Source: Synechococcus sp. UW140 (lineage in GTDB: Bacteria; Cyanobacteriota; Cyanobacteriia; PCC-6307; Cyanobiaceae). From it: a stretch of 64,000 nucleotides of DNA. The position numbers were made by a program, and so were the translations under genes. Every line of letters begins with the position of its first letter. Positions within the stretch are counted from its first letter, which is position 1. The DNA lies in NCBI GenBank assembly GCA_945875915.1, contig CAMCMT010000009.1:1-64000 (forward strand). Reading direction: 5' to 3'. A model generated the notes under the pieces. The model saw only the letters and a list, made by a program, of their open reading frames with translations. It ran no database searches and had not been told where the DNA came from. Below are positions 1 through 64,000 of this stretch, piece by piece.

Positions 1-264
1 TGGCTGCACTTCTTCATGCTGTTTGTGCCGGTGATGGGTCTTTGGACCAGCAGCATCGGCATCATCGGCCTGGCCCTCAACCTGCGTGCCTACGACTTCG
101 TGTCGCAGGAAATCCGCGCCGCTGAGGACCCCGAGTTCGAAACCTTCTATACGAAGAACATTCTTCTCAATGAAGGTCTGCGTGCCTGGATGGCACCGGC
201 CGACCAGCCGCACGAAAACTTCGTCTTCCCTGAAGAGGTTCTGCCCCGTGGTAACGCTCTCTAA
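1..264 (+). CDS. psbD: Photosystem II D2 protein, C-terminal part (5' end outside window)
   Basis: The reading frame is open from base 1 and ends at TAA 262-264, giving the last 87 residues of the D2 reaction-centre protein. The visible part holds the end of the last membrane span ([14 protein letters not shown]), the [27 protein letters not shown] stretch in pieces typical of D2, and the C-terminal LPRGNAL. D2 pairs with D1 in the thylakoid membrane and binds the primary donor, pheophytin and QA; those sites lie mostly upstream of this window. psbC begins inside its last codons in another frame, the usual arrangement in cyanobacteria and chloroplasts, so the two subunits are co-transcribed. 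Confidence 0.97.
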
Positions 265-1636
265 TCCCTCCCTAGTGGCTGTCGGGGGCAAGGACCTCGA
301 CTCCACCGGCTACGCCTGGTGGTCTGGCAACGCTCGCCTGATCAACCTCTCCGGCCGCCTGCTTGGCGCCCACGTCGCCCACGCTGGCCTGATGGTCTTC
401 TGGGCCGGCGCCATGATGCTGTTTGAGGTGAGCCACTTCACCTTCGACAAGCCCATGTACGAACAGGGCCTGATCCTGTTTCCCCACGTGGCCACCCTCG
501 GCTACGGCGTCGGTCCCGGTGGTGAAGTCACCAGCCTCTACCCCTTCTTTGTGGTTGGGGTGCTGCACCTGATCAGCTCTGCCGTTCTCGGCTTGGGCGG
601 CCTTTATCACGCCCTGCGTGGTCCTGAGATTCTGGAGAACTATTCCGCTTTCTTCTCGCAAGATTGGCGTGATAAGAACCAGATGACCAACATCATTGGC
701 TATCACCTAATCCTTCTTGGTGTGGGTGCCTTGCTGCTGGTGTTCAAGGCCATGTTCTTTGGCGGTGTTTATGACACCTGGGCCCCAGGTGGTGGCGATG
801 TGCGCCTGATCACCAACCCCACCCTCAGCCCCGGCGTGGTGTTCGGTTACCTGACCCGCGCCCCCTTCGGTGGTGAGGGTTGGATCATCGGTGTGGACTC
901 CATGGAGGACATCATCGGTGGCCACATCTGGATCGGCCTGATCTGCATCTTCGGTGGCATCTGGCACGTGATCACCAAGCCCTTCGGCTGGGTGCGTCGC
1001 GCCTTCATCTGGAACGGTGAGGCCTACCTGAGCTACAGCCTGGGCGCCCTGAGCTTCATGAGCTTCATTGCCTCGGGCTACATCTGGTTCAACAACACCG
1101 CCTACCCTTCCGAGTTCTACGGCCCCACCAACGCCGAGTCCTCCCAGGCCCAGAGCTTCACCTTCCTGGTGCGCGACCAACGCATGGGCGCCAACATCGG
1201 TTCAGCCATGGGCCCCACGGGCCTGGGCAAATACCTGATGCGCTCCCCCACCGGTGAGATCATTTTCGGTGGTGAAACCATGCGCTTCTGGGACTTCCGC
1301 GGTCCCTGGCTGGAGCCCCTCCGTGGCCCCAATGGCCTGAGCCTCGACAAGCTCCAGAACGACATTCAGCCCTGGCAAGTGCGCCGGGCCGCTGAATACA
1401 TGACCCACGCCCCGAATGCTTCCCTCAATTCCGTGGGCGGCATCATCACCGAGCCCAACTCGGTGAACTTCGTCAACATCCGTCAGTGGCTCGCTTCCAC
1501 TCAGTTCGTGTTGGCGTTCTTCTTCTTGGTCGGTCACCTCTGGCACGCGGGCCGCGCCCGCGCCGCCGCTGCTGGCTTCGAAAAAGGGATCGACCGCAAG
1601 GCCGAGCCCACCTTGGCCATGCCTGACCTCGATTGA
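248..1636 (+). CDS. psbC: Photosystem II CP43 chlorophyll-binding core antenna protein
   Basis: CP43 is the inner antenna of photosystem II and supplies ligands to the Mn4CaO5 cluster. I chose GTG 248 as start because it gives the standard N terminus MVTLSNPS and the usual 17-bp overlap with psbD; the open frame extends further upstream only as a shadow of psbD. The product is 462 aa. Visible are His-rich chlorophyll-binding spans (for example [19 protein letters not shown]) and the large lumenal loop with [12 protein letters not shown], whose Glu343 and Arg346 here correspond to Glu354 and Arg357 of the usual numbering, the residues at the manganese cluster. The last span [20 protein letters not shown] is intact. 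A strong terminator follows the gene. Confidence 0.97.
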
Positions 1637-1672
1637 GTTCGGGGCTCCGTTCCCTGGATCAATCCAACCCCT

Positions 1673-1698
1673 GCCCCCGCCGCAAGCGGGGGCTTTTT
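1673..1698 (+). terminator. Rho-independent terminator after psbDC
   Basis: A perfect 8-bp G+C stem (GCCCCCGC at 1673-1680, GCGGGGGC at 1686-1693) closes a 5-nt loop and is followed directly by five T residues. It sits 37 nt after the psbC stop codon and should end the psbDC transcript. Confidence 0.9.
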
Positions 1699-1802
1699 CA
1701 TGGTCAGGTCCTAGGGCAGGCCAGCACCAAAGCCCCCAGAACGAGGCCATAGCCCTGCCCCTGGGAAAAGGCTCACCTGGGCAGGGGTCGCCAGGGCGAA
1801 GA

Positions 1803-2393
1803 TCAAGCCGCCAACCACCGGCGCAGCAGGGGCAGGCTCAGGCCGATCACATTGCTAAAGCAACCCTCGATCCGTTCCACCACCTGGCCGCCCATGCCCT
1901 CGAGTGCAAAACCACCGGCGCATTGCAACGGCTCCCCCGTGGCCACATAGGCCTCGATCTCACTGGTGGTGAGGGCCGCAAACTGCACCCGGGTGGTAAC
2001 CGTTTCAAGCTGGATCGCCCCTGCTTGGGGAAGCCTGGTGCCAACCCCAGCCCCGGCAGGCTTCAGCAAGCAATGGCCCGTATGCAGCTCGCCCCAACCT
2101 CCAGCCATCCGCTGCCAGCGGCGGGTGGCCTCCTGGGGATCGGCTGGCTTGCCAAAGACCTCACCGGCAAACACCAGCAGGGAATCGCAGCCGAGCACGG
2201 CTTGGCCCGCGCCTGGCTCGAGCGTGTCCACCACCGCCTGGGCTTTGGCCTGGGCCAGCAACCGCACCAGCTCGCTGGGATCAGCCGCCGTGATGGCCCC
2301 CTCATCAACGCCACTGACCTGGACCCGGTGGGGGATGGCCGCCTGCTGCAGCAACCGGCGCCGGGCTGGGGAGGCGGAAGCGAGTACCAACAT
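1803..2393 (-). CDS. maf: Maf-like nucleotide pyrophosphatase
   Basis: Members of the Maf/Ham1-type family hydrolyse non-canonical or modified nucleoside triphosphates to monophosphates; they were first described as septum-formation inhibitors. The 196-aa product starts [15 protein letters not shown], the typical Maf N terminus with the SASPRR-like phosphate-binding motif, and continues with a VLGCDSLLV segment (the catalytic Asp region) and [10 protein letters not shown]. The open frame continues 47 codons upstream of ATG 2391-2393, but nothing there resembles the family, so I start at 2393. It overlaps no real gene and is divergent from the cobQ cluster. Which Maf subfamily it belongs to, and so its substrate, cannot be settled here. 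Confidence 0.9.
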
Positions 2394-2494
2394 GGCGCCA
2401 GGCGGATCAAGGACTCCAGCCTGCTGCAGGGCCCACCGGCAGCCGCAATCGGGACCCCCAGGCCAGAGAATGGCCCTGAAGGCGAGCAGGCGGC

Positions 2495-2875
2495 GTGGGC
2501 GAGGACGGCATCGGATCAACGACCCCGCGGGCACTGCGGCGGGGTCGACTGGCCTTGCGCTGCCTGCCGTTTCGCCAGGCCTTCTACGGGCACCTTGAAT
2601 CCCGGGCCCTGGGCAGCAATGACCTAGCCAGGTCCCAAGCGGCCACCGGATGGTGCTTTCGCCCCGTGGGCTCCTATGAGGCGGAGGGCCACTTGATCTG
2701 GTTGATCCAGCTGGGGGTCTTGCGGCGGGAGGTGGATGGCCAGGGCCTGACCGAGCGGGTGCGGCTCACCCCCCTGGGCCGGCAGGTGCTGGCGCCCTGG
2801 ACCGCTGAGATCCCGCGGGCCAACCCCTGCCATCAGCTCTGGGGCTGGCTGCAACGCCACCGGCCCAGGCTCTGA
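2495..2875 (+). CDS. Conserved cyanobacterial protein, Npun_F0494-like
   Basis: A 126-aa protein read from a GTG start. The core [13 protein letters not shown] ... [20 protein letters not shown] ... [12 protein letters not shown] resembles the uncharacterised cyanobacterial Npun_F0494 family as I recall it, and has the look of a small winged-helix fold, but no function is known. Its TGA overlaps the ATG of cobQ (ATGA at 2875), so the two are probably translationally coupled. The exact N terminus is uncertain: the first 15 residues are not conserved-looking. Confidence 0.75.
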
Positions 2876-4398
2876 TGGCCAGCAGCCCCCCCTTCCCCAG
2901 ACCCTTGATGGTGCTTGGCACCTCTAGCGGAGCCGGCAAATCGCTGATGACCGCTGCCCTCTGCCGGGTGCTGCGTCGCCGCGGCGAAACGCCCCTGCCC
3001 TTCAAGGGCCAGAACATGAGCAACAACGCCTGGGTGGATCAGGCTGGCGGCGAGATGGCCTATTCCCAGGCCCTGCAGGCCTGGGCCGCTGGCCTAGAGC
3101 CCAGCTGCACCATGAATCCGGTGCTGCTCAAACCCCAGGGCGACAGCACCAGCGAGGTGATTCACCTGGGCCAATCCGTCGGCACGGCCCGGGCTGAGCA
3201 CTACTACCGCGACTGGTTCAAGCCCGGCTGGGCGGCGATTCGCACTGGCCTCGAAAGCCTGCAGCAGGCCCATCCGGGCGGAAGATTGGTGTTGGAAGGC
3301 GCCGGCAGCCCGGTGGAAGTGAACCTGCAATCTCGGGATCTCACCAACCTGCGCCTGGCCCAATACCTGAAGGCCCACTGCCTACTGGTGGCCGATATCG
3401 AGCGGGGCGGGGTGTTCGCCCAGCTCGTAGGCACCCTCGACCTCCTGAGGCCGGTGGAACGGCCCCTAATCCGCGGGCTGCTGATCAATCGCTTCCGCGG
3501 CCGCCGCGAACTCTTCGATTCCGGGCGCACCTGGCTGGAGCAGCACACCGGTGTGCCGGTGCTCGGGGTAATGCCCTGGCTCGATGAGCTCTTTCCGCCG
3601 GAAGACTCCCTCGACCTCCTGGAGCGCCGCGGCCGCAAGCCGGACGCCGAGCTCGAGATCGCCGTGCTGCGCCTGCCCTCGCTCAGCAATTTTTCCGATC
3701 TCGACCCCCTGGAGGCCGAACCAAGCGTGCAGCTGCGCTGGCTCCAGGCCGGCCAACCCCTGGGCCAGCCCGATGCGGTGATCGTGCCGGGGAGTAAGCA
3801 AACCTTGCGGGATCTGGCCGCGCTCCAGGCCAGTGGCCTGGGGGAGGAGCTGGTCCGTTACGGCTTCAGCGGCGGCCAGCTGTTCGGCATCTGCGGCGGC
3901 CTGCAGATGCTGGGCGCATCCCTACACGACCCCCAGGGCCTGGAAGGGGGCAGGCCCGGCCAAGCCAGGGGCCTGGGGGTGCTGCCCCTGGAGACGGTGT
4001 TTACGGACACCAAGGCCCTCACCCAGCGCCGCAGCCTGGCCCTCTGGCCGGCAGGGGAGCCGTCCTTAGAACTCGAGGGCTTTGAGTTGCATCGGGGCCA
4101 CAGCCAGCTCCAAGACCCGGACGCCCAGGGAGCCTGCCAACCGATCGCCGCCGCCGCCGATCTGGGCTGGTGCCAGCCCTTGGGCGACCAGGGCGGCCTG
4201 GTGGCAGGCACCTACCTGCATGGGGTGTTTGAAAGTGGGGCCTGGCGCCGCCGCTGGCTCAATGGCCTGAGGCACCGCAAGGGATTGGCTCCCCTAACGG
4301 AACCGGTGCCCCACCACAGCCAGCAACGGGAGGCCCTGCTTGATCGGCTCGCCGATGCGTTTGAAGCCCATGTGAACCTGGAGCCGCTGCTGCGATGA
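2875..4398 (+). CDS. cobQ: Cobyric acid synthase (adenosylcobyrinic acid a,c-diamide amidase)
   Basis: CobQ amidates the b, d, e and g side chains of adenosylcobyrinic acid a,c-diamide using glutamine and ATP, a late step of (pseudo)cobalamin synthesis. The 507-aa product has the N-terminal dethiobiotin-synthetase-like ATPase domain with P-loop GTSSGAGKS (residues 15-23) and the family signature [11 protein letters not shown], followed by a class I glutamine amidotransferase domain with the catalytic Cys340 in [10 protein letters not shown] and His449 in YLHGVFES. Length and order match the family. It is the middle gene of an overlapping three-gene cluster with a small upstream protein and a ferredoxin. 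Confidence 0.96.
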
Positions 4399-4652
4399 CG
4401 GTGATGGCGTGCCAGGGTCCGGTGACAATCCACTGGCCCGACGGCCAGATCAGTACGGCCCTCCCCGGTCAGGACTGGCTTTTAGCGGCAGCGGCGGCAG
4501 GCTTGGCCATCCCCACGGGCTGCCTGGGGGGCAGCTGCGGCGCCTGTGAAATCGAGGTGAACGGCGAGATCGAAAGGGCCTGCATCGCCGAGGTGCCCCC
4601 CAGCCCCGCCGGCCCCCTAACCGTGGCCTGGGCCAGCGATCCTTACTGGTAA
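4395..4652 (+). CDS. Small 2Fe-2S ferredoxin-like protein
   Basis: An 85-aa protein with the plant-type 2Fe-2S pattern C-x4-C-x2-C (in [10 protein letters not shown]) and a fourth cysteine in RAC downstream. It is shorter than photosynthetic PetF ferredoxin and lacks its acidic surface stretches. Its ATG overlaps the cobQ stop by four bases (ATGA), so it is very probably translated from the same message. The link to cobalamin synthesis (for example supplying an electron to a corrin or other enzyme) is inference from position only; the redox partner is not known. Confidence 0.88.
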
Positions 4653-4666
4653 ATCAAGGCAGCCGA

Positions 4667-5866
4667 CTAGGCCTCAGAGGGGTCCTTTTGAATCAGACCC
4701 CCGCCGAGGACCACTTCACCCGCATAGAACACGGCTGCCTGGCCAGGGGTGATCGAGAACTGCTCCTCGGCAAACTCCAGCCGACAACGGTGGGGGCGAC
4801 CCGCCTGCCGGTCGGCCTCCGTGGCGGGTAGGGGGAACAGGGTGGCCGGCTCAGGGCCGCTGCGATAGCGCACCTGCACCTCCACGGCGATCGGCGCCTC
4901 GGGCGGGGCCATGGACAGCCAGTTGACGGCGCCAACGAGGGCCCCGCAGCGGGCAGCCTCGGACCGGGGAGCCACCACCACCTGGTTCATGGCGCCATCA
5001 AGGCGCACCACATGCAACGGTTCGCTCCAGGCGACGCCGAGGCCGCGGCGCTGGCCAATCGTGAAGTGCTCGATGCCGTCGTGTTCGCCCAGCACCCGTC
5101 CGTCGCTGAAAACAATCTGGCCCTGGCGGGGTGGCAGGTAGGCATCCAGGAACGCCTTCATGGACCCGTGGTGATCGGCCAGGCAGAGGTCCTGGCTTTC
5201 CGGTTTCTCTGCGGTGCGCAGGCCGTGGCGGGCGGCCTCCAACCGGGTGTCGGCCTTAGTGAGCTCGCCTAGGGGAAACACCAGCCGCCCCAGGATCTCC
5301 TGCGGTAGGTCGTAGAGGAAATAGCTCTGGTCCTTGCGTTGATCGAGGCCGCGCAGCAACTGGTGGCGGCCCTTGCCGTCGCCGGGCACGGGCAGGGGAT
5401 CGGCAGCCTCGCCAAGGCGTACCCGGGCGTAATGGCCGGTGGCGATGCGGCCCATCCCCCGCTCCTCGGCCGCCCAGGCCAGCATCGGCCCAAACTTCAC
5501 CTCTCGGTTGCAACGGGAGCAGGGCAGGGGGGTGACCCCGGCGCCATAGCCCTCCACCAGAAACTCGACGATCTGCGTTTGGAACGTGGCCCGGGAATCG
5601 ACCACATGGTGGGGAACCCCCAGCTGGTCGCAAATGGCCGCCGCATCCACCAACCCCTCGGCGCAGCAGGCCCCCTTCCCACTCATCAACCACAGGGTGA
5701 GGCCCTCCACCTGCCAGCCGGCCTCCACCAGCAAGGCCGCCGTCAGGGAACTGTCCACCCCACCCGAGAGTCCCACCGCCACCCGCTGCACGCCTGGCCA
5801 AGCCCGCAGCCGCTCAATCGCCGCCGCCCCGGCCGGTGTGGCCGCAGGGGCCGCACCGGGAGCCAT
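4667..5866 (-). CDS. mnmA: tRNA-specific 2-thiouridylase MnmA
   Basis: MnmA thiolates U34 of tRNA-Lys, -Glu and -Gln using ATP and a persulfide sulfur donor. The 399-aa product has the PP-loop SGGVDSS (residues 34-40), the nucleophilic Cys119 in [12 protein letters not shown], the second catalytic Cys228 in SQDLCL, and the GHYAR and [10 protein letters not shown] motifs. I start at ATG 5864-5866, which gives a length near that of relatives; the frame is open up to 6016 with further ATGs at 5944 and 5947, but that part looks like non-coding spacer. It is convergent with the ferredoxin gene (14 bp apart) and divergent from nnrE-nnrD. Confidence 0.94.
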
Positions 5867-6050
5867 GGGTTGGGGGGGAGCGGAAAAACGGGCCACAACT
5901 GGGGGTTCGCCAGCCTTAGGGCAGACAGGTCGAGATGTTTCCATCATGGAACTGTGCCGGGCCGATTGCGGCCAGGCCCCAGCCTCCGCCGCCTGGGCCC
6001 AGCCCAAATCGTCCAATCAGTCCACAATCCGATTGGGCCCAGCCCCCCCA

Positions 6051-7745
6051 ATGGCCACGTCCATGTCCCTGGAAGTCCCCCTACCTGACCCCGTTGCCGC
6101 AAGCCCTTGGCCCACCTGGCCACCGGCCGATGCCGACCATCTGCTGGTGACGGGGACCCAGATGGCCGAGCTGGAGAGCCAGCTGTTCACCAGTGGCCTG
6201 CCGGTGGAGGCCCTGATGGAAAAGGCCGCCCTGGCGATCGCCCGCCGGCTGCTCGCCAAACCGCCAGCGGCGGCCCTGGTACTGGTGGGGCCAGGCCATA
6301 ACGGCGGCGATGGGCTGGTGGTGGCACGGGAGCTGCACCTGGCCGGGGTGCCCGTACGCCTCTGGACCCCTTTTGAGCGCCCCAAACCCCTGACAAGCGC
6401 CCACCTCCGCCACTGCCGCTGGCTCGGGATTCCGGTGCTGGAGGGGCAGCCCGATCCCAGGGATGGGGCCCTCTGGATCGATAGCCTCTTTGGCGTCGGC
6501 CAGCAACGCCCGATCGACGACTCCCTGGCCAGCCTGCTGACGCGGCGCCACCAGGGACGGCCAGGGGCCCTGGTGGCCATCGATGTGCCCACGGGCCTTT
6601 GCAGCGACAGCGGTCGACTCATCGGCAGCACCGCCGCCCGGGCCCGAATCACCTACTGCCTGGGACTGTTCAAGCAGGGTCTGGTCCAGGACGCCGCCCT
6701 GGCCTGGGTGGGTCAGTTGGAGCGGATCGACTTGGGCTTGCCTAAGGCCCTGTTGTCCCCCCTGGCCGCCAGCCAGCCCCTGGCCCTCGGGGCGACGGAT
6801 GGGGCCACGGCCCCCTGGCCGCAGCTGGATCCGGCCGCCGGCAAATATGGCCGCGGCCGCCTGCTGGTGGTGGCCGGCAGCCCCAGCTATCCAGGCGCCG
6901 CCCAGCTCTGCCTGCAGGGAGCTAGCGCCAGCGGCTGCGGCTGCCTCAAAGCCCTGGTGCCCGCGGCTGGAGCGCCCGGACTTTGGGCTAGCCAGCCCCA
7001 TGTGGTGCTAGTGGATAGGGCCGCCTTGGAGCCGCCCAGGGCCCTGCAGAGATTTGATGCGGTTGTGTTTGGACCTGGCCTAGGGGCCGACCAGCGGCAG
7101 GCAGATCCAAGCCAGCAGCAGCTGTGGAAGCAATTGCAGGGCTTCCGGGGGCTCCTGCTGCTCGATGCCGATGGCCTCAACCGGCTGGCAGAGCTGGGCC
7201 AAGGCCTCGAATCGGGCGCCAGCCAATGGCTGCGTCACCGCCAAGGACCGACCTGGCTGACGCCCCATGGGGCGGAATTTGCCCGCCTGTTCCCCGATCT
7301 GGCAGGCCTTGCGCCCCTAAGGGCCGCCGCCGCCGCCGCCCAAGCGTCCACTGCCACCGTGCTGTTGAAGGGGGCCCACAGCGTCATCGCCACAGCCAAT
7401 GGACGCAGCTGGCAACTGGTTGAAACCTGCGCAGCCGCAGCCCGGGCCGGATTGGGCGATGTGCTGGCGGGCTATGCGGCCGGCCGCGGGGCCATGGCTG
7501 TTGCTGCTGAGAGAGCTGTTGCTGCTGAGAGAGCTGGGGCTGGCAACCAACCTGTCGCCGCGAACCGGCTTGGACTAGCCGCCGCAGCGCTGCGGCTTGA
7601 TGGCGCCCTCTTGGCGGCAGCGGCCCTCAACCATGCCCTGGCTGGCTGCCAAGTCCAACGCCGCGGTGGACCCGGTGGTGCGACACCGATGGCCGTAGCG
7701 GCAGCGCTTGCGTCGCAAAGCTTTTATCAATCCGCTCAAATATGA
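6051..7745 (+). CDS. nnr: Bifunctional NAD(P)H-hydrate epimerase / ADP- or ATP-dependent dehydratase
   Basis: Repairs damaged NADH/NADPH hydrates: the N-terminal YjeF_N (NnrE) domain epimerises the R form and the C-terminal ribokinase-like domain (NnrD) dehydrates the S form. The 564-aa product shows GPGHNGGDGLVVARELH and an FGVGQQRPI motif in the first half, then GKYGRGRLLVVAGS, GPGLG, LLDADGLN, LTPHGAEFARLF and GLGDVLAGYAAG in the second. Start chosen at ATG 6051; ATG 6063 is an alternative. The dehydratase part contains an exact 18-bp tandem duplication (7497-7532) adding AVAAER twice in a variable surface-loop-like region just after the GDVLAG motif. Confidence 0.94.
   Translation: MATSMSLEVPLPDPVAASPWPTWPPADADHLLVTGTQMAELESQLFTSGLPVEALMEKAALAIARRLLAKPPAAALVLVGPGHNGGDGLVVARELHLAGVPVRLWTPFERPKPLTSAHLRHCRWLGIPVLEGQPDPRDGALWIDSLFGVGQQRPIDDSLASLLTRRHQGRPGALVAIDVPTGLCSDSGRLIGSTAARARITYCLGLFKQGLVQDAALAWVGQLERIDLGLPKALLSPLAASQPLALGATDGATAPWPQLDPAAGKYGRGRLLVVAGSPSYPGAAQLCLQGASASGCGCLKALVPAAGAPGLWASQPHVVLVDRAALEPPRALQRFDAVVFGPGLGADQRQADPSQQQLWKQLQGFRGLLLLDADGLNRLAELGQGLESGASQWLRHRQGPTWLTPHGAEFARLFPDLAGLAPLRAAAAAAQASTATVLLKGAHSVIATANGRSWQLVETCAAAARAGLGDVLAGYAAGRGAMAVAAERAVAAERAGAGNQPVAANRLGLAAAALRLDGALLAAAALNHALAGCQVQRRGGPGGATPMAVAAALASQSFYQSAQI
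7497..7532 (+). repeat. 18-bp exact tandem duplication inside nnr
   Basis: Two identical adjacent 18-bp copies (GCTGTTGCTGCTGAGAGA) at 7497-7514 and 7515-7532, in frame, each encoding AVAAER. Recent slippage or duplication is the simplest explanation. Confidence 0.95.
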
Positions 7746-7877
7746 AGCCAATCTGCTCCAACAATGGGGCCGAGAAATCCCCTGTCAACAGATGCCTCGC
7801 AATGCTGAAAGATTCATGAAGACACAGACGAATTTCACTTTTCTGTAGCAGGTTGGACTAACTTCTACCCCCACTCC

Positions 7878-8813
7878 ATGACCCCCTCTGGCCCGCCCGA
7901 CAGCGGCGGCCCTCGCCGCCGCAGCAGTGATCCGATCACCTGGTATCTCGGCACCATCGGACGTGTGCCTTTGCTGACACCAGCCGAAGAGATTGAACTC
8001 GGGAATCAGGTGCAAATCATGATGCGGCTCTTGGAGGAGCCTAAGGATGGGGGCTATAGCGATCAGGAAAATAAATTAATTCGGGTTGGCCGCCGCTGCA
8101 AAGAGCGCATGATGAAGGCGAATCTTCGCCTTGTTGTCAGTGTCGCCAAGAAATATCAGGGTAAAGGCCTCGAACTCCTCGACCTAATCCAGGAGGGGTC
8201 CCTGGGCCTAGAGCGGGCTGTTGAAAAATTCGATCCCACCCGGGGCTACAAGTTTTCGACCTACGCCTTCTGGTGGATTCGCCAGAGCATGACCCGGGCG
8301 ATTGCCTGCCAATCACGGACGATCCGGCTGCCGGTGCACCTGTCCGAACGGCTCTCGGCGATTCGCAGGGTGAGCCTAGATCTTGCCCACAAACTCGGGG
8401 CGATGCCTAGTCGCCAGGAAATTTCCGAAGCCATGGCCATGCCAATCGAGGAGCTCGATTCGCTGCTGCGCCAGTCACTCACTACTTCCAGCCTTGATGC
8501 GCCGGTCAACGGTGATGACGATCGCAGCTTTTTAGGCGACCTGATTGCCGATACCAGCCACAGCGAACCCCTGGAGTCGGTCGAGCGGGGCATCCACCTG
8601 GAACAGCTGGGCCAATGGCTCGGCCAGCTTTCGGAGCAGGAGCGCCAGGTGCTGGAAATGCGTTTTGGCCTAGAGGGCCATGATCGTCACACCCTGGCCG
8701 AAATTGGCCGACTCCTCGATGTCTCCCGGGAGCGGGTGCGGCAGGTGGAACTCAAGGCCCTGCGCAAGCTGCGCCAATTCACCCGCCGAAGCCCCTCCCT
8801 CAAGGGTCCCTAG
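7878..8813 (+). CDS. Group 2 RNA polymerase sigma-70 factor
   Basis: A 311-aa primary-like sigma factor. Region 1.2 (DPITWYLGTIGRVPLLTPAEE), region 2 with the -10-recognition helix (KFDPTRGYKFSTYAFWWIRQ), region 3 (RLPVHLSERL) and region 4 (GLEGHDRHTLAEIGRLLDVSRERVRQ) are all present. It lacks the long N-terminal region 1.1 extension of SigA, so it is a non-essential group 2 factor of the SigB/C/D/E type, used in cyanobacteria for light, stress or nutrient responses; I cannot say which. The 132-bp gap upstream should hold its own promoter. Confidence 0.92.
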   Translation: MTPSGPPDSGGPRRRSSDPITWYLGTIGRVPLLTPAEEIELGNQVQIMMRLLEEPKDGGYSDQENKLIRVGRRCKERMMKANLRLVVSVAKKYQGKGLELLDLIQEGSLGLERAVEKFDPTRGYKFSTYAFWWIRQSMTRAIACQSRTIRLPVHLSERLSAIRRVSLDLAHKLGAMPSRQEISEAMAMPIEELDSLLRQSLTTSSLDAPVNGDDDRSFLGDLIADTSHSEPLESVERGIHLEQLGQWLGQLSEQERQVLEMRFGLEGHDRHTLAEIGRLLDVSRERVRQVELKALRKLRQFTRRSPSLKGP

Positions 8814-8821
8814 GGGCCTAA

Positions 8822-8845
8822 CCAAGATGCAAAGATTGCTCTTGG
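8822..8845. terminator. Hairpin between convergent sigma factor and pdhA genes
   Basis: CCAAGA (8822-8827) pairs with TCTTGG (8840-8845) and GCAA (8829-8832) with TTGC (8836-8839), leaving one bulged T and a 3-nt loop. It sits in the 57-bp gap between two convergent genes, where a two-way terminator would be expected, but no T-run follows on either strand, so the role is a guess. Confidence 0.4.
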
Positions 8846-8870
8846 CCTGGACTGCAATCCCGACAACAGT

Positions 8871-9998
8871 TCAGTCGTCGGCCCAGATGTAGCGGGTCAA
8901 TTCAGCCGGGTCGGGCTCGGGGGCTGCGAGCGCGAACTCAACACAATCGGCCACATGGACATCGATCTCCTTTTCGATCTGCTTGAGATCGGCTTCGCTA
9001 GCCAGTTGCTGCTCGAGCAGGTGGCCAGCTAGACGCTTGATTGGATCGCGCTGGGCCCAGAACTGCTTCTCGGCCTCAGCCCGCAGCTCATCGGGGTCGG
9101 CAAGGGAGTGGCCCCGGAAGCGATAGGTGAGGCACTCGAGCACGGTGGGACCCTCTCCCGCCCTGGCCCGCTCAATCGCCCGCTGGGCCGCTGCCCGCAC
9201 GGCTAGCACATCCATGCCGTCCACCTCTTCGCCGGCCATGCCGAAGGCAGCAGCTTTGCGCCATATCTCTGGGTCACTGGTGGCCCGGTTGTGGTCCATG
9301 CCGATGGCCCACTTATTGTTTTCCACCACGAAAAGAATCGGCAGCTTCCAGAGAGCCGCCATGTTTAAACATTCATAAAACTGGCCAATATTGCAGGTGC
9401 CATCGCCAAAAAAGGCCGCCGTGACAGCATCGCTGCTGGCATCTCCGAGGGCATCGCGCTTATAGCGACTGGTGAAGGCAGAGCCAAGGGCCACGGGGAT
9501 GCCTTCACCGATGAAGGCATAACCACCAAGCAGGTGATGTTCCTTGGAAAAGAGGTGCATGGAGCCGCCCCGGCCCTTGCTACAGCCGGTTTCCTTACCA
9601 AACAGCTCACTCATGACCTCCCGAGCCGGCACTCCGCAACTCAGGGCATGGACGTGGTCGCGGTAGGTGCTGCAGAACCAATCGTGTTGCAATTTCATTG
9701 CCCGGATCACGCCGGTACTCACCGCTTCCTGGCCGTTATAAAGATGTACGAAACCAAACATCTTGCCGCGGTAATACATCTCGGCGCACTTGTCTTCAAA
9801 GCGGCGCCCAAGGGTCATGTCGCGGTAGAGCATTAGGCCCTCCTCGCGAGTCACCGTTGCTGGGGTTGCGGGGTAGAGGGCTGAAAGCCGCTCGGCGTGG
9901 CTGCCGGCGGCGGCGGCTTGCTCACTGGCGGATAGGTCACTGGCACCTGGGCCACCGGCCTGAGGGGCCGCAATTCCCGTTGTTAACTCAGCCGTCAT
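8871..9998 (-). CDS. pdhA: Pyruvate dehydrogenase E1 component, alpha subunit
   Basis: Thiamine-diphosphate-dependent decarboxylation of pyruvate as part of the PDH complex that makes acetyl-CoA. The 375-aa product has the ThDP-binding motif from [10 protein letters not shown] to [10 protein letters not shown], the [13 protein letters not shown] active-site region, and [18 protein letters not shown] with [15 protein letters not shown], which includes the phosphorylation-loop region of E1 alpha. Start ATG 9996-9998 gives an N-terminal tail of about 40 residues that is Ala/Gly-rich and probably disordered. The beta subunit is not in the window, as is usual in cyanobacteria where the subunits are scattered. 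Divergent from ftn2 across 130 bp. Confidence 0.95.
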
Positions 9999-10128
9999 CG
10001 CCTAAGGGCCTGAAGCGTTTAGCGACTGTACGGGGTCCAAAGGCCCCTAATGGTTCCAAGAGCGGCCAAAATTACAGACCCAGCCTAAACACAGCTGCTT
10101 ACAGTCAGTCGTCAGCGAAGCTCCTGGC

Positions 10129-12570
10129 TTGGAACTGCCAATCGACCATTTCCACCTGCTTGGGGTGCAGCCGACAACCGATGCCCAGTCCGTGCTGCGC
10201 ACGCTGCAGCAACGGCTCGATCGCAGTCCAGACCAGGGCTTCACCCAGGGGACCTTGGAGGCCCGGGCAGAGTTGCTTCGCAATAGCGCCGACCTCCTCA
10301 GCGATGAACCGCGGCGTCGGGCCTACGAGGCCCAGCTGCTGGCGATCCCTAGCTCGGGCGGCAGCAGCCAGATCGCCGCCCTGGAGATTCCAGCTTCCCG
10401 CTACGTGGCGGGGCTGTTACTGATGCTGGAGGCGGGCCTGGCCCAGGAAGCCTTTGAAACCGCCCGACGCAACCTGCAGCCCCCCCAAGCACCGGCCCTC
10501 GGCAGCGGCCGTGAGGCCGATCTCACCCTCTTGGCTGGCCTGGCCTGCCAGGCGGCCGCCAAGGATTACCAGGAGCAGCGCCGCTTTGAGGCGGCCGCCA
10601 CGGTGTTGCAACAGGGTCTGCAACTACTGCAACGCATGGGCCAGCTGCCCCAACACCGGCGCCAGCTGGAACAGCAGCTCGGCCAGCTCCTGCCCTACCG
10701 GGTCCTCGATCTAGTCAGCCGCGACCTGGGCGCCGCCCTGGAACGCAATGAAGGTCTGAAGCTGCTCGAAGAGCTGGTGCAGCGCCGCGGCGGCCTCGAT
10801 GGCGACAGCGACCGGGAGTTCGAACAGGGAAAGTTCCAGACCTTTTTCAAGCAAATCCGCCCGTTCCTGACGGTTCAAGAACAGGTTGACCTGTTCAGCC
10901 GCTGGGCCCAGGCCGGCTCCGCCACCGCCGATTTCCTAGCCAGCTACGCCCTCACTGCCTCCGGCTTTGCCCAGCGCAAGCCCGAGCGCATTCGCGAGGC
11001 CTATGGACGCCTGGCCGCCGCCGGCCAACAGGGGATCGAACCATTCCTGGCCTGCCAGCAGCTGCTGCTGGGCCAGGTAGAGCAGGCCGAAGCCCATTTC
11101 GACCAGGGCGCCAGTGCGGAGCTGCGCCAATGGGCCAGCGAGCAGGGCAGTGAATCCCTCGAGCGCCTCTGCGCCTATTGCCGCGACTGGCTGGCTCGGG
11201 AGGTGTTGCCGGGCTATCGGGATATCGAGGTGGATGCCGATCTCGATGCCTGGTTCGCCGACCGGGACGTACAGGCCTATGTGGAACAACAGGACCGCCG
11301 CAGTGGCCGCCAGGTCCCAGCCAGTGGCCGCCAGCAGGTCAGCGCACCCGGATCAGGCCCAGCCGGACCGGGCCAAGAGGGCCGGCAACCCGCCCCTTGG
11401 AATGCCGCCTGGCTGGAGTCCTCCAGCCCAGGCCAGAGCGGCCTTGCTCCGGGCGCCCCAGGCGCTGACGAGGCCAATGACGTCTCCCAACCCGACTGGC
11501 CCGAGGCTTCCTGGGCTGGCTGGGGCCTGCCCCAGTTGCGCTGGCCCGCGTTCGGCTGGCCGCAGCTGCTCGAGCCGGCCGCCAACTGGGCGGCCCACAA
11601 GCGGCCCCGGCTGAAGCTGCGCCAACGGCTGGGATCGGGATTGGCCAAGGCCAAGGCCGCCAAGGCGGACCTGTCCCGCTTGCAGCCAGGCCAACGGTCG
11701 CGGGGGGGCCTGCCCTATTTTTCCCGTCGCTTGCGGTCCATGCTCCCCCCCTGGAGAAGTGCTGGGGGAGGTGCCGGGACTAGGCCCATCGCCCCAGCCA
11801 TCGAGGCCAAGGACGAGCCTGGCTACTCCCTAGCGCCCCTGTCCTGGCCGGAGCTTTCCACCCCCCAAGTCAAGCCGATCCAGTCGCCGGCCAATCCCTT
11901 TGGCCCCCTGCCCGGCGGAGACGCCCCAGGGGGCCCCCATCCCCCCAGTGCTGGCGCCCAGGACCCCGAGCCCAGGCCAGCAGCCGCCTGGCCCTTCCCC
12001 CTGGTCGCCACGGTGGCGGGGGTGGCCCTGGCAGGCCTGGGACTGGGGGGCTGGCTGGCCCTAAGGCCGAAGCCGGAGCGGGGCATTCCCTTGCCCGTGC
12101 AGCCCCTGCCAACCCAGCCGGCCAACCTGGCCAAGCCCAAACCCAAACCTCCCCAGCCGGAGCTGCCCCTCCAAGCCGTTGAGCCCAGCGAAGCCCAACT
12201 AAAGCGGCTGCTGGAGGCCTGGTTCCAAGCCAAAGCGGCCGTGCTCACCGGCCAGGCCCCGGCCCTACCCCCGAGCCAGCTGGCCGTCGCTTCCCTAGTG
12301 GGAGCTCTAGATCAGGACCGCCAGGCCGACCTCGATCGCGGCGAAACCCAAACGGTGAGCGCCAAGGTCACCGGCCTGGAGATCGGCAGCCGCAGCCCCG
12401 AGCAGATCGAGGCCAAGGTCACCATCCTCTACGGCGACGAGCGCCGCAGCCAGGCCGGCAAGCTGCTGGAGCAGACCCCCGAAGCCGAACGCCGCAACAC
12501 CTACGTGTTTGGCCGCAACCAAAAGACCTGGAAACTGGAACGGGTGATCTTCCAAACCAGCCAACCCTGA
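10129..12570 (+). CDS. ftn2: Cell division protein Ftn2/ZipN (ARC6 homologue)
   Basis: Ftn2/ZipN, the ancestor of plastid ARC6, anchors FtsZ at the membrane and organises the cyanobacterial divisome. The start is TTG 10129, because the conserved N terminus (M)ELPIDHFHLLGVQPT begins exactly there and no ATG or GTG is near. The 813-aa product has the DnaJ-like N-terminal region (residues 1-75), a long helical part, then a low-complexity Pro/Gly/Trp-rich linker (about residues 390-620), one membrane span (FPLVATVAGVALAGLGLGGW, near residue 635) and the C-terminal ARC6/IMS-type domain that ends WKLERVIFQ. The linker is longer and more repetitive than I would expect. Confidence 0.9.
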   Translation: MELPIDHFHLLGVQPTTDAQSVLRTLQQRLDRSPDQGFTQGTLEARAELLRNSADLLSDEPRRRAYEAQLLAIPSSGGSSQIAALEIPASRYVAGLLLMLEAGLAQEAFETARRNLQPPQAPALGSGREADLTLLAGLACQAAAKDYQEQRRFEAAATVLQQGLQLLQRMGQLPQHRRQLEQQLGQLLPYRVLDLVSRDLGAALERNEGLKLLEELVQRRGGLDGDSDREFEQGKFQTFFKQIRPFLTVQEQVDLFSRWAQAGSATADFLASYALTASGFAQRKPERIREAYGRLAAAGQQGIEPFLACQQLLLGQVEQAEAHFDQGASAELRQWASEQGSESLERLCAYCRDWLAREVLPGYRDIEVDADLDAWFADRDVQAYVEQQDRRSGRQVPASGRQQVSAPGSGPAGPGQEGRQPAPWNAAWLESSSPGQSGLAPGAPGADEANDVSQPDWPEASWAGWGLPQLRWPAFGWPQLLEPAANWAAHKRPRLKLRQRLGSGLAKAKAAKADLSRLQPGQRSRGGLPYFSRRLRSMLPPWRSAGGGAGTRPIAPAIEAKDEPGYSLAPLSWPELSTPQVKPIQSPANPFGPLPGGDAPGGPHPPSAGAQDPEPRPAAAWPFPLVATVAGVALAGLGLGGWLALRPKPERGIPLPVQPLPTQPANLAKPKPKPPQPELPLQAVEPSEAQLKRLLEAWFQAKAAVLTGQAPALPPSQLAVASLVGALDQDRQADLDRGETQTVSAKVTGLEIGSRSPEQIEAKVTILYGDERRSQAGKLLEQTPEAERRNTYVFGRNQKTWKLERVIFQTSQP

Positions 12571-12751
12571 CGACCAGGTTACCAAACCTGACTCCCAAGC
12601 CTGGCTGAAGGAACTTTGGCTTGGCCCAGCGGTCGCTTGGCACATGGCTAAGGACTTCTAAGGCCCACGCCCAGCACCAGGCGAGCCCCCAGAGGATCCG
12701 CCTTTTTACGATCAGCCCACAAGGGCGTCCCGCCTCCCCGCCGCTACACCG

Positions 12752-14239
12752 ATGTTTGACGAGCTGTCCCAGCGTTTTGAAGATGCCGTTAAAAGCCTGA
12801 GGGGGCAGGCCACCATCTCCGAAACCAACGTGGAGGGCGCCCTGCAACAGGTGCGCCGCGCCCTGCTGGAGGCCGATGTCAGCCTCAGCGTTGTCAAGGA
12901 TTTTGTTGAGGAAGTGCGTCGCCGGGCCGTGGGCGCCGAGGTGGTGCGCGGCGTTAGCCCCGACCAGAAGTTCATCCAGCTTGTGCATGAGCAGCTGGTG
13001 GAGGTGATGGGCGGCGGCAATGCCCCCCTTGTCCAGGCCGCCGTGGCCCCCACGGTGGTTCTGATGGCCGGCCTGCAGGGCGCCGGCAAGACCACCGCTG
13101 CGGCCAAGTTGGGCCTGCACCTCAAGGAGCAGGGCCGCCGCACCCTGCTGGTGGCCGCCGATGTCTACCGGCCCGCCGCCATCGACCAGCTGCGCACCCT
13201 GGGCAACCAGATCGGAGTGGAGGTGTTCAGCCTGGGCACCGAGGCCAAACCCGAGGACATTGCCGCCGCCGGCGTGGCCAAGGGGCGCGCCGAAGGCTTC
13301 GACACCGTCATCGTCGACACGGCTGGCCGCCTGCAGATCGACCTCTCGATGATGGAGGAGATGGTGCGAATCCGTAGCGCCGTGGCCCCCGACGAGGTGC
13401 TGCTGGTGGTGGATTCGATGATCGGCCAGGAGGCCGCCGAACTCACCAGAGTCTTCCACGACCAGATCGGCATCACCGGCGCCGTGCTGACCAAGCTGGA
13501 TGGCGACAGCCGCGGTGGCGCCGCCCTCTCGATTCGCAAGGTGAGCGGCGCGCCGATCAAGTTCATCGGCACCGGCGAAAAGGTGGAGGCCCTACAGCCC
13601 TTCCACCCAGAACGGATGGCCAGCCGCATCCTCGGCATGGGCGATGTGCTCACCCTGGTGGAGAAGGCCCAAAAGGAAGTGGAGCTGGCCGATGTGGCCC
13701 GCATGCAGCAAAAGCTGCAGGAGGCCTCCTTCGACTTCTCCGATTTTCTGCAACAGATGCGGCTGATCAAGCGCATGGGCTCCCTCGGTGGCCTGATGAA
13801 GATGATCCCGGGCATGAACAAAATTGATGACGGCATGCTTAAACAGGGCGAGGAGCAGCTCAAGAAGATCGAGGCGATGATCGGCTCGATGACTGCGGCC
13901 GAACGCCAACAGCCAGAACTGCTAGCCGCCCAGCCCAACCGCCGCCGCCGCATCGCCGGCGGCAGCGGCCACACCCCCGCCGATGTGGACAAGGTGCTCG
14001 CCGACTTCCAGAAAATGCGGGGCTTCATGCAACAGATGACCCGCGGTGGCATGCCCGGCGGCTTCCCGGGCATGGGCGGCGGCTTCCCCGGGATGGGCGG
14101 CTTCCCGGGCATGGGCGGCATGCCCGGCATGGGGGGCATGCCGGGCAATGGCGGTGGGGGCATGCCGGGGGGCCGGGGGGCCGGGCCCCAGCGCCAGGCC
14201 AAACCCGCCAAGAAGCGCAAGGGCTTCGGCCAGCTCTAG
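12752..14239 (+). CDS. ffh: Signal recognition particle protein Ffh (SRP54)
   Basis: GTPase that with 4.5S/SRP RNA delivers nascent membrane proteins to FtsY. The 495-aa product has the N domain, the NG GTPase with G1 GLQGAGKTT (107-115), DTAGRL and TKLDGDSRGGA, and the Met-rich M domain with IPGMNKIDD. The tail from about residue 430 is a low-complexity run of GMGG/FPGM/MPGG units, a Met/Gly-rich extension common in cyanobacterial Ffh and prone to length change by slippage. It heads a run of plus-strand genes with rpsP and phoH. Confidence 0.97.
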   Translation: MFDELSQRFEDAVKSLRGQATISETNVEGALQQVRRALLEADVSLSVVKDFVEEVRRRAVGAEVVRGVSPDQKFIQLVHEQLVEVMGGGNAPLVQAAVAPTVVLMAGLQGAGKTTAAAKLGLHLKEQGRRTLLVAADVYRPAAIDQLRTLGNQIGVEVFSLGTEAKPEDIAAAGVAKGRAEGFDTVIVDTAGRLQIDLSMMEEMVRIRSAVAPDEVLLVVDSMIGQEAAELTRVFHDQIGITGAVLTKLDGDSRGGAALSIRKVSGAPIKFIGTGEKVEALQPFHPERMASRILGMGDVLTLVEKAQKEVELADVARMQQKLQEASFDFSDFLQQMRLIKRMGSLGGLMKMIPGMNKIDDGMLKQGEEQLKKIEAMIGSMTAAERQQPELLAAQPNRRRRIAGGSGHTPADVDKVLADFQKMRGFMQQMTRGGMPGGFPGMGGGFPGMGGFPGMGGMPGMGGMPGNGGGGMPGGRGAGPQRQAKPAKKRKGFGQL

Positions 14240-14291
14240 GCCTTGCCTCCTGCCAGCGGCAAAGGGTGAAGGCCACAGGGTATTGTTGTTG

Positions 14292-14316
14292 TTTGACGTG
14301 TGGATTCACCGTCAAA
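14292..14316 (+). promoter_or_regulatory. Inverted repeat in the ffh-rpsP spacer
   Basis: TTTGACG (14292-14298) and CGTCAAA (14310-14316) are perfect complements around an 11-nt loop; GTG and CAC inside can extend the stem past one bulged T. It lies 64 bp before rpsP with no T-run, so it may be a leader hairpin, a processing site or chance. Confidence 0.35.
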
Positions 14317-14379
14317 TCAGCCAGGGCGTCACCGCGACCGGGCTTCTATTCACCCTCAAGTCAGTAAGGCAAGGCCACG

Positions 14380-14838
14380 ATGATCAAGCTCCGCCTGAAG
14401 CGGTTCGGTAAAAAGCGGGAAGCGAGCTTCCGCCTCGTGGCCACCAACAGCACCTCCAGGCGGGACGGTCTGCCCCTGCAGGAGCTGGGTTTCTACAACC
14501 CCCGCACCAAAGAAACCCGCCTCGACACCGAAGCCATCCGCACCCGCTTAAGCCAGGGAGCCCAGCCCACCGACACGGTGCGTTCCCTGCTCGAAAAAGG
14601 CGGCCTCATCGAGAAAACGATCCGCCCCGCCGAAACTGTTGGCAAGGCCAAGCAGGCCACCGCCCGCGAAGCCGCCGCCAAGGCTGAAGCCAAAGCCGCT
14701 GCCGCAGCGAAGGAAGCCGAGCTTGCCGCCGCCAAGGCAGCTGCTGAGGCCGCTGCTGCTGAGGCCGCAGCCGCCGAAGCCGCTGCTGCTGAGGCCGCTG
14801 CAGCGGCCCCCACTGAGGACGCTCCGGCGGACGCTTGA
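14380..14838 (+). CDS. rpsP: 30S ribosomal protein S16 with long Ala-rich tail
   Basis: Residues 1-85 are a standard S16 ([20 protein letters not shown], then [12 protein letters not shown] and SVGQPTD-like [11 protein letters not shown]). The remaining ~65 residues are almost only Ala, Glu and Lys in short repeats and end PTEDAPADA; bacterial S16 is usually 80-90 aa, so the tail is an extension, of a kind seen in other picocyanobacteria. At DNA level the tail is a run of GCC/GCT/GAG triplets. phoH follows 11 bp later and is probably co-transcribed. Confidence 0.95.
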
Positions 14839-14849
14839 GGGGCCGCCCC

Positions 14850-15839
14850 ATGGCCGGGGCGCCCGCACTCACGAGCTTCACCATCGACCTGCCTGACCAG
14901 AGTGCCGCCCTGGCCCTGGCTGGGGAGGCGGAAGTTAACCTGCATCGCCTCGAAGCCCTCACCGGGGCATCCGTAGTATTACGAGGTCTTGCCTTGTCCC
15001 TGCGGGGCCTGCCGCCCCAACTCGAACGGGCTGCTGGCGTGGTCGAACTGCTTAGGCCCCTCTGGCAAGAGGGTCAGGCTGTGTCCAGTGGCGATCTGCA
15101 AACGGTGCTGGCCGCCTTGGACCGGGGCCAGGGACCAGCCCAGCAGCAATTGGGTAAACAGGTCTTAGGGCGCAGCCAGGGCGGCCGGCTGTTAAGGCCC
15201 CTCACCTTTAAACAACAGGCCTACGTCGAGGCAATTGAGGGCCACGACCTCACCCTGGCCCTGGGGCCCGCCGGCAGCGGCAAAACGTTTTTAGCGGCGG
15301 TTCAGGCCGTCAAGATGCTGCAGGAGCGCAAGGTCGAGCGACTAATCCTCACCCGCCCGGCGGTGGAAGCGGGCGAGCGCCTTGGCTTTCTGCCGGGGGA
15401 TTTGCAGCAGAAGGTAGATCCCTACCTGCGACCCCTCTACGACGCCCTCCACGCCCTGCTCGGCCAGGAACGTACCAGCAGCCTGCTGGATCGCAACGTG
15501 ATCGAGGTGGCGCCCCTGGCCTACATGCGCGGCCGCACCCTCAGTGATGCCTTTGTGATCCTCGATGAGGCCCAAAACACCACCCCCACCCAGATGCGCA
15601 TGGTGCTCACCCGGCTGGGGGAGAACTCACGCATGGTGGTGACCGGTGACCCCAGCCAGATCGACCTGCCCGCCCATCAGCGCAGTGGCCTGATTGAGGC
15701 GGCCCAGGTGCTCGAGGGCGTGGAAGGGGTGGCGATCTGCCGGCTCACTGCTGCCGATGTGGTGCGCCATCCTTTGGTGCAGAGACTGGTCCAGGCCTAC
15801 GCCCTGCGAGAGAGCAGCAGCCCCTCCTCCAACCACTGA
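14850..15839 (+). CDS. phoH: PhoH-family ATPase
   Basis: A 329-aa P-loop ATPase. Residues of the core include GPAGSGKTFLA (Walker A), VILDEAQNTTP (Walker B) and MVVTGDPSQIDLP, the hallmark of PhoH proteins; the N-terminal third carries a KH-like segment (LEALTGASVVLRGLAL). PhoH proteins are thought to act in RNA metabolism and ribosome maturation, often next to ybeY or era; here it follows rpsP. Start ATG 14850 preferred over TTG 14835, which overlaps the rpsP stop. Confidence 0.92.
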   Translation: MAGAPALTSFTIDLPDQSAALALAGEAEVNLHRLEALTGASVVLRGLALSLRGLPPQLERAAGVVELLRPLWQEGQAVSSGDLQTVLAALDRGQGPAQQQLGKQVLGRSQGGRLLRPLTFKQQAYVEAIEGHDLTLALGPAGSGKTFLAAVQAVKMLQERKVERLILTRPAVEAGERLGFLPGDLQQKVDPYLRPLYDALHALLGQERTSSLLDRNVIEVAPLAYMRGRTLSDAFVILDEAQNTTPTQMRMVLTRLGENSRMVVTGDPSQIDLPAHQRSGLIEAAQVLEGVEGVAICRLTAADVVRHPLVQRLVQAYALRESSSPSSNH

Positions 15840-15874
15840 ACCTTAGTGCCGTCCCCCAGCGTGACTCCCGCCCC

Positions 15875-16396
15875 GTGACTCGACCAGAACGGTTTCGAAT
15901 TCCTGCCCAGATCGCCCTTGCGGCCCTGGTTGCCTACGGCGCCGGTTTCTGGTTTACCAGCCTATTCCCGGGCTACCTCCCCAAGATTGGGGCGCTTTGG
16001 TCGGCCATCTCGGCCATCGTGGTCACCCAGGTGACCCGGCGGGAAACCAGGGCCTCGGCCTCCTTGCGGGTGCTGGGCTCGGCAATCGGGGCGCTCACCA
16101 GCGCCACCTACCTGAGCCTCTTGCCCTTTCATCCGGTGGGGATGGCCCTGGCCATTTTTGCAACGGTGCTGATCTGCACCGCCCTCAACGTGCCCAGCCA
16201 TGGCCGCCTGGCGGCGATCACGGTGATTGTGGTGATGGTGACTGCCAGTCTGGATCCCCGCCTCAATCCGGGCCTGAACGCCTTGCTGCGCCTGGCGGAA
16301 TCCTGCATCGGCACCGGGGTGGCCCTGGTCGCGGTCTGGCTCTGGCCAGACCTGTCCGCCCAAACGGGAGCTGACGACTCCCCCAACCAGCCCTAG
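15875..16396 (+). CDS. FUSC-type / aromatic acid exporter-like membrane protein
   Basis: A 173-aa integral membrane protein read from GTG 15875, with five or six predicted hydrophobic spans (IALAALVAYGAGFWFTSLF, IGALWSAISAIVVTQV, GMALAIFATVLICTAL, AAITVIVVMVTASL, CIGTGVALVAVWLWP). The pattern ALWSAISAIVVTQVTRRET ... LGSAIGA is typical of the N-terminal membrane half of FUSC/ArAE proteins. Substrate unknown. It lies 35 bp after phoH on the same strand. Confidence 0.75.
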   Translation: MTRPERFRIPAQIALAALVAYGAGFWFTSLFPGYLPKIGALWSAISAIVVTQVTRRETRASASLRVLGSAIGALTSATYLSLLPFHPVGMALAIFATVLICTALNVPSHGRLAAITVIVVMVTASLDPRLNPGLNALLRLAESCIGTGVALVAVWLWPDLSAQTGADDSPNQP

Positions 16397-16486
16397 GGGG
16401 AGATCCACACCTGCCGGGCCGCCCCTGCAAAGCCAAACCCCGGCCAGCACTGGCAGGATGGGGGAAGTTCGTCCCATCGGTGGACC

Positions 16487-17221
16487 ATGCCAGCACGCAG
16501 CAATTTTCAGGAGGCCATCCGCGAGGCCCAATCCAGCGCCCTAGTGGGCCCCAATGTGGTCAACAAGGCCCTGCCCTACGTGGGCGGCGGCATGGTGCTT
16601 ACAGCCGGCGGCGTGATCGGGGGCCTGACCCTGATGGCCAGCAGCCCCAGCCTGTTCATGCCGCTCTTCTGGGTGGCCCTGATCGGTAATTTCATTCTCT
16701 TCTTTGTCGCCCAAAACGTGGCGATGAAGGGCAACAACAGCACGGCCCTACCCCTGCTGACCGCCTATAGCCTGCTCACCGGCTTCACCCTGAGCGGCAT
16801 CGTCGCCATGGCGATCGGCACCGCCGGCATTGGCGCCATCGGCACGGCGGCCCTGGCCACTGGCATCACCTTTGTGATCGCCTCCTTTGTTGGCCGCCGC
16901 ATGAGTGACAGCGTCGGCCAATCGCTCACCGCCGTTGTGGGCTTGGGCATCGTTGGCCTGCTGATCGCCATGGTGGTCCAGGTGATTGGCAGCATCTTCG
17001 TGCCCGGCTTTGGCGGCGGCGGTTTTGAGCTGATGATCGCCGGCTTCGGCACGGTGCTGTTTGTGGGCGCCGCCTTCGTGGACTTCTACACGATGCCCCG
17101 CACCTACAACGACGACCAGTACCTGGCCGGCGCCCTGGGCATGTATCTCACCTACATCAACCTTTTCATCTTTATCCTGCGGCTAATCATTGCCCTCAAC
17201 GGCGGCAGCCGGCGCGATTGA
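16487..17221 (+). CDS. Bax inhibitor-1 / YccA family membrane protein
   Basis: A 244-aa protein with about seven hydrophobic spans and the family pattern near the end (FVGAAFVDFYTMP, then LYITYINLFIF-like MYLTYINLFIFILRL). BI-1/YccA relatives are pH-sensitive calcium-leak or FtsH-modulating membrane proteins; the role in cyanobacteria is not established. It stands 90 bp after the FUSC-like gene and is followed by a terminator. Confidence 0.85.
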   Translation: MPARSNFQEAIREAQSSALVGPNVVNKALPYVGGGMVLTAGGVIGGLTLMASSPSLFMPLFWVALIGNFILFFVAQNVAMKGNNSTALPLLTAYSLLTGFTLSGIVAMAIGTAGIGAIGTAALATGITFVIASFVGRRMSDSVGQSLTAVVGLGIVGLLIAMVVQVIGSIFVPGFGGGGFELMIAGFGTVLFVGAAFVDFYTMPRTYNDDQYLAGALGMYLTYINLFIFILRLIIALNGGSRRD

Positions 17222-17317
17222 TCTTACGTTTCTGGCTTGATCGGCAAACCAGCAACACAAAACGGCCCTGAACCCCATGGGATCAGGGCCATCAACCAAC
17301 GGCTTTCTTTCGATCAG

Positions 17318-17341
17318 GCGCCCCCCATCGGGCGCTTTTTT
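17318..17341 (+). terminator. Rho-independent terminator after the BI-1 family gene
   Basis: GCGCCC (17318-17323) pairs with GGGCGC (17330-17335), 6-nt loop, followed by six T residues. A second, larger stem without T-run (GGCCCTGA 17262-17269 with TCAGGGCC 17282-17289) lies just upstream. Confidence 0.85.
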
Positions 17342-17348
17342 AGTGCGA

Positions 17349-17882
17349 TCAGGCCTCCGCCACCGCTAGCAACGCGGCCCCGATCGCGGCCCGCTGCTCG
17401 GCGTCGTAGCCCCAGCGATCCAGGAAGGCCACGTCCGTGCCACTCCCGGCGGTGCCCTCCAGCAGGGTTTCCAGGCGCTGCTTAACAAGCCCTGGGTCCA
17501 ATAGGCGCAACAGCTCCGTGGAACGGGTCTGAACCCGCTCGGAGCCGGCTTGCATCGCCCCATCGCCAGAGCGCAGGTGCTGCAGGGCCATGGCCGTACT
17601 CATGGCCAGGTTGCGCACCGACAGGTCCACAACCCCCTCACCGCCGGCTCGCAACACCAGAGCCACCGAGTCCGGCAACCGGTCCATCAGGGGGCTGTCG
17701 CCAGCCAGGGACACCACGAAAAAGCCCCGGGCCCCATCGCGGCTGGCCACCAGCTCCGACACCCGATCGGCCAGCACCTCATCGCTGAGTTCACCCGCTT
17801 CCCAAAGGGCCAGCCACTGGTTAGCGATCTCCATAGCCTGGGCAAAGCTGGGTTCAAGCGGCGCGGCGGCGGAGCTGGCCAT
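17349..17882 (-). CDS. Conserved cyanobacterial protein of unknown function
   Basis: A 177-aa acidic, mostly helical protein starting at ATG 17880-17882 (MASSAAAPLEPSFAQAMEIANQW). The run GELSDEVLADRVSELVASRDGARGFFVVSL looks well conserved and I believe homologues exist across picocyanobacteria, but I know no function. The open frame continues far upstream only as a shadow of era. It is divergent from era (34 bp between starts), which suggests a shared promoter region. No membrane span or signal peptide is visible. Confidence 0.8.
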   Translation of the reverse strand: MASSAAAPLEPSFAQAMEIANQWLALWEAGELSDEVLADRVSELVASRDGARGFFVVSLAGDSPLMDRLPDSVALVLRAGGEGVVDLSVRNLAMSTAMALQHLRSGDGAMQAGSERVQTRSTELLRLLDPGLVKQRLETLLEGTAGSGTDVAFLDRWGYDAEQRAAIGAALLAVAEA

Positions 17883-17916
17883 GGCAAGGGGGCAGGGAAC
17901 TGTCAGTGTTGAGGTT

Positions 17917-19071
17917 ATGAAGCCATCCAGCGACCCGGCGTTGCCCAGTAGCGACCAACCCAAGCGGGGCAAACCAAAGGGCGCCAAGCCCAAGTCCGGC
18001 AAGCAGCCGGCGCCTGAGCATTCCCCAGGGGCGCCGTCCAAGGGCGGGCCAGTAGGCGAGGAAAGCCAGGGCCGGGTGATCAGCCTGGACAGCCTCGGCA
18101 CCAGCCCATCGGGCTTCCGCTCCGGCTTCGTGGCCCTGATCGGCCGGCCCAACGTGGGCAAATCGACCCTGCTCAACCACCTGGTGGGCGAAAAGGTGGC
18201 GATCACCTCGCCGGTGGCCCAAACCACCCGCAATCGCCTGCGCGGCATCCTCACCACGCCAACGGCCCAGCTGGTGTTTGTGGACACCCCTGGGATCCAC
18301 AAACCCCACCACCTCCTGGGCGAGCGCCTGGTGCAGAGCGCCCGGGGCGCCATCGGCGAGGTGGATGTGGTGGTGCTGCTGGTCGATGGCAGCGAACTGG
18401 CCGGCCGCGGCGATGGCTTCATCGTGGAGCTGCTGCGGACCTGCCGGGTGCCCGTGCATGTGGCCCTGAACAAACATGACCTGGTGCCAGAGGGCAAGGC
18501 CTGGGCCCTGGAAGCCAGTTACCGGGACCTGGTGGCCGCCGTGGTGGGCAGCCGGGACGGCGCTGGCGGGCCTACCGCGGAAGACGGCCCTGGGGATCGC
18601 TCCGCCTCCAGGCCCTGGCCGCTCCACCCGATCAGCGCCCTAAGCGGCGCCGGCACGGAAGAGCTGCTGGCGGCCGTGGCCGCCGACCTGCCCCTGGGGC
18701 CCCACCTCTACCCCGCCGATGCGGTGAGCGACCAACCGGAACAGCTCCTGCTGGCCGAACTGATCCGCGAGCAGGTACTCACCCACACCCGCGAGGAGAT
18801 CCCCCATTCGGTGGCGGTGTCGATCGACCGGATCGTGGAGGACGGGCCGCGCACGGCGATCCTGGCCACGGTGCTGGTGGAGCGCAGCAGCCAGAAGGGA
18901 ATCCTGATCGGCAAGGGCGGCTCCATGCTCAAGGAGATCGGCAGCGGTGCCCGCCAACAGATGGTCAAGCTGATCGATGGGCCGGTCTACCTGGAACTGT
19001 TCGTGAAGGTGGTGCCGAACTGGCGCCGCAACCCGGCCCGGCTGGCGGAACTGGGCTACCGGGGCGATTGA
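17917..19071 (+). CDS. era: GTPase Era
   Basis: Era binds the 3' end of 16S rRNA and assists 30S maturation. The 384-aa product has G1 GRPNVGKST, G3 DTPGIHKP, G4 NKHD, and a C-terminal KH domain with GILIGKGGSMLKEIG. ATG 17917 adds about 65 residues of a Lys/Pro/Ser-rich, probably disordered leader before FRSGFVALIG; most bacterial Era proteins are near 300 aa, so a shorter start is possible, though no good one is visible closer to the domain. An insertion (SRDGAGGPTAEDGPGDRSASRP) separates the G domain from its last motif. Confidence 0.93.
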   Translation: MKPSSDPALPSSDQPKRGKPKGAKPKSGKQPAPEHSPGAPSKGGPVGEESQGRVISLDSLGTSPSGFRSGFVALIGRPNVGKSTLLNHLVGEKVAITSPVAQTTRNRLRGILTTPTAQLVFVDTPGIHKPHHLLGERLVQSARGAIGEVDVVVLLVDGSELAGRGDGFIVELLRTCRVPVHVALNKHDLVPEGKAWALEASYRDLVAAVVGSRDGAGGPTAEDGPGDRSASRPWPLHPISALSGAGTEELLAAVAADLPLGPHLYPADAVSDQPEQLLLAELIREQVLTHTREEIPHSVAVSIDRIVEDGPRTAILATVLVERSSQKGILIGKGGSMLKEIGSGARQQMVKLIDGPVYLELFVKVVPNWRRNPARLAELGYRGD

Positions 19072-19194
19072 GGTCGCATGGCGGCAGGAGAGGTCGCCAT
19101 GGGGTTGGGGCGGGAACCCAACCGGTGGATACCAATCAGCGCCCCAAGACCAGCGACTGAGACAATCGGGGTCTGCCATGCCAACACCGCTGCC

Positions 19195-19800
19195 TTGACC
19201 GACGCAAGCGTGACCACCACCGGAGCCCCTGAGAACACGGCACCTGCAACCTTTCCGCCAACGGACATCGACGCCTTTCTGAGCTGCTGTGCGGGCGAGT
19301 GGTTGAGCTTGCGCAGCCGTTTCAACCTGGACCCAGGGGCCGCCGCATCCAAAGGGGCGGAAGCGAGCGAGGCAGCCATGGAGTCCGCCGATGACAACAG
19401 CTGGCATGCCAGTGAGCGGGCGGAATTGAAGGTGACACGCCTGGCCGCCCTGGGCGGGGGTCATGGTGGACTAGCCATGGATGTGAAAGATCTGGCAGGG
19501 ATCCAACGGGCCTACTTCCATGCCGACGGCAGCTTTGGATCGGAACCGGATGCCGGTCAAGGGGAAACCGGCACCTGGTCCCTGGGGCCGGACGGTTGCC
19601 TGGATCTAGTGATCAACCAGGGAGAAAGGCAGCTGCGGGAACGGATCTGGTTCACCAAGCCGAACCTGAGGTTGCGCTCCACCGTGGAACAGCTGGCAAG
19701 CGGCAGCCCCGGACGGGCGAGCTTTAGCTCGGAAATTCGTCGGGTTCCGCGCCCTGCTGAACCGGCAGCCCGTGGCCAAGGCCTGGCTCCGGCCCCTTGA
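19195..19800 (+). CDS. CpcS/CpeS-family phycobiliprotein lyase-like protein
   Basis: S-type lyases are lipocalin-like proteins that attach bilins to phycobiliproteins. The product shows the family outline: an N-terminal FLSCCAGEWLSLRSRF, then SERAELKV, GTWSLGPDGCLDLV, and the characteristic end ERIWFTKPNLRLRSTVEQ ... ASFSSEIRRV. The start is uncertain: TTG 19195 gives 201 aa; ATG 19078 (6 bp after era) gives 240 aa; GTG 19210 is a third option. It lies between era and trmD on the same strand, an odd place for a pigment gene but probably the same transcript. Which bilin and subunit it serves cannot be told from sequence alone. Confidence 0.75.
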   Translation: MTDASVTTTGAPENTAPATFPPTDIDAFLSCCAGEWLSLRSRFNLDPGAAASKGAEASEAAMESADDNSWHASERAELKVTRLAALGGGHGGLAMDVKDLAGIQRAYFHADGSFGSEPDAGQGETGTWSLGPDGCLDLVINQGERQLRERIWFTKPNLRLRSTVEQLASGSPGRASFSSEIRRVPRPAEPAARGQGLAPAP

Positions 19801-19808
19801 GCAGTTCG

Positions 19809-20516
19809 ATGCGCCTTGATGTCATCAGCCTGGCGCCGGAAGCCTTCTCCCCCCTAGCAGGCCTAGGCGTGATTGGGCGAGCCTTCGCCGCTGGCATTGC
19901 CGAGCTGCATTGCCACAATCCCCGCGAATACGCCCTTGATCGCTACCGCAAAGTGGACGATGAACCCTACGGCGGAGGAGCCGGGATGGTGCTTAAGCCC
20001 GAACCGATCTATGCCGCCTTTGAAGCGATTCCGGTAGCAGAACCTCGGCGCGTCCTTTTGATGAGTCCCCAGGGCCAACCCCTGCGTCAGGCAGACCTAC
20101 AGCGCTGGGCCAGCACCTACAGCCAGCTGGTGTTTCTCTGCGGCCATTACGAGGGTTTCGATGAACGCATCCGCCCCTTGGCCGATGAAGAAGTTTCCAT
20201 CGGTGATTTCGTGCTCACCGGTGGCGAATTGCCCGCCATGGTGATCATCAACGGCGTGGTGCGACTGCTGAAGGGCACCGTCGGCACGGCAGCGTCCCTG
20301 GAGGAAGAAAGTCACAGCAGCCTGCTCCTCGAGCATCCCCACTACACCCGCCCCGCCAACTTCAGGGGGCAGGAGGTGCCGGAGGTGCTGCGCTCAGGCG
20401 ACCATGGGGCGATTGCCCGCTGGCGCGCCGACCAACAGCAGCAAAGGACCCAAAACCGGCGACCCGATCTCTATGCCAAATGGTTGGATCGAGAGAAAGA
20501 CATGGGGCAAGGTTAA
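19809..20516 (+). CDS. trmD: tRNA (guanine-37-N1)-methyltransferase TrmD
   Basis: TrmD makes m1G37 in tRNAs reading CNN codons, preventing frameshifts. The 235-aa product has the trefoil-knot SAM-binding motifs LMSPQGQPL, FLCGHYEGFDERI and SIGDFVLTGGELPAM, the N-terminal KVDDEPYGGGAGMVLKPEP, and the C-terminal RPANFRGQEVPEVLRSGDH. ATG 19809 is 8 bp after the lyase-like gene; TTG 19797 is an alternative. Its stop lies only 42 bp from the stop of the giant gene on the other strand, and I see no terminator between them. Confidence 0.96.
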   Translation: MRLDVISLAPEAFSPLAGLGVIGRAFAAGIAELHCHNPREYALDRYRKVDDEPYGGGAGMVLKPEPIYAAFEAIPVAEPRRVLLMSPQGQPLRQADLQRWASTYSQLVFLCGHYEGFDERIRPLADEEVSIGDFVLTGGELPAMVIINGVVRLLKGTVGTAASLEEESHSSLLLEHPHYTRPANFRGQEVPEVLRSGDHGAIARWRADQQQQRTQNRRPDLYAKWLDREKDMGQG

Positions 20517-20558
20517 ACTCCATAATTTAGGGAACTGAGACGACAAGAATCGCAGCGA

Positions 20559-23500
20559 TCACTGAACGATAGAAAACGAGAAGCCAAACACCAAATCGTC
20601 AAAGTCACGGTCGCCGCCACCACTCAAATCCTCAAGGCCAAACATGTTGTTGCCCAACACCCTGAAGTGATTAAAGCGATCGATATTAGCATCGCCAAAG
20701 GCAAAGAACGTATCACCATTGACCCTGGCGAAGGGGGCCAGATAGGTTGACTCACTGACTTCAACAACACGGCTACTGGTCTGACCATTAGCAACGGCGA
20801 GACCAGAAAGCTCCGAGACAAGATTTTCAATTCTAAGGGCAGCATTCATATACTCAGCAACGGAAGCGACACCAGGGGTTAACAAGTCTCCATTGGCATC
20901 TAAAACCGAACCAAGGGTGTCAACAGTACGGTAGAAACCAGTAATCGAATCATAGGATGCCTCCCGGGCGAGGACGAGGGTACCCGTAACTTTTTCTGTC
21001 GGCTTAAAGGAACTAAAATCGAGCAAAGATGCAGAGCCCTGCTCTTGAGCGACCAAGGCATTGAGCCCTTGGTCACTCGAGAGAAGGGAGAGATTGAATT
21101 GAACACCACTCAACGACGTGACCGCTAAAGCCTGGGCTGAAGGGATACCCATTGAGAGGAAATGGAATCGACTGTCATTGGGGCTAGTGATCTCATCAAG
21201 GGTGGCATCAGACACCTCAAAGAAACGAACACTCTGACCATTAACCAACAAGATCTCACGATCGAAGATGGTAAAGTCATTCAGGGTGACGTCCTCACGT
21301 TCAAGCGTCGAGAAGAGCGTCTGGGCCCTTGTTGTCACCGTGGTCCAGTTGGACAGCAGGCTATCAGCGATAGCGAGCTCAGAGGCTTCCAAGACCACGT
21401 AACCAATCTGATTAGAGGTGGATGGGCGGCCTGAAAGGCTGGCCCTAAGAACCAGGCTGGCAGGAGCGGTTGCATTGGCTGGGTCACTAACCGTCAGCGT
21501 GTTGGCATTGGCACGGCTGAGAATGGGATTGATGTCAACCGTGGCTGCGGTGGATGGGTCAAGAATCGAGCCATTCACCTTGTGGTCCTTATCGCCGTAG
21601 CCACCATCGACCAGGGCAAGGGAAAGAAACTCAGCAACACCATCTCCATCGCGATCATAGAAACGGGCACCTGCACGCTTTAGCGGGTTATAGGTCAGCG
21701 TCGATACGACGTTAGGATCTGCACTGTCAATTGAGAAGTAGGCAAGACGTCGGTTAGCACGCCTAACACCCTGATCATCAACCAAATCAAGACTACCACC
21801 AACGACACTCAGATCCAAGGCCGTATTCAAGGACTTTGTAGCAGACTTACTGAGTTGGGCCGTAAACTGTACGGCCTCGGCATTTAAATGATAATCAGAA
21901 GAACGTCCCCCAATCACCGCACCCAGATTGGGTAAAAGCGACTGAAAATCAACTTTGGTTAGCTTAAACAGCTTGGGATCAAAACTGCCATTACCAACGC
22001 GTAAATCCCTAGAGCGAATGGTAACCTCAGCGGCCTGGCCAAACGGGCTCGTGTGCGCCAAATCAGAATAGAGTTGGATATGCAGCACTTCATCTCGTTC
22101 AGCGGTCAAGTCATTAGCCACATCGATGGCAATCGTTATTTTACCGTCGGTATTAACCTTACCTGAGCCGTCTAGGGCGCCATCAATAAAATCATCTGCC
22201 GAAATCCCGTTACCACTAAAGCGCCAATAAAGGGTGCTGTTGGGTGCCAGGTTGGTGGCCACATGGATGGAAAGAGTTGCACCTTCATTGATCGTGGGGT
22301 CGTGGATCAATAGGGCAGCCTGCTGATTGGTAAGACTGTTGTGCTTCGTCAGCAAGAGTTGGGGCAAGGACGTTTGCGAAGGGTCTAGGCTCTCGCCCGT
22401 GAGAACGGACCCCACCCGGCGCAACACAATCGCTGGAGAGGTATCAGGTTGGAACTCACCACTGCCAACGGGCAAGGTAAAGAAAGGTAGGGAAACGAGC
22501 CGTCTACCGCCGTCATCGGTGGTGGCAGAAAAAGAAGAATCGAGGCGCAAGCGCAATAAGCCATCACGACCAGTGCCAAGGTCGCCAGTGTATTCAAGTA
22601 CATGGAGGCCAGCAATGGCATTTAATTGGTCAGTATCGAACCAAACCTCATTGGAAGGAAACACCAACTCAAGATCAATCAGGCCCAACTTGTTGCGGTC
22701 CTGACCATAAAGCCAAAGCTGTAATTGCAGGTCCTGGCCCGAAGCCACCGGATTGATCACACGAGATGTGGTGATCTGATCAGCCGCAAAGGTTACACCG
22801 GAAAGAGGTTGAGCAAAAGGCAGCAGGGTCGCGGTCGACTCCTTGCCCTGGGCATCAACAAGGCTGAAATAGAAGCTGTAGGGCAACACACGACTCGAGA
22901 CCGCTTGGCTCTTGGCCAATTGGAACTCAGGTGTTTGCGGATAGGGAATCGTGATATCAGTGGAAACGCTAGCAACATTACCGGAGGAATCCTGCAAACC
23001 AGTGTCCGAATCAAATAGCAAGCGATAGCTAGATCCAGGCAGCACAGTCAGGCCCGCGATTAAATCCGTAAAATTAAAGAGGACTGTGCTGGAATTAAAT
23101 GGATCAAGACCAGCAGTCGGGGTTGAAGAGGGTTGAATCTCGGCAACTTGATCAATCGCTCCCGTAATTGGATTCACCACAGCAAAGCGAACCCTGCCAA
23201 GGGAGTGAACATCCTCGGAAAACTCGAGCTGTAAGGTCACCGAGGCGTCCTTCACGGTAAAGGCTTGGCTCAACAGTTTGGGGGGTGCTGAGTCGTACTT
23301 GATCCCGTACTGGAGCGCTGGCAACGCCAAAGCCAGTCCATCGCGATTACGAAGCAGATCGCCACGACCACCTAGATCCACGGCTAGGTAACCCTGAACG
23401 TTGGTCGGACGCTCAACAGTAAGTGTCAGAGAGAGACCATCGGCCGAAAGCTGAACCCCAGAATCAGCGAAAGAAGGATCAATCTCCTTAACCACAGTGA

Positions 23501-26500
23501 CGGAGCTCGGGGCGGCAGCATCGTTGGCTCCCAAAAGGCGAAGGGAATGGCCGTCAAAATAGAGGGGTTGGTCGAAGCTGAAGTGGGCCTTCAGCCGTTT
23601 GCCTTCAATGTCAATCGTATGATTCGTAATCTGGGGAGGGCTCAGGAGGCCTTCATCAGGGCGCTCGTCGGTGAGGATTAGGGTACTGAGACTGCTCAGA
23701 ATTGGCTGAGTGGAGAGATTTTGGACAAGCTGATAACCCAGCACATCGACAAGCCATCCGTAATTCTGAAAACGCTCTGGATAGCGTTCGGCAGGATCGG
23801 CTTGGTAAATCAGTTGACCTGCTCTCAGCTGATCTAAGGTGACAAACGGTTGTGTGACCGGATCAAAAAGCAGGCTAGCAGTGAGGGGATTGCCGGGATT
23901 GTTCAACCAGCGCAAAGACCCCCCATAGGGAGCTTGGGTAATGTGGATCGCGTCAATTCCATCTCCGTCCGGATCAAGGAACGGAAAATCATCAACCGAA
24001 AAGACATGGGTGCCGTCAGCAGCTAGGGCTAAGTCGAGAGATTCTGGCCTGGCGCCATCATTAATGGGGTTGATGGTCAATTTGACATCAAAGTTAGATG
24101 CAACGCCATGGGAAGAGACCGTCAACGTCAACGTCTGCTCGCCATGGAGATCTGCAGCAGGTCGAATCAGCACGCTCTGGTCGGTACGATTCACCTCAAT
24201 GCTGACAGGTGCAGGGGAACCATTGGGTCCAGAGAGAGACTCAAAGGTGACCGGAGCAAAATGATCCACATCGAGGATGCCATCGGTGAAGCTGGAGAAG
24301 GGCAGCTCCACGCTGGAGTCTTCGTCCACCTGCAGGCTGAGGGGCTGGAGCCGCCGCAACGGATCAACTTGGGAAATCACCGTGATGGGAACTTCCACCA
24401 CGCTCTGGACACCTTCACCATTGGCCAGGGTGAGAAGCAGGGCGCCCGAACCGGCAAAATCGGGATCGGCATGGAGCATGATCTCGCCCTGATCCAACTG
24501 CACCTGTAAGCGGGCCGTGGTGGATAGGTTGACGAGGGTTTGGCCCTGGCGGTTGGCCTGCTGCAACAGAGCAGCCAGGCTCAACTTCAGGGGCTGACTT
24601 TGGTCTTCCACCAAGGTCTGACCAGGAAGACGCAGCGCAATGCGTCCATGGCTGGCGCTGCCCAGGTTATCGGCATAGGCCAGAGTTCCAGGCTGGCCCA
24701 GAGTCTCGGCGAGCACAACACCAATCGCCCTTGGTCCCGCATAGAGAACACCGTTGATAATCGTTAGTTGATCTAGGGAGAGGGGAACTGCATTGGCCGT
24801 AGCACCATTGGCAATCGCCAGACGATGGCCAGCAGAGCGGTCAAAGCCCATGAGCACGTAGGGAGTGCTCTGGGTCGCCAGGGTGAACACCCCCTGGGCA
24901 TTGGCATTGAGCACCGTAGTATCGCTAGCCAGTTGATTGACTGTGAAGCTCTGAACCGACGCCAAGGCCGTCGTGCCGGTCACCGTGACATGCAGGCCAC
25001 TGCGGTTGGGGTCGGGCTGGAGACCACTATGGCTAGCCAGAATAGTCAGATCGACAGAACTGGTCGGGAGGTCGCTCTTCAACCACTCGAATTGCAGATC
25101 AAGGTGGTCACTGCCGGGGACGATGAAGAGTTGCACCGGCTGACGTTCAAAACCATTAAGGCGGTAATCCTCGCCATAGACCAAGCTGGAACGAAGTAGC
25201 ACATTCACAAAAGCTCCTGCCTCGGTGGCAGCATGGCTGAGTTGGAGGCTGAAGTGACCGGCATCAGCAGCACGCCAAGCCACACTGGCGTAGGTGTCAG
25301 CCGTCTGGGAAGAGTGAGCTAGGGCGAACGTACTGATCCAGCTGGCCAGCAGAGCGTCCTCCTGGTTGGGCTGCTGCTGCAGGAGGTCTAGGGCCATCTC
25401 CAGGCTATGACCTTGGAAAATCTGCTTAAGACCGGTAATGGCTAGGGGTGCCAAAAGGGCAGGGCCATCGAGGGCGTCGCCAAGATTGGACCTGGTGACC
25501 ATTTCCCGGTTCAACGCGGCGATTGCGCTAGCGGTGAAGCCGGCAAGGGTAGTGCTCGGATTGCCAATCCGAGTTTCAACATCCACGAAGAGGGCTTTAA
25601 GACTTCTGGCATCCTGTAGGTCGAGGTGAACTAAGGCAGAGCCTGGGGCCGATGCCTTTAAACCATGACTGAGGTAGTGCTGCAAGAACATGTAGGGCCA
25701 TAGGGCTTCATCCTGGGGAAGGTCGTCGCCATAGCCAGCAGGACGGTAGGCGAGCACATCATGGGCCCTTAACAGATCCTGAATGGCAATCAAAACGGCC
25801 TGTAATTGATACTCAAACTGGAGCTGGGCGAGGCCAACTCTACGTACATCTACAGAATCAGAATTGAGCAGCTGGTAACTGGATTGGGAGGTACTAAAGC
25901 TGCTGGAATAGCCAGTCAGTTGCTCCAACACCGAGGCCGTGGAGCTGGAAGCAGTCACTGTCGTTGCATAGGACTGCATCAAAGCAGCAGTTGAATCGAG
26001 ACTCGTGCTGACATTCAGCACATCAGGGGTTGGATCAGTGCTAGAAACCTGGTCAAAGAGGGCGAGCGATCTGGGGATACCCGTGAGCACATCGCGCGAC
26101 CAGGGCGAGGGGGCAACATAAAGCACGCCCTGGGGCTGATCCGCCGTAATCGAACCAGCGATACGATCAAACAAGCCCTGCTGATCGGCAAAGCCGCTAT
26201 AGAAGTCGGTCACAAGATCAGGATGGCTACTACCATCCTGAAGTTTCAGCTTGGGCTGGAAATAGAGGGAAGTGGGGCCATAGGTGGGCCCGGTATAGAC
26301 GGTACCCAGGGGAATCTGCAGGGAAATTTTGGGGATCGGCAGATCGCTCTGCAGCCGGAAGACCGAGAACCAGGGTGAAGCAACCTTGGCCAAGATATCA
26401 AACCAAACCGTGGTTTTACCTGGCTTCAGAGCAAGAACTAAATCATAGGGAGTGCGGTTCTTCTTGAAATCAGGATCAAACAGGGGACGTACTAAGTTGT

Positions 26501-29500
26501 TGAGATAAATGCGATCAGGAGCCCCATTACCGAGAAGATCTAAGGCTGCAGATAGGGTCGAAGAGAGACCGATTTGACCGCGCAGACCCAACACCTTATA
26601 ATCGAGCGATAGATCAACACTCAACTCAGGCTTCAGGGTTAGCAAATCGTTGCTGATATCCAAGTAGACACCAGTATTCGGCTCAGTGATTCCGGTAATC
26701 ACAGTCTTTAAAATATCGTCAAACTTGCCTTGGCCGCTTAATAAAGCTTGTACATCTGCAGCTAAGGCCTTGAGAGATTTCGGCGAAGCTGTGAAACCAA
26801 CGGTAGTGTCGAGATTCACATCAAGTCCTGGATTGGCGCCCAGGATCAGGGGAATGGGCACGCCAATGAGAGCAGCGACCCAGCTACCAAGATCAACAGA
26901 GCCGCGGGCCTTAAGACTCGCAGACAGGTCAAGATTATACTCAAAAACATCAACAGGCTTATCCAGGATAACATCAAGAATAGCCTTGGCCGGATTATCA
27001 AGAATCGGAACTTTAAAGCTTGAGCTATTAACAAAGCCAACGGACTTAAAGTTTCCATCCAATGAGCCACTCCCAGTTGCGGCTAAAGTGTTATTGGTAA
27101 AATCATAGAGATCGCCAAAGGCACCAAACTTACTCGCAATATCACCCAGGGCTGGGCCCTTAACATCAAGCTTGCCAGTATTAATATTATAAACAAGACT
27201 AAAAGGATCCAGGCGCACCCAACCAGGCAACGACGGTTGCTTGGTTGCCAATTCTGTCATACCCAGGAGCGTATCAACGGTACCCACAATCGGCGAGATT
27301 GAGGGATAGGCCATGGTGTAAGCTTTCTTGCCAAAAATAGAGATATAGGGTTCAAAGGCATCACTAAACAAACCAGCCTGGGCAAGCTTCTGATTGACAT
27401 AGAAGAAAGTGGCTCCCAAGCCATCAAGCAACTCGATGACCTCGAGCTTGCCATTCTTGTAGGGATTACCAGGATAGCTTTCAATAAAATTAGTAAGGGC
27501 AGCGCCAATATCTAACGTCGGAATTATTACCTTCTTGAACTCAGGCACCACCTCCTTCAACACAACACTATAAACCGGGAAAGTGAGACCGAACAGACCA
27601 CGCCGAGTGCCCGTTTGTTGCAGGGTGGGAAGTTTTATAGAAGGAATAACAATAGACTGCTCAGCTGTTGCAAAGTCATTGGGAATTTGGGTCGTCAACA
27701 AATCAATGACAGGTTCAACGGCAGGGCGGATTGAGTTCACGCTGTCATAGATTGGAGCCGAAAAACCATTAAAGATATCGGCGTTCACCGAAGGATCAAG
27801 TATTAACTTAATTTCACCGTTCTTATAGCGAAGAGAGGAAGGAGCATCCAATTTAAAAATGCCATAATCGGCAGGCTTGTCATCCGGAGTCAGGCTGAGA
27901 GTCAAATCATCTAGAGAAGGCTTGCCGGTTGCCAGATCAATACTGGCCGAGAAGCCACCCGAAACAGGGGTATGGGCACTGCCCAGTTCCATCAAACCCT
28001 GGGCGGAGAAACTCAACTTACCCGCATCATTGTCATTCAACTTGGTAAACTGAATCGTGGCACTGGTGTCCTTAAAAGCCAGATCAAAGCCCCCAATCGA
28101 AATCTTTGAGTCATTTTTAAACTTTGCAGTTAAGTTAACATCCAAACGACTACCCTTGGACGACGCCGAAACTTCGCCAGACGAAATCGAAAGATAATCA
28201 AACAGATCAAAACCAGCAATGCGCAGCCTATCAATACTGCCCTGGACATCGAAGTCAAGCCCCTTGCTATTATCAAATAATCCGGAAAAGCTTCCACTCA
28301 TTGCAAATATATTGGCAATATTGAGATCATTAATCCGGCCATTAAATTTCAAGGAGCGCGGACTTGCTTCGCCACCAACAACCACTAACTTTTCAAGAAT
28401 GAGATCAACATCATGAACTGAAAAATAATCGCTAGTGATGCGGAAATCCTTAACCGCACCACTCATCGTTAGGGTATCCTTAAAGCCAAATAGGGGGTCT
28501 TGGTGGAGGTAGCTGATATCGAGGGTCGACTTGAGCTGTATGGTGCTGGCCTCGTTGCCAATAGCGAGCTTGGCCGATGCCTGCCACGACATTGCCTGCC
28601 ACTGACGACCTTGCTGCTCAACAAGCACAAGTTCGCTAACCGATACATTGACGGAAGTGCCCGCAAAGTAGCCACCGAGAACATCGACGCCAATCGATGC
28701 TTTTGAAACGATAAATGTGGTCTGATTATAAAGAGAAGCATTGCGCTTCTGGTAATCCAGATCAATATCACCGTCCAGGCTGAAGCCGAGCAAATTGAGA
28801 TTCTGGACGCTGGCGGCCAGGGACCACTGGTCTAACTCGCCATTGGTTGTTACCAAGGCAAACTTGCCAGAGAGGCTTAGAGGCTCACTAGAAAAACCAA
28901 GGTCAAGCTTAAACGTATCAACTGAGGCCTTAATTGTATAGGTTTCAAATTGATTTTTCTTGGTATAGTAAATTTGTGCGGCACCGCTCAGCACAAAATC
29001 GTCAAACAATTTCCAATTACGAATCGACGCAGCAAGATTCCAATCCAAGATGCCACTTTGGTTGCCATAGCGTAATGCGACAAGGCCCTTATCAAGAGTT
29101 AAAGATCCTCCGTTGGGGTCAGGAGATTTCAAGCTGAGGTTAGTAAAATCACCACGCAAGCTATAAATTCCTTCAGTGGCGGGCGAACCTGCAGTCGTTT
29201 CGGTTGGTGCCGCTGGCAAGGCATAGGCAACTTCAATGTTGCCATCCAGTTCAAATAAACCTAGCTTCAAACTAGAAACGGAACTATTAAGCTTGAAAGA
29301 TTGCAGAACAGAATCGCGAAGATCAACAGAGAGATCTCCCTTGAGCACAACAGGAGAACCTCCAGGTATCACCAAATTAAATGCATTGACCTTGGCGGTC
29401 ATGGAGAAGTCTTTTTGACCATTCAACGCTTGGCTGTACTTAACATCTGCGCTACCATCAACACTAAACAAGTTGGCGATACTCAGCTGGGCCCGGGTGG

Positions 29501-32500
29501 CTTGGAAGGTAAGGGTCTGCTCGATCGGATAAATGGATCCGTCATAGGTTTTATAAGCGAGATCCATCTGGCCGCTAAGACTAGCCTCAATGCCAGTGCC
29601 CAGGGCTAGTTTCATCGACTGCACGGAAGCCTTGAGACGATTCTGGATTGGATTGCTCAGGGTCCTGCCAATCTCTACGTGGCCAGTGATGGTGATGTCG
29701 TTAAAAAGATTGAGCTGATCGACATCGGCAGTGAGGGTCCACTGTTGCAGCTCGTTATTACGGGTTTGGAATGCCAGCTTGCCCGTCATGCCCTGGGAGG
29801 GATTGCTAAGACCAGGCACGGGCAGGCTGACGCCAGTGACTTCTGCAGCACCATCAAAGATTTTGACGCCGGCATCAAATTTATACTTGAGATCAAGATT
29901 ACCCGAAATCTTAAAGCCATCAAAGAGCTCTAAATCACGGACCGACGATTTGAGCTTCCAAGCAAGCACATCACCAGTGCCATTAAAGGTAAGATCAGAG
30001 AGGCTACCATCAAGCTTGAGAGTTACATCGTCTGTCAACTTAAAGCTTGCTTGCTTAAGAGTGGCATCAAGCAAGAAAACATCTTGCTTGTAGGGATTAT
30101 CTGGATAGACTTGATCTAGATATTCCATCGAAAGCTCGCCACTAATCTCAATACCATCGACTAACTTGAGCTTGTCGATGCCGCCGATCAGCTTCCAACG
30201 TTGAAGCTGATCATTAACTAGATTAAAATCGAGTTGGCCATTAATCGAGGCTTGGCTTGGACCAGCCGGCAAGAGTAGTTTGAAATCAGTGACACCAACA
30301 CTGCCAGTGAGTGTTTTGTTCTGCTCTTTCTTCGTATAGTTAAGACGAGCAAAGCCATTGGCCTTAAATTGGTTGGCAATCGCAAAGTCGTTAATAGCAC
30401 CGATCAAGGTCCACTGCTGAACCTCCCCCTTGTGGATCGTCAAATCCTGCACTTCGCCCGTCAGAGTTGTGGTTGGGCTGCTGGCAAGCCCTAAGTTGAA
30501 ATTCTGGATGCCCGCCGATAGCCTGATATCCTCGGGAGTGCCATTAACAAAATGATCCAGCTGTAGATCGAGATTGCCATCGAGGGCAAAGCCTGCAATA
30601 GTAACATTTTTCGCCAAAGCTGAAAGCTTCAGCGTGGTGAGGGCTTGATTTTTAATTGTAAATTCAAGACCAGCTGAACCAGCGAAAGAAAGGGCATTGG
30701 GAACAGACAGGCTAAGCTGATTGGCCTTAATAGCTGCATGGGTATAAACATCAGAGCCAACGGCTTCATTGAGCAACGAAAAAGAACCTTTCGCATGAAT
30801 ATTGGGTCCGAGTTGCAGATTAATCTCTGAAGCAGCTAATTGATAGCCAACAATGGAACCATCGAGTAAATTCACTGCCGCAGTAACACCCTTAAGCGTC
30901 TGCACACCAACACTGGAACCAAGATCAAGGCTGAGATCAGATTTCGTTAGGCCAAGAGATAGCTCATGGTGCGCACTGGCTGTGCCCGGCACAAACGAAC
31001 GCTTGTAATGGATTGAGGCTAAACCATGATCAATCGTTAAAGGGCCTAGCTTGGAAGCGGTAAGAGTGGCTTCCAGGTCGAAACTATCTGGATTGCCATT
31101 GGTTTGGCTCAGGTCAAGAAAACCTGTGGTGAAGTTGAGGATATTAGACTGATTAATTTTAAGCTTGGCCTGCTGCAGATCCAAGGAAGCGGTAGCTAAC
31201 TTGCCATTATCAACGGCAAACTCAATGGTGCCAGCGGCAACATCGAGACCGACGCCTGAACCCAAATCGAGGTTAAAACTCTTTAAAGCAGCATCACCCT
31301 GCAGGTGGCTACCTAAATTGTCGGTAAGGTAACTCAGATTGAGAGAACCAGAAACCCTAAACTGATCACCGATGAGTAAATCTTGGACGGAGGTTGCTAG
31401 CGACCAGGACAGGACCTTGCCATCATTAAGCAAGAAGTCAGTGAGGCTGACATCAAGGTTTTGAAGCTGGAAGCCTGGCGTACTGAAATCGAAGTCCTTA
31501 ACGCGACCCGAGGCGCGATAGCGAGACTTATTCTGGGTTGCCTTACTATTCTCATAATATAAATCTAAGCTACCACTCAGGCTAAGGTCATCAGTCAACT
31601 TAAAATCATTAACATCAGCCTGGATTTGCCACTGGTTTAATTGGCCGTTGGAAATACGTAGGTTAAGATGCCCGTTGGCTTTAGCAGTGCCCACACCTGT
31701 GCTGATCGTAGCCAAATTCGGCAAATCAAAACCCAATACGTCAGCATCAATCCACCAGGTTTCATCGGCATAATCTTGGCGATGACGAACCATGATGGCG
31801 CCATCTAGCGTGAAAGAGTCCTTAAATTTAAGACCTGAAATCTTGCCAAGGAAGCGCCACTCAGAGATATCTTGATTGGCGGCATATTCATAGGTATCAA
31901 GATAGCCACTAATTGCCTGGAGATCTAAACCAGGCAAGGAGAGGGGAGGAGATGCGGCAGGAACGCTGCTAATACGTAGGGGCAGGCTATGGTCCTCATC
32001 GAAACTAAAGGCCACTCCATTACCAAGCCAACCCTGGGCCTGCAGGATTTGATATTCGGAGAGGCTATTGACATAGGTGTAGATACCAGAAGCTTGATTG
32101 CGCAGCTCATAAATATCAACTGCGCCCCAATCCCCCGCATGGGCGCGGTATAGGTTCTTACCAATCAGCCCCCATCCTCCGGTGACCTCAGCATCATTGG
32201 GGGCTTGCGCGGCAAAACGGATGTTGCTGGGGTTGAGTTTCGCTTGGTAAGCATTAACCGTGACATGGCGATCGGTTAATTTGGGTTGACTACCAACAAT
32301 ACGGATATCGTTTGTGCCTGCCTGTTTAATCAGTTCACTGGGCGTGAAGATCGATTCACCTAAGGGAACCTGGATCTGATTGCTAAACTGCCTAAAAACA
32401 ACCTTGTCTTGCTGCTCTAACAATTGGGCCTTACCAGCATCGATTTCAAAGAGCATCCGATCAAAGCCACTGCTAATCTGATAATCAGCAGAAGCTGCCG

Positions 32501-35500
32501 CCAAATGAATTAGCAAACTGGAGGTTAATTGAGAGGCTGAAACATCGATTTTAAAGCTCTGGCTGGTTTCACCAGCAGGCACGTAAAGGTAATCGGGCCT
32601 GGAGGCAAAACCATTTAGTTTATAGTCGGTGCCGTAAACGGCAGAACCGTCGTAATTCAGCAAGAAAAGGGCGCCACCCGATGGTGCCGGTTGGGAGAGG
32701 CGCAGGTTAAATTCATAGATACCGTCTTCAGTTGTCTTATAGACCTGATCGACAACTAAGGAGCGAGCCAAGCCTGCGACACCAGGGATAACCTGGGTGG
32801 ATTGGTCACTACTATCCCTGATCATCTGATTGATCAGAGTGAAGGATTCCGGTGTAACGGGCTGGGTTAGGAGCTTGGGATCAACCGGCGAAATTGTAGG
32901 GGGCTGTTGATTAACGATGGCACTGGCTGCTTCTGCAATCACACCAGCAGGAGCAAGGATCTGCCGCTTGAGCCCTGATACAGCCGTGGTAATCAACCTC
33001 GGATCAAGGCTAAATTGCTTGGAAGCAACAAGATCAAAAGCATCCAAATAATCGCTTAGGGAAGAGGCTACTGTTTTTAAGCGCATCTTCGCCAATGAGT
33101 CTGAAATTCCAGCTGTATAGGTAAGATCAAGCCGACCATTGTAAAATGTTAGGTTCTGATTTGTACTGGGCATTGTTAACTGAGCATAACCAAGCAACAA
33201 AGCCAAATCGTCGGAATTAGTGGGGTTAAATTTATACCCAGATTGTTCCAACCGCAATGCCAAAGAACCATTTTTACCACCAATCGATTCGGCAATCAGG
33301 GTGAGAAGCTTGCGATAATAGGGATCCGTTTTACCGGCAAGTGTCAGAGCAAAATAGGGAATAACTTGATAAGCGTAGATTTCAGGGTCATATCCAGCCG
33401 GAGCGTTCGGGGACTCAAGTTGACTACTATCAATGGCCGCCTGCTTATAAATCTCGCGAATCAGGGTACTGATCGCCATCATGCGATTCTCAAATGAATA
33501 GAGATTCAGCAGGTTTGGCTTGCTAACAGCGTCGGCGGCACCAAAGGCGTCGTAAACATGTATGGGATCAGAAAGCTCCGCATCGAGGCCCGTTGGCAGG
33601 ACGAAGGCTGAGGTAAAGGCGGCCGCAATCTCTGAAGGAACAAGCTTGGTGAGCGAACTACGGTCGGTAAACCAACGACTTTTATCAATACTGGTGATGT
33701 TTTTAGCCGAGTAGGGAATATAGTCGAGCAAAACGCTGTTCTTAATCGACTCCCAATGGGTATCGGCCACATTCGCTTCAAGCCTGGAAAGATAGGTGGA
33801 TGTATTCGCAAGGCCAGTCATTACATCGACAGCCGAACCGTTACTGGCAGGTCGAATAACTAGGAGACCTGAGCGCCAATCAGGACTGCCATTTTGGTAC
33901 TTTGGTTGATAATCTGTGCCATTCCAGAGATTCGCTGTTTCGAGGCTGGTATCAAGCAGGATTTTTGATGCCCTGCTGGAAAGGTCCAACTGCAGCGTGC
34001 TTGCCACTCCCTGGTCCGAAATCTCGCTACTATTGCGACTGAGATCTCGATTTTCATCGAAGAAAAGATCGAACGTACCGGCGAGCGGGCCCCCGGTTAG
34101 GGAAGCAATCTTCCAACTCTTGACATAGGGCTTATGCAGGGGAATATCCAAAGAAGCAACATTGAAACTCAAAAACAGGGCATTGACCTCCGCACTCAAT
34201 TTCAACGTCGATTCAATCGTCGTTGTTAGATTAATTTGGTCCAGGGCATTCGAATTGGCATAGGGAAGATTGAGATAGGAGCCAATCTCGCCATTGGCGG
34301 CCACAGGCGTGAACAGGGTGTTATTGACAAGCTGGGGCGTATTCTGGCTAACGAATTCAATGCTTCGCGGAATTTCAAGACCGGCATAGCGACGCCTAAA
34401 TTCTGCCAACCAATCTGCTGCATTGCCAAATGCATCGACAGGTAGGGCATCATCCAGCAACGAATACTTAAGTTGGGCGTCATTCCAAGCGTAAGCAGCA
34501 AATTTGTCGATACTGTCAATACCTGGCACATAGGTGCCTACCATCTCCATGCGTTGCAGAATCACCGATGGAGGCTCATTGCGACCGAGGCTGACCTGAA
34601 CGGGATTACTACTTGCAACGTAAAGGGGGCTTTGCCGAGAGGATGTGGGCGAGAGATCTGCGTAGATCAGCTGTTTATTGGACGCGGTGCTCCGCATCGG
34701 CACCATCGGCGCATGCACAACCGTGCCTGGATTCAAGTTTGCCCCGGCTGGATCCACCATGCGGAAATAGCCCGCTGGCACCACGGCCGGCATGGTTTTG
34801 ATCAGGGATAGAATATCCTTGCTATGGGCCTGATCAACACCAAAACTGACATAGTCCGATATTGAACCTTCAAAACCGATCGGTGTTACGGCATTAGCCG
34901 TTTTTGGCAATTGGAAAGAAGCAGGGTTAAATGCTTGATCAGCACTGGCAAGCACCGGAGCGTTGAGATTTCCGTAGTAGGTATTATCCCCTTCGTTGTA
35001 GTAGGCAAGAGGCACATAATCGCCGCGATAGAGGAAAGGGCGACTGCCCGCAAACAATGAGCCAATCAAATCGTAAGAAGTGAGACTGCTGTCCCCTGTA
35101 AACCAGCTGGGAGACTTCAGTTCGTTAGCTGTGAGCACTACGCCAACTTCACTGCGAGGCCCAGCAAGAATCGAGAAATTGTTTGCCTTGGCCGAACCTG
35201 ACGCCTGACTTCCTAAGAAGAGCTCGGGAGTTTGGCTTGATGGCAGCAATTGTATCGAGGCCGGATTGAGATGGATCTGGCCATTGGCTGCAAACTCATT
35301 TGTGGCACTACCAATGACCAAATTCAGAGAATGACTATCAATAAAAGAGAGGCCGCTAGTTCTAATGAGGGACTCCAATTGACCATCACTGAGTTGACGG
35401 GCCGGAAGCCAGGCCCAACCAAGGCCAGACACCGCACCACTGCTGTTCAAGGCGGCTGTCGCAGCATGGGCAGGATCAAGCCCACCAACCTGGTAAGACT

Positions 35501-38500
35501 GAAGGTTCAGGGGGGCGACATTACTGGCGTCATACCAATAGTTGAGGCCATCGTTGCCACTGAAGCGCTCTGGAGAGAAATAGCGGACGACATCAGTGCC
35601 ATCCGTCAAGGCATAGCCCTGATCAGCCCTAGCTCCGAGTTGGTCGGCACTGGCAAACGGTTGGTTGAGCAGACCAAAATTGAGCGCCTTACCCGTGGCC
35701 AGGATGGCAAGATTGCCCCCTGCTACGAGACTGTCCCTATCATGCAGGGCGGCAGTGCGCATCGGCTTATTACCCACCTGGGAGTAAGGAGACAGGCTTT
35801 GATCGACAAGACCGGCCCAATTCGAAGTGAAAATATCCTTTTGATCGAGGTTTCGATAAACCACCGACAGACTATCAGGCGTCAATCCATTCATGGAATA
35901 GACACGGCCCGAGCTAGTCACACCTTCTGGCTTGAGACGATCTTGATTGTTGCGCGTGTAGGCATCACCGTCATAATTCCAGATCATGGCTTCACCATTG
36001 CCAATGGCACTGGAACTGGCCACAAACAGGGAACCACTGCCCCATTCAGCCAGGTGATTTGCCATATCGGCAGTAGAGTTATATTCAATAAAATCGGCCG
36101 CAGTTATCACGCCAATGTTGCCGGTGGAGTTAGCACCTGTACCGCTAAAAACACCCGAATTTGAATATTCATTAAAACCAAGTAAGGCGCTTAAATGCTT
36201 CTTCAACGGGCTGGATTGGGCCGTGCCGATCCAGGCGTTAGCCGCCTGGGTGAGGGTTTGGGCCGCGGATCCAGGCGTGTAGTTATTGATCGTCATGCTC
36301 AGGGGCTTGGCCGAAGTGGCATAAACCTGCTGAATCGGATCAACTACCGAGAGATAGAAGGCTTGGTTGAGGCTGGAGGTGGAATTGAGATCAAGGCGTT
36401 TCTCAAGGCCGATACGCAAATCGGTATTGCTGCGCAGGCTAGGCTGTTGGGCACTCTCAAGCCGATTGGTAGGGCCCGTGCCTTGAAGGATGACCCTTGC
36501 CAAGGTTTCGTGTTCGATGGCGGCACTGCTGATCTGAACCTGGCTTCCAGCTGTGGTGGGAAGCTTGATTGAGTACCGCAAAAGATTGCCATTGGCATCC
36601 CAAGACGCCAACACAACTTCGCCATTGATGGCAACGAGATCGGGAGCCTGGGTTTCCGTGGGTGAAAGAGCTAAATCGGCAAGATTCGCCACATCGACCC
36701 AATCTTGATCGGCGGCCGAACGGACCGCCACTCGTACATGGCGATCAGAGCCGATATAGCTTTTATAGGTCAGTGAGGTAATCGGATCACGGGTAAACCG
36801 AATCGTGCCATCGACGGCATCAGATAATGTGCCACTTTGGCTGGCGCTGCTATGGCTACTGGGCCGGGCCGAAAGTTGCTGGCCGGCAAATTGGATCGCT
36901 AGGGGGGCCGTAGGGTTGAGATATTGGCCAATCTTTTGAGAACGCGTACTCTCTTGCTGGTTGAGGAAGGCCAGATCAGGTTGGTCGGATAAGGGCCTAA
37001 AGAAGCTCGGAGAGATCCATTGCACCGCACCGGAAACCAAATTTTGATTCCAGGCCACAACATTATCTTGGCGCAAAATATTACCAGAATCGACCCTCTT
37101 GGTGTAAATCGATCCACCGCGCATAATCCGCGGATCCGACATGAAGGTGGTGTCTTCACCAACGCCTGAGGTGGTCTCATCAAACAAACGCAATTGCAAT
37201 TGACCCGCCTCGGCCAGCTGCTTGAGCAGCTTCTCTTGGGGGTTGGCGTCGCTGCGGCTGAGATGGGCAAGGGACAGCTGCAGGCTGAGGGTGCCGGCAT
37301 TGTGGACATAGTGACCAGGATTCGCCTTGGCAGTTTCGTCATAGTTCATGACGATGCCCGGGGAAGTGGTGGCCATGGTGACCTTGGCGGCACCTTTGAG
37401 GTCGTCTTGGAGCGAGCCGAGGGTTTGCCAACGGCTGCCATCAAAAAACTGCAAATCGGTATTGACCTTGGCTCCCGTGGAAATCAGATCGATTTGGACT
37501 TCGACAAAGTTATAGGCGAGCTTGGGCTTGATATCGATATACTTGGGCGCATAGAGACTGTAGTAACTATAAACATCGACGGCATTCTCGGCGTCTACAG
37601 TGTCATAGCGATAGCGGAACTTGTCCTTGCTTAGCGAGGGACTACCGATGTCGCGAGCAGCACGAACCACATAGCTACTCTGGAGCTCATTGATGCGCTG
37701 ATCAATTTTTTGGGTATCGGCCAGAGCATAGGTAATGCGGGTGGGGCTGGCGTTGTCAATAACTAGGGAGAGAAGGCGCGCCCGCTCCTTATCGGTTAGC
37801 TTTGGATATTGGCGCTTCAGGGCAGCATTGAAGGCGCTACTAACCGGTGAATTAAGATACTTGGCATCTTTGAAGAGTAGATCAATGCCGCCCGCGGTGA
37901 CGATGCGCTCATCAACGATATTGACCCAATCGAAACTCGTAATCAACTTATTGCCAAGTTTCTTCAGCAAAGAGACGTCGAAAGCAAGCTTCGATTCGCC
38001 GATGAGGGCCTTGAGGTTGATCGGCTCAAAATAGATATTGAACAACCAGGAATTCTGCGCATAGGCCGTACGGAAATCGGCAAAGCCGCTCTTATCGGTT
38101 GGCGACTTTGCTAGCAGGAAATCATAGTTATGGTCGAGGGTGAAATTTAGCGATTCAAATTTTGGATTATAGGCATAGGGACTCTTGGTGCCAGCACTCT
38201 TACCAAAGAAATCAGCTAGCGAAACCGTTTGATCATCCGCCAACTCGCCATTCAGCAACCGCTCAAAACCGACCGTGAAATCGACGGCCAGACCCATTTT
38301 CCCAGTGATGTTGAGCAGCGGGAAGCCCAATTGAATGCCCACATAGGGCTCGATCCCAATTTTAAATTTATCAGCCGAAAGATCAGTGCTCAGGCTATTA
38401 CTAAATGCCGAGGCGATCAGTTTATCGACAGCACTTTGTTTTGCTGTGTCACTCAAGCTCGCATCAGCCTTAACAACATTGATCGACAGGATCAGGGTAT

Positions 38501-41500
38501 TAAGCTGATCGCGGCTGAGCCGCGAAATAATATTGAGCAACAACTCCACGTTAAGCGTGGCACCAAATAGGGCGGAAACAAGGGGGAAAAGCGGATAGCT
38601 TACTTCGGCATTGACGGCAATATCGAGAGCAAGATCAAGCCGCAACAGATCAAGTTGATCCTCAGTTAAGTAGCGATTAATAAACTCGGTGGGGGCAAAC
38701 AGGGGCTGGGAATCTAAGCTGACCGAGAAGGTACTGTCGCCAGCAGCCTGTTCCTCTTGGCCTGCACCCTTCGACTTGAGATACTTACGATAGGAATTCT
38801 GAGCTTGGATTTGCTCGAGAAGATCATCGTAAAGTGTTGAGAGATTAACTTTCTCGGGTAGCTTGCCAACCCTAGACACAATAGCGTCGTCAAGCCAGGT
38901 GTAACCGGGATTTGCAGTGTTATCATTATGATAGACAAGGTCAAGCAGAATATTGTCAAACTGATAAGGGGTACCATCCTTTTCATCGCGGAACAGGGAA
39001 TTAGTGTAGAAATATTGATCCGCCGTACGGCCACTGCTTTTCCAGGTTTGCGCAATCACACCCTCGGCAAAACCAATCACCTTGCCCAAGCCCTTGATGG
39101 TAGGAGTGAGGGCTACATAGCCTTTGCTTGACTTTTTGTTTAGGCGCGTGGCGGTATAGTAGAGCGTATCAATAATCTCGATAACCTGCAACTTGCCATC
39201 GGCATAGGCATTGCCCGGCACCGATTCAAAAAGCTTGAGCAGGGTATTGCGCAGGGGTTCATAGCTGGGTAAATCAACCTCTTTTTCGAGTGTTTTGACA
39301 AATTTACGAATTCCAAAGGAATCGAGTAGATCGAGAATGGCATCAGCTTCTGGCCTGAGGCCAACCAGAACAGCATTGAGCTGCAGTTCCACATTAGACA
39401 GGTTGGCAATCAGACCTGTTTGCGTGTTGACACGCGGCACGATTGTGTAGCCACCCGAGACTGGCGCCAAGGTGCTATTACTGGTATCGAGGTTATAGGT
39501 CCATGCTCCCGTATCATTGATCGTGACGGAACCGAAATCGGTTTTTTGCGTGCCAGCCTTGAAATACTTGCTGAAACTATCAATCTCCTGACTTTTTGTC
39601 TGATCGAGAATAGCAGTAAGTGTTACATCACCCGACGCGGACTCCTTCTCTACATAGGCCGCATAAAGATCCAGCCGTTCCTTATTGGTTAAGATCTCCT
39701 GGCGCTTTAAGCTGATTTGCGGTGCAGCAGAATTGGTTGAGCTGGGCACAAGGTCCAACACAACGGTAGAAATCGGCTTACCATCAAGACCAAATACCTT
39801 GAATTGGTCGGTGTAGGCCGTAGCAATCGGGGTGATAGTAAAGAGGCCGAGGCTGCCGCTTAATTGTTTGAGGGTTGGACCAGCGCCATTCTCAAAAGCT
39901 GGAATATTTTGTACGGGATCATAGAACTTGGGCCTGAGATCACCGCTAGTGAGAGCGACCTTGGAAATGGTGGCTAAACCAAGATCCTCCTTACGGCCAG
40001 TGGTGGCCTCCTTGAGTTGACCCAGGCTCCAGCCATTGGTTGCCGGTAAGGCCTTGCCAGCCAGGTCGGCGGAGGCGAGCAGATCGCTGAAGTTCAGGGT
40101 TGGGCTGCCCAGCTGAACCGGCAAACCCTTGATCACTTCCAGGTCAATCTTGGCTTCGCCATTGAGGGCCAGGATTGCGGCTGAGCGGTTGGCGTCCTCC
40201 TGGTAATCGAGCTTGAGGCCGCCGCTAGTTTTGAACCTGGTGCCACCAATCGAAAAGGGCGTGGTGTTGAGAATGTCGAAATGGGCCGAAACCGGCAACA
40301 GCGTCGGGGCCCCAGAGGCTGGAACGCTATAGCGATAGGTAATCTGGCCATCAACCGTGAGGCTGTCACCGCCATCCGGTGTGAGGGTTCCGTTGAGATC
40401 AACGGTAAACACCTGTTGGGCTAGTTTGCCCTCGCTGGCGGGAATGAGGCTATAGGTGATCGTTTCACTGTTGGCACTAATCGTGGCGCCGGCGAGCTTA
40501 ATAGGCCAGGGTGCCTGATTTTTGGGAGTAAGCTTGAAACTGTTTACTTTTTGGTTGGAATCAAGGCCCAGATTTGTGAGCGAAACCGGGTAGGGGGTGG
40601 AGATGTCGGCTTGATCGGGGCGCAAATCAAAACGGGCATCGGTGCTGCCGCTCAAAACCAAGTTCGTGCCAGCTACGTTGCCAACAAAGCCGAGCTTAGT
40701 ATTACTAAGGTCTTGCAAATGACCGGTTTCAGGCAAGAGCGAGGCCAGATTGGCCCCTGAGACAGTGACCGGTAGGAAGGAATATTGATTATTGGCTTCA
40801 AGCTTCAAGTCGCCAGAAAGGCTGACGGATTGGGAACCAAGCTTGGCCGTGCCGCTAATTGACTGGCTTGAAGCACCCCGATCGATCCCAAGGCTGGCCA
40901 GCTGAAGTTGGGAGAGGCCATAGGCGCCCGTTCCAGTGGCCGTGCCCTGGAGGGTCTGAATCAATCCGTTCTCAACAGTGAGTTGACTGGCATTCACCCG
41001 CAGAGTGTCACCACCAAGGAGCTTGAGATTCAGCTCTGTTTTAGACAAGAAACGATAGCTTGTTTTGCCATTGGTTGTTATTTTTTCATACGGGCCATAG
41101 CTGAGTAGCTCGATCTGGTTACTGACGAACAGTGGGGTTCCGTCAATTACTAGCGACTTAGCGTTCGCAAGGGATCCCGTCGTTGTGGTACCAACCGGCA
41201 GGGTGAGAACCGCATTGGTATTGTTGACACCTTTAATGGTGGCACCTTCTGTCAGTTGCAAGGCAGCAGCAGAGGCCACATCCAGATCAGCACTGCTATC
41301 ACCGCTCTGCACTGTATAAGTAAAGGTGAGCGATTTCCTGTCTTCGCTGATCGAGCTATAAAGGGCAGTGCGATCGTTCACTCCGGTCTCAAGCTTTAGA
41401 AGGGGACTGCCAGTGACAGTGACTGCGTCTGAGAAGATCACCTGGATCGCGAGAGTACTGCCGAGCTTGAAAGTTCCATTGGCAATGCTGGCCGTCAACC

Positions 41501-44500
41501 CTGTAACGACCGGCTCCACAGCATCAATCAACAGGTTCTTGTTATTTGCCAATGAGCCTATTATTTCAGCTCCTACGGGCAGGGTCAAAACAGCATTGGT
41601 ATTATTACTACCCTTAATGCTGACCCCTTCAGCCAGTTGCAGGGCCGATGCTGAAAACACATCCAAATCAGCGCTTTTATCACCGCTCTGAACAGTATAA
41701 ATGAAAGTTAGAGTTTTCTTATCATCACTTGTCGAGCTATAATTTGCGGTGCGATCGCTCGCTCCAGTCTCAAGCTTTAGGCTGGGGCTGCCAGTGACAG
41801 TGACTGCTTCTGAGAAGCTGACCTGGATCGCGATGGTATTCCCATGCCTGAAGGTTCCGTTGCCATTACTAGCAGTCACCCCCGTCACAACCGGCACAAC
41901 ACCATCAATAACTAAGTTCTTATTATTTGCCAATGAGCCAGCTGTTTCAGCTCCTACCGGCAGCGTCAAGACCGCATCAGTGTTATTAACACCCTTGATA
42001 GTGGCGCCATCGGTAAGTTGTAGAGCAGACGCTGAAAAAACATCCAGATCAGCGCTGGCATCACCACTCTGGACCGCATAAATGAACGTCAATGTTTTTT
42101 TATCTTCACTGATAGAGCTATAAGTAGCCGTGCGATCGTTCGCTCCAGTTTCTAGCTTTAGACTGGGACTGCCTGCCACAGTGACTGCTTGTGAGAAGCT
42201 TACCTGGATCGCGAGGGCTTCACCAACATTAAATGTTCCGTTGTGACTGCCTGCAGTCACCCCCGTGACAAGTGGCGCCACACCATCAATCACCAGGTTC
42301 TTATTATTTGACAATGAGCCTGGAGTTTCAGCTCCTACAGGCAGAGTAAGATCTACTGGAGTGCCACCAGCATTTTTAATAGTGGCACCCTCGATGAGCA
42401 CCAATGCCGAGGCTGATCGAACATCGAGGTCGGCGGCCTGTTCACCAGCTTTTACTTTATAGAGAAAAGAAAGGGTATCCCCTTCAACAACAGCACTGGA
42501 TACATATTCAGTGCCGTCCCCTACATTTAGACGCAAACCGACTTGGCCTTCAACATTGACAGGCTCCGAGAACTTTATATTGATCGTTAATATTTGATTG
42601 GCTACATATGTTCCGTCGGCTTCGGCAGCGAACACACTTAAAACATGGGGAGCATCATTGGCGACCGGAAGACTCCATAACTCCTGTCCTGCTTTTCCGT
42701 CATCCGCAAGGAACAACATTTTATCTCCAAAATCAATAAGCTTGAAGGGATAGCTACCTGAGGATCCGCTAAGGATATCCTCAACGCGAAAGGTACCTGC
42801 TTCAGTGCCATCACTTTGCCAAAGCTCATTTCCATTGGTGCCATCACTAGCCGTAAAAAACAGTGTGTTGCCCATGGCAGTGAAATTTGAGGCATAGCTG
42901 CCTAGGGAGCCACTCCCAATGTCCTTGACGAGAGCTGTGCCGGCCTCAGTGCCATCCGTTTTCCATAGCTCCTTTCCATTGGTGCCATCGTTAGCGGTAA
43001 AAAATAGTGTGTTGCCTATGGCAGTAAAATTAGTGGCATAACTGCCTGAAGAACCAGTTCGAATATTTTTGACGCTGACTGTGCTTGCTTCGTTACCATC
43101 CGTTTTCCATAGCTCATTTCCACTGATGCCATCGTTGGCAGTAAAGAAGACAGTATTTCCAATGACAGTGAAATTGGAGACAGAGCTTCCCGAGGAGCCA
43201 ATTCGAATATCCTTGACATGGACAGTCCCTGCCTCTGTACCATCGGATTTCCAAATCTCACTTCCACTGATGCCATCATTTGCAGTGAAGTAGATAGTCT
43301 TGTCAACAGTAATGAACTTATCCGACCAGCCAATCGCCCCATCGGAGCCCATTTTAATATCTTTGACTCGGAGCGTGCCAGATTCGGTACCATCAGTTTT
43401 CCAAAGTTCCTTCCCAACCGTGCCATCATCTACGGTAAAGAAGAGGGTTTCTCCTAGCACAAAAAACTTTTCTGGATAGCTGCCTGAGGATCCACTTCGA
43501 ATATCCTTGAGGCGTGACGTGCCCGTTTCCGTGCCATCGCTTTTCCATAACTCTGTTCCACTTATACCGTCGTTTGCAGTAAAATAGAGAGTTTTCCCTA
43601 CTGCGATAAAATTGTAGGCATTACTACCTGCGTTCCCACTCCGAATGTCCTTGACACGGACTGTGCCGGAGTCAGTGCCATCGGTTATCCAAAGCTCTCT
43701 TCCGCTTGTCCCGTCATCTGCGGCAAAGAACAGCGAATTGCCTACCGCAAGGAAATTGGAAGCATTGCTGCCAGCAGATCCACTCAAAATGTCCTTGACA
43801 CGAACTGTACCAGCTTCAGTTCCATCCGTTTTCCATAGTTCATTTCCACTGGTTCCATCATCAGCAGTAAAGAAGCATTTACCATTTAGCACTACATAGT
43901 TAGACAGATTACTAGATAACGTGTTGCGATTAATTTTCTTGGGAATAACTGTGCCCGCTTCTGTGCCATCGGTTTTCCATAGCGACTTACCATTGGTACC
44001 ATCGTTGGCAGTAAAAAATAGAGTATTTCCTATGACAATCAAATTGGAGGCGTAGCTACCTAGATTCCCAGTCCGAATGTCATTGACACGGACTGTGCCA
44101 CTTTCGGTACCATCCGTTTTCCAAAGCTCCTTCCCACGGGTGTCGTCATACGCAGTAAAAAAGAGGGTGTTACCTATAGCAGTTAGATAGGATGCATAGC
44201 TGCCAGTAGAGCCACTACGAATGTCCTTAACGCGCACTGTGCCAGCATCAGTACCATCACTTTTCCACAGCTCATTTCCATTGACGCCGTCGGTGGCGGT
44301 AAAGAAGAGTGTGTTGCCTATAGCAGTGAAATTTGATGCATTGCTACCTAAAGAACCACTAAGAATGTCCTTTACTAGGAAGGTTCCAGCGCTAGTGCCA
44401 TCAGTTTTCCATAGCTCCGTTCCGCTTGTACCGTCGTATGCCTTAAAAAACAGTGTTTGTCCGACTGTAATGAAATTAGAAGGATAACTGTTTGAGGATC

Positions 44501-45485
44501 CACTGCTAATGTCCTTAACTAAACTTGTGCCTGCTTCGGTGCCATCGGTTTTCCATAACTCAGTTCCACTTGTGCCATCGTTGGCAATAAAGAAGACAGT
44601 ATTTCCTATGACAGTTAAATTGGAGGCATAGCTGCCTGAGGAGCCGCTTCTAATGTCCTTGACAAGTACAGTGCCTGCGTCAGTGCCATCCGTTTTCCAA
44701 AGCTCGGTTCCATGCGTATCATCGTTGGCGGTAAAGAAGAGCGTGGTGCCATTAGAAATCAAATCATGGATATAACTGCTGTATTTGCCACTACGGATGT
44801 CCTTGACGCGAACTGTACCGGCATCGGTGCCATCGGTTTTCCATAGCTCTTGGCCACTTGAGCCATCATCTGCGATAAAGAAGAGGATATTGCCTACTTT
44901 AATGAAATTGGAAACATTGCTGCTCGCACTCCCGCCACTGATATCCTTAACTTGGGTAGTGCCATCATCAGTGCCATCAGATTTCCATAGCTCCGTTCCG
45001 CTTGTGCCGTCATTGGCTGTAAAAAAAAGCGTATTGCCTACCGCAATAAAATTTGATTTGGATCCAAAGCTGGGGGGAAATGGAAAGCCATTATTCGAAC
45101 CAAAGGCGCCACTAGACCCTTTGAAAATATCCTTAACTTGAACCGTGCCTGTTTTAGTGCCATTGGTTTTCCATAGTTCATTTCCACTGGTGCCGTCATT
45201 AGCTGTAAAAAAAAGCGTATTGCCGACCGCAATGAAGCTTGATTGGGATCCATCGCTGGGGGGAAATGGGAAGCCATTATTCGAACCAAAGGCGCCACTA
45301 GAGCCGATGAAGATGTCCTTAACCAGCACCGTGCCTATTTCGGTACCATCGGTTTCCCAGAGCTCCGTTCCGTTTGCGCCGTCATTGGCCGTAAAGAAAA
45401 GCGTATTCCCTAGGGCAATGAAGCTCGAGGGGTTGCTGTCTTGAAGATTGGTATTGATGTCCTTGAGGAGCTTGGGGGTAGCCAT
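20559..45485 (-). CDS. Giant multidomain repeat protein, probable secreted surface protein (8308 aa)
   Basis: One uninterrupted reading frame of 8308 codons from ATG 45483-45485. Segments in order (residues approximate): 1-944, ELWxxDGT repeats, 18 full and one truncated; 944-1450, four ~126-residue units of the SwmB/Big-like type (NGTF..G..LAIQVSFSEAVTV, then GDxSADLDVxSASAL and LTLPVG); 1980-2030, a VCBS-like piece (GSVTINDTGAWTYNLD); 2040-2200, a block sharing PGNxYxxGKLxVIExxD with a second block at 5900-6100; 4250-4340, 6740-6840 and 7725-7810, Calx-beta-like segments (GTDYKLNGF, GEDYRLNGF, EGATLSIHV); 4530-5810, about 16 beta-rich units of ~80 residues; 7040-7200, cadherin-like with DPDGDGIDA; 8190-8308, a DUF4114-like end with GGGDRDFDDLVF. 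There is no N-terminal signal peptide and no RTX nonapeptide run, which fits type I secretion by a C-terminal signal (inference). Giant proteins of this style in marine Synechococcus (SwmB) act at the cell surface in swimming and grazing resistance; the role here is unknown. Base composition is clearly lower in G+C than in neighbours. Confidence 0.93.
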   Translation of the reverse strand: MATPKLLKDINTNLQDSNPSSFIALGNTLFFTANDGANGTELWETDGTEIGTVLVKDIFIGSSGAFGSNNGFPFPPSDGSQSSFIAVGNTLFFTANDGTSGNELWKTNGTKTGTVQVKDIFKGSSGAFGSNNGFPFPPSFGSKSNFIAVGNTLFFTANDGTSGTELWKSDGTDDGTTQVKDISGGSASSNVSNFIKVGNILFFIADDGSSGQELWKTDGTDAGTVRVKDIRSGKYSSYIHDLISNGTTLFFTANDDTHGTELWKTDGTDAGTVLVKDIRSGSSGSYASNLTVIGNTVFFIANDGTSGTELWKTDGTEAGTSLVKDISSGSSNSYPSNFITVGQTLFFKAYDGTSGTELWKTDGTSAGTFLVKDILSGSLGSNASNFTAIGNTLFFTATDGVNGNELWKSDGTDAGTVRVKDIRSGSTGSYASYLTAIGNTLFFTAYDDTRGKELWKTDGTESGTVRVNDIRTGNLGSYASNLIVIGNTLFFTANDGTNGKSLWKTDGTEAGTVIPKKINRNTLSSNLSNYVVLNGKCFFTADDGTSGNELWKTDGTEAGTVRVKDILSGSAGSNASNFLAVGNSLFFAADDGTSGRELWITDGTDSGTVRVKDIRSGNAGSNAYNFIAVGKTLYFTANDGISGTELWKSDGTETGTSRLKDIRSGSSGSYPEKFFVLGETLFFTVDDGTVGKELWKTDGTESGTLRVKDIKMGSDGAIGWSDKFITVDKTIYFTANDGISGSEIWKSDGTEAGTVHVKDIRIGSSGSSVSNFTVIGNTVFFTANDGISGNELWKTDGNEASTVSVKNIRTGSSGSYATNFTAIGNTLFFTANDGTNGKELWKTDGTEAGTALVKDIGSGSLGSYASNFTAMGNTLFFTASDGTNGNELWQSDGTEAGTFRVEDILSGSSGSYPFKLIDFGDKMLFLADDGKAGQELWSLPVANDAPHVLSVFAAEADGTYVANQILTINIKFSEPVNVEGQVGLRLNVGDGTEYVSSAVVEGDTLSFLYKVKAGEQAADLDVRSASALVLIEGATIKNAGGTPVDLTLPVGAETPGSLSNNKNLVIDGVAPLVTGVTAGSHNGTFNVGEALAIQVSFSQAVTVAGSPSLKLETGANDRTATYSSISEDKKTLTFIYAVQSGDASADLDVFSASALQLTDGATIKGVNNTDAVLTLPVGAETAGSLANNKNLVIDGVVPVVTGVTASNGNGTFRHGNTIAIQVSFSEAVTVTGSPSLKLETGASDRTANYSSTSDDKKTLTFIYTVQSGDKSADLDVFSASALQLAEGVSIKGSNNTNAVLTLPVGAEIIGSLANNKNLLIDAVEPVVTGLTASIANGTFKLGSTLAIQVIFSDAVTVTGSPLLKLETGVNDRTALYSSISEDRKSLTFTYTVQSGDSSADLDVASAAALQLTEGATIKGVNNTNAVLTLPVGTTTTGSLANAKSLVIDGTPLFVSNQIELLSYGPYEKITTNGKTSYRFLSKTELNLKLLGGDTLRVNASQLTVENGLIQTLQGTATGTGAYGLSQLQLASLGIDRGASSQSISGTAKLGSQSVSLSGDLKLEANNQYSFLPVTVSGANLASLLPETGHLQDLSNTKLGFVGNVAGTNLVLSGSTDARFDLRPDQADISTPYPVSLTNLGLDSNQKVNSFKLTPKNQAPWPIKLAGATISANSETITYSLIPASEGKLAQQVFTVDLNGTLTPDGGDSLTVDGQITYRYSVPASGAPTLLPVSAHFDILNTTPFSIGGTRFKTSGGLKLDYQEDANRSAAILALNGEAKIDLEVIKGLPVQLGSPTLNFSDLLASADLAGKALPATNGWSLGQLKEATTGRKEDLGLATISKVALTSGDLRPKFYDPVQNIPAFENGAGPTLKQLSGSLGLFTITPIATAYTDQFKVFGLDGKPISTVVLDLVPSSTNSAAPQISLKRQEILTNKERLDLYAAYVEKESASGDVTLTAILDQTKSQEIDSFSKYFKAGTQKTDFGSVTINDTGAWTYNLDTSNSTLAPVSGGYTIVPRVNTQTGLIANLSNVELQLNAVLVGLRPEADAILDLLDSFGIRKFVKTLEKEVDLPSYEPLRNTLLKLFESVPGNAYADGKLQVIEIIDTLYYTATRLNKKSSKGYVALTPTIKGLGKVIGFAEGVIAQTWKSSGRTADQYFYTNSLFRDEKDGTPYQFDNILLDLVYHNDNTANPGYTWLDDAIVSRVGKLPEKVNLSTLYDDLLEQIQAQNSYRKYLKSKGAGQEEQAAGDSTFSVSLDSQPLFAPTEFINRYLTEDQLDLLRLDLALDIAVNAEVSYPLFPLVSALFGATLNVELLLNIISRLSRDQLNTLILSINVVKADASLSDTAKQSAVDKLIASAFSNSLSTDLSADKFKIGIEPYVGIQLGFPLLNITGKMGLAVDFTVGFERLLNGELADDQTVSLADFFGKSAGTKSPYAYNPKFESLNFTLDHNYDFLLAKSPTDKSGFADFRTAYAQNSWLFNIYFEPINLKALIGESKLAFDVSLLKKLGNKLITSFDWVNIVDERIVTAGGIDLLFKDAKYLNSPVSSAFNAALKRQYPKLTDKERARLLSLVIDNASPTRITYALADTQKIDQRINELQSSYVVRAARDIGSPSLSKDKFRYRYDTVDAENAVDVYSYYSLYAPKYIDIKPKLAYNFVEVQIDLISTGAKVNTDLQFFDGSRWQTLGSLQDDLKGAAKVTMATTSPGIVMNYDETAKANPGHYVHNAGTLSLQLSLAHLSRSDANPQEKLLKQLAEAGQLQLRLFDETTSGVGEDTTFMSDPRIMRGGSIYTKRVDSGNILRQDNVVAWNQNLVSGAVQWISPSFFRPLSDQPDLAFLNQQESTRSQKIGQYLNPTAPLAIQFAGQQLSARPSSHSSASQSGTLSDAVDGTIRFTRDPITSLTYKSYIGSDRHVRVAVRSAADQDWVDVANLADLALSPTETQAPDLVAINGEVVLASWDANGNLLRYSIKLPTTAGSQVQISSAAIEHETLARVILQGTGPTNRLESAQQPSLRSNTDLRIGLEKRLDLNSTSSLNQAFYLSVVDPIQQVYATSAKPLSMTINNYTPGSAAQTLTQAANAWIGTAQSSPLKKHLSALLGFNEYSNSGVFSGTGANSTGNIGVITAADFIEYNSTADMANHLAEWGSGSLFVASSSAIGNGEAMIWNYDGDAYTRNNQDRLKPEGVTSSGRVYSMNGLTPDSLSVVYRNLDQKDIFTSNWAGLVDQSLSPYSQVGNKPMRTAALHDRDSLVAGGNLAILATGKALNFGLLNQPFASADQLGARADQGYALTDGTDVVRYFSPERFSGNDGLNYWYDASNVAPLNLQSYQVGGLDPAHAATAALNSSGAVSGLGWAWLPARQLSDGQLESLIRTSGLSFIDSHSLNLVIGSATNEFAANGQIHLNPASIQLLPSSQTPELFLGSQASGSAKANNFSILAGPRSEVGVVLTANELKSPSWFTGDSSLTSYDLIGSLFAGSRPFLYRGDYVPLAYYNEGDNTYYGNLNAPVLASADQAFNPASFQLPKTANAVTPIGFEGSISDYVSFGVDQAHSKDILSLIKTMPAVVPAGYFRMVDPAGANLNPGTVVHAPMVPMRSTASNKQLIYADLSPTSSRQSPLYVASSNPVQVSLGRNEPPSVILQRMEMVGTYVPGIDSIDKFAAYAWNDAQLKYSLLDDALPVDAFGNAADWLAEFRRRYAGLEIPRSIEFVSQNTPQLVNNTLFTPVAANGEIGSYLNLPYANSNALDQINLTTTIESTLKLSAEVNALFLSFNVASLDIPLHKPYVKSWKIASLTGGPLAGTFDLFFDENRDLSRNSSEISDQGVASTLQLDLSSRASKILLDTSLETANLWNGTDYQPKYQNGSPDWRSGLLVIRPASNGSAVDVMTGLANTSTYLSRLEANVADTHWESIKNSVLLDYIPYSAKNITSIDKSRWFTDRSSLTKLVPSEIAAAFTSAFVLPTGLDAELSDPIHVYDAFGAADAVSKPNLLNLYSFENRMMAISTLIREIYKQAAIDSSQLESPNAPAGYDPEIYAYQVIPYFALTLAGKTDPYYRKLLTLIAESIGGKNGSLALRLEQSGYKFNPTNSDDLALLLGYAQLTMPSTNQNLTFYNGRLDLTYTAGISDSLAKMRLKTVASSLSDYLDAFDLVASKQFSLDPRLITTAVSGLKRQILAPAGVIAEAASAIVNQQPPTISPVDPKLLTQPVTPESFTLINQMIRDSSDQSTQVIPGVAGLARSLVVDQVYKTTEDGIYEFNLRLSQPAPSGGALFLLNYDGSAVYGTDYKLNGFASRPDYLYVPAGETSQSFKIDVSASQLTSSLLIHLAAASADYQISSGFDRMLFEIDAGKAQLLEQQDKVVFRQFSNQIQVPLGESIFTPSELIKQAGTNDIRIVGSQPKLTDRHVTVNAYQAKLNPSNIRFAAQAPNDAEVTGGWGLIGKNLYRAHAGDWGAVDIYELRNQASGIYTYVNSLSEYQILQAQGWLGNGVAFSFDEDHSLPLRISSVPAASPPLSLPGLDLQAISGYLDTYEYAANQDISEWRFLGKISGLKFKDSFTLDGAIMVRHRQDYADETWWIDADVLGFDLPNLATISTGVGTAKANGHLNLRISNGQLNQWQIQADVNDFKLTDDLSLSGSLDLYYENSKATQNKSRYRASGRVKDFDFSTPGFQLQNLDVSLTDFLLNDGKVLSWSLATSVQDLLIGDQFRVSGSLNLSYLTDNLGSHLQGDAALKSFNLDLGSGVGLDVAAGTIEFAVDNGKLATASLDLQQAKLKINQSNILNFTTGFLDLSQTNGNPDSFDLEATLTASKLGPLTIDHGLASIHYKRSFVPGTASAHHELSLGLTKSDLSLDLGSSVGVQTLKGVTAAVNLLDGSIVGYQLAASEINLQLGPNIHAKGSFSLLNEAVGSDVYTHAAIKANQLSLSVPNALSFAGSAGLEFTIKNQALTTLKLSALAKNVTIAGFALDGNLDLQLDHFVNGTPEDIRLSAGIQNFNLGLASSPTTTLTGEVQDLTIHKGEVQQWTLIGAINDFAIANQFKANGFARLNYTKKEQNKTLTGSVGVTDFKLLLPAGPSQASINGQLDFNLVNDQLQRWKLIGGIDKLKLVDGIEISGELSMEYLDQVYPDNPYKQDVFLLDATLKQASFKLTDDVTLKLDGSLSDLTFNGTGDVLAWKLKSSVRDLELFDGFKISGNLDLKYKFDAGVKIFDGAAEVTGVSLPVPGLSNPSQGMTGKLAFQTRNNELQQWTLTADVDQLNLFNDITITGHVEIGRTLSNPIQNRLKASVQSMKLALGTGIEASLSGQMDLAYKTYDGSIYPIEQTLTFQATRAQLSIANLFSVDGSADVKYSQALNGQKDFSMTAKVNAFNLVIPGGSPVVLKGDLSVDLRDSVLQSFKLNSSVSSLKLGLFELDGNIEVAYALPAAPTETTAGSPATEGIYSLRGDFTNLSLKSPDPNGGSLTLDKGLVALRYGNQSGILDWNLAASIRNWKLFDDFVLSGAAQIYYTKKNQFETYTIKASVDTFKLDLGFSSEPLSLSGKFALVTTNGELDQWSLAASVQNLNLLGFSLDGDIDLDYQKRNASLYNQTTFIVSKASIGVDVLGGYFAGTSVNVSVSELVLVEQQGRQWQAMSWQASAKLAIGNEASTIQLKSTLDISYLHQDPLFGFKDTLTMSGAVKDFRITSDYFSVHDVDLILEKLVVVGGEASPRSLKFNGRINDLNIANIFAMSGSFSGLFDNSKGLDFDVQGSIDRLRIAGFDLFDYLSISSGEVSASSKGSRLDVNLTAKFKNDSKISIGGFDLAFKDTSATIQFTKLNDNDAGKLSFSAQGLMELGSAHTPVSGGFSASIDLATGKPSLDDLTLSLTPDDKPADYGIFKLDAPSSLRYKNGEIKLILDPSVNADIFNGFSAPIYDSVNSIRPAVEPVIDLLTTQIPNDFATAEQSIVIPSIKLPTLQQTGTRRGLFGLTFPVYSVVLKEVVPEFKKVIIPTLDIGAALTNFIESYPGNPYKNGKLEVIELLDGLGATFFYVNQKLAQAGLFSDAFEPYISIFGKKAYTMAYPSISPIVGTVDTLLGMTELATKQPSLPGWVRLDPFSLVYNINTGKLDVKGPALGDIASKFGAFGDLYDFTNNTLAATGSGSLDGNFKSVGFVNSSSFKVPILDNPAKAILDVILDKPVDVFEYNLDLSASLKARGSVDLGSWVAALIGVPIPLILGANPGLDVNLDTTVGFTASPKSLKALAADVQALLSGQGKFDDILKTVITGITEPNTGVYLDISNDLLTLKPELSVDLSLDYKVLGLRGQIGLSSTLSAALDLLGNGAPDRIYLNNLVRPLFDPDFKKNRTPYDLVLALKPGKTTVWFDILAKVASPWFSVFRLQSDLPIPKISLQIPLGTVYTGPTYGPTSLYFQPKLKLQDGSSHPDLVTDFYSGFADQQGLFDRIAGSITADQPQGVLYVAPSPWSRDVLTGIPRSLALFDQVSSTDPTPDVLNVSTSLDSTAALMQSYATTVTASSSTASVLEQLTGYSSSFSTSQSSYQLLNSDSVDVRRVGLAQLQFEYQLQAVLIAIQDLLRAHDVLAYRPAGYGDDLPQDEALWPYMFLQHYLSHGLKASAPGSALVHLDLQDARSLKALFVDVETRIGNPSTTLAGFTASAIAALNREMVTRSNLGDALDGPALLAPLAITGLKQIFQGHSLEMALDLLQQQPNQEDALLASWISTFALAHSSQTADTYASVAWRAADAGHFSLQLSHAATEAGAFVNVLLRSSLVYGEDYRLNGFERQPVQLFIVPGSDHLDLQFEWLKSDLPTSSVDLTILASHSGLQPDPNRSGLHVTVTGTTALASVQSFTVNQLASDTTVLNANAQGVFTLATQSTPYVLMGFDRSAGHRLAIANGATANAVPLSLDQLTIINGVLYAGPRAIGVVLAETLGQPGTLAYADNLGSASHGRIALRLPGQTLVEDQSQPLKLSLAALLQQANRQGQTLVNLSTTARLQVQLDQGEIMLHADPDFAGSGALLLTLANGEGVQSVVEVPITVISQVDPLRRLQPLSLQVDEDSSVELPFSSFTDGILDVDHFAPVTFESLSGPNGSPAPVSIEVNRTDQSVLIRPAADLHGEQTLTLTVSSHGVASNFDVKLTINPINDGARPESLDLALAADGTHVFSVDDFPFLDPDGDGIDAIHITQAPYGGSLRWLNNPGNPLTASLLFDPVTQPFVTLDQLRAGQLIYQADPAERYPERFQNYGWLVDVLGYQLVQNLSTQPILSSLSTLILTDERPDEGLLSPPQITNHTIDIEGKRLKAHFSFDQPLYFDGHSLRLLGANDAAAPSSVTVVKEIDPSFADSGVQLSADGLSLTLTVERPTNVQGYLAVDLGGRGDLLRNRDGLALALPALQYGIKYDSAPPKLLSQAFTVKDASVTLQLEFSEDVHSLGRVRFAVVNPITGAIDQVAEIQPSSTPTAGLDPFNSSTVLFNFTDLIAGLTVLPGSSYRLLFDSDTGLQDSSGNVASVSTDITIPYPQTPEFQLAKSQAVSSRVLPYSFYFSLVDAQGKESTATLLPFAQPLSGVTFAADQITTSRVINPVASGQDLQLQLWLYGQDRNKLGLIDLELVFPSNEVWFDTDQLNAIAGLHVLEYTGDLGTGRDGLLRLRLDSSFSATTDDGGRRLVSLPFFTLPVGSGEFQPDTSPAIVLRRVGSVLTGESLDPSQTSLPQLLLTKHNSLTNQQAALLIHDPTINEGATLSIHVATNLAPNSTLYWRFSGNGISADDFIDGALDGSGKVNTDGKITIAIDVANDLTAERDEVLHIQLYSDLAHTSPFGQAAEVTIRSRDLRVGNGSFDPKLFKLTKVDFQSLLPNLGAVIGGRSSDYHLNAEAVQFTAQLSKSATKSLNTALDLSVVGGSLDLVDDQGVRRANRRLAYFSIDSADPNVVSTLTYNPLKRAGARFYDRDGDGVAEFLSLALVDGGYGDKDHKVNGSILDPSTAATVDINPILSRANANTLTVSDPANATAPASLVLRASLSGRPSTSNQIGYVVLEASELAIADSLLSNWTTVTTRAQTLFSTLEREDVTLNDFTIFDREILLVNGQSVRFFEVSDATLDEITSPNDSRFHFLSMGIPSAQALAVTSLSGVQFNLSLLSSDQGLNALVAQEQGSASLLDFSSFKPTEKVTGTLVLAREASYDSITGFYRTVDTLGSVLDANGDLLTPGVASVAEYMNAALRIENLVSELSGLAVANGQTSSRVVEVSESTYLAPFARVNGDTFFAFGDANIDRFNHFRVLGNNMFGLEDLSGGGDRDFDDLVFGFSFSIVQ
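28050..31900 (-). repeat. Beta-rich ~80-residue repeats in the giant protein
   Basis: About 16 degenerate units covering roughly residues 4530-5810. Each has a pattern close to GxLxxWxLxAxVxxLxLxxxFxLxGxLxLxY followed by LxAxVxxxxLxLG. Conserved are one Trp, the LDG/LSG turn and alternating hydrophobic residues, suggesting a long solenoid or beta-groove. Unit edges are approximate because they were read by eye. Confidence 0.7.
41135..42650 (-). repeat. Four SwmB-type/Ig-like repeats in the giant protein
   Basis: Four consecutive units of about 126 residues (378 bp). Units 2-4 are very similar, with VTGVTAxxxNGTF, FSxAVTVxGSPxLKLETG, DRTAxYSS, TVQSGDxSADLDV and IKGxNNTxAVLTLPVG; the first is more diverged (VLSVFAAEADGTY). 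The type is known from long bacterial surface proteins, including the swm repeat of Synechococcus. Confidence 0.9.
42675..45365 (-). repeat. ELWxxDGT repeat array at the N terminus of the giant protein
   Basis: Eighteen complete copies of ELW-x-x-DGT-x-x-GT-x-x-VKDI, plus a truncated last copy reading ELWSLPVAND. The regular period is 48 residues (144 bp); the first two units are 62 residues (186 bp) because both carry the insert AFGSNNGFPFPPS, and their DNA is nearly identical (ggatcc at 45060 and again at 45246), which points to a recent duplication. One unit has SLWKTDGT followed by a divergent VIPKKINRN. Confidence 0.95.
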
Positions 45486-45535
45486 GAATCGTTCTCAAAT
45501 CAATTGATAGTGGTTTAACAGGAAATGAATTCTGT

Positions 45536-46618
45536 TTATTCTTGTTCGTTGATTGGCGGTACGAGCCAAATTGTTTGTTGTTGATCAATTTCCGTATTGG
45601 GACCAACGATGACAGGATTGCTCCACCCAGGCAGAAAGGAAACCCCAAAGATTTCCTCAACGCCACTGTTGAACCACAGCCAGGCGACCACCTCGCGGTC
45701 ACCTAAATGAACTAGGGCAATGCCACATTTGCGATCCGAATGGCGGTCCTCGAGGGGTAGGCCCCCGAACACCGCTGATTCGCGGATCTGCGAAACCCCC
45801 ACAACGGCGAGGTCACCCCAACAATCAAGACCTCGGGTGAAACCCGGTAATTCGGCGATGGATTCACTCACGTCTTGAAAGGGCACCGCCGTGGGGCCAT
45901 TGAGATCGGCCGGGTCGGTCTGCATCAGCCTGCCTTCTCCGGAATGGAGCCAAAGCAACTGCTGATTGTGTAGACGGGGGGAATGGGGCATCGCCATGCC
46001 CTCCATCACCACCCGGTTGGCTTGGATATCGATCAAGCAGCCGCCGGTGGTTTTGCTGGCACGCCAGCTGTCGAGGCTGTCGCCAGCGCCCAGGGCCGTG
46101 GCATAGGCCGGGGAATTACCACTGGCGTTGAGGGCCAGGCCATTGAGATGGCAACGGTCTTCAGGTGCCAAAGCACTGATGAACGGGGGGCGCCATTGGG
46201 GGGTGAAGCTCCAAGGGCCGCCGACCGTGGCCAGACAGTTGAACAAGGTGTTGACCAGCAGGAGCTCCCTGTTGCACCAGGCCAGGTCATGGGCCAGCAC
46301 CGGTCCGGTGAGGTGACAGCTTCGGGCTAGGAAGGCGATGTCATGGCCAGCATCCGGGGTAATGCGGCTGGCAATCTCCCTGTTGGCCTCCAACTTCCAA
46401 ACTTGCTCTTGGCTGCACACCGCCAGACCGCTTGGGGTACGGGTGAGACCCATCGCTTGGGGGACGTGGCTGAAGCCAACCTTCAACTCGCCGCTCCTGC
46501 TGCCAATCGAAACAAGGCGACCGGCCTGATAGGTGCTCACAACGATTGACAGCTGCAGCTGTTCGATCAGCCCAGGTAAGTTTGTGCTGTATTCGTATTC
46601 GACGTTGGTTCGCTTCAT
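45536..46618 (-). CDS. TIGR03032-family protein
   Basis: A 360-aa protein starting MKRTNVEYEYSTNLPGLIEQL. The family outline is clear: STYQAGRLVSIG near residue 30, LARSCHLTGPVLAHDLAW near 100, LVNTLFNCLAT ... PPFISALAPEDRCHLNGLAL near 120-160, and WxxSGEGRL and ELPGFTRGLD later. The family (also indexed, I believe, as DUF4915) is uncharacterised, with a propeller-like pattern of short beta motifs. No signal peptide or membrane span is visible. It lies 50 bp upstream of the giant gene in the same direction and is probably its first operon partner; I infer a role in making, modifying or exporting the giant protein. Confidence 0.88.
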   Translation of the reverse strand: MKRTNVEYEYSTNLPGLIEQLQLSIVVSTYQAGRLVSIGSRSGELKVGFSHVPQAMGLTRTPSGLAVCSQEQVWKLEANREIASRITPDAGHDIAFLARSCHLTGPVLAHDLAWCNRELLLVNTLFNCLATVGGPWSFTPQWRPPFISALAPEDRCHLNGLALNASGNSPAYATALGAGDSLDSWRASKTTGGCLIDIQANRVVMEGMAMPHSPRLHNQQLLWLHSGEGRLMQTDPADLNGPTAVPFQDVSESIAELPGFTRGLDCWGDLAVVGVSQIRESAVFGGLPLEDRHSDRKCGIALVHLGDREVVAWLWFNSGVEEIFGVSFLPGWSNPVIVGPNTEIDQQQTIWLVPPINEQE

Positions 46619-47049
46619 CTCAAAACGGTTTGATGGGATTGACTAGGGCCACGAACTGACTCTTTCTGTGGGGGCAACAGAACCACAACGGAATTAGCCA
46701 GCCAGCGAAGGGACTCCATGACTGACACCTAATTACTGACAGCTAACTGGTGAGCCGCTTGCACGGGTTCGGTCTCACCATGCGTTGTGCCAAGGTGCCG
46801 TTTGATGGGTTCGAAAGCATGGACCGAGGAAGGACGCTGCCTCGACCTGTTTGGGGCTGATTCGCTCCTAGGGCCTTAGGGCGGTGAAAGGCTTCGGCGT
46901 GGGCGGCCGACTCCCGCCTGGCGCAGGCAAACGGGGTTTCCCCCGGGGCGCATGCCAAGGGCACCAACCAGTCGACTAACTTCCTGAATCATTAGTTTCA
47001 ATTTGAATTGATTGCTTATTTTGCGGCAGGAACAGGGCGTTTGTCTTAC
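46619..47049. other. Intergenic region upstream of the TIGR03032-giant gene pair
   Basis: 431 bp between the end of the LuxR-type regulator gene and the start of the TIGR03032 gene, both on the minus strand. No convincing gene is present. It should hold the promoter of the giant gene cluster. Visible but unproven features: an imperfect 14-bp direct repeat (ACTGACACCTAATT and ACTGACAGCTAACT, about 46720-46748), and an A/T-rich stretch around 46985-47025. Composition changes from G+C-rich to A/T-rich across it. Confidence 0.5.
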
Positions 47050-47892
47050 TCAAATGGGTGAGGGCGAGGCATTATTGCCGTTTTCAGGGGCCTGGTCTGC
47101 GGCGAGGGTGCGGAGGCTGCCCACGGCCAGGGCGGCGTCGGCCCGGGCCACGGCGGGCAGGTTCGGGGGTTGCAGTAGGCCCAACTGCAACAGAATCAGC
47201 ACCGCATGGCTGCGGTTGTTGATGCCCAGCTCGCGGTAGGCCGCTTTGAGCTGGTGGCGCACCGTGTCAAAGGGCATGGCCAGCTCAGCGGCAATCTCCC
47301 GGTCGGTGAGGCCATGGAGCACCAGCTGCAGGATCGTCAACTGCTTGACGCTCAGCTGGGGATCCCAGCCCCGGCCGCCTTGCTCTAACAGCCGCCCTAG
47401 GCCTGGATCGAGAAAGGGCTCGCCCCGCAGGAGGCTTTCAACTGCCATCAGCACATGGCCTTCCTGGACCAGCCCATCGGTTAACACCCCCAGGGCCCCA
47501 GATCGGAGCGCGGCCCGCAGCCGCGGCAGGCTCACCCGCTTGAGCACCAGCAAGATCGGCAGCTCGGGCCAGCGCTGGTGGGCCTGGCTCACCAACTCCA
47601 GCCCATCCCCATCCTCCAATTGATCGGTGGTGATGAGAAGCTCGGGCCCGTGGCTGGCACAGAGCTCGAGGGCTTCGGCTGCGGTCGTGACCGCCCCCAC
47701 CAGGGCGCCGGTTTCGTCCCGGCCCGCGGGCCGAATGCCGCGGTGGCGCATCACAAAGCAGCATTGGGCTCTGACTAGGGCCATCGCCTCGAAATGGGAG
47801 CCGGTGGCAATCACATAGCGCAGGTTGGTTAGGAGTTCATCGAATCGGTCTTGATCGTGGCGGATTCGATAGAACACATCAAGGGCATCCAT
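47050..47892 (-). CDS. NarL/LuxR-type response regulator
   Basis: A 280-aa transcription regulator. Residues ~30-150 form a receiver-like domain whose probable phosphorylated Asp lies in LLITTDQLEDGDGLELV; the other acidic-pocket residues are not obvious, so it may be atypical. A LuxR helix-turn-helix follows (LSVKQLTILQLVLHGLTDREIAAEL, then DTVRHQLKAAYRELGINNRSHAV). A Leu/Ala-rich tail of 35 residues ends it. It stands directly upstream of, and codirectional with, the TIGR03032-giant pair and divergent from an MFS gene, so either may be its target; no sensor kinase is near. Confidence 0.85.
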   Translation of the reverse strand: MDALDVFYRIRHDQDRFDELLTNLRYVIATGSHFEAMALVRAQCCFVMRHRGIRPAGRDETGALVGAVTTAAEALELCASHGPELLITTDQLEDGDGLELVSQAHQRWPELPILLVLKRVSLPRLRAALRSGALGVLTDGLVQEGHVLMAVESLLRGEPFLDPGLGRLLEQGGRGWDPQLSVKQLTILQLVLHGLTDREIAAELAMPFDTVRHQLKAAYRELGINNRSHAVLILLQLGLLQPPNLPAVARADAALAVGSLRTLAADQAPENGNNASPSPI

Positions 47893-48082
47893 GGATCACA
47901 CAGCGCTCCCAAGCAGGCCCGTAATGGCTATTGATTCGGCCCCCAGGTCGGAACTCTTTTTGGGGCAAGGAAGTGCCAACTTGATTAAATTTGCCAGCCT
48001 CAGGAACTTTACCAGGACTATTTGCCGGGGTTGGCCGCTTTACATTGGCCCAAGATACACCCCTACCCCAACCGCAGCAGGG

Positions 48083-49426
48083 ATGGTGCCCCCCCGCCGG
48101 CCGCCGCCGCCCGCCTGGGTCGGCTCCATGGCCATGGCCCAACTGGCCCTTTGGTTGGGTCTCTACGCGCCCCTGAAAACCCTGGTGCCGCTTCTAGCCG
48201 CCCAGATCGCCGCAGGCGGCGCTGGTTTGGGCCCGGTCGTTGGCTTCGGTCCTGGCTTGAGTCCTTCCAAGGAGGCCCTGCTCGCCGCCGTGACCCTGGC
48301 CGGTTCCCTCGTGGCCGTGGTGGCCACTCCCCTAGCGGGCAGCCTCTGTGACCGCAGCCGCGGCCGATGGGAGCAGCGCTCGACCTGGGTTGGGGCCGGC
48401 AGCCTCGGGGCAGCGCTGGCGATCGGCCTTTTGCCCCAAGCCCGCAGCGGCCTGGCCCTGCTGTTGCTTTGGGGCCTGGCCAACCTGGGTCTGGCCGCCT
48501 GCCTCGCCGGCCTCCATGGCAGCGCCGCAGACCGGGTTCCCATGGGCGAGCAGGGGAGCCTCTGGGGCTGGGTGGGACTGGCCCAGCCCCTGGGATTGGT
48601 GTTGGGGGTAGGGCTTTGCAGCCTGCTGCTGCCCCAGCTGCAGCTGGCAGCCTGGGTGCTGGCGGTCCTGCTGGTGGCAGCCAACGGGCCCTATCTGGCC
48701 CTGGAGCGCCGGCAGCCGGCCAAGACCCTTGCCCAGGCCCGGTTCGAGATCCAGCCCCTCGGGCAGGGAACGATCTCCCCGTCCCAGGCTGCGGCCCGGT
48801 CCCCATCGCAGTCCCCGCGGCTGACCTCACCGCAGCGTTGGCCCCTGGCTTTGGCCGCCTTCCGCCATGGCCCCTTTGCGCGCCTTTGGATCTCCCGCTT
48901 TCTGCTGTATCTGGGCTGGTCGATCAGCACGGTGTATCTCCTCTATTTCCTTGAGGATCGCCTGGGCCTCGCCCAGGCCCGGGCCCTGGAGGCCCTCACC
49001 CTGCTGCTAGCCCTCTACGCCGGCGCCACCGCCCTGGCCTCGGCCCTAGCGGGCCCGCTCTCGGATCGCCTGGGCAGGCGCCTGCCACTGGTTTGGGTCG
49101 GCACGGGCGGCATGGCCCTGGCCTGTGCCTTGATGCTGATCAGCCAGAGCCTGCCCCTGGCCCTGGTGGGGGCCAGCCTGCTGGGGCTGGCCTACGGCAC
49201 CTATGGCGCCAGCCACCAGGCCCTGGTGGTGGAACAACTCCCCAGTGGCGAACACCACGGCCGCGACCTGGGCCTGTTCAACGGGGCCAACAGTGCGGCG
49301 ATGGTGGTTTCGCCGGTGTTGGCCTGGGCGCTAGTGAGCGGGTTAGGGGGCTACGGCAGTTTGTTTCTGGCGGCAACGCTTCTAATCCTGATCTCGGCGC
49401 TACCCCTGCTGCGATTGGGCGAGTGA
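48083..49426 (+). CDS. Major facilitator superfamily transporter
   Basis: A 447-aa membrane protein with about 12 hydrophobic spans in two halves. The motif-A-like loops are present: [14 protein letters not shown] after the second span and [15 protein letters not shown] in the second half. A hydrophilic loop of about 60 residues (near residues 205-260) joins the halves. Start ATG 48083 is the first in-frame start before the hydrophobic region; ATG 48128 is an alternative. Substrate unknown; the overall look is of a drug or metabolite efflux protein. It is divergent from the LuxR-type gene across 190 bp. Confidence 0.85.
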
Positions 49427-49571
49427 TGCCGCTCGAGCTGGCGGCAGCGTTGCCCGAAGATCACGCTTGACAACGCTCCTACGGGCCCATGGGGTTCTCC
49501 AGCGAGCCAAGGGCCTGGGCGGTTTGGGGCCACCTAGCCTGGGCGGCCTTGGCAGCGTCAACAGCCGGGTT

Positions 49572-50057
49572 ATGGACCTGCGTATCGGCAACGGCTACGA
49601 CATCCACCGGTTGGTGCCTGGCCGGCCCCTCATTCTGGGCGGGGTGCGGCTGGACCATCCCGATGGCCTGGGGCTCGATGGCCACAGCGACGCTGATGTG
49701 CTCGTGCACGCCCTCATGGATGCCCTGCTGGGGGCCCTGTCCCTGGGTGACATCGGCAAGTATTTCCCCCCCGACGATCCCCGTTGGCGCGGCGCCGACA
49801 GCCTGGTGCTACTGGAGCAGGTGGTGGCCCTGGTGGCGGAGCGGGGCTGGAGCATCGTCAACGTGGATTCGGTAGTGGTGGCGGAGCGGCCCAAGTTGAA
49901 ACCCCACATTGGGGCCATGCGGGCGGCGATCGCTGACCGGCTCGGCGTGGAGCCGGACCGGGTTGGGGTGAAGGCGACCACCAATGAGCAGTTGGGGCCC
50001 ACCGGGAGGGAAGAGGGCATCGCCTGCCACGCCGTAGCCCTGCTGCAGAAACCGTGA
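49572..50057 (+). CDS. ispF: 2-C-methyl-D-erythritol 2,4-cyclodiphosphate synthase
   Basis: IspF closes the cyclodiphosphate ring in the MEP pathway to isoprenoids. The 161-aa product has the metal ligands Asp10 and His12 in YDIH and His45 in LDGHSDADV, plus [10 protein letters not shown], and the C-terminal [22 protein letters not shown]. Start ATG 49572 gives the standard N terminus ([13 protein letters not shown]). The next gene overlaps its stop by four bases. Confidence 0.97.
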
Positions 50058-50599
50058 GGAGCGACTTCCAGCCACCCCCGACCAGGGGATGGCCCTGGCT
50101 GCCTAGGGTTCTGGCCCTTGGCCTGGTGCTGTTGGTGGTGTTTACGGCCTCGTGCAGCCCTGCGGCGGCCCGATCGGCAAACGATCTGGCGGCTGAAGCG
50201 TTGACCACTCCAGAGCCGGCCAAGGGCCCGGTGGTGGAGCTGCTGCGCCTGGGAGTTCCCGCCGGGCACTACCGGGCCTGGCTGGAGGCGGAGAAAGCCA
50301 GCTGGGAACCCTGGCTGGCCGAGCAACCGGGCTTCCAGGGCCGCCAGCTGCTGTGGGATCGCCAGCGCCAGGAGGGCACCCTGCTGATCCGCTGGGCTAG
50401 TCGCGGCCAATGGAAGGCCATTCCCGAGGCGGAGGTGGGCCGGGTTCAGGAGCGTTTCGAACAACGGGCCCGCCAGTTGACTGGCCAGAGCAGGGGTAAC
50501 CCCTTTCCGCTGCTGGCCGAAGCGGAGCTCGAGCCCCTGGCCTCCACCGGCAACGTGACGACCCCCCCTGGGCAAACGGCAGCGGCCCCCGGGGGTTGA
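50054..50599 (+). CDS. TIGR03792-family protein, likely lipoprotein
   Basis: A 181-aa protein from GTG 50054, overlapping ispF by GTGA. A hydrophobic N-terminal segment ([18 protein letters not shown]) ends in a lipobox-like TASC, so export and lipid anchoring are likely. The remainder is a ferredoxin-like alpha/beta fold of the ABM type: [35 protein letters not shown], and [16 protein letters not shown] match the cyanobacterial TIGR03792 family. Function unknown. Confidence 0.82.
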
Positions 50600-50603
50600 A
50601 GCG

Positions 50604-51317
50604 ATGACGATCCAGCCCCCATCCGGCGAGCCACCCCTCGCTCCCACCATTCGCCTCGATCTCGACCGCCGTCGCCGCCTCGGCATGGTGGAGGCGATCT
50701 GGGGCGAACACAAGAGCGTCGAGCAGATCGCCCTGGTCCTGGAGCAACTTCAGGCCGCCTCGGAACTCGGCCTGGTGACCCGGGTCGATCCGGCCAAGGC
50801 CGAAGCCGTGGCCGCCCTGCTGGCCAAGGCCCCCCGGGCGGGCCAGGACCTGGTGCACCATCGCCAAGCCCGCTGCCTCACCCGAGGCCCCCTGCCGCCT
50901 GCCGATCCCGATCGGGGCCGGGTGGTGGTGCTGGGCGGGGGCAGCAGTGACCTGGCCGTGGCGGCCGAGGCCCAGTTGGCCCTGCAGTGCCACGGCATCG
51001 CCTGTGAACTGGTGCTTGATGTGGGGGTGGCGGGCCTGCAGCGGCTACTCGACCAGCTGGAGAATTTGCGCAGCGCCCGGGTGTTGATTGCCTGCGCTGG
51101 CATGGAAGGGGCCCTGCCCACGGTGCTGGCGGGCTTGCTGCCCCAGCCGGTGATCGGCGTACCGGTGAGTGTGGGCTACGGGGTCAGTGCCGGCGGCCAA
51201 GCGGCCCTGATGGGCATGCTCGCCAGCTGTGCCCCGGGCCTCAGCGTGGTGAATATCGATAACGGCTACGGCGCGGCGATGGCCGCCCTCCGCATCCTGC
51301 AAACCGCAGCTGTTTGA
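50604..51317 (+). CDS. larB: LarB, nickel-pincer cofactor biosynthesis carboxylase
   Basis: LarB carboxylates and hydrolyses nicotinic acid adenine dinucleotide to start synthesis of the nickel-pincer nucleotide cofactor of lactate racemase-type enzymes. The 237-aa product has the PurE-like C-terminal domain: GGGSSDLAVAAEA, DVGVAGLQRLL, ACAGMEGALPTVL, VPVSVGYGVSAGG, and VVNIDNGYGAA. larC and larE are not in the window. It follows the TIGR03792 gene after 4 bp and so probably belongs to the ispF transcript. Confidence 0.93.
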   Translation: MTIQPPSGEPPLAPTIRLDLDRRRRLGMVEAIWGEHKSVEQIALVLEQLQAASELGLVTRVDPAKAEAVAALLAKAPRAGQDLVHHRQARCLTRGPLPPADPDRGRVVVLGGGSSDLAVAAEAQLALQCHGIACELVLDVGVAGLQRLLDQLENLRSARVLIACAGMEGALPTVLAGLLPQPVIGVPVSVGYGVSAGGQAALMGMLASCAPGLSVVNIDNGYGAAMAALRILQTAAV

Positions 51318-51527
51318 GCGCAGGCCAGAAGCAGTCCCAGGAAAGGACTCAGCAGGGGGGGGGGTGAGTTGGGATGGCGGGTCGAGCGGGTCGATCTCCA
51401 GCAGGCCCTGGAGCCAGAGCTGCAGGGGCCTGGCAAGGCGGCCCTGCTCATAACGCTCGATGGCTTCCAGCAACACGGGGGTATTGACCCAATGGGGCGG
51501 GCGCTGGCTAGCCATGGGCTTAAGCAC
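51045..51527 (-). CDS. Possible small protein opposite the end of larB
   Basis: An open frame of 160 codons (minus). Only its first ~55 residues, outside larB, look like a real protein (VNTPVLLEAIERYEQGRLARPLQLWLQGLLEID); the rest runs antisense to larB and is compositionally biased. If real, the gene may be a short one that is frameshifted or that ends within larB. I do not recognise it. Confidence 0.3.
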   Translation of the reverse strand: MLKPMASQRPPHWVNTPVLLEAIERYEQGRLARPLQLWLQGLLEIDPLDPPSQLTPPPAESFPGTASGLRSNSCGLQDAEGGHRRAVAVIDIHHAEARGTAGEHAHQGRLAAGTDPVAHTHRYADHRLGQQARQHRGQGPFHASAGNQHPGAAQILQLVE

Positions 51528-51601
51528 TGCTGGGCCACAGTGTGCGAAGACCCTGGAGCCGGCGCCAGGGTGGAAGGTCAGGCCCTCAACCGGCCTGAAC
51601 C

Positions 51602-51733
51602 TCAGCCCCGCGGCTGTTTCATGGAGAGGCGGCAGAGCTCGCTGGAGCGCTCCTCAGTTTCCACCTGCTGCAGATGGGAGATCAGGACGTGGAGATCGTT
51701 ATGAGCAAGCTCGCCGTTGGCCTGCCATTTCAT
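51602..51733 (-). CDS. Possible 43-aa small protein
   Basis: ATG 51731-51733 opens a frame ending at 51602 with MKWQANGELAHNDLHVLISHL and a Glu-rich end. The amphipathic, balanced composition is unlike the Pro/Arg/Ala-rich shadows nearby, so it may be translated. No family recognised. Confidence 0.35.
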   Translation of the reverse strand: MKWQANGELAHNDLHVLISHLQQVETEERSSELCRLSMKQPRG

Positions 51734-51824
51734 GGCACGCGGGTCGGGTCTGGGAAAGGGTTGACCCACGGGCACAGTAATTAAGTGAAATGGTGTTGAA
51801 AACCATACACAATCACAATGCCTT

Positions 51825-51861
51825 TTCAGCCCTTGCAACGGGCTGAACTCCCGAAGAGTTC
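51825..51861. other. Two adjoining hairpins downstream of the DUF1517 gene
   Basis: TTCAGCCC (51825-51832) with GGGCTGAA (51840-51847), loop of 7 nt; then GAACTC (51845-51850) with GAGTTC (51856-51861), loop of 5 nt. The two stems share GAA, so they are mutually exclusive. They lie ~75-110 bp beyond the DUF1517 stop (minus strand) in a 618-bp stretch with otherwise only two weak small frames. No T-run follows either. Confidence 0.4.
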
Positions 51862-51935
51862 CTTAAGTTCGCTAAAACCATTGAAACAAGGAATAGCTTT
51901 GGGAGCAGCCCTGGGCCTTGGCTAAAAACCAACGC

Positions 51936-52949
51936 TCAAAGATGCTGCAGATTTGGATAGGCGGTCAGCAGTTCTTCGGTGCTCAACACCTCGCCGGCCC
52001 CCTCGGGCTGCCAGATCACCTCAAGAGCCACCAATTCGGTAGAGGACACCGAACCCAGCAGCCGCAGGGACTCGCGCAGGTCTTCGTCGGTCTTGAGCGG
52101 TTTAAGGGTGAGCCGGGAGCGGCTGGCCACCACCAGGGTCACGGCGATGAAATCGCTGACTGCATCGGCGTTGCCCGCCAGCCCGGGACGATCCTCCAGT
52201 TTTTGGCCGCCCACGTTGCTGGTCACCTCGCGACTGAGCTTGCTGCGCTCCGTCATGGAGAGCCGGTTGAAGGTGGACTCGGCGGCCGCGAACGGCACCT
52301 GCCCGACCTCGACGCTGGCGTAGACCCACAGGTCCGGGTGGCGCAGCAGGGCCAAGGTGGTGTCCTGCAGCACCCTTTGCAGGCCGGCGTTGGTGCTGGT
52401 ATCGGCCCTAGCTGCCAGGTCCCGCAGGTCCTGCTGAAGATCGCGGGCGGTGGCGAGCAGGCCCACCTGTAGCTGGGCGATGGCCACTGGGCCATCGGGC
52501 CTGTAGGTGGCCATCGGGCCCGCCTGGCCCGAAGCGGGTGCACCACCACCACCGCCACCGCCCCGCAAGGCATTGGTAACCAGACCCACCACCGCCATCA
52601 AGATCAGGAAGCCGAAGAGGCCACCGCCACCGAAGCCAAAGAAGGGAACCAGGAAGGGGAAGCCGATGCCGCCGCCGCCATAACCACGGGAGTAGCCACC
52701 GCCGCCGCCATAATTCCCGCCGTAACCGCCGCCGCCATAGCTGCGGGGCATGGGCGAAGCGCGGAAGCTGCCACCGCCCATGCGGCCGCCGCTAGCGGCA
52801 AGGGCGGGTTTGGGCACCACCAGCAACAAGGCCAACAGCACCGGCAGCAAGAGACCGCTGCAAAGGCGGCGCCAGAGCAGGAGGGAGCCCAGGGGAGAGC
52901 TCAGGCCAGGGGGTCGGCTGGGGCGCTGAGTCGGGCGGAAGTGGGCCAA
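51936..52949 (-). CDS. DUF1517-family membrane protein
   Basis: A 337-aa protein with an N-terminal signal-anchor or signal peptide (LCSGLLLPVLLALLLVV, then a possible ALA-A cleavage site), a Gly/Tyr/Ser-rich low-complexity stretch (residues 55-95), a membrane span (GLFGFLILMAVVGLVTNAL) and a conserved soluble part with LQVGLLATARDLQQDL, LWVYASVEV and YIVVTLVVA-like DFIAVTLVVAS. This is DUF1517, found in cyanobacteria and plastids; a plant member has been linked to fluctuating-light acclimation, from memory. It follows thiS by 26 bp on the same strand. Confidence 0.85.
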   Translation of the reverse strand: MAHFRPTQRPSRPPGLSSPLGSLLLWRRLCSGLLLPVLLALLLVVPKPALAASGGRMGGGSFRASPMPRSYGGGGYGGNYGGGGGYSRGYGGGGIGFPFLVPFFGFGGGGLFGFLILMAVVGLVTNALRGGGGGGGAPASGQAGPMATYRPDGPVAIAQLQVGLLATARDLQQDLRDLAARADTSTNAGLQRVLQDTTLALLRHPDLWVYASVEVGQVPFAAAESTFNRLSMTERSKLSREVTSNVGGQKLEDRPGLAGNADAVSDFIAVTLVVASRSRLTLKPLKTDEDLRESLRLLGSVSSTELVALEVIWQPEGAGEVLSTEELLTAYPNLQHL

Positions 52950-52975
52950 GACCGGAGACCGGAAGTACCAGAAAT

Positions 52976-53203
52976 CTAGGAACCACCCCCCACGATGGTG
53001 ACAACCTCAAGGACGTCGGCTTGCCGAACCGCCTGCAGGGGCCAATGGCGACGGGCCAGGATCTCGCCGTTGAACTCCACCACCACCAGCTGGGGCCGGT
53101 AGCCGAAATGTTCCAACACCGCCTCCAGGCCCATGCCACCCGGACAGGAGCGCTCCTCGCCATTGAGCCTCAGGCTGATCGGCGCCAGGCTGGAGTCCGT
53201 CAT
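52976..53203 (-). CDS. thiS: Thiamine biosynthesis sulfur carrier ThiS
   Basis: A 75-aa ubiquitin-fold protein. The pattern ISLRLNGEERSCP, LVVVEFNGEILARRHW, DVLEVVTIVGGGS is typical; the C-terminal Gly is adenylated by ThiF and then thiocarboxylated to give sulfur for the thiazole ring. Here one Ser follows the last Gly (stop TAG 52976-52978), so the exact terminus is GGGS and not GG. It starts 2 bp after thiE ends. Confidence 0.9.
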   Translation of the reverse strand: MTDSSLAPISLRLNGEERSCPGGMGLEAVLEHFGYRPQLVVVEFNGEILARRHWPLQAVRQADVLEVVTIVGGGS

Positions 53204-53205
53204 CG

Positions 53206-54402
53206 CTAATCAGGTCGTTTGATCAGGGGTTGATCAATCCTGATCTGGGCCAGGCGCCCCAGCAACTCGGCGCTGGCGGCGCCTGAATCGGCTGCCTGGG
53301 TAATCGCCCGCACCACCGCCACCCGGCTGGCACCAGCAGCAAGGGCCTCCTCCAGGCTGGTGGCATCGATGCCACCAATGGCGAAAAAGGGAATCGGACT
53401 TGCGGCGGCCGCCTGGCGCACGTAGTCGAGGCCCACCGGATCCCGGCCCGGTTTGGTGGGGGTGGCATTCACGGGGCCAACCCCGACGTAATCGCAGCCG
53501 TCGGCCACGGCCTGGTGCAACTGCTCTAGCCGATGGGTGCTGCGGCCGATCAGGCGATCGGGGCCCAGCAGACGCCGGGCGATGGCGGGGGGCAGGTCGT
53601 CCTGGCCCAGGTGCACCCCATCGGCGTCCACGGCCAGGGCCAGATCAATCCGGTCGTTGACCAGGAACAGGGCGCCATGGCGGGCGCAAAGCTGGCGCAG
53701 GGCCCGGGCGTCTGTGAGCCGTTGCCGGTCGGTGATCGCTGGGCCGCCCCCCACCGGGGTGGCCCCAGCAAAAGCGTCCCCCTTGGCCCGGTATTGGACC
53801 AGGCGCACGCCCGCCTCCAGGGCTGCGGTGACCACCGCCTCCAGGTTGGCGGCCGGACTGGTGACTAAGTAGAGCTGGCATTGCTGCAACAGCTCCCTGC
53901 GCCAGCCGGGGCCGGCGGCGGCCCGCAGCACGTCCACCTCCAGGTCGTAGAGGCCGTAGCGGATGGCGGCCGCTTCCCCTGCCAAGGGACCGGGCAGACC
54001 CCGGCCGAATTCCTCCAAAACCCTGAGGGCCTCCTGGACCCGGCCGCAGTTCGCCGCCACCACGGCAGCGGCCCCCTGGCGCTCGGCCTGGGCCCCATGG
54101 ACCATGCCCGCCGCCGGATCGGTGGCCGTGTGGCGGGCCAGCTTGTAGCGGGCCTGGTGGCAGCGGCCGAGGCGCTGGCGGAAATCCTTAGTGCGGCTCA
54201 CCAGGTCGGGACGTTCCAGGCCAAAACGGCACCAATCTTCGATCACCCGCAGGCCTTCGCGGGCCCGATCGAGGTTGGCATCTAGCAAGCGCTCGATCGC
54301 CCGTTCCTCCACGGCCCCAGCCATGCCAGCTTGCGCTTCAAGGTCTTCCGAAACGAAGTCTTGCGGTTCGAGGCTGGGATTAGGGAACGGGGCAGGAACC
54401 AT
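53206..54402 (-). CDS. thiE: Thiamine phosphate synthase with N-terminal extension
   Basis: ThiE joins the pyrimidine and thiazole halves to thiamine phosphate. The 398-aa product is about twice the size of E. coli ThiE because it has a ~170-residue helical N-terminal domain (LLDANLDRAREGLRVIEDW ... NCGRVQEALRVLEEFGR), standard in cyanobacteria. The TIM-barrel part shows QYRAKGD, LVNDRIDLALAVDADGVHLGQDDLP, IGRSTH, YVGVGPVNATPTKPG and IPFFAIGGID, with all phosphate-binding residues. I start at ATG 54402; TTG 54426 is possible. First gene of thiE-thiS-DUF1517. Confidence 0.94.
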   Translation of the reverse strand: MVPAPFPNPSLEPQDFVSEDLEAQAGMAGAVEERAIERLLDANLDRAREGLRVIEDWCRFGLERPDLVSRTKDFRQRLGRCHQARYKLARHTATDPAAGMVHGAQAERQGAAAVVAANCGRVQEALRVLEEFGRGLPGPLAGEAAAIRYGLYDLEVDVLRAAAGPGWRRELLQQCQLYLVTSPAANLEAVVTAALEAGVRLVQYRAKGDAFAGATPVGGGPAITDRQRLTDARALRQLCARHGALFLVNDRIDLALAVDADGVHLGQDDLPPAIARRLLGPDRLIGRSTHRLEQLHQAVADGCDYVGVGPVNATPTKPGRDPVGLDYVRQAAAASPIPFFAIGGIDATSLEEALAAGASRVAVVRAITQAADSGAASAELLGRLAQIRIDQPLIKRPD

Positions 54403-54502
54403 GGCGATCAAAGGGAAGGGGCGCAAACCGTGCTGGGGATGACTTTGGGCGGATAGGAGGGCTGACTAGGTTGGGAAGGCTTCCCATGACATCAGATCAG
54501 CA

Positions 54503-54619
54503 ATGGATCAGGGTGGATCTGAGGGCGCGATGGGATTGCTCGTCACGGGAATTCTGCTGCTGGGGGGCATCGCCCTATTCATCAGCTGGGGCCTGAGCAA
54601 CGCCTACCTGCCCAACTGA
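54503..54619 (+). CDS. Small single-span membrane protein (38 aa)
   Basis: ATG 54503 opens a 38-codon frame, MDQGGSEGAMGLLVTGILL and on, ending SNAYLPN and TGA 54617-54619. The centre (GLLVTGILLLGGIALFISWG) is a clean membrane span, with a short polar tail on each side; a shorter start at ATG 54530 gives 29 aa. Small one-span proteins of this size are common in cyanobacterial photosynthetic complexes, but it matches none I know (not PsbX, Psb30, PetN, PsaM). It sits between the divergent thiE and ribF genes. Confidence 0.6.
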   Translation: MDQGGSEGAMGLLVTGILLLGGIALFISWGLSNAYLPN

Positions 54620-54659
54620 AGTCGCGCCCCATGGGGCGATCTAGCGGCCCGGGCCTGGC

Positions 54660-55601
54660 TCACCCAGGCCTGGGGGCGGCATCGAGCACGGCCTGGGCCC
54701 GTTGGGCATCGGCGCCGATCTGGGCCTGGAGGGCTTCCAGGCCGGAGAAGGTCTGTTGGTGGCGGAGCAAGGCCACCGGTTCCACCTGGAGCTCGGCCCC
54801 CACCAGCTCCAGGCTGCGGCCCAGCAGGTGCACCTCCACCGCCGAGGGCGCCAGGGGATCGACCGTGGGCTGGGGCCCCAGGTTCATGACCGCCGCCAGG
54901 GGTTCAGCGCCATTGACCCTGGTCCAGGCGGCATAGACCCCTTCTAAGGGCAGGAACTTGCGACCATCTACCTGGAGATTGGCGGTGGGCCAGCCCAGCT
55001 GGCGTCCCAGCTGGCGCCCCTGCACCACCTGGCCACTGAAGCGATAGGGGCGCTCCAGCAGGCGGGCGGCCTCCGCCAGCTCGCCGCTAGCCAGGGCCCG
55101 GCGAATGCGGCTGCTACTAAAGCGCTCGGGCCCATCCCAAAGCATCGGCACCACCGTGACAACGACGCCAAGCTCCTGGCCGATCTGCCCTAGGGCAGCC
55201 GCATCGCCCCTGCGGCCAGCACCGAAGCGGAAATTCTCGCCAACGGCAATCTGGCCCGCCTGCAACTGGTCCACCAACACCCTTTGCACGAAGGCTTCCG
55301 GACTGAGCTGGGCCAGGGCCGCGCTGAAGGGCACAAGGACCAGCTGGTCGATGCCCAAGGGCTCCAGCAGGGAGAGCTTCTCGCCCGGCAGATCGAGGCG
55401 CAGACGACTATCGCCATAGAGCACCTCCCGGGGGTGGGGCCAAAAACTCACCACCGTGGGAACCAGCGGCCCTCCGACTGGGCTGGAGCTGCCGGTGACC
55501 GCCGCAATCACACGCCGGTGGCCCCGATGGAGCCCATCAAAACTGCCAAGGGCCACCGCGGTTGGGCCCTGGGCCCCATCCGGGGTACGAAGGGGAATCA
55601 C
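54660..55601 (-). CDS. ribF: Bifunctional riboflavin kinase / FAD synthetase
   Basis: RibF converts riboflavin to FMN and FMN to FAD. The 313-aa product starts at GTG 55601 (MIPLRTPDGAQ), chosen because the conserved region begins just after; the open frame upstream is unlike protein. The FAD-synthetase half has GSFDGLHRGHRRVI and FSSSRIRRAL; the kinase half has GRQLGWPTANLQVD, GVYAAWTRVNG and NLGPQPTV. A large inverted repeat lies 43 bp upstream of the start. Confidence 0.94.
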   Translation of the reverse strand: MIPLRTPDGAQGPTAVALGSFDGLHRGHRRVIAAVTGSSSPVGGPLVPTVVSFWPHPREVLYGDSRLRLDLPGEKLSLLEPLGIDQLVLVPFSAALAQLSPEAFVQRVLVDQLQAGQIAVGENFRFGAGRRGDAAALGQIGQELGVVVTVVPMLWDGPERFSSSRIRRALASGELAEAARLLERPYRFSGQVVQGRQLGRQLGWPTANLQVDGRKFLPLEGVYAAWTRVNGAEPLAAVMNLGPQPTVDPLAPSAVEVHLLGRSLELVGAELQVEPVALLRHQQTFSGLEALQAQIGADAQRAQAVLDAAPRPG

Positions 55602-55644
55602 GCTCGAGCCACCGTCACCCTCGTCAAGGCCAGTGTCCCATGGC

Positions 55645-55687
55645 AGCTTTGGGCTGTCCCAGGGGCCGACTGGGGCAGCCCAAAGCT
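55645..55687. promoter_or_regulatory. 18-bp inverted repeat between ribF and the DUF3611 gene
   Basis: Arms at 55645-55662 (AGCTTTGGGCTGTCCCAG) and 55670-55687 are complementary over 18 bp with a single G-T mismatch and a 7-nt loop. It lies in the 160-bp spacer between two divergent starts. No T-run follows, so a terminator is unlikely; an operator or a leader hairpin is possible. It does not resemble the FMN riboswitch. Confidence 0.7.
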
Positions 55688-55761
55688 CGCCGAAGCCCCC
55701 AGGGCCGTGGCAAGTTTGGGCGGCTCGCGGCCCTTGCCGCCCCCGCCCCCGCCCACGCCCG

Positions 55762-56346
55762 ATGGCCGACCGCCTCGATCTCCAGCTCATCTCGGCCGCC
55801 CTGCGCCGCGTCGGCTGGGTGCGTTTCTGGATCCAGCTGGTGCTGGCGGTGGTGGTGGTGGGGGTGCTGCTGTTCAGCAACATTGGCGGCCAGCTGGCCG
55901 GCCGCGGCGACCGGGCCCTGGGTCTGGGTCCAGGGCTCTCGATGACGACACTGGCTTTCTTTGTGCTGCTCTGGAGCCTGTGGCAAAGCTGGCTGGAGGT
56001 GCGCTGCGGCCGGGCTCTCAATAGCCCCGCCCGGCCTAGCAAGGGTGAAACCGCCAAGTTGATTAAACGGGGTCTACTCGCCGACCTGGTGGGCTTGACC
56101 CTGGCTGCCGTGGGCTACCAGGCCATGGCGGGCAGCCTGTTTGTGCAGGCCTCGATGCAGGTGCCCGGCTTCATCGGCGGCCAGATGGCCTTGCCGGGGG
56201 GGCGCCCCAACTTGATGGGGTATCCGATCACCTCGATCGAGATGCTCTCGGTGCTCAGTAACACCCAGGTGTTGTTCGCCCACCTGATCGGCCTGGGCAT
56301 CAGCCTCTGGCTGCTGCAGCGCCTCTATCGCCCCAACGCCAGCTGA
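55762..56346 (+). CDS. DUF3611-family membrane protein
   Basis: A 194-aa protein with four hydrophobic spans (IQLVLAVVVVGVLLFSNIGG, MTTLAFFVLLWSLWQSWL, LLADLVGLTLAAVGYQAMAG, VLFAHLIGLGISLWLLQRLY). Family features include RRVGWVRFWIQLVL and the amphipathic GETAKLIKRGLLADLVG. The family occurs in cyanobacteria and plants and has no known function. Start ATG 55762; the frame is open upstream but overlaps ribF antisense. It is convergent with surE, 13 bp apart. Confidence 0.88.
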   Translation: MADRLDLQLISAALRRVGWVRFWIQLVLAVVVVGVLLFSNIGGQLAGRGDRALGLGPGLSMTTLAFFVLLWSLWQSWLEVRCGRALNSPARPSKGETAKLIKRGLLADLVGLTLAAVGYQAMAGSLFVQASMQVPGFIGGQMALPGGRPNLMGYPITSIEMLSVLSNTQVLFAHLIGLGISLWLLQRLYRPNAS

Positions 56347-56359
56347 ATTGGCGAGCTAC

Positions 56360-57154
56360 TTACCGCGCCGGCAGCTCCGGCAGAGCAGCTGGATTGCCAC
56401 GCCAGAACAATTCTGGCTGCAATGGGGAAAGGGACACGCCCCCGCCGGCCACATGGGCCACGTCCGTGGGCCAATCGGAGGGTCCCGCCACGGCGGCGTC
56501 GATATCATCGACCACCTCACCGGCCAGCCAGTAGTAGGTACGGCCGCGGGGATCTGTGCGTTTATCAAACTGGTCGATGTAGCGGCGCACCGCCGTGCGG
56601 CACCAGCGCAGGGGACCGAGCGAGCCCTGCGGCAGGGGCGGCACGTTGAGGTTGAGCAGCAGGCCCTCGGGCCAGCCCTGGCCATAGGTGTGTTCGGCCA
56701 CATCCAGGGCCAGGCGCGCCGCCGGTTCGAACTGGCGCCACTGGAAATCGGCACTGCTCACAGCTAGGGCCGGTAAGCCCTCGATCGTGCCCTCCATGGC
56801 GGCAGACACCGTGCCGGAATAGAGCACGTCGGTGCCGAGGTTGGGACCGTGGTTGATGCCCGAGAGCACCAAATCGGGCGGTTCGTCGAGCAGGCGAAAC
56901 AGGGCCAACTTGACGCAATCCGACGGCGTGCCACTGCAGGCCCAGGCGGTGATCCCCTCGCCAAACAATTCATCGGCCCGTTCGGCCCGCAGGGGCGTTT
57001 GCAGGGTGAGGCCATGGCCCGTGGCCGAGCGCTCCTGGTCAGGACAGACCACGGTGACCCGGTGGCCGCGGCGGGCGGCCTCGGCGGCCAGGGCGCGGAT
57101 GCCGGCGGCGAACACCCCGTCGTCGTTGCTGATCAGGATCCGCAAAGGGGCCAT
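56360..57154 (-). CDS. surE: 5'/3'-nucleotidase SurE
   Basis: SurE is a metal-dependent phosphatase acting on nucleoside monophosphates, often stress-linked. The 264-aa product has the metal-binding NDDG at residues 10-13 (Asp11, Asp12), [25 protein letters not shown] and [10 protein letters not shown], and [11 protein letters not shown], the full family set. Divergent from pheS over 80 bp; the arrangement ribF, DUF3611, surE, pheS is one I recall as common in picocyanobacteria. Confidence 0.96.
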
Positions 57155-57234
57155 CGCGGCTCGGCTGGCGCTGGGGTCAGCCAGAACGGTAGGGGGGTGG
57201 CTGCTTAAGCTCCGGTTCTGAACGCAACATCCGT

Positions 57235-58242
57235 GTGAGCGCCACCCCCAGCCTGCAGGAGCTCACGGGCCAGCTGGAGCAGCTCGAAGCCCAGGCCGCC
57301 GATGCCATTGCTGCTGCCACCAACGCCAGCGACCTGGAAAGCCTGCGGGTGGGCTTGCTTGGCAAAAAGGGCCAGCTCTCGGCCGTGCTGGGGGCCATGG
57401 GCAAGCTGGCGGCCGAAGAGCGGCCGTTGATGGGCCAGCGGGCCAACGTGCTCAAGGAGCTGGTGCAGGGGTTGCTTAGCCAGCGGCTCGAGGCGGTGAA
57501 ATCGGCGGCCCTATGGGAGCGCATTAGCCAGGAAACCCTCGATGTCACCGCTCCCAGCAGCTTCATTCCGCCGGGCCATCGCCACCCTCTGATCAGCACG
57601 ATTGAGGAAATCGTTGATATTTTCGCCGGGCTCGGCTACCGGGTCGAAGAGGGTCCGGAGATTGAAACCGACCACTACAACTTCACCGCCCTCAACATCC
57701 CGCCCCACCACCCGGCGCGGGACATGCAGGACACGTTTTATCTCTCCGGCAACGAACTACTGCGCACCCACACCTCCCCGGTGCAGATACGCCACCTCGA
57801 AAAAAACCCACCACCGGTGCGAATCGTGGCCCCGGGCCGGGTGTATCGGCGCGATGCGGTGGATGCCACCCACTCACCGGTGTTCCACCAGGTGGAGGTG
57901 CTTGCCATCGATGAGGGGCTCGATTTCAGCCACCTGCGCGGCACGGTCACCACCTTCCTCCAACAATTTTTTGGCGATTTGCCAGTGCGGTTTCGCGCCA
58001 GCTACTTCCCCTTCACCGAACCGTCGGCCGAGGTGGATGTGATGTGGCGCGGCCGCTGGCTGGAGGTGATGGGCTGTGGCATGGTTGATCCGGCAGTGCT
58101 AGAGGGGCTGGGCCTCGATCCAGAACGCTGGAGTGGCTTTGCCGCAGGCCTGGGGGTGGAGCGTTTCTGCATGGTGCGCCACGGCATCGATGACATCCGC
58201 CGCCTGTTCACCAGCGACCTGCGCTTCCTTGAGCAGTTTTAA
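57235..58242 (+). CDS. pheS: Phenylalanyl-tRNA synthetase, alpha subunit
   Basis: The catalytic subunit of the class II PheRS heterotetramer. The 335-aa product (GTG start) has an N-terminal coiled-coil ([24 protein letters not shown]), motif 2 with [19 protein letters not shown], and motif 3 with [22 protein letters not shown]. Length is normal. The beta subunit pheT is elsewhere, as is usual in cyanobacteria. Confidence 0.97.
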
Positions 58243-58339
58243 GGTTCAGGCCGAAGCGCCAATTTGTTAGGTCAGCGGAAGCATCCGGCCATCTGGCCTC
58301 CTCCAGCCATAAACTCAACTTGCCCCCTGCCCACGATCG

Positions 58340-59254
58340 GTGCCCCGCGTCGGACTGATCGTCAACGACGGCAAAGACCTGGCCCTGCACACCGCCGAGG
58401 CGATTGAGTCGCGGCTGAAGGCGGCCGGCTACGACGTGCTGCGGGTGAGCAGCGCCGGCGGCATGGTGGGCTTCGCCAACCCGGACCAACACCTGCGCAC
58501 CCTGGGCTATGCGGCCTGCGTACCCGCCAGCTTTCGCACCGACCTGGAGCTGGCGGTGGTGCTCGGCGGCGATGGCACGGTGCTCTCGGCGGCCCGCCAA
58601 ACGGCGCCGATCGGCGTGCCGATTTTGACAATTAATACAGGCCACCTCGGCTTCCTGGCCGAGGCCTACCTGCCCGAACTGGACCAGGCCCTCGACCGGG
58701 TGATTGCCGGCGACTGGACTGTGGAAGAGCGCACCATGCTGGTGGTGAGCGTGATGCGGGGTGAGCAACGGCGCTGGGAGGTGCTGTGTCTCAACGAAAT
58801 GGCCCTGCACCGGGAGCCGCTCACCAGCATGTGCCATTTCGAGATTGCGATCGGCCGCCACGCTCCGGTGGATATCGCCGCCGATGGGGTGATCCTCTCC
58901 ACCCCCACGGGCTCCACCGCCTACGCCCTCAGCGCCGGCGGTCCGGTGATCACTCCCGATTGCCCGGTGTTGCAGCTCACCCCAATCGCGCCCCATTCTC
59001 TGGCCTCCAGGGCCCTGGTATTTAGTGATCGCGAACCGGTTACCGTATTTCCGGCAACGCCGGAGCGACTCATGATGGTGGTCGATGGCAGCGCCGGTTG
59101 CTATGTGTGGCCCGAAGATCGGGTTTTGATCCGCCGCAGCGACCATGCTGTTCGGTTCGTGCGGCTGGCCAACCAGGAATTTTTCCAAGTGTTGCGTAAC
59201 AAACTGGGCTGGGGCTTACCCCATGTGGCCAAACCCGGCAATGGGCTCGGCTAA
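58340..59254 (+). CDS. nadK: NAD kinase
   Basis: Phosphorylates NAD to NADP. The 304-aa product from GTG 58340 has the GGDG motif (76-79, VLGGDGTVL), [18 protein letters not shown], and [21 protein letters not shown], all diagnostic. Cyanobacteria carry two NAD kinases; this one resembles the form with N-terminal [11 protein letters not shown], but the pair cannot be compared here. Confidence 0.95.
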
Positions 59255-59310
59255 CCACCCAGCGGCCACCAGCCCTGCTGCCTACGGCTTTCGCTGATCC
59301 TGCCACCCCC

Positions 59311-60078
59311 TTGACCCCCTCCCCCCTCCAGATATTGCCCGCCGGTGCCCAGCCAGGACCAGTCCTGCTGCTCCTGGGGGCTTCAAGCCAAGCCCTAGCT
59401 CCCCGGCTTGGGGCCTCGGGCTATGGCTGCTTGAACGGCGACCCCCAAGACCCCGGCAGCTGGGAGGCACCGGATTTGGTGGTACTGGCGGTGGAAGCGG
59501 CAGGAGCCATCCCCCAGTTGCGGCGGCAGTTTCCGTCGATCCCCCTGCTGCTGGACATCGAAACCGACAGCGTCATGGGCCGCTCCCAAAGCCTCAGCAG
59601 TGGCGCCCACGATTTTTGGCTGTCCTCGGCCGGCCCAAGCGACCTGTTGATGCGGCTGCGGCTCCATACCAACCTGGCCGAACGGACCGCCGCCCGCCAC
59701 GACCGGCTGCGGTTGGCCGATTTGTCCTTAGTGCCGGGGCGACAGGAGGCCTGGCGCGGCCAACGGTTCCTAGCCCTCACCGCCAGGGAATATGCCCTGC
59801 TGCAACTCCTGCTGCAAGAGGCCGGCGAGGTGGTCAGCCGGGACACGATCCTGCAGGTGGTGTGGCCCGATCAAGACGGTGCTGCCAGCAACATCATTGA
59901 GGTGTACGTACGCTACCTCCGCCAGAAATTAGAGCTGGGGGGCGAACGGCGCCTGATCCACACCGTGCGCGGCCAGGGCTATTGCCTAGCCGAGAGCCTG
60001 CCGAAAACCCTGCCCAAGGCCGCGCCAAGGGAACCCGAACAGCGCCACCCTCCCGCAGACGGCACGACGGGGCCCTAA
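59311..60078 (+). CDS. OmpR-type response regulator with degenerate receiver
   Basis: A 255-aa protein from TTG 59311. Residues ~15-115 are receiver-like, but the segment that should hold the phosphorylated Asp reads LVVLAVEAAG, with no Asp at the end of the strand, and the acidic pocket is missing; phosphorylation is therefore unlikely. The C-terminal winged helix is normal: LTAREYALLQLLLQEAGEVVSRDTIL, NIIEVYVRYLRQKL and HTVRGQGYCL. It may act independently of a kinase. A Pro/Lys-rich tail follows. The start could be later, but I see no better one. Confidence 0.85.
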   Translation: MTPSPLQILPAGAQPGPVLLLLGASSQALAPRLGASGYGCLNGDPQDPGSWEAPDLVVLAVEAAGAIPQLRRQFPSIPLLLDIETDSVMGRSQSLSSGAHDFWLSSAGPSDLLMRLRLHTNLAERTAARHDRLRLADLSLVPGRQEAWRGQRFLALTAREYALLQLLLQEAGEVVSRDTILQVVWPDQDGAASNIIEVYVRYLRQKLELGGERRLIHTVRGQGYCLAESLPKTLPKAAPREPEQRHPPADGTTGP

Positions 60079-60117
60079 GCCCCAACCAGCCCCCTAGCCG
60101 CGAGTCCTCAGCCCCCC

Positions 60118-60606
60118 ATGAGTCCGACCCCAACCCCGCCCTCGGGCCCGCCCCAGGTCCTGCCCATCGGCGCCGAATGGTGCCTGGTGAGCCCAGCAGC
60201 AGGAGTCCAGAAACCCAATCCCACTTGCATCCAGCTGGAGCTGGCCTCCACCCCCCAACAGCAGCAATGGGGGCTGATGGGGCGTCCCCCCCTGGCGCCC
60301 CTGCGCGGCATGTGGTTTCCATTTGAGCCGGCCAGGGCGGTGAAGTTCTGGATGCACCGCACACCCGCGCCCCTGGACATGGTGTTTCTGCACCAAGGCC
60401 AGGTGATCGCCATCGAAGCAAACGCCACCCCCTGCATGCGGCTGCCCTGTCCGAGCTACGGCCCCGAAGCCCCTGCCGATGGGGTGGTGGAGCTGGCCGC
60501 TGGCCAGGCGGGTGCCCTCGGCATCAGCGTGGGCACCCGAGCGGCAATCCAGGCCAAGGGAAACGGGCTGCCCCAGGGACAACCAGAAGCAGTGCTGGGC
60601 CACTGA
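60118..60606 (+). CDS. DUF192-family protein
   Basis: A 162-aa protein with the DUF192 pattern: CIQLELASTPQQQQWGLMGR, GMWFPFEPARAVKFWMHRT, APLDMVFLHQGQVIAIEANA, and VVELAAGQAGALGISVGT. The family adopts a small beta-barrel; function unknown. An odd feature is a Cys-Pro-Cys-like arrangement (CMRLPCPSYGP). It follows the regulator gene by 39 bp on the same strand. Confidence 0.88.
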   Translation: MSPTPTPPSGPPQVLPIGAEWCLVSPAAGVQKPNPTCIQLELASTPQQQQWGLMGRPPLAPLRGMWFPFEPARAVKFWMHRTPAPLDMVFLHQGQVIAIEANATPCMRLPCPSYGPEAPADGVVELAAGQAGALGISVGTRAAIQAKGNGLPQGQPEAVLGH

Positions 60607-60958
60607 CCCGGGGCCGAACCAGCCCTGGGGTCCGATCCCAGCGGCAGGCGGAGCCGGCCCAACGGATAGCTGGTTGTTACTCAGCCATGGCCAAGTCTAT
60701 ACTTTGCCGGCAAAAGAAAGGCCCCCTTCTCAAGCCCTACCCCTGGGCAAACCCGTCACCACCGAACCCGGACATCACCGAACCGGCATTTATTAGCTAT
60801 TGCATAATTAGCAAAATCAATCCAAATGAGGCGCCAATCCCTTGATCTTATCCAAACCAGCCAACTTGCGGTCAAACCAACGGCCCCAAGGGAGCCCCAG
60901 GGGCCGCCCGGCCAGGGATCGGCACGGGATAGAGTAAAATTATCCCCCAGCGGGGATA
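60607..60958. other. Intergenic region before the HEPN-like gene
   Basis: 352 bp with no convincing gene; a 50-codon frame from the ATG near 60687 is unlike protein. A/T-rich stretch around 60785-60850 with a possible -10 element (CATAAT). GGCCCC and GGGGCC arms near 60885-60905 could form a hairpin. A perfect inverted repeat closes the region. Confidence 0.5.
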
Positions 60959-60960
60959 AT
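60939..60960 (+). promoter_or_regulatory. 9-bp perfect inverted repeat at the start of the HEPN-like gene
   Basis: ATTATCCCC (60939-60947) and GGGGATAAT (60952-60960) around the loop CAGC. It includes the first two bases of the ATG at 60959. It could be an operator or a hairpin that hides a start codon. Confidence 0.65.
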
Positions 60961-62368
60961 GGAGGCTTCCGGCGGATATGTTAATCTCGTAAAAACATGC
61001 TTACAGACCCCTACGATTTCAACTATGTTTCAGTCGCAAACAATCCTCGACGAACTTCTCACCCGTCGGCACAGAAGCTTTCTTTCTCAGCAGATTATTT
61101 TCTCCTATCAAATCCTGATCGATATTCTCTATAAGGTGTGGGGAAGCAATACGGAGGATTACGGCAGGGCCATCCAGATTGCTACGGGCAGACGCGGCGA
61201 CCTAGGGCGCTCAGCCCAATTATTTGAGGGCATCTTTATCGATGAACCGATCGAGATTGAGAAGCTCGAAGAATCGCTTAAATCAGTTACTATTATAGAG
61301 CGTATTCCTGGTGATCAAAAGCGGCCAACCCCGAATTTTGGCCGCTCCAATTCTCTGATTTCCAGCATCAATTTCTTCGCCGAGAAAAAGGATGAGCAAT
61401 TCATTCTCGATCGAATTGGCATTTCCAAGCAGAAATTACTCGGCATTAATCGCTGCATGTGGGAAATCAGGGCTTGCGCATTCTTCCTGCGAACAGCAAG
61501 AAATGACGATGAACATCTAGATATTCAAGATTTTTCCATGGCCACAGCCATTGCCGCTACTGGTTGTGCCGTAAGAATTTCGGACTGCATGCAGACCGTC
61601 GCATGGTCTCTACAAGGCTATGCGCCCAGCTTCAACGCCATGCTTGCCATTCCCAACGAGGACTGCTCCCAACCCCTTAATGAAATCATGAACCAGCTGG
61701 TCAACCCTGAGGCTGGCTCTATTGACAGGGGCGCAACCAAATCAGGCGGCGATCAAGATACCTCGATTGCATCATTAAATTCACTGATGACAGGCCAGCA
61801 AGGCGGCTCTTCTGAAATTGTACCCGTATTACTCGAATTACTCCGGGGCATGAATGAAAGCAAACGACATCATTTCACAGTGAGCCAATCCCTCGAACGG
61901 ATTGAGGGCCAGGGAGCCCGGATCGAAAATTGCTTCATCTCCCAAGCCACCAGCCCGACCAGCCTCGCGAGCGGACCACTCCTAGCCACAAGTTCAGGAG
62001 TGGGAGCCACCACGATCCAGGACATCAAAACCATTCCCGACCAATTAAGCAAGCGGGACGCCGAGGCTGCCTTGCTTGGACTAAGGAGCTATATCCTCTT
62101 CAAAATGAGAATTAACTACCCAGAATTCGAACCCTACCATTGCATTACCCAGCGCACCGCCATCCTCCAGGCCCTCCACGCCAGGTCCAGAACAATCGAA
62201 GAATATATAGCCGTTCCCGTGATCAAGAGAATTATATCGATGAACGATAATGGCCGAGAATTAGTCGACCAGCAGTTGGAAGATTGGGGTGATCACATCG
62301 CCAAGATCCTAACGTGCATTGACTACGCCAAAATCAACGACGATCCCGATCAGCACGACATCGCCTAG
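60959..62368 (+). CDS. Unrecognised protein with HEPN-like RNxxxH motif
   Basis: A 469-aa soluble protein I do not recognise. The start is either ATG 60959 or, more likely, ATG 61025 (MFQSQTILDELL, 447 aa). Residues about 160-225 form a helical region with RNDDEH (R-x4-H), the arrangement of catalytic residues in HEPN ribonucleases, preceded by MWEIRACAFFLRTA and followed by a long helix. The centre (about 240-345) is Ser/Gly-rich and probably flexible; the C-terminal third is helical. Composition is clearly lower in G+C than in neighbours, a sign of transfer. No partner antitoxin or nuclease is adjacent. Assignment to HEPN is a guess from one motif. Confidence 0.6.
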   Translation: MEASGGYVNLVKTCLQTPTISTMFQSQTILDELLTRRHRSFLSQQIIFSYQILIDILYKVWGSNTEDYGRAIQIATGRRGDLGRSAQLFEGIFIDEPIEIEKLEESLKSVTIIERIPGDQKRPTPNFGRSNSLISSINFFAEKKDEQFILDRIGISKQKLLGINRCMWEIRACAFFLRTARNDDEHLDIQDFSMATAIAATGCAVRISDCMQTVAWSLQGYAPSFNAMLAIPNEDCSQPLNEIMNQLVNPEAGSIDRGATKSGGDQDTSIASLNSLMTGQQGGSSEIVPVLLELLRGMNESKRHHFTVSQSLERIEGQGARIENCFISQATSPTSLASGPLLATSSGVGATTIQDIKTIPDQLSKRDAEAALLGLRSYILFKMRINYPEFEPYHCITQRTAILQALHARSRTIEEYIAVPVIKRIISMNDNGRELVDQQLEDWGDHIAKILTCIDYAKINDDPDQHDIA

Positions 62369-62689
62369 GCGGCGTAACCAGCCAAACCCGCAACAAAATC
62401 CCATGGACCGAACCATGCGAAGCGCTGCCGCCGGTCGCCAGGCAGCAACGATGGTGGCAATCCTCCCCAGGGCCGTCGCAACGGCACAGGCTATAGGCAA
62501 TGTGACAACGGGCCGGGCAGCACAAGCCCCCGGCCCCACGCCCGTCAAGCGCAAAAGATGCCAACCCATCGGGTCTCAGTACTTGGACAGGCTCCCTGTC
62601 ACGCCCGCGCTTACCGCCTGATCGATACCATCTGCCGCTCCCATCTCTAGCTAGACGGTTGCTACGCAAGCCTGGAGGAGGCGATCCAG
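62369..62689. other. Intergenic region with a decayed-looking coding remnant
   Basis: 321 bp with no intact gene. From about 62610 the plus strand reads YRLIDTICRSHL, then TAG (about 62650), then LDGCYASLEEAIQ, in the frame that continues into the DUF938 gene. This looks like the N-terminal part of a small protein broken by one stop, but is too short to prove. Confidence 0.35.
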
Positions 62690-63376
62690 GTGCGGGGCTG
62701 GCTTGGGACCTGGCCAAGGCTGGCTCCACCGTCGCCGAAGCTGGGTCGAGCGTCCTGGCTGATCGTTTTGCTCCACTCCCCCGCCTGTGAGCGCAATCAA
62801 GAAGCGATCCTGGAGCTTCTGAGCCAATGGCTGCCGCCAGGCGCCCGGGTGTTGGAAATCGGCTCTGGCAGCGGTCAACACGCCATTTTTTTTGCCAGGA
62901 CCCTGGCAGGGCTGCAATGGCAACCAAGTGACCGGCGCGAAACCCTCCAGGATCTGGCGGAACGGGTTGCGCTCGAAGGGCGCGATGGCTTGGCCCCGGG
63001 TGCCCGGGTAGCCGATCCGCTCGAACTGGATGTGGACCAAGCCGACCACTGGCCCCAACGCCATTTTGATGCGGTCTTCAGCGCCAACAGTTGCCACATC
63101 ATGGCCCTGGCATCCGTAGCAAACCTGATAGCAGGTGCCTCCAGGGGATTGGCTCCTGGCGGCTTGTTGGTGCTCTACGGCCCCTTCCAAGATGGCGGCA
63201 TTCACACGGCCGCCAGCAACGCCGCCTTCGATGCCCACCTGCGCAGCCTCAATCCAGCCATGGGTCTGCGCGATGCCGAGCAGATCAAGCGCTGGGCCCG
63301 GGAGCAAGGCCTCAGCGCCAGGGCCGATCAGCCGATGCCGGCCCAAAACCGCACCTTGGTGTTTCAACGGGATTGA
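62690..63376 (+). CDS. DUF938-family SAM-dependent methyltransferase
   Basis: The part matching the family begins at HSPACERNQEAIL (about 62774), so the true start is probably TTG 62768 or the GTG at 62690; the first ~25 residues are unlike the family. Motif I is VLEIGSGSGQHAIFFA, followed by SDRRETLQDL, DAVFSANSCHIMA and GGLLVLYGPFQ. DUF938 proteins are predicted class I methyltransferases with unknown substrate. Convergent with the pirin gene, 42 bp apart. Confidence 0.88.
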   Translation: MRGWLGTWPRLAPPSPKLGRASWLIVLLHSPACERNQEAILELLSQWLPPGARVLEIGSGSGQHAIFFARTLAGLQWQPSDRRETLQDLAERVALEGRDGLAPGARVADPLELDVDQADHWPQRHFDAVFSANSCHIMALASVANLIAGASRGLAPGGLLVLYGPFQDGGIHTAASNAAFDAHLRSLNPAMGLRDAEQIKRWAREQGLSARADQPMPAQNRTLVFQRD

Positions 63377-63418
63377 AGAGCGGCCCTCAAGGCAGGGGCT
63401 ACTGACGGGACCAGAGGC

Positions 63419-64000
63419 TCAGCGGAGTTCAAACAGCAGCAGGTCTGCCCCCCGGCTACAGGCGACGAGGGACGTGAGCTGGCCGGCGCGGAAGCCCAGG
63501 CCATCGCCCTGGGTCAGGGCTGGCGGCACCCCGATGGAGTGGGTCAGAGCAGCCTGGGCATTGACGAGCAGGCTGCCAGTAATTACCTGGATCCAGCCCT
63601 GGGTTTTGGGCGCCAGCGCTAGATCAAGCTTGTCGCCGGCCCCGGGGCTCGCGCGCCAAAGGCGAACCGGCCGGTGGATCACCATCGCACCGTCCAAGCC
63701 CTCGGGATCGACCAGGACCGTCCAGCCCTCGGCGAGGGGGAAAGCCCTCTGGTCGTAGCTGGGGGAGATGCCCTGAAAGCTCGGTTCAATCCAGATCTGC
63801 AAGAGCCTGCAGGCACTGTCGCCACCGTTGAATTCACTATGGACAATGCCCGTGCCGGCACTCATCCGTTGCACTTCACCGGCCTGAAGCGTGGCGCTGT
63901 GCCCCATCGAATCACGGTGGTTCAAGGCACCTTCCACCATCACCGTGATGATCTCCATGTCCCGGTGAGGGTGCATGCCAAAACCCTGGCCGGCATCAAT
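63419..64000 (-). CDS. Pirin-family protein (5' end outside window)
   Basis: The frame is open to the window edge, so the N terminus is missing. Visible are the N-terminal cupin motif GFGMHPHRDMEIITVMVEG with the metal-binding His residues, MSAGTGIVHSEFN with the third and the acidic ligand, and a second cupin half with degenerate metal sites. Pirin-type cupins include quercetinases and redox-sensing regulators; the in vivo role is unclear. Confidence 0.9.
   Translation of the reverse strand: MDAGQGFGMHPHRDMEIITVMVEGALNHRDSMGHSATLQAGEVQRMSAGTGIVHSEFNGGDSACRLLQIWIEPSFQGISPSYDQRAFPLAEGWTVLVDPEGLDGAMVIHRPVRLWRASPGAGDKLDLALAPKTQGWIQVITGSLLVNAQAALTHSIGVPPALTQGDGLGFRAGQLTSLVACSRGADLLLFELR

Follow-up and report, generated by a model that had tools for sequence, protein, structure and literature searches.

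Among described systems, a close parallel to the gene pair reported here is HMW1C, a GT41 enzyme that acts in the cytoplasm as third partner of the large HMW1 adhesin, which it glycosylates (PMC3983070). HMW1 itself uses two-partner secretion. The parallel lies in a partner gene accompanying a large exported protein, as the giant of our pair would also be, and in the GT41 domains that are fused or adjacent to other copies of the family TIGR03032. However, HMW1C has a GT41 domain, whereas the TIGR03032 protein of the window (the whole stretch of 64,000 nucleotides from Synechococcus sp. UW140 that was analyzed) is a predicted propeller without one and is therefore not a member of the HMW1C family. 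Among very long picocyanobacterial proteins, the giant encoded in the window is comparable in length to SwmB, a giant exoprotein of marine Synechococcus (10,791 amino acids [aa]; PMC4949707). TIGR03032/DUF4915 is given no function in curated libraries, and no papers naming TIGR03032, DUF4915, ELWxxDGT, PF16261 or TIGR04534 were found in open-access full text, a search that left subscription journals largely outside. The family and the repeats are already known to curators; what we believe to be new is the specificity of the pairing for one subgroup, together with the enzymes found around the family, both described below.

A TIGR03032 gene upstream of a giant repeat-protein gene

The TIGR03032/DUF4915 gene of the window (45536-46618, minus strand) encodes 360 aa from an ATG start, without a fused domain. 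Membership of its product in the family was confirmed by passing both curated cutoffs (TIGR03032: 361.1 bits versus a cutoff of 251.5, E = 4.8 × 10−108, profile positions 2-331 of 335; PF16261/DUF4915: 349.5 bits versus a cutoff of 35), and DUF4915 was its only Pfam match at E ≤ 0.1, with neither GT41 nor PF05935 detected. On the same strand follows the giant open reading frame (ORF) (20559-45485, minus strand, 8308 aa). The coordinates agree with an earlier note on this DNA that had placed the TIGR03032 gene 50 bp upstream of the giant, except that position 45486, which it gave as the start of the feature, marks the start of the gap (45486-45535, minus strand, 50 bp), the TIGR03032 gene beginning at 45536. 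Its claim that no terminator separates the pair also held: a consensus scan of 45300-47100 called no terminator-like or promoter-like sites on the minus strand, and predicted folding of 45486-45535 was not better than that of shuffled sequence (z = −0.43). The lack of a called terminator or promoter is consistent with co-transcription of the two genes.

GC content is 50.1% in the giant and 58.7% in the TIGR03032 gene, versus 65-66% in both flanks, which contain housekeeping genes (trmD and era in one flank, ispF and larB in the opposite one). We read the pair, from composition and gene content, as a probable two-gene accessory block amid housekeeping genes. A LuxR/response-regulator-like gene (47050-47892, minus strand), 431 bp upstream of the TIGR03032 gene, is a possible regulator of the unit, with its membership uncertain because its GC content matches that of the flanks. 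A strict motif pattern for LuxR-like ORFs gave matches in 0 of 124 loci, and since it also missed the window's own LuxR-like gene, the pattern is too narrow to decide the matter.

The N-terminal ∼940 residues of the giant consist of ELWxxDGT repeats (42732-45407, minus strand, 18 repeats), recognized as 18 TIGR04534 stretches scoring 1123.7 bits in all, above the cutoff. At the C terminus lies a DUF4114 (PF13448) match (20577-20735, minus strand; residues 3551-3603 of the second of two pieces scanned), and no RTX family match was found in either piece. The repeats and the C-terminal DUF4114 match suggest that the giant may be secreted. Its last ∼460 residues (20571-21950, residues ∼7846-8305) are 43-48% identical to parts of ORFs in two other genomes (G215 and G178), as if they belonged to a shared C-terminal module.

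Predicted fold and invariant residues

An AlphaFold2 model of the TIGR03032 protein, built on 54 sequences (mean pLDDT 92.1, pTM 0.91), confidently predicts a six-bladed beta-propeller, with the blade count read from its strand list and from the folds that it matched. Its closest counterparts among solved structures are the YWTD propellers of nidogen (Z = 23.6), LRP4 and LRP6, and the structural matches at Z of ∼20 include the propeller enzymes lactonase RPA3624, PAL and strictosidine synthase. The model thus has the same fold as YWTD/NHL-type six-bladed propellers (Z of 23.6 to ∼20, 219-254 residues aligned) but differs from them in sequence, with 7-15% identity, and no solved sequence relative was found (best E = 0.09). 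For the ELWxxDGT region of the giant, the prediction was also all-beta, each repeat comprising several strands, and propeller folds were matched (pLDDT 77.5, pTM 0.54), so this region is predicted to be propeller-like, with lower confidence than for the TIGR03032 model.

Across 128 TIGR03032 domains, drawn from all three groups of the family, T29, Y30, H110, D154, C156, H157, N159, W185, R186, H212, R262 and E322 are invariant where present; H110, H157, N159, W185, R186, H212, R262 and E322 are invariant in all of 125-128 domains, and the window copy carries H110, D154, C156, H157, N159, W185, R186, H212, R262 and E322. In the strand list of the model, H110, H157, H212, R262 and E322 fall in successive blades, each where the innermost strand begins or directly beside that point. 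We take the invariant residues as forming a predicted pocket at the propeller axis, resembling an active or binding site. No N-terminal signal sequence was obvious by eye in the window protein, which would place it in the cytoplasm.

Arylsulfate sulfotransferase (ASST; PF05935) is likewise a propeller, and ASST structure 4p04 was in the Foldseek list for the model (TM 0.54). The order of the H, HxN, R and H motifs in TIGR03032 appears to resemble that of the ASST catalytic residues. Profile comparison (hhalign) with eight ASST-like proteins gave a probability of 0.9%; with so small and heterogeneous an ASST alignment, homology was thereby rejected at the level of sequence only. PF05935 had no hit in the window's own genome.

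Genomic neighborhoods of TIGR03032 genes

To survey the neighborhoods, stretches around 45 TIGR03032 copies in genomes from the family search were combined with the best 80 of 580 relative-encoding stretches retrieved with an alignment of 21 domains as query; the latter were chosen for their resemblance to the window protein, irrespective of their neighbors. The window protein alone as query had found no related loci. Removal of one duplicate (L111) left 124 stretches. Downstream neighbors were defined as ORFs on the same strand within 450 bp (n = 64), and 841 non-adjacent ORFs from the same stretches served as background. Repeat proteins identified by motif counts (ELWxxDGT, FG-GAP, RTX) made up 17/64 downstream neighbors versus 10/841 background ORFs (Fisher P = 1.6 × 10−14), a contrast that is conservative because several background repeat genes sit two genes from TIGR03032, and that is to be read with simple in-house gene calls, many partners cut by contig ends, and related loci that are non-independent. 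ELWxxDGT proteins alone accounted for 11/64 versus 3/841 (P = 2.9 × 10−11), ORFs of at least 1000 aa for 15/64 versus 21/841 (P = 1.9 × 10−9), and those of at least 2000 aa for 4/64 versus 2/841 (P = 3 × 10−4). A library scan of 62 downstream neighbors, in which one protein may have several matches and counts therefore overlap, returned TIGR04534 (11), FG-GAP (8), FG-GAP_3 (7), choice-of-anchor Q (7), Calx-beta (4) and RTX nonapeptides (3). The pairing is not local chance, and it recurs in distant bacteria.

The enrichment for large repeat proteins bears out in part the link between TIGR03032 and its outsized neighbor drawn in the earlier note. The dedicated relation that it proposed stands for ELWxxDGT proteins with one TIGR03032 subgroup and fails as a rule for genes of >3000 codons: downstream partners of that size were found only in the window, G222 and L156, with many others cut by contig ends.

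A subgroup of TIGR03032 paired with ELWxxDGT proteins

A quick maximum-likelihood tree of the 128 domains divided the family in three. The window copy belongs to a group with a core of 37 rows (support 98) and members from Cyanobacteria, Planctomycetota and Nocardioides. Copies in the second group come nearly all from cyanobacterial genomes and lie beside FG-GAP-type proteins and glycosyltransferases, and the third contains many fusions to TPR. TIGR03032 is a recurrent, subgroup-specific neighbor of ELWxxDGT repeat proteins: an ELWxxDGT gene lay within 1 kb of 21/37 core rows of the window group versus 2/91 other rows (P = 4 × 10−12). One of those two is the second TIGR03032 gene next to the same ELWxxDGT gene in L187. 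At that locus (L187:2902-11035), an ELWxxDGT gene of 1879 aa sits between two TIGR03032 genes on the same strand.

The association extended to whole genomes. Counted over 50 of 79 loci in 48 genomes, with L155 placed in the window group, ELWxxDGT matches occurred in 20/22 genomes with a window-group copy versus 3/26 with other copies. Where window-group copies had no adjacent ELWxxDGT gene, one was present elsewhere in the genome in 12/15 cases (binomial P = 7 × 10−9, against a background of 13% that comes from Planctomycetota only). A set of 388 cyanobacterial genomes sampled later yielded 20 stretches, of which three that repeated earlier loci were left out; here, an ELWxxDGT gene lay within 4 kb of 3/5 window-group copies versus 0/12 others (P = 0.015).

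The coupling runs in one direction only: in Cyanobiaceae, most ELWxxDGT genes lack an adjacent TIGR03032. No TIGR03032 gene was found in 28 further Cyanobiaceae stretches with ELWxxDGT genes (0/28, five of which end within the repeat gene, short of its start; two more genomes with ELWxxDGT matches, G313 and G319, fall outside the 28), which indicates that TIGR03032 is dispensable for the class of ELWxxDGT proteins as a whole. Adjacency in this family is found in the window's genome (G000), G062, G103 and G178, and also in G222, where the giant shows only a weak repeat match. TIGR03032 is patchy in Cyanobiaceae, exceeding the cutoff in 29/400 genomes; some match was present in 16/31 ELWxxDGT genomes versus 35/399 overall, figures that include fragments and are hard to read because genome size confounds them. 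Co-occurrence of TIGR03032 and ELWxxDGT as a family-wide rule was rejected, as 199 Planctomycetota genomes with 14 and 26 carriers, respectively, had two in common, which is chance level, and omission of the center genome, one of the two, gave a Fisher P of 1.0. In both shared genomes, the TIGR03032 and ELWxxDGT genes are adjacent. Across 12 Planctomycetota stretches fetched, an ELWxxDGT neighbor was seen in G575 alone, with the G425 locus being L113, already counted. In G222 (L093), a TIGR03032 gene cut to its C-terminal half (9421-10101) lies ahead of a giant that resembles that of the window (40% identity over 1873 columns); unless the truncation is a sequencing error, the giant can outlast TIGR03032.

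Modifying enzymes around TIGR03032 relatives

Long TIGR03032 proteins (n = 49) carry fused TPR (24), GNAT (14), GT9-like (11), GT41 (6) and Sulfotransfer_3 (4) domains. In three loci, Asp_Arg_Hydrox (Asp/Asn beta-hydroxylase), Sulfotransfer_3 and TIGR03032 are joined in single ORFs (L170:7916-11143, L179:7904-11053 and L182:2174-5089). The title of the L179 contig assigns it to a Klebsiella pneumoniae metagenome bin, a label that may be wrong. GT41 was also present in 9/38 same-strand upstream neighbors of TIGR03032.

No modifying enzyme was found fused to or near the TIGR03032 gene of the window, and no glycosyltransferase was among the named neighbors of the pair. Elsewhere in the same genome, a decayed second cluster (contig C34, 188-5244; L107), with all genes on one strand, contains an FG-GAP repeat ORF, a TPR-GT41 gene interrupted by a frameshift, ∼80 remaining residues of a TIGR03032 domain and a GT2-like ORF; the frameshifted copy is the only GT41 found in the genome.

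Possible roles of the TIGR03032 protein

We favor, with a probability of roughly 0.45, a role for the TIGR03032 protein in the cytoplasm, as a partner in the maturation of the large repeat protein encoded next to it. It would recognize or bind the nascent repeat protein in the cytoplasm and take part in modifying its side chains (by glycosylation, sulfation or hydroxylation), with export to follow. The modifying enzymes would be those fused to TIGR03032 or encoded alongside it in relatives, and the window protein, which stands alone, would work unaided or together with an enzyme whose gene lies elsewhere; HMW1C as third partner is the working analogy. Participation in modification is suggested by the fused or adjacent enzymes, most types of which are capable of acting on side chains. 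Where the earlier note had proposed a dedicated role in folding, modification or export, the fused enzyme domains would favor modification over export.

The same pairing might arise if the protein were a dedicated chaperone or fold template, its propeller holding or nucleating the propeller-like repeats of the partner in the cytoplasm until export, without chemistry. Such a role fits two partners that are both predicted to be all-beta and propeller-type, partner repeats (ELWxxDGT, FG-GAP) that track TIGR03032 subgroups and a window copy without an enzyme domain, but we consider it unlikely, as invariant His, Asn, Arg and Glu residues at the predicted pocket exceed the needs of a scaffold and relatives carry fused enzyme domains, with the caveat that a ligand-binding adaptor would show both as well. 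The glycosyltransferases that adjoin many TIGR03032 copies could instead point to an enzyme acting on small molecules or on glycans of the cell surface, as could the structural matches to lactonase, PAL and strictosidine synthase, which are six-bladed propeller enzymes. The repeat protein would then be a second product, made in parallel from one and the same surface cluster. The pairing tracks the repeat family across phyla, however, and the window pair lacks a glycosyltransferase among its named neighbors, so that such an enzyme would come as something of a surprise.

Mere co-transfer of accessory island genes without functional coupling appears quite improbable. The GC content of the pair is below that of its flanks, TIGR03032 is patchily distributed in the family and the copies in G001 and G005, of the same genus, fall in other clades, all of which would suit genes that travel together; yet the link holds across phyla and in differing orientations, and subgroup copies without an adjacent ELWxxDGT gene mostly have one in the same genome.

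Returning to maturation of the repeat protein, we hold a more detailed version as tentative and rather doubtful in its full extent. TIGR03032 would be a propeller-type module that modifies large repeat proteins post-translationally, with subgroups matched to ELWxxDGT or FG-GAP. Its invariant pocket would have catalytic activity of its own, perhaps that of a transferase, and the module would be connected, depending on the lineage, to glycosyl-, sulfo- and acetyltransferases and Asp/Asn hydroxylases. The link to named repeat families and modifying enzymes gives the uncharacterized TIGR03032 family a testable function and offers an approach to the question of how surface proteins thousands of residues long are made ready by bacteria. 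Synechococcus elongatus, included as a control genome, has a TIGR03032 match and so provides a tractable laboratory species.

Follow-up and report, generated by a model that had tools for sequence, protein, structure and literature searches.

A solitary picocyanobacterial gene with an R-x4-H motif and its relatives in DISARM loci

The window analyzed here is a stretch of 64,000 nucleotides from Synechococcus sp. UW140 (GenBank assembly GCA_945875915.1, contig CAMCMT010000009.1, positions 1 to 64,000). A HEPN-like gene stands near its right end, and the features of this locus are listed below.

60798..60817 (+): conserved upstream block TATTGCATAATTAGCAAAAT, a possible promoter or regulatory site, near-identical in 5 of 6 orthologs
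60939..60947 (+): inverted repeat, left arm, 9 bp, core TATCYCC-N4-GGGGAYA
60952..60960 (+): inverted repeat, right arm, 9 bp, same core
60959..61024 (+): 22-codon extension of the first-called ORF, probably non-coding; protein not conserved, with a TGA inside it in ortholog G001
61025..62368 (+): HEPN-like gene, 447 aa; start and length conserved in 6 of 6 orthologs, dN/dS 0.06-0.11
61025..61660 (+): N-terminal helical domain, residues 1-212, candidate HEPN domain (low-confidence model)
61463..61465 (+): Glu147, invariant in 20 of 20 alignment rows
61499..61516 (+): R159-N-D-D-E-H164, R-x4-H motif; R and H kept in 20 of 20 rows and four subfamilies
62048..62332 (+): conserved C-terminal domain, residues about 342-436, common to all full-length members

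The initial annotation described a gene with RNDDEH that is solitary and lower in G+C than its neighbors. All of this was found to be correct: the ORF at 60959-62368 (+) encodes 469 aa and has RNDDEH in frame at 61499-61516. The gene has a G+C content of 49.7% and a GC3 of 0.57, compared to 0.71-0.80 for six neighbors, and has intergenic gaps of 418 nt on its upstream side and 321 nt on its downstream side. The gene is real, and its start is 61025 rather than 60959, because protein conservation begins at the ATG at 61025 in all six orthologs and the 22 codons upstream contain a TGA in G001.

A perfect 9-bp inverted repeat, ATTATCCCC-CAGC-GGGGATAAT, is indeed present at 60939-60960. It had been thought to overlap the beginning of the gene, which it does not: the arms lie 65-86 nt upstream of the conserved ATG. 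Since 61025 is the conserved start, the repeat belongs to the upstream DNA or the 5' UTR, and we read it as putative regulatory DNA. Nine perfect repeats of this kind (arm 9, loop 3-8) occur in the 64-kb window, compared to 0-3 in each of 10 shuffles, and such a repeat arose in 20 of 2000 shuffles of the local 401 bp. The core is recognizable in five of the six orthologs, imperfect in some and absent in L012; apart from this core and the block at 60798..60817, the region upstream of the gene is poorly conserved among the orthologs. The 2.6-Mb genome contains three exact copies of the palindrome TATCCCC-N4-GGGGATA and one more copy with a single mismatch; the same pattern read backwards, used as a control, was found nowhere in that genome. 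The other two exact copies are intergenic (G000:C2:72874-72891 and G000:C32:6278-6295; loci L116 and L117), and the one-mismatch copy lies within an ORF. One exact copy is near what we take to be an FG-GAP/DUF4347-like gene and the other is between genes that are presumably pilin-like and ABC-permease-like. The copies possibly mark a small regulon.

Six orthologs of 447-448 aa were available: the window gene and those on five freshwater picocyanobacterial MAG contigs (L008-L012), which are 79-94% identical to the window protein. Gene order is the same in all six species, except in L009, whose contig ends without showing the pirin-like gene. We take this order to be a response-regulator-like gene, a small conserved gene (60118-60606), the window gene, a methyltransferase-like gene and the pirin-like gene. 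The gene stands alone in each of the six species, and no partner ORF is conserved in their flanks, where intergenic matches are scattered across several frames. The dN/dS values against the window copy are 0.06-0.11, which, together with the one shared site, indicates that the gene is resident and under selection. Its site is fixed and its inheritance is vertical. All six orthologs have a GC3 of 0.51-0.62, compared to 0.71-0.80 in the six window neighbors, and the gene was perhaps acquired anciently.

Searches of the window protein against Pfam, NCBIfam, PADLOC, PHROGs and PDB sequences gave no significant match, and PDB profile searches (queries A4 and A5) returned chance rows only. Among 60 related genomes, the gene was found in 6 of 6 from the genus, with a weak match in 1 of 54 others. 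A profile of the six orthologs matched 16 of 400 genomes of the same bacterial family, and a mixed profile matched 24 of the 400 (a second match in G211 was left out). The phylum-wide profile search matched 5 of 386 genomes, and only the window's own genome and G184 were convincing (the weak matches in G046, G703 and G590 were left out). About 20 distant relatives, some of them fragments, were thus collected from the same bacterial family, plus one from a viral-collection contig (IMGVR_UViG_3300031787_000096). No relative was found on viral contigs with queries A3 and A1, on plasmids by tblastn with three family members, or in phages with one family member as query. Within what was searched, and the viral-collection contig apart, this previously unnamed protein family is confined to one cyanobacterial family. 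Four subfamilies were distinguished: a, the window genus; b, G027 and seven other intact members; c, G184, G106, G211 and the viral-collection contig; and d, G217 and G287. Representatives of different subfamilies share 14-23% identity in their N-domains and 14-28% in their C-domains.

The relatives were aligned in 20 rows, leaving out the fragments G332 (81 aa), G171, G265, G240 and G366. The arginine and histidine of the motif, whose conservation among homologs had been named as a check on the HEPN assignment, are kept in all 20 rows although the subfamilies are only 14-23% identical. Residue 160, directly after the arginine, is N, D or H in every row (N in subfamilies a and d, H in b and D in c). 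Also invariant are L31 and, in the C-terminal domain, L350, L353, F368, Q417, I425 and L429, and conservation of that domain equals that of the N-domain. The G171 fragment keeps R-x4-H and the decayed G366 fragment lacks it. By its sequence, the family carries the HEPN ribonuclease signature of an invariant E, R-x4-H, and N, D or H after the R.

Structure prediction gave no confident fold, and profile comparison did not link the family to a known HEPN family. AlphaFold2 gave a pLDDT of 36 for the full-length protein and 46 for the N-domain (pTM 0.45). The N-domain model has helices at 14-39, 43-54, 135-162 and 172-195, all at low confidence. R159-H164 is modeled at the end of helix 135-162, which a loop connects to helix 172-195, with a variable insert before; this agreement with the HEPN layout proves little at a pLDDT of 46. 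The fold search returned FAT-domain, invertase-inhibitor and designed bundles, which are generic four-helix bundles, with Z up to 6.9, and scores of this size may merely reflect the common arrangement of helical bundles. No HEPN-titled chain is among the 50 fold-match entries listed, which excludes nothing. With hhalign, the N-domain profile (Neff 3.2) was matched as well by shuffles in 35 of 100 cases against cyanobacterial DUF4145 and in 53 of 100 against PF05168, and at least one shuffle in each DUF4145 control set scored above 130. As a positive control, the DUF4145 and PF05168 profiles find each other (P 90.9). The best local match, which places R159-H164 on the GN-AAH of DUF4145, was rejected since block shuffles equaled it in 35 of 100. 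Subsets of the family scored higher, with shuffles as good in 1 of 100 (c with DUF4145), 4 of 100 (c with PF05168) and 5 of 100 (b with PF05168). These subsets were not used; the c-subset alignment lies off the motif.

The neighborhoods of the homologs, which the initial annotation had suggested checking, are rich in defense genes, above all those of DISARM, and this placement goes beyond what the window sequence alone could show. In subfamily b, the gene is tail-to-tail with drmC of drmABC, and the ends overlap in some loci. All eight intact b-type genes lie beside drmC, and the three b-type genes that lie apart from drm genes (G171, G265 and G240) are truncated pieces. At E<=1e-60, DrmA was detected in 42 of the 400 family genomes, and 44 of 50 DrmA rows were examined (G284:C62, G308, G314:C52, G026 and two G090 pieces were left out). 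A partner convergent with drmC is present at all nine visible loci of one DrmA clade and at none of the 27 visible loci outside it. The nine partner-bearing loci and G136 form this clade with an SH-aLRT of 100. Outside it are 34 loci without the partner, 27 of which have enough sequence to show one; the contig ends before the partner position in L181, L203, L207, L208, L209, L212 and L213 outside the clade and in G136 inside it. Fisher's test of partner by DrmA clade gives 1e-8 for loci that are not independent. Likewise, DrmA was present in 13 of the 18 genomes outside the genus that match the family and in 27 of the 376 that lack a match (Fisher 1e-10, a value that overstates independence because the genomes are related). 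A DrmABC locus without the partner, L188 (G076:C75), is sister to the partner-bearing clade and would be a good outgroup for timing the gain.

The b-type islands also hold SoFic, a HEC-05/GmrSD-type gene, PtuA and a DrmMI piece. A gene close to the DISARM locus of G027 (L013, 2353-3657) is one that we take to be reverse-transcriptase-like, of the group II intron type. The d-type gene of G287 is inside a DISARM locus with DrmD, DrmMI and DrmA and adjoins Cas4-like and AAA/WYL genes, and the d-type gene of G217 has MzaB about 6 kb away. In G184, a lone drmC was found about 2.4 kb from the c-type gene. No drm genes were found near the c-type genes of G106 and G211 in the stretches seen, or on the viral-collection contig by reading its gene list. 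A set of small genes (about 228, 170-200 and 220-250 aa) recurs with c- and d-type members (L038, L074 and L076) and is possibly an unnamed defense cassette; L076 shows two of the three with a simple gene caller, and its gene of the 220-250 aa class is Cas4-like according to PADLOC. Genes that are presumably Rad52-like and DUF2493-like lie near the members in both the viral-collection contig and G217 (L082 and L075), which suggests that these two loci share a mobile island.

The window copy itself has no defense gene, antitoxin or conserved partner beside it. The DISARM of its own genome is on another contig (G000:C23), belongs to a different DrmA clade and has no family member beside it. In the genus, DrmA was detected in 2 of 6 genomes (E<=1e-60), compared to 6 of 6 for the window-type gene. 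Therefore, the window copy is no DISARM component now. The proposal that it is an unrecognized defense or abortive-infection gene is thus supported by its relatives in defense loci but not by its own fixed site, which lacks a defense neighbor. Taken as a whole, the initial reading stands on motif conservation and homolog context and falls on the repeat at the start of the gene.

HEPN ribonucleases (Anantharaman et al. 2013, PMC3710099) resemble this family in R-x4-H with a polar N, D or H directly after the R, a conserved upstream acidic residue, a helical makeup, a variable insert before the motif helix, and a location among defense genes. The family differs in that its profile shows no detectable similarity to members of PF05168 or DUF4145, and its invariant E147 is in the motif helix rather than helix 2 in the low-confidence model. 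A HEPN-type motif is also shared with HEPN-MNT (HepT/MntA) modules, but the window gene has no nucleotidyltransferase or other conserved partner and encodes 447 aa, compared to about 140 aa; the five PF05168 copies in its genome are separate and elsewhere. As for DISARM (DrmA, DrmB, DrmC, DrmD and DrmMI), one subfamily regularly adjoins drmC in one DrmA clade and another member is within a DrmD/DrmMI/DrmA locus. Unlike DISARM components, the family is not listed in PADLOC and is convergent to drmABC rather than along its direction, and drm genes adjoin its b-type members but not the window copy. Searches of open-licence PMC papers, including PMC12458937, PMC10696648 and PMC9142583, turned up no mention of a HEPN-type gene beside drmC.

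The window gene probably encodes a defense-type RNA cutter, because the HEPN signature is kept and the relatives are often in anti-virus clusters; a defense function of the window copy itself is what we infer. On balance, we think it probable that the gene belongs to a new HEPN-like family linked to DISARM, as an orphan member passed on vertically, and that it has a putative RNase site. The mostly helical protein of 447 aa would comprise an N-terminal HEPN-like domain (E...R-x4-H), a variable middle and the conserved C-terminal domain. R-x4-H may form a metal-independent RNase active site, and the C-terminal domain may sense or dock, in the DISARM branch perhaps onto DrmAB/DrmC. Infection would release the RNase, which would then cut RNA. 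The window copy would be a chromosomally fixed orphan that departed from the DISARM setting and is probably silenced by its own C-terminal domain; the conserved palindrome probably marks the promoter of this gene. A more specific account is possible, and we offer it tentatively: a picocyanobacterial DISARM clade may carry a dedicated HEPN-type RNase effector tail-to-tail with drmC, with a DNA-sensing helicase complex triggering RNA cleavage, and the window gene may be its domesticated, chromosomally fixed descendant in a freshwater genus.

Several other explanations were weighed. R-x4-H could be structural or ligand-binding in a non-nuclease accessory or scaffold, such as a DrmAB adaptor or a transcription-linked factor, with the window copy as a housekeeping paralog. 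The lack of a HEPN profile match or fold is consistent with this, as are vertical inheritance under strong purifying selection in the genus and a C-terminal domain as conserved as the N-domain. In addition, the DISARM nuclease DrmC is reported to be dispensable (PMC9142583), so not every DISARM neighbor need be an effector. However, E, R and H are among very few invariant residues and have HEPN-like spacing with N, D or H after the R; we consider a scaffold rather unlikely. The gene could also encode a toxin that a small neighbor keeps in check, in a toxin-antitoxin or abortive-infection pair, since HEPN toxins are commonly paired (PMC3710099) and the upstream palindrome could be an operator. 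This is improbable given that neither flank holds a conserved partner ORF and the gene is alone in 6 of 6 species. Lastly, the low G+C could mark a recent horizontal arrival or a decaying orphan, a foreign gene without function here. The GC3 difference from the neighbors and the absence of such a partner from the genome's own DISARM fit this explanation, but the gene is intact at one site in 6 of 6 species and its low dN/dS contradicts decay. An old acquisition is possible, yet the gene is not decaying, and we give this explanation very little credence.

DISARM is described as a DNA-targeting system with an unclear killing step (PMC9142583). If the DISARM-linked reading is true, a clade-specific neighbor with a ribonuclease-like site might allow DISARM to degrade RNA or to act by abortive infection, and the window gene would illustrate the persistence of an effector without its sensor.

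Elsewhere in the window, a single open frame of 8308 aa at 20559-45485 (-) fills the AT-rich part. It has repeats that we take to be of the ELW.TDGT type and is presumably a giant surface protein.
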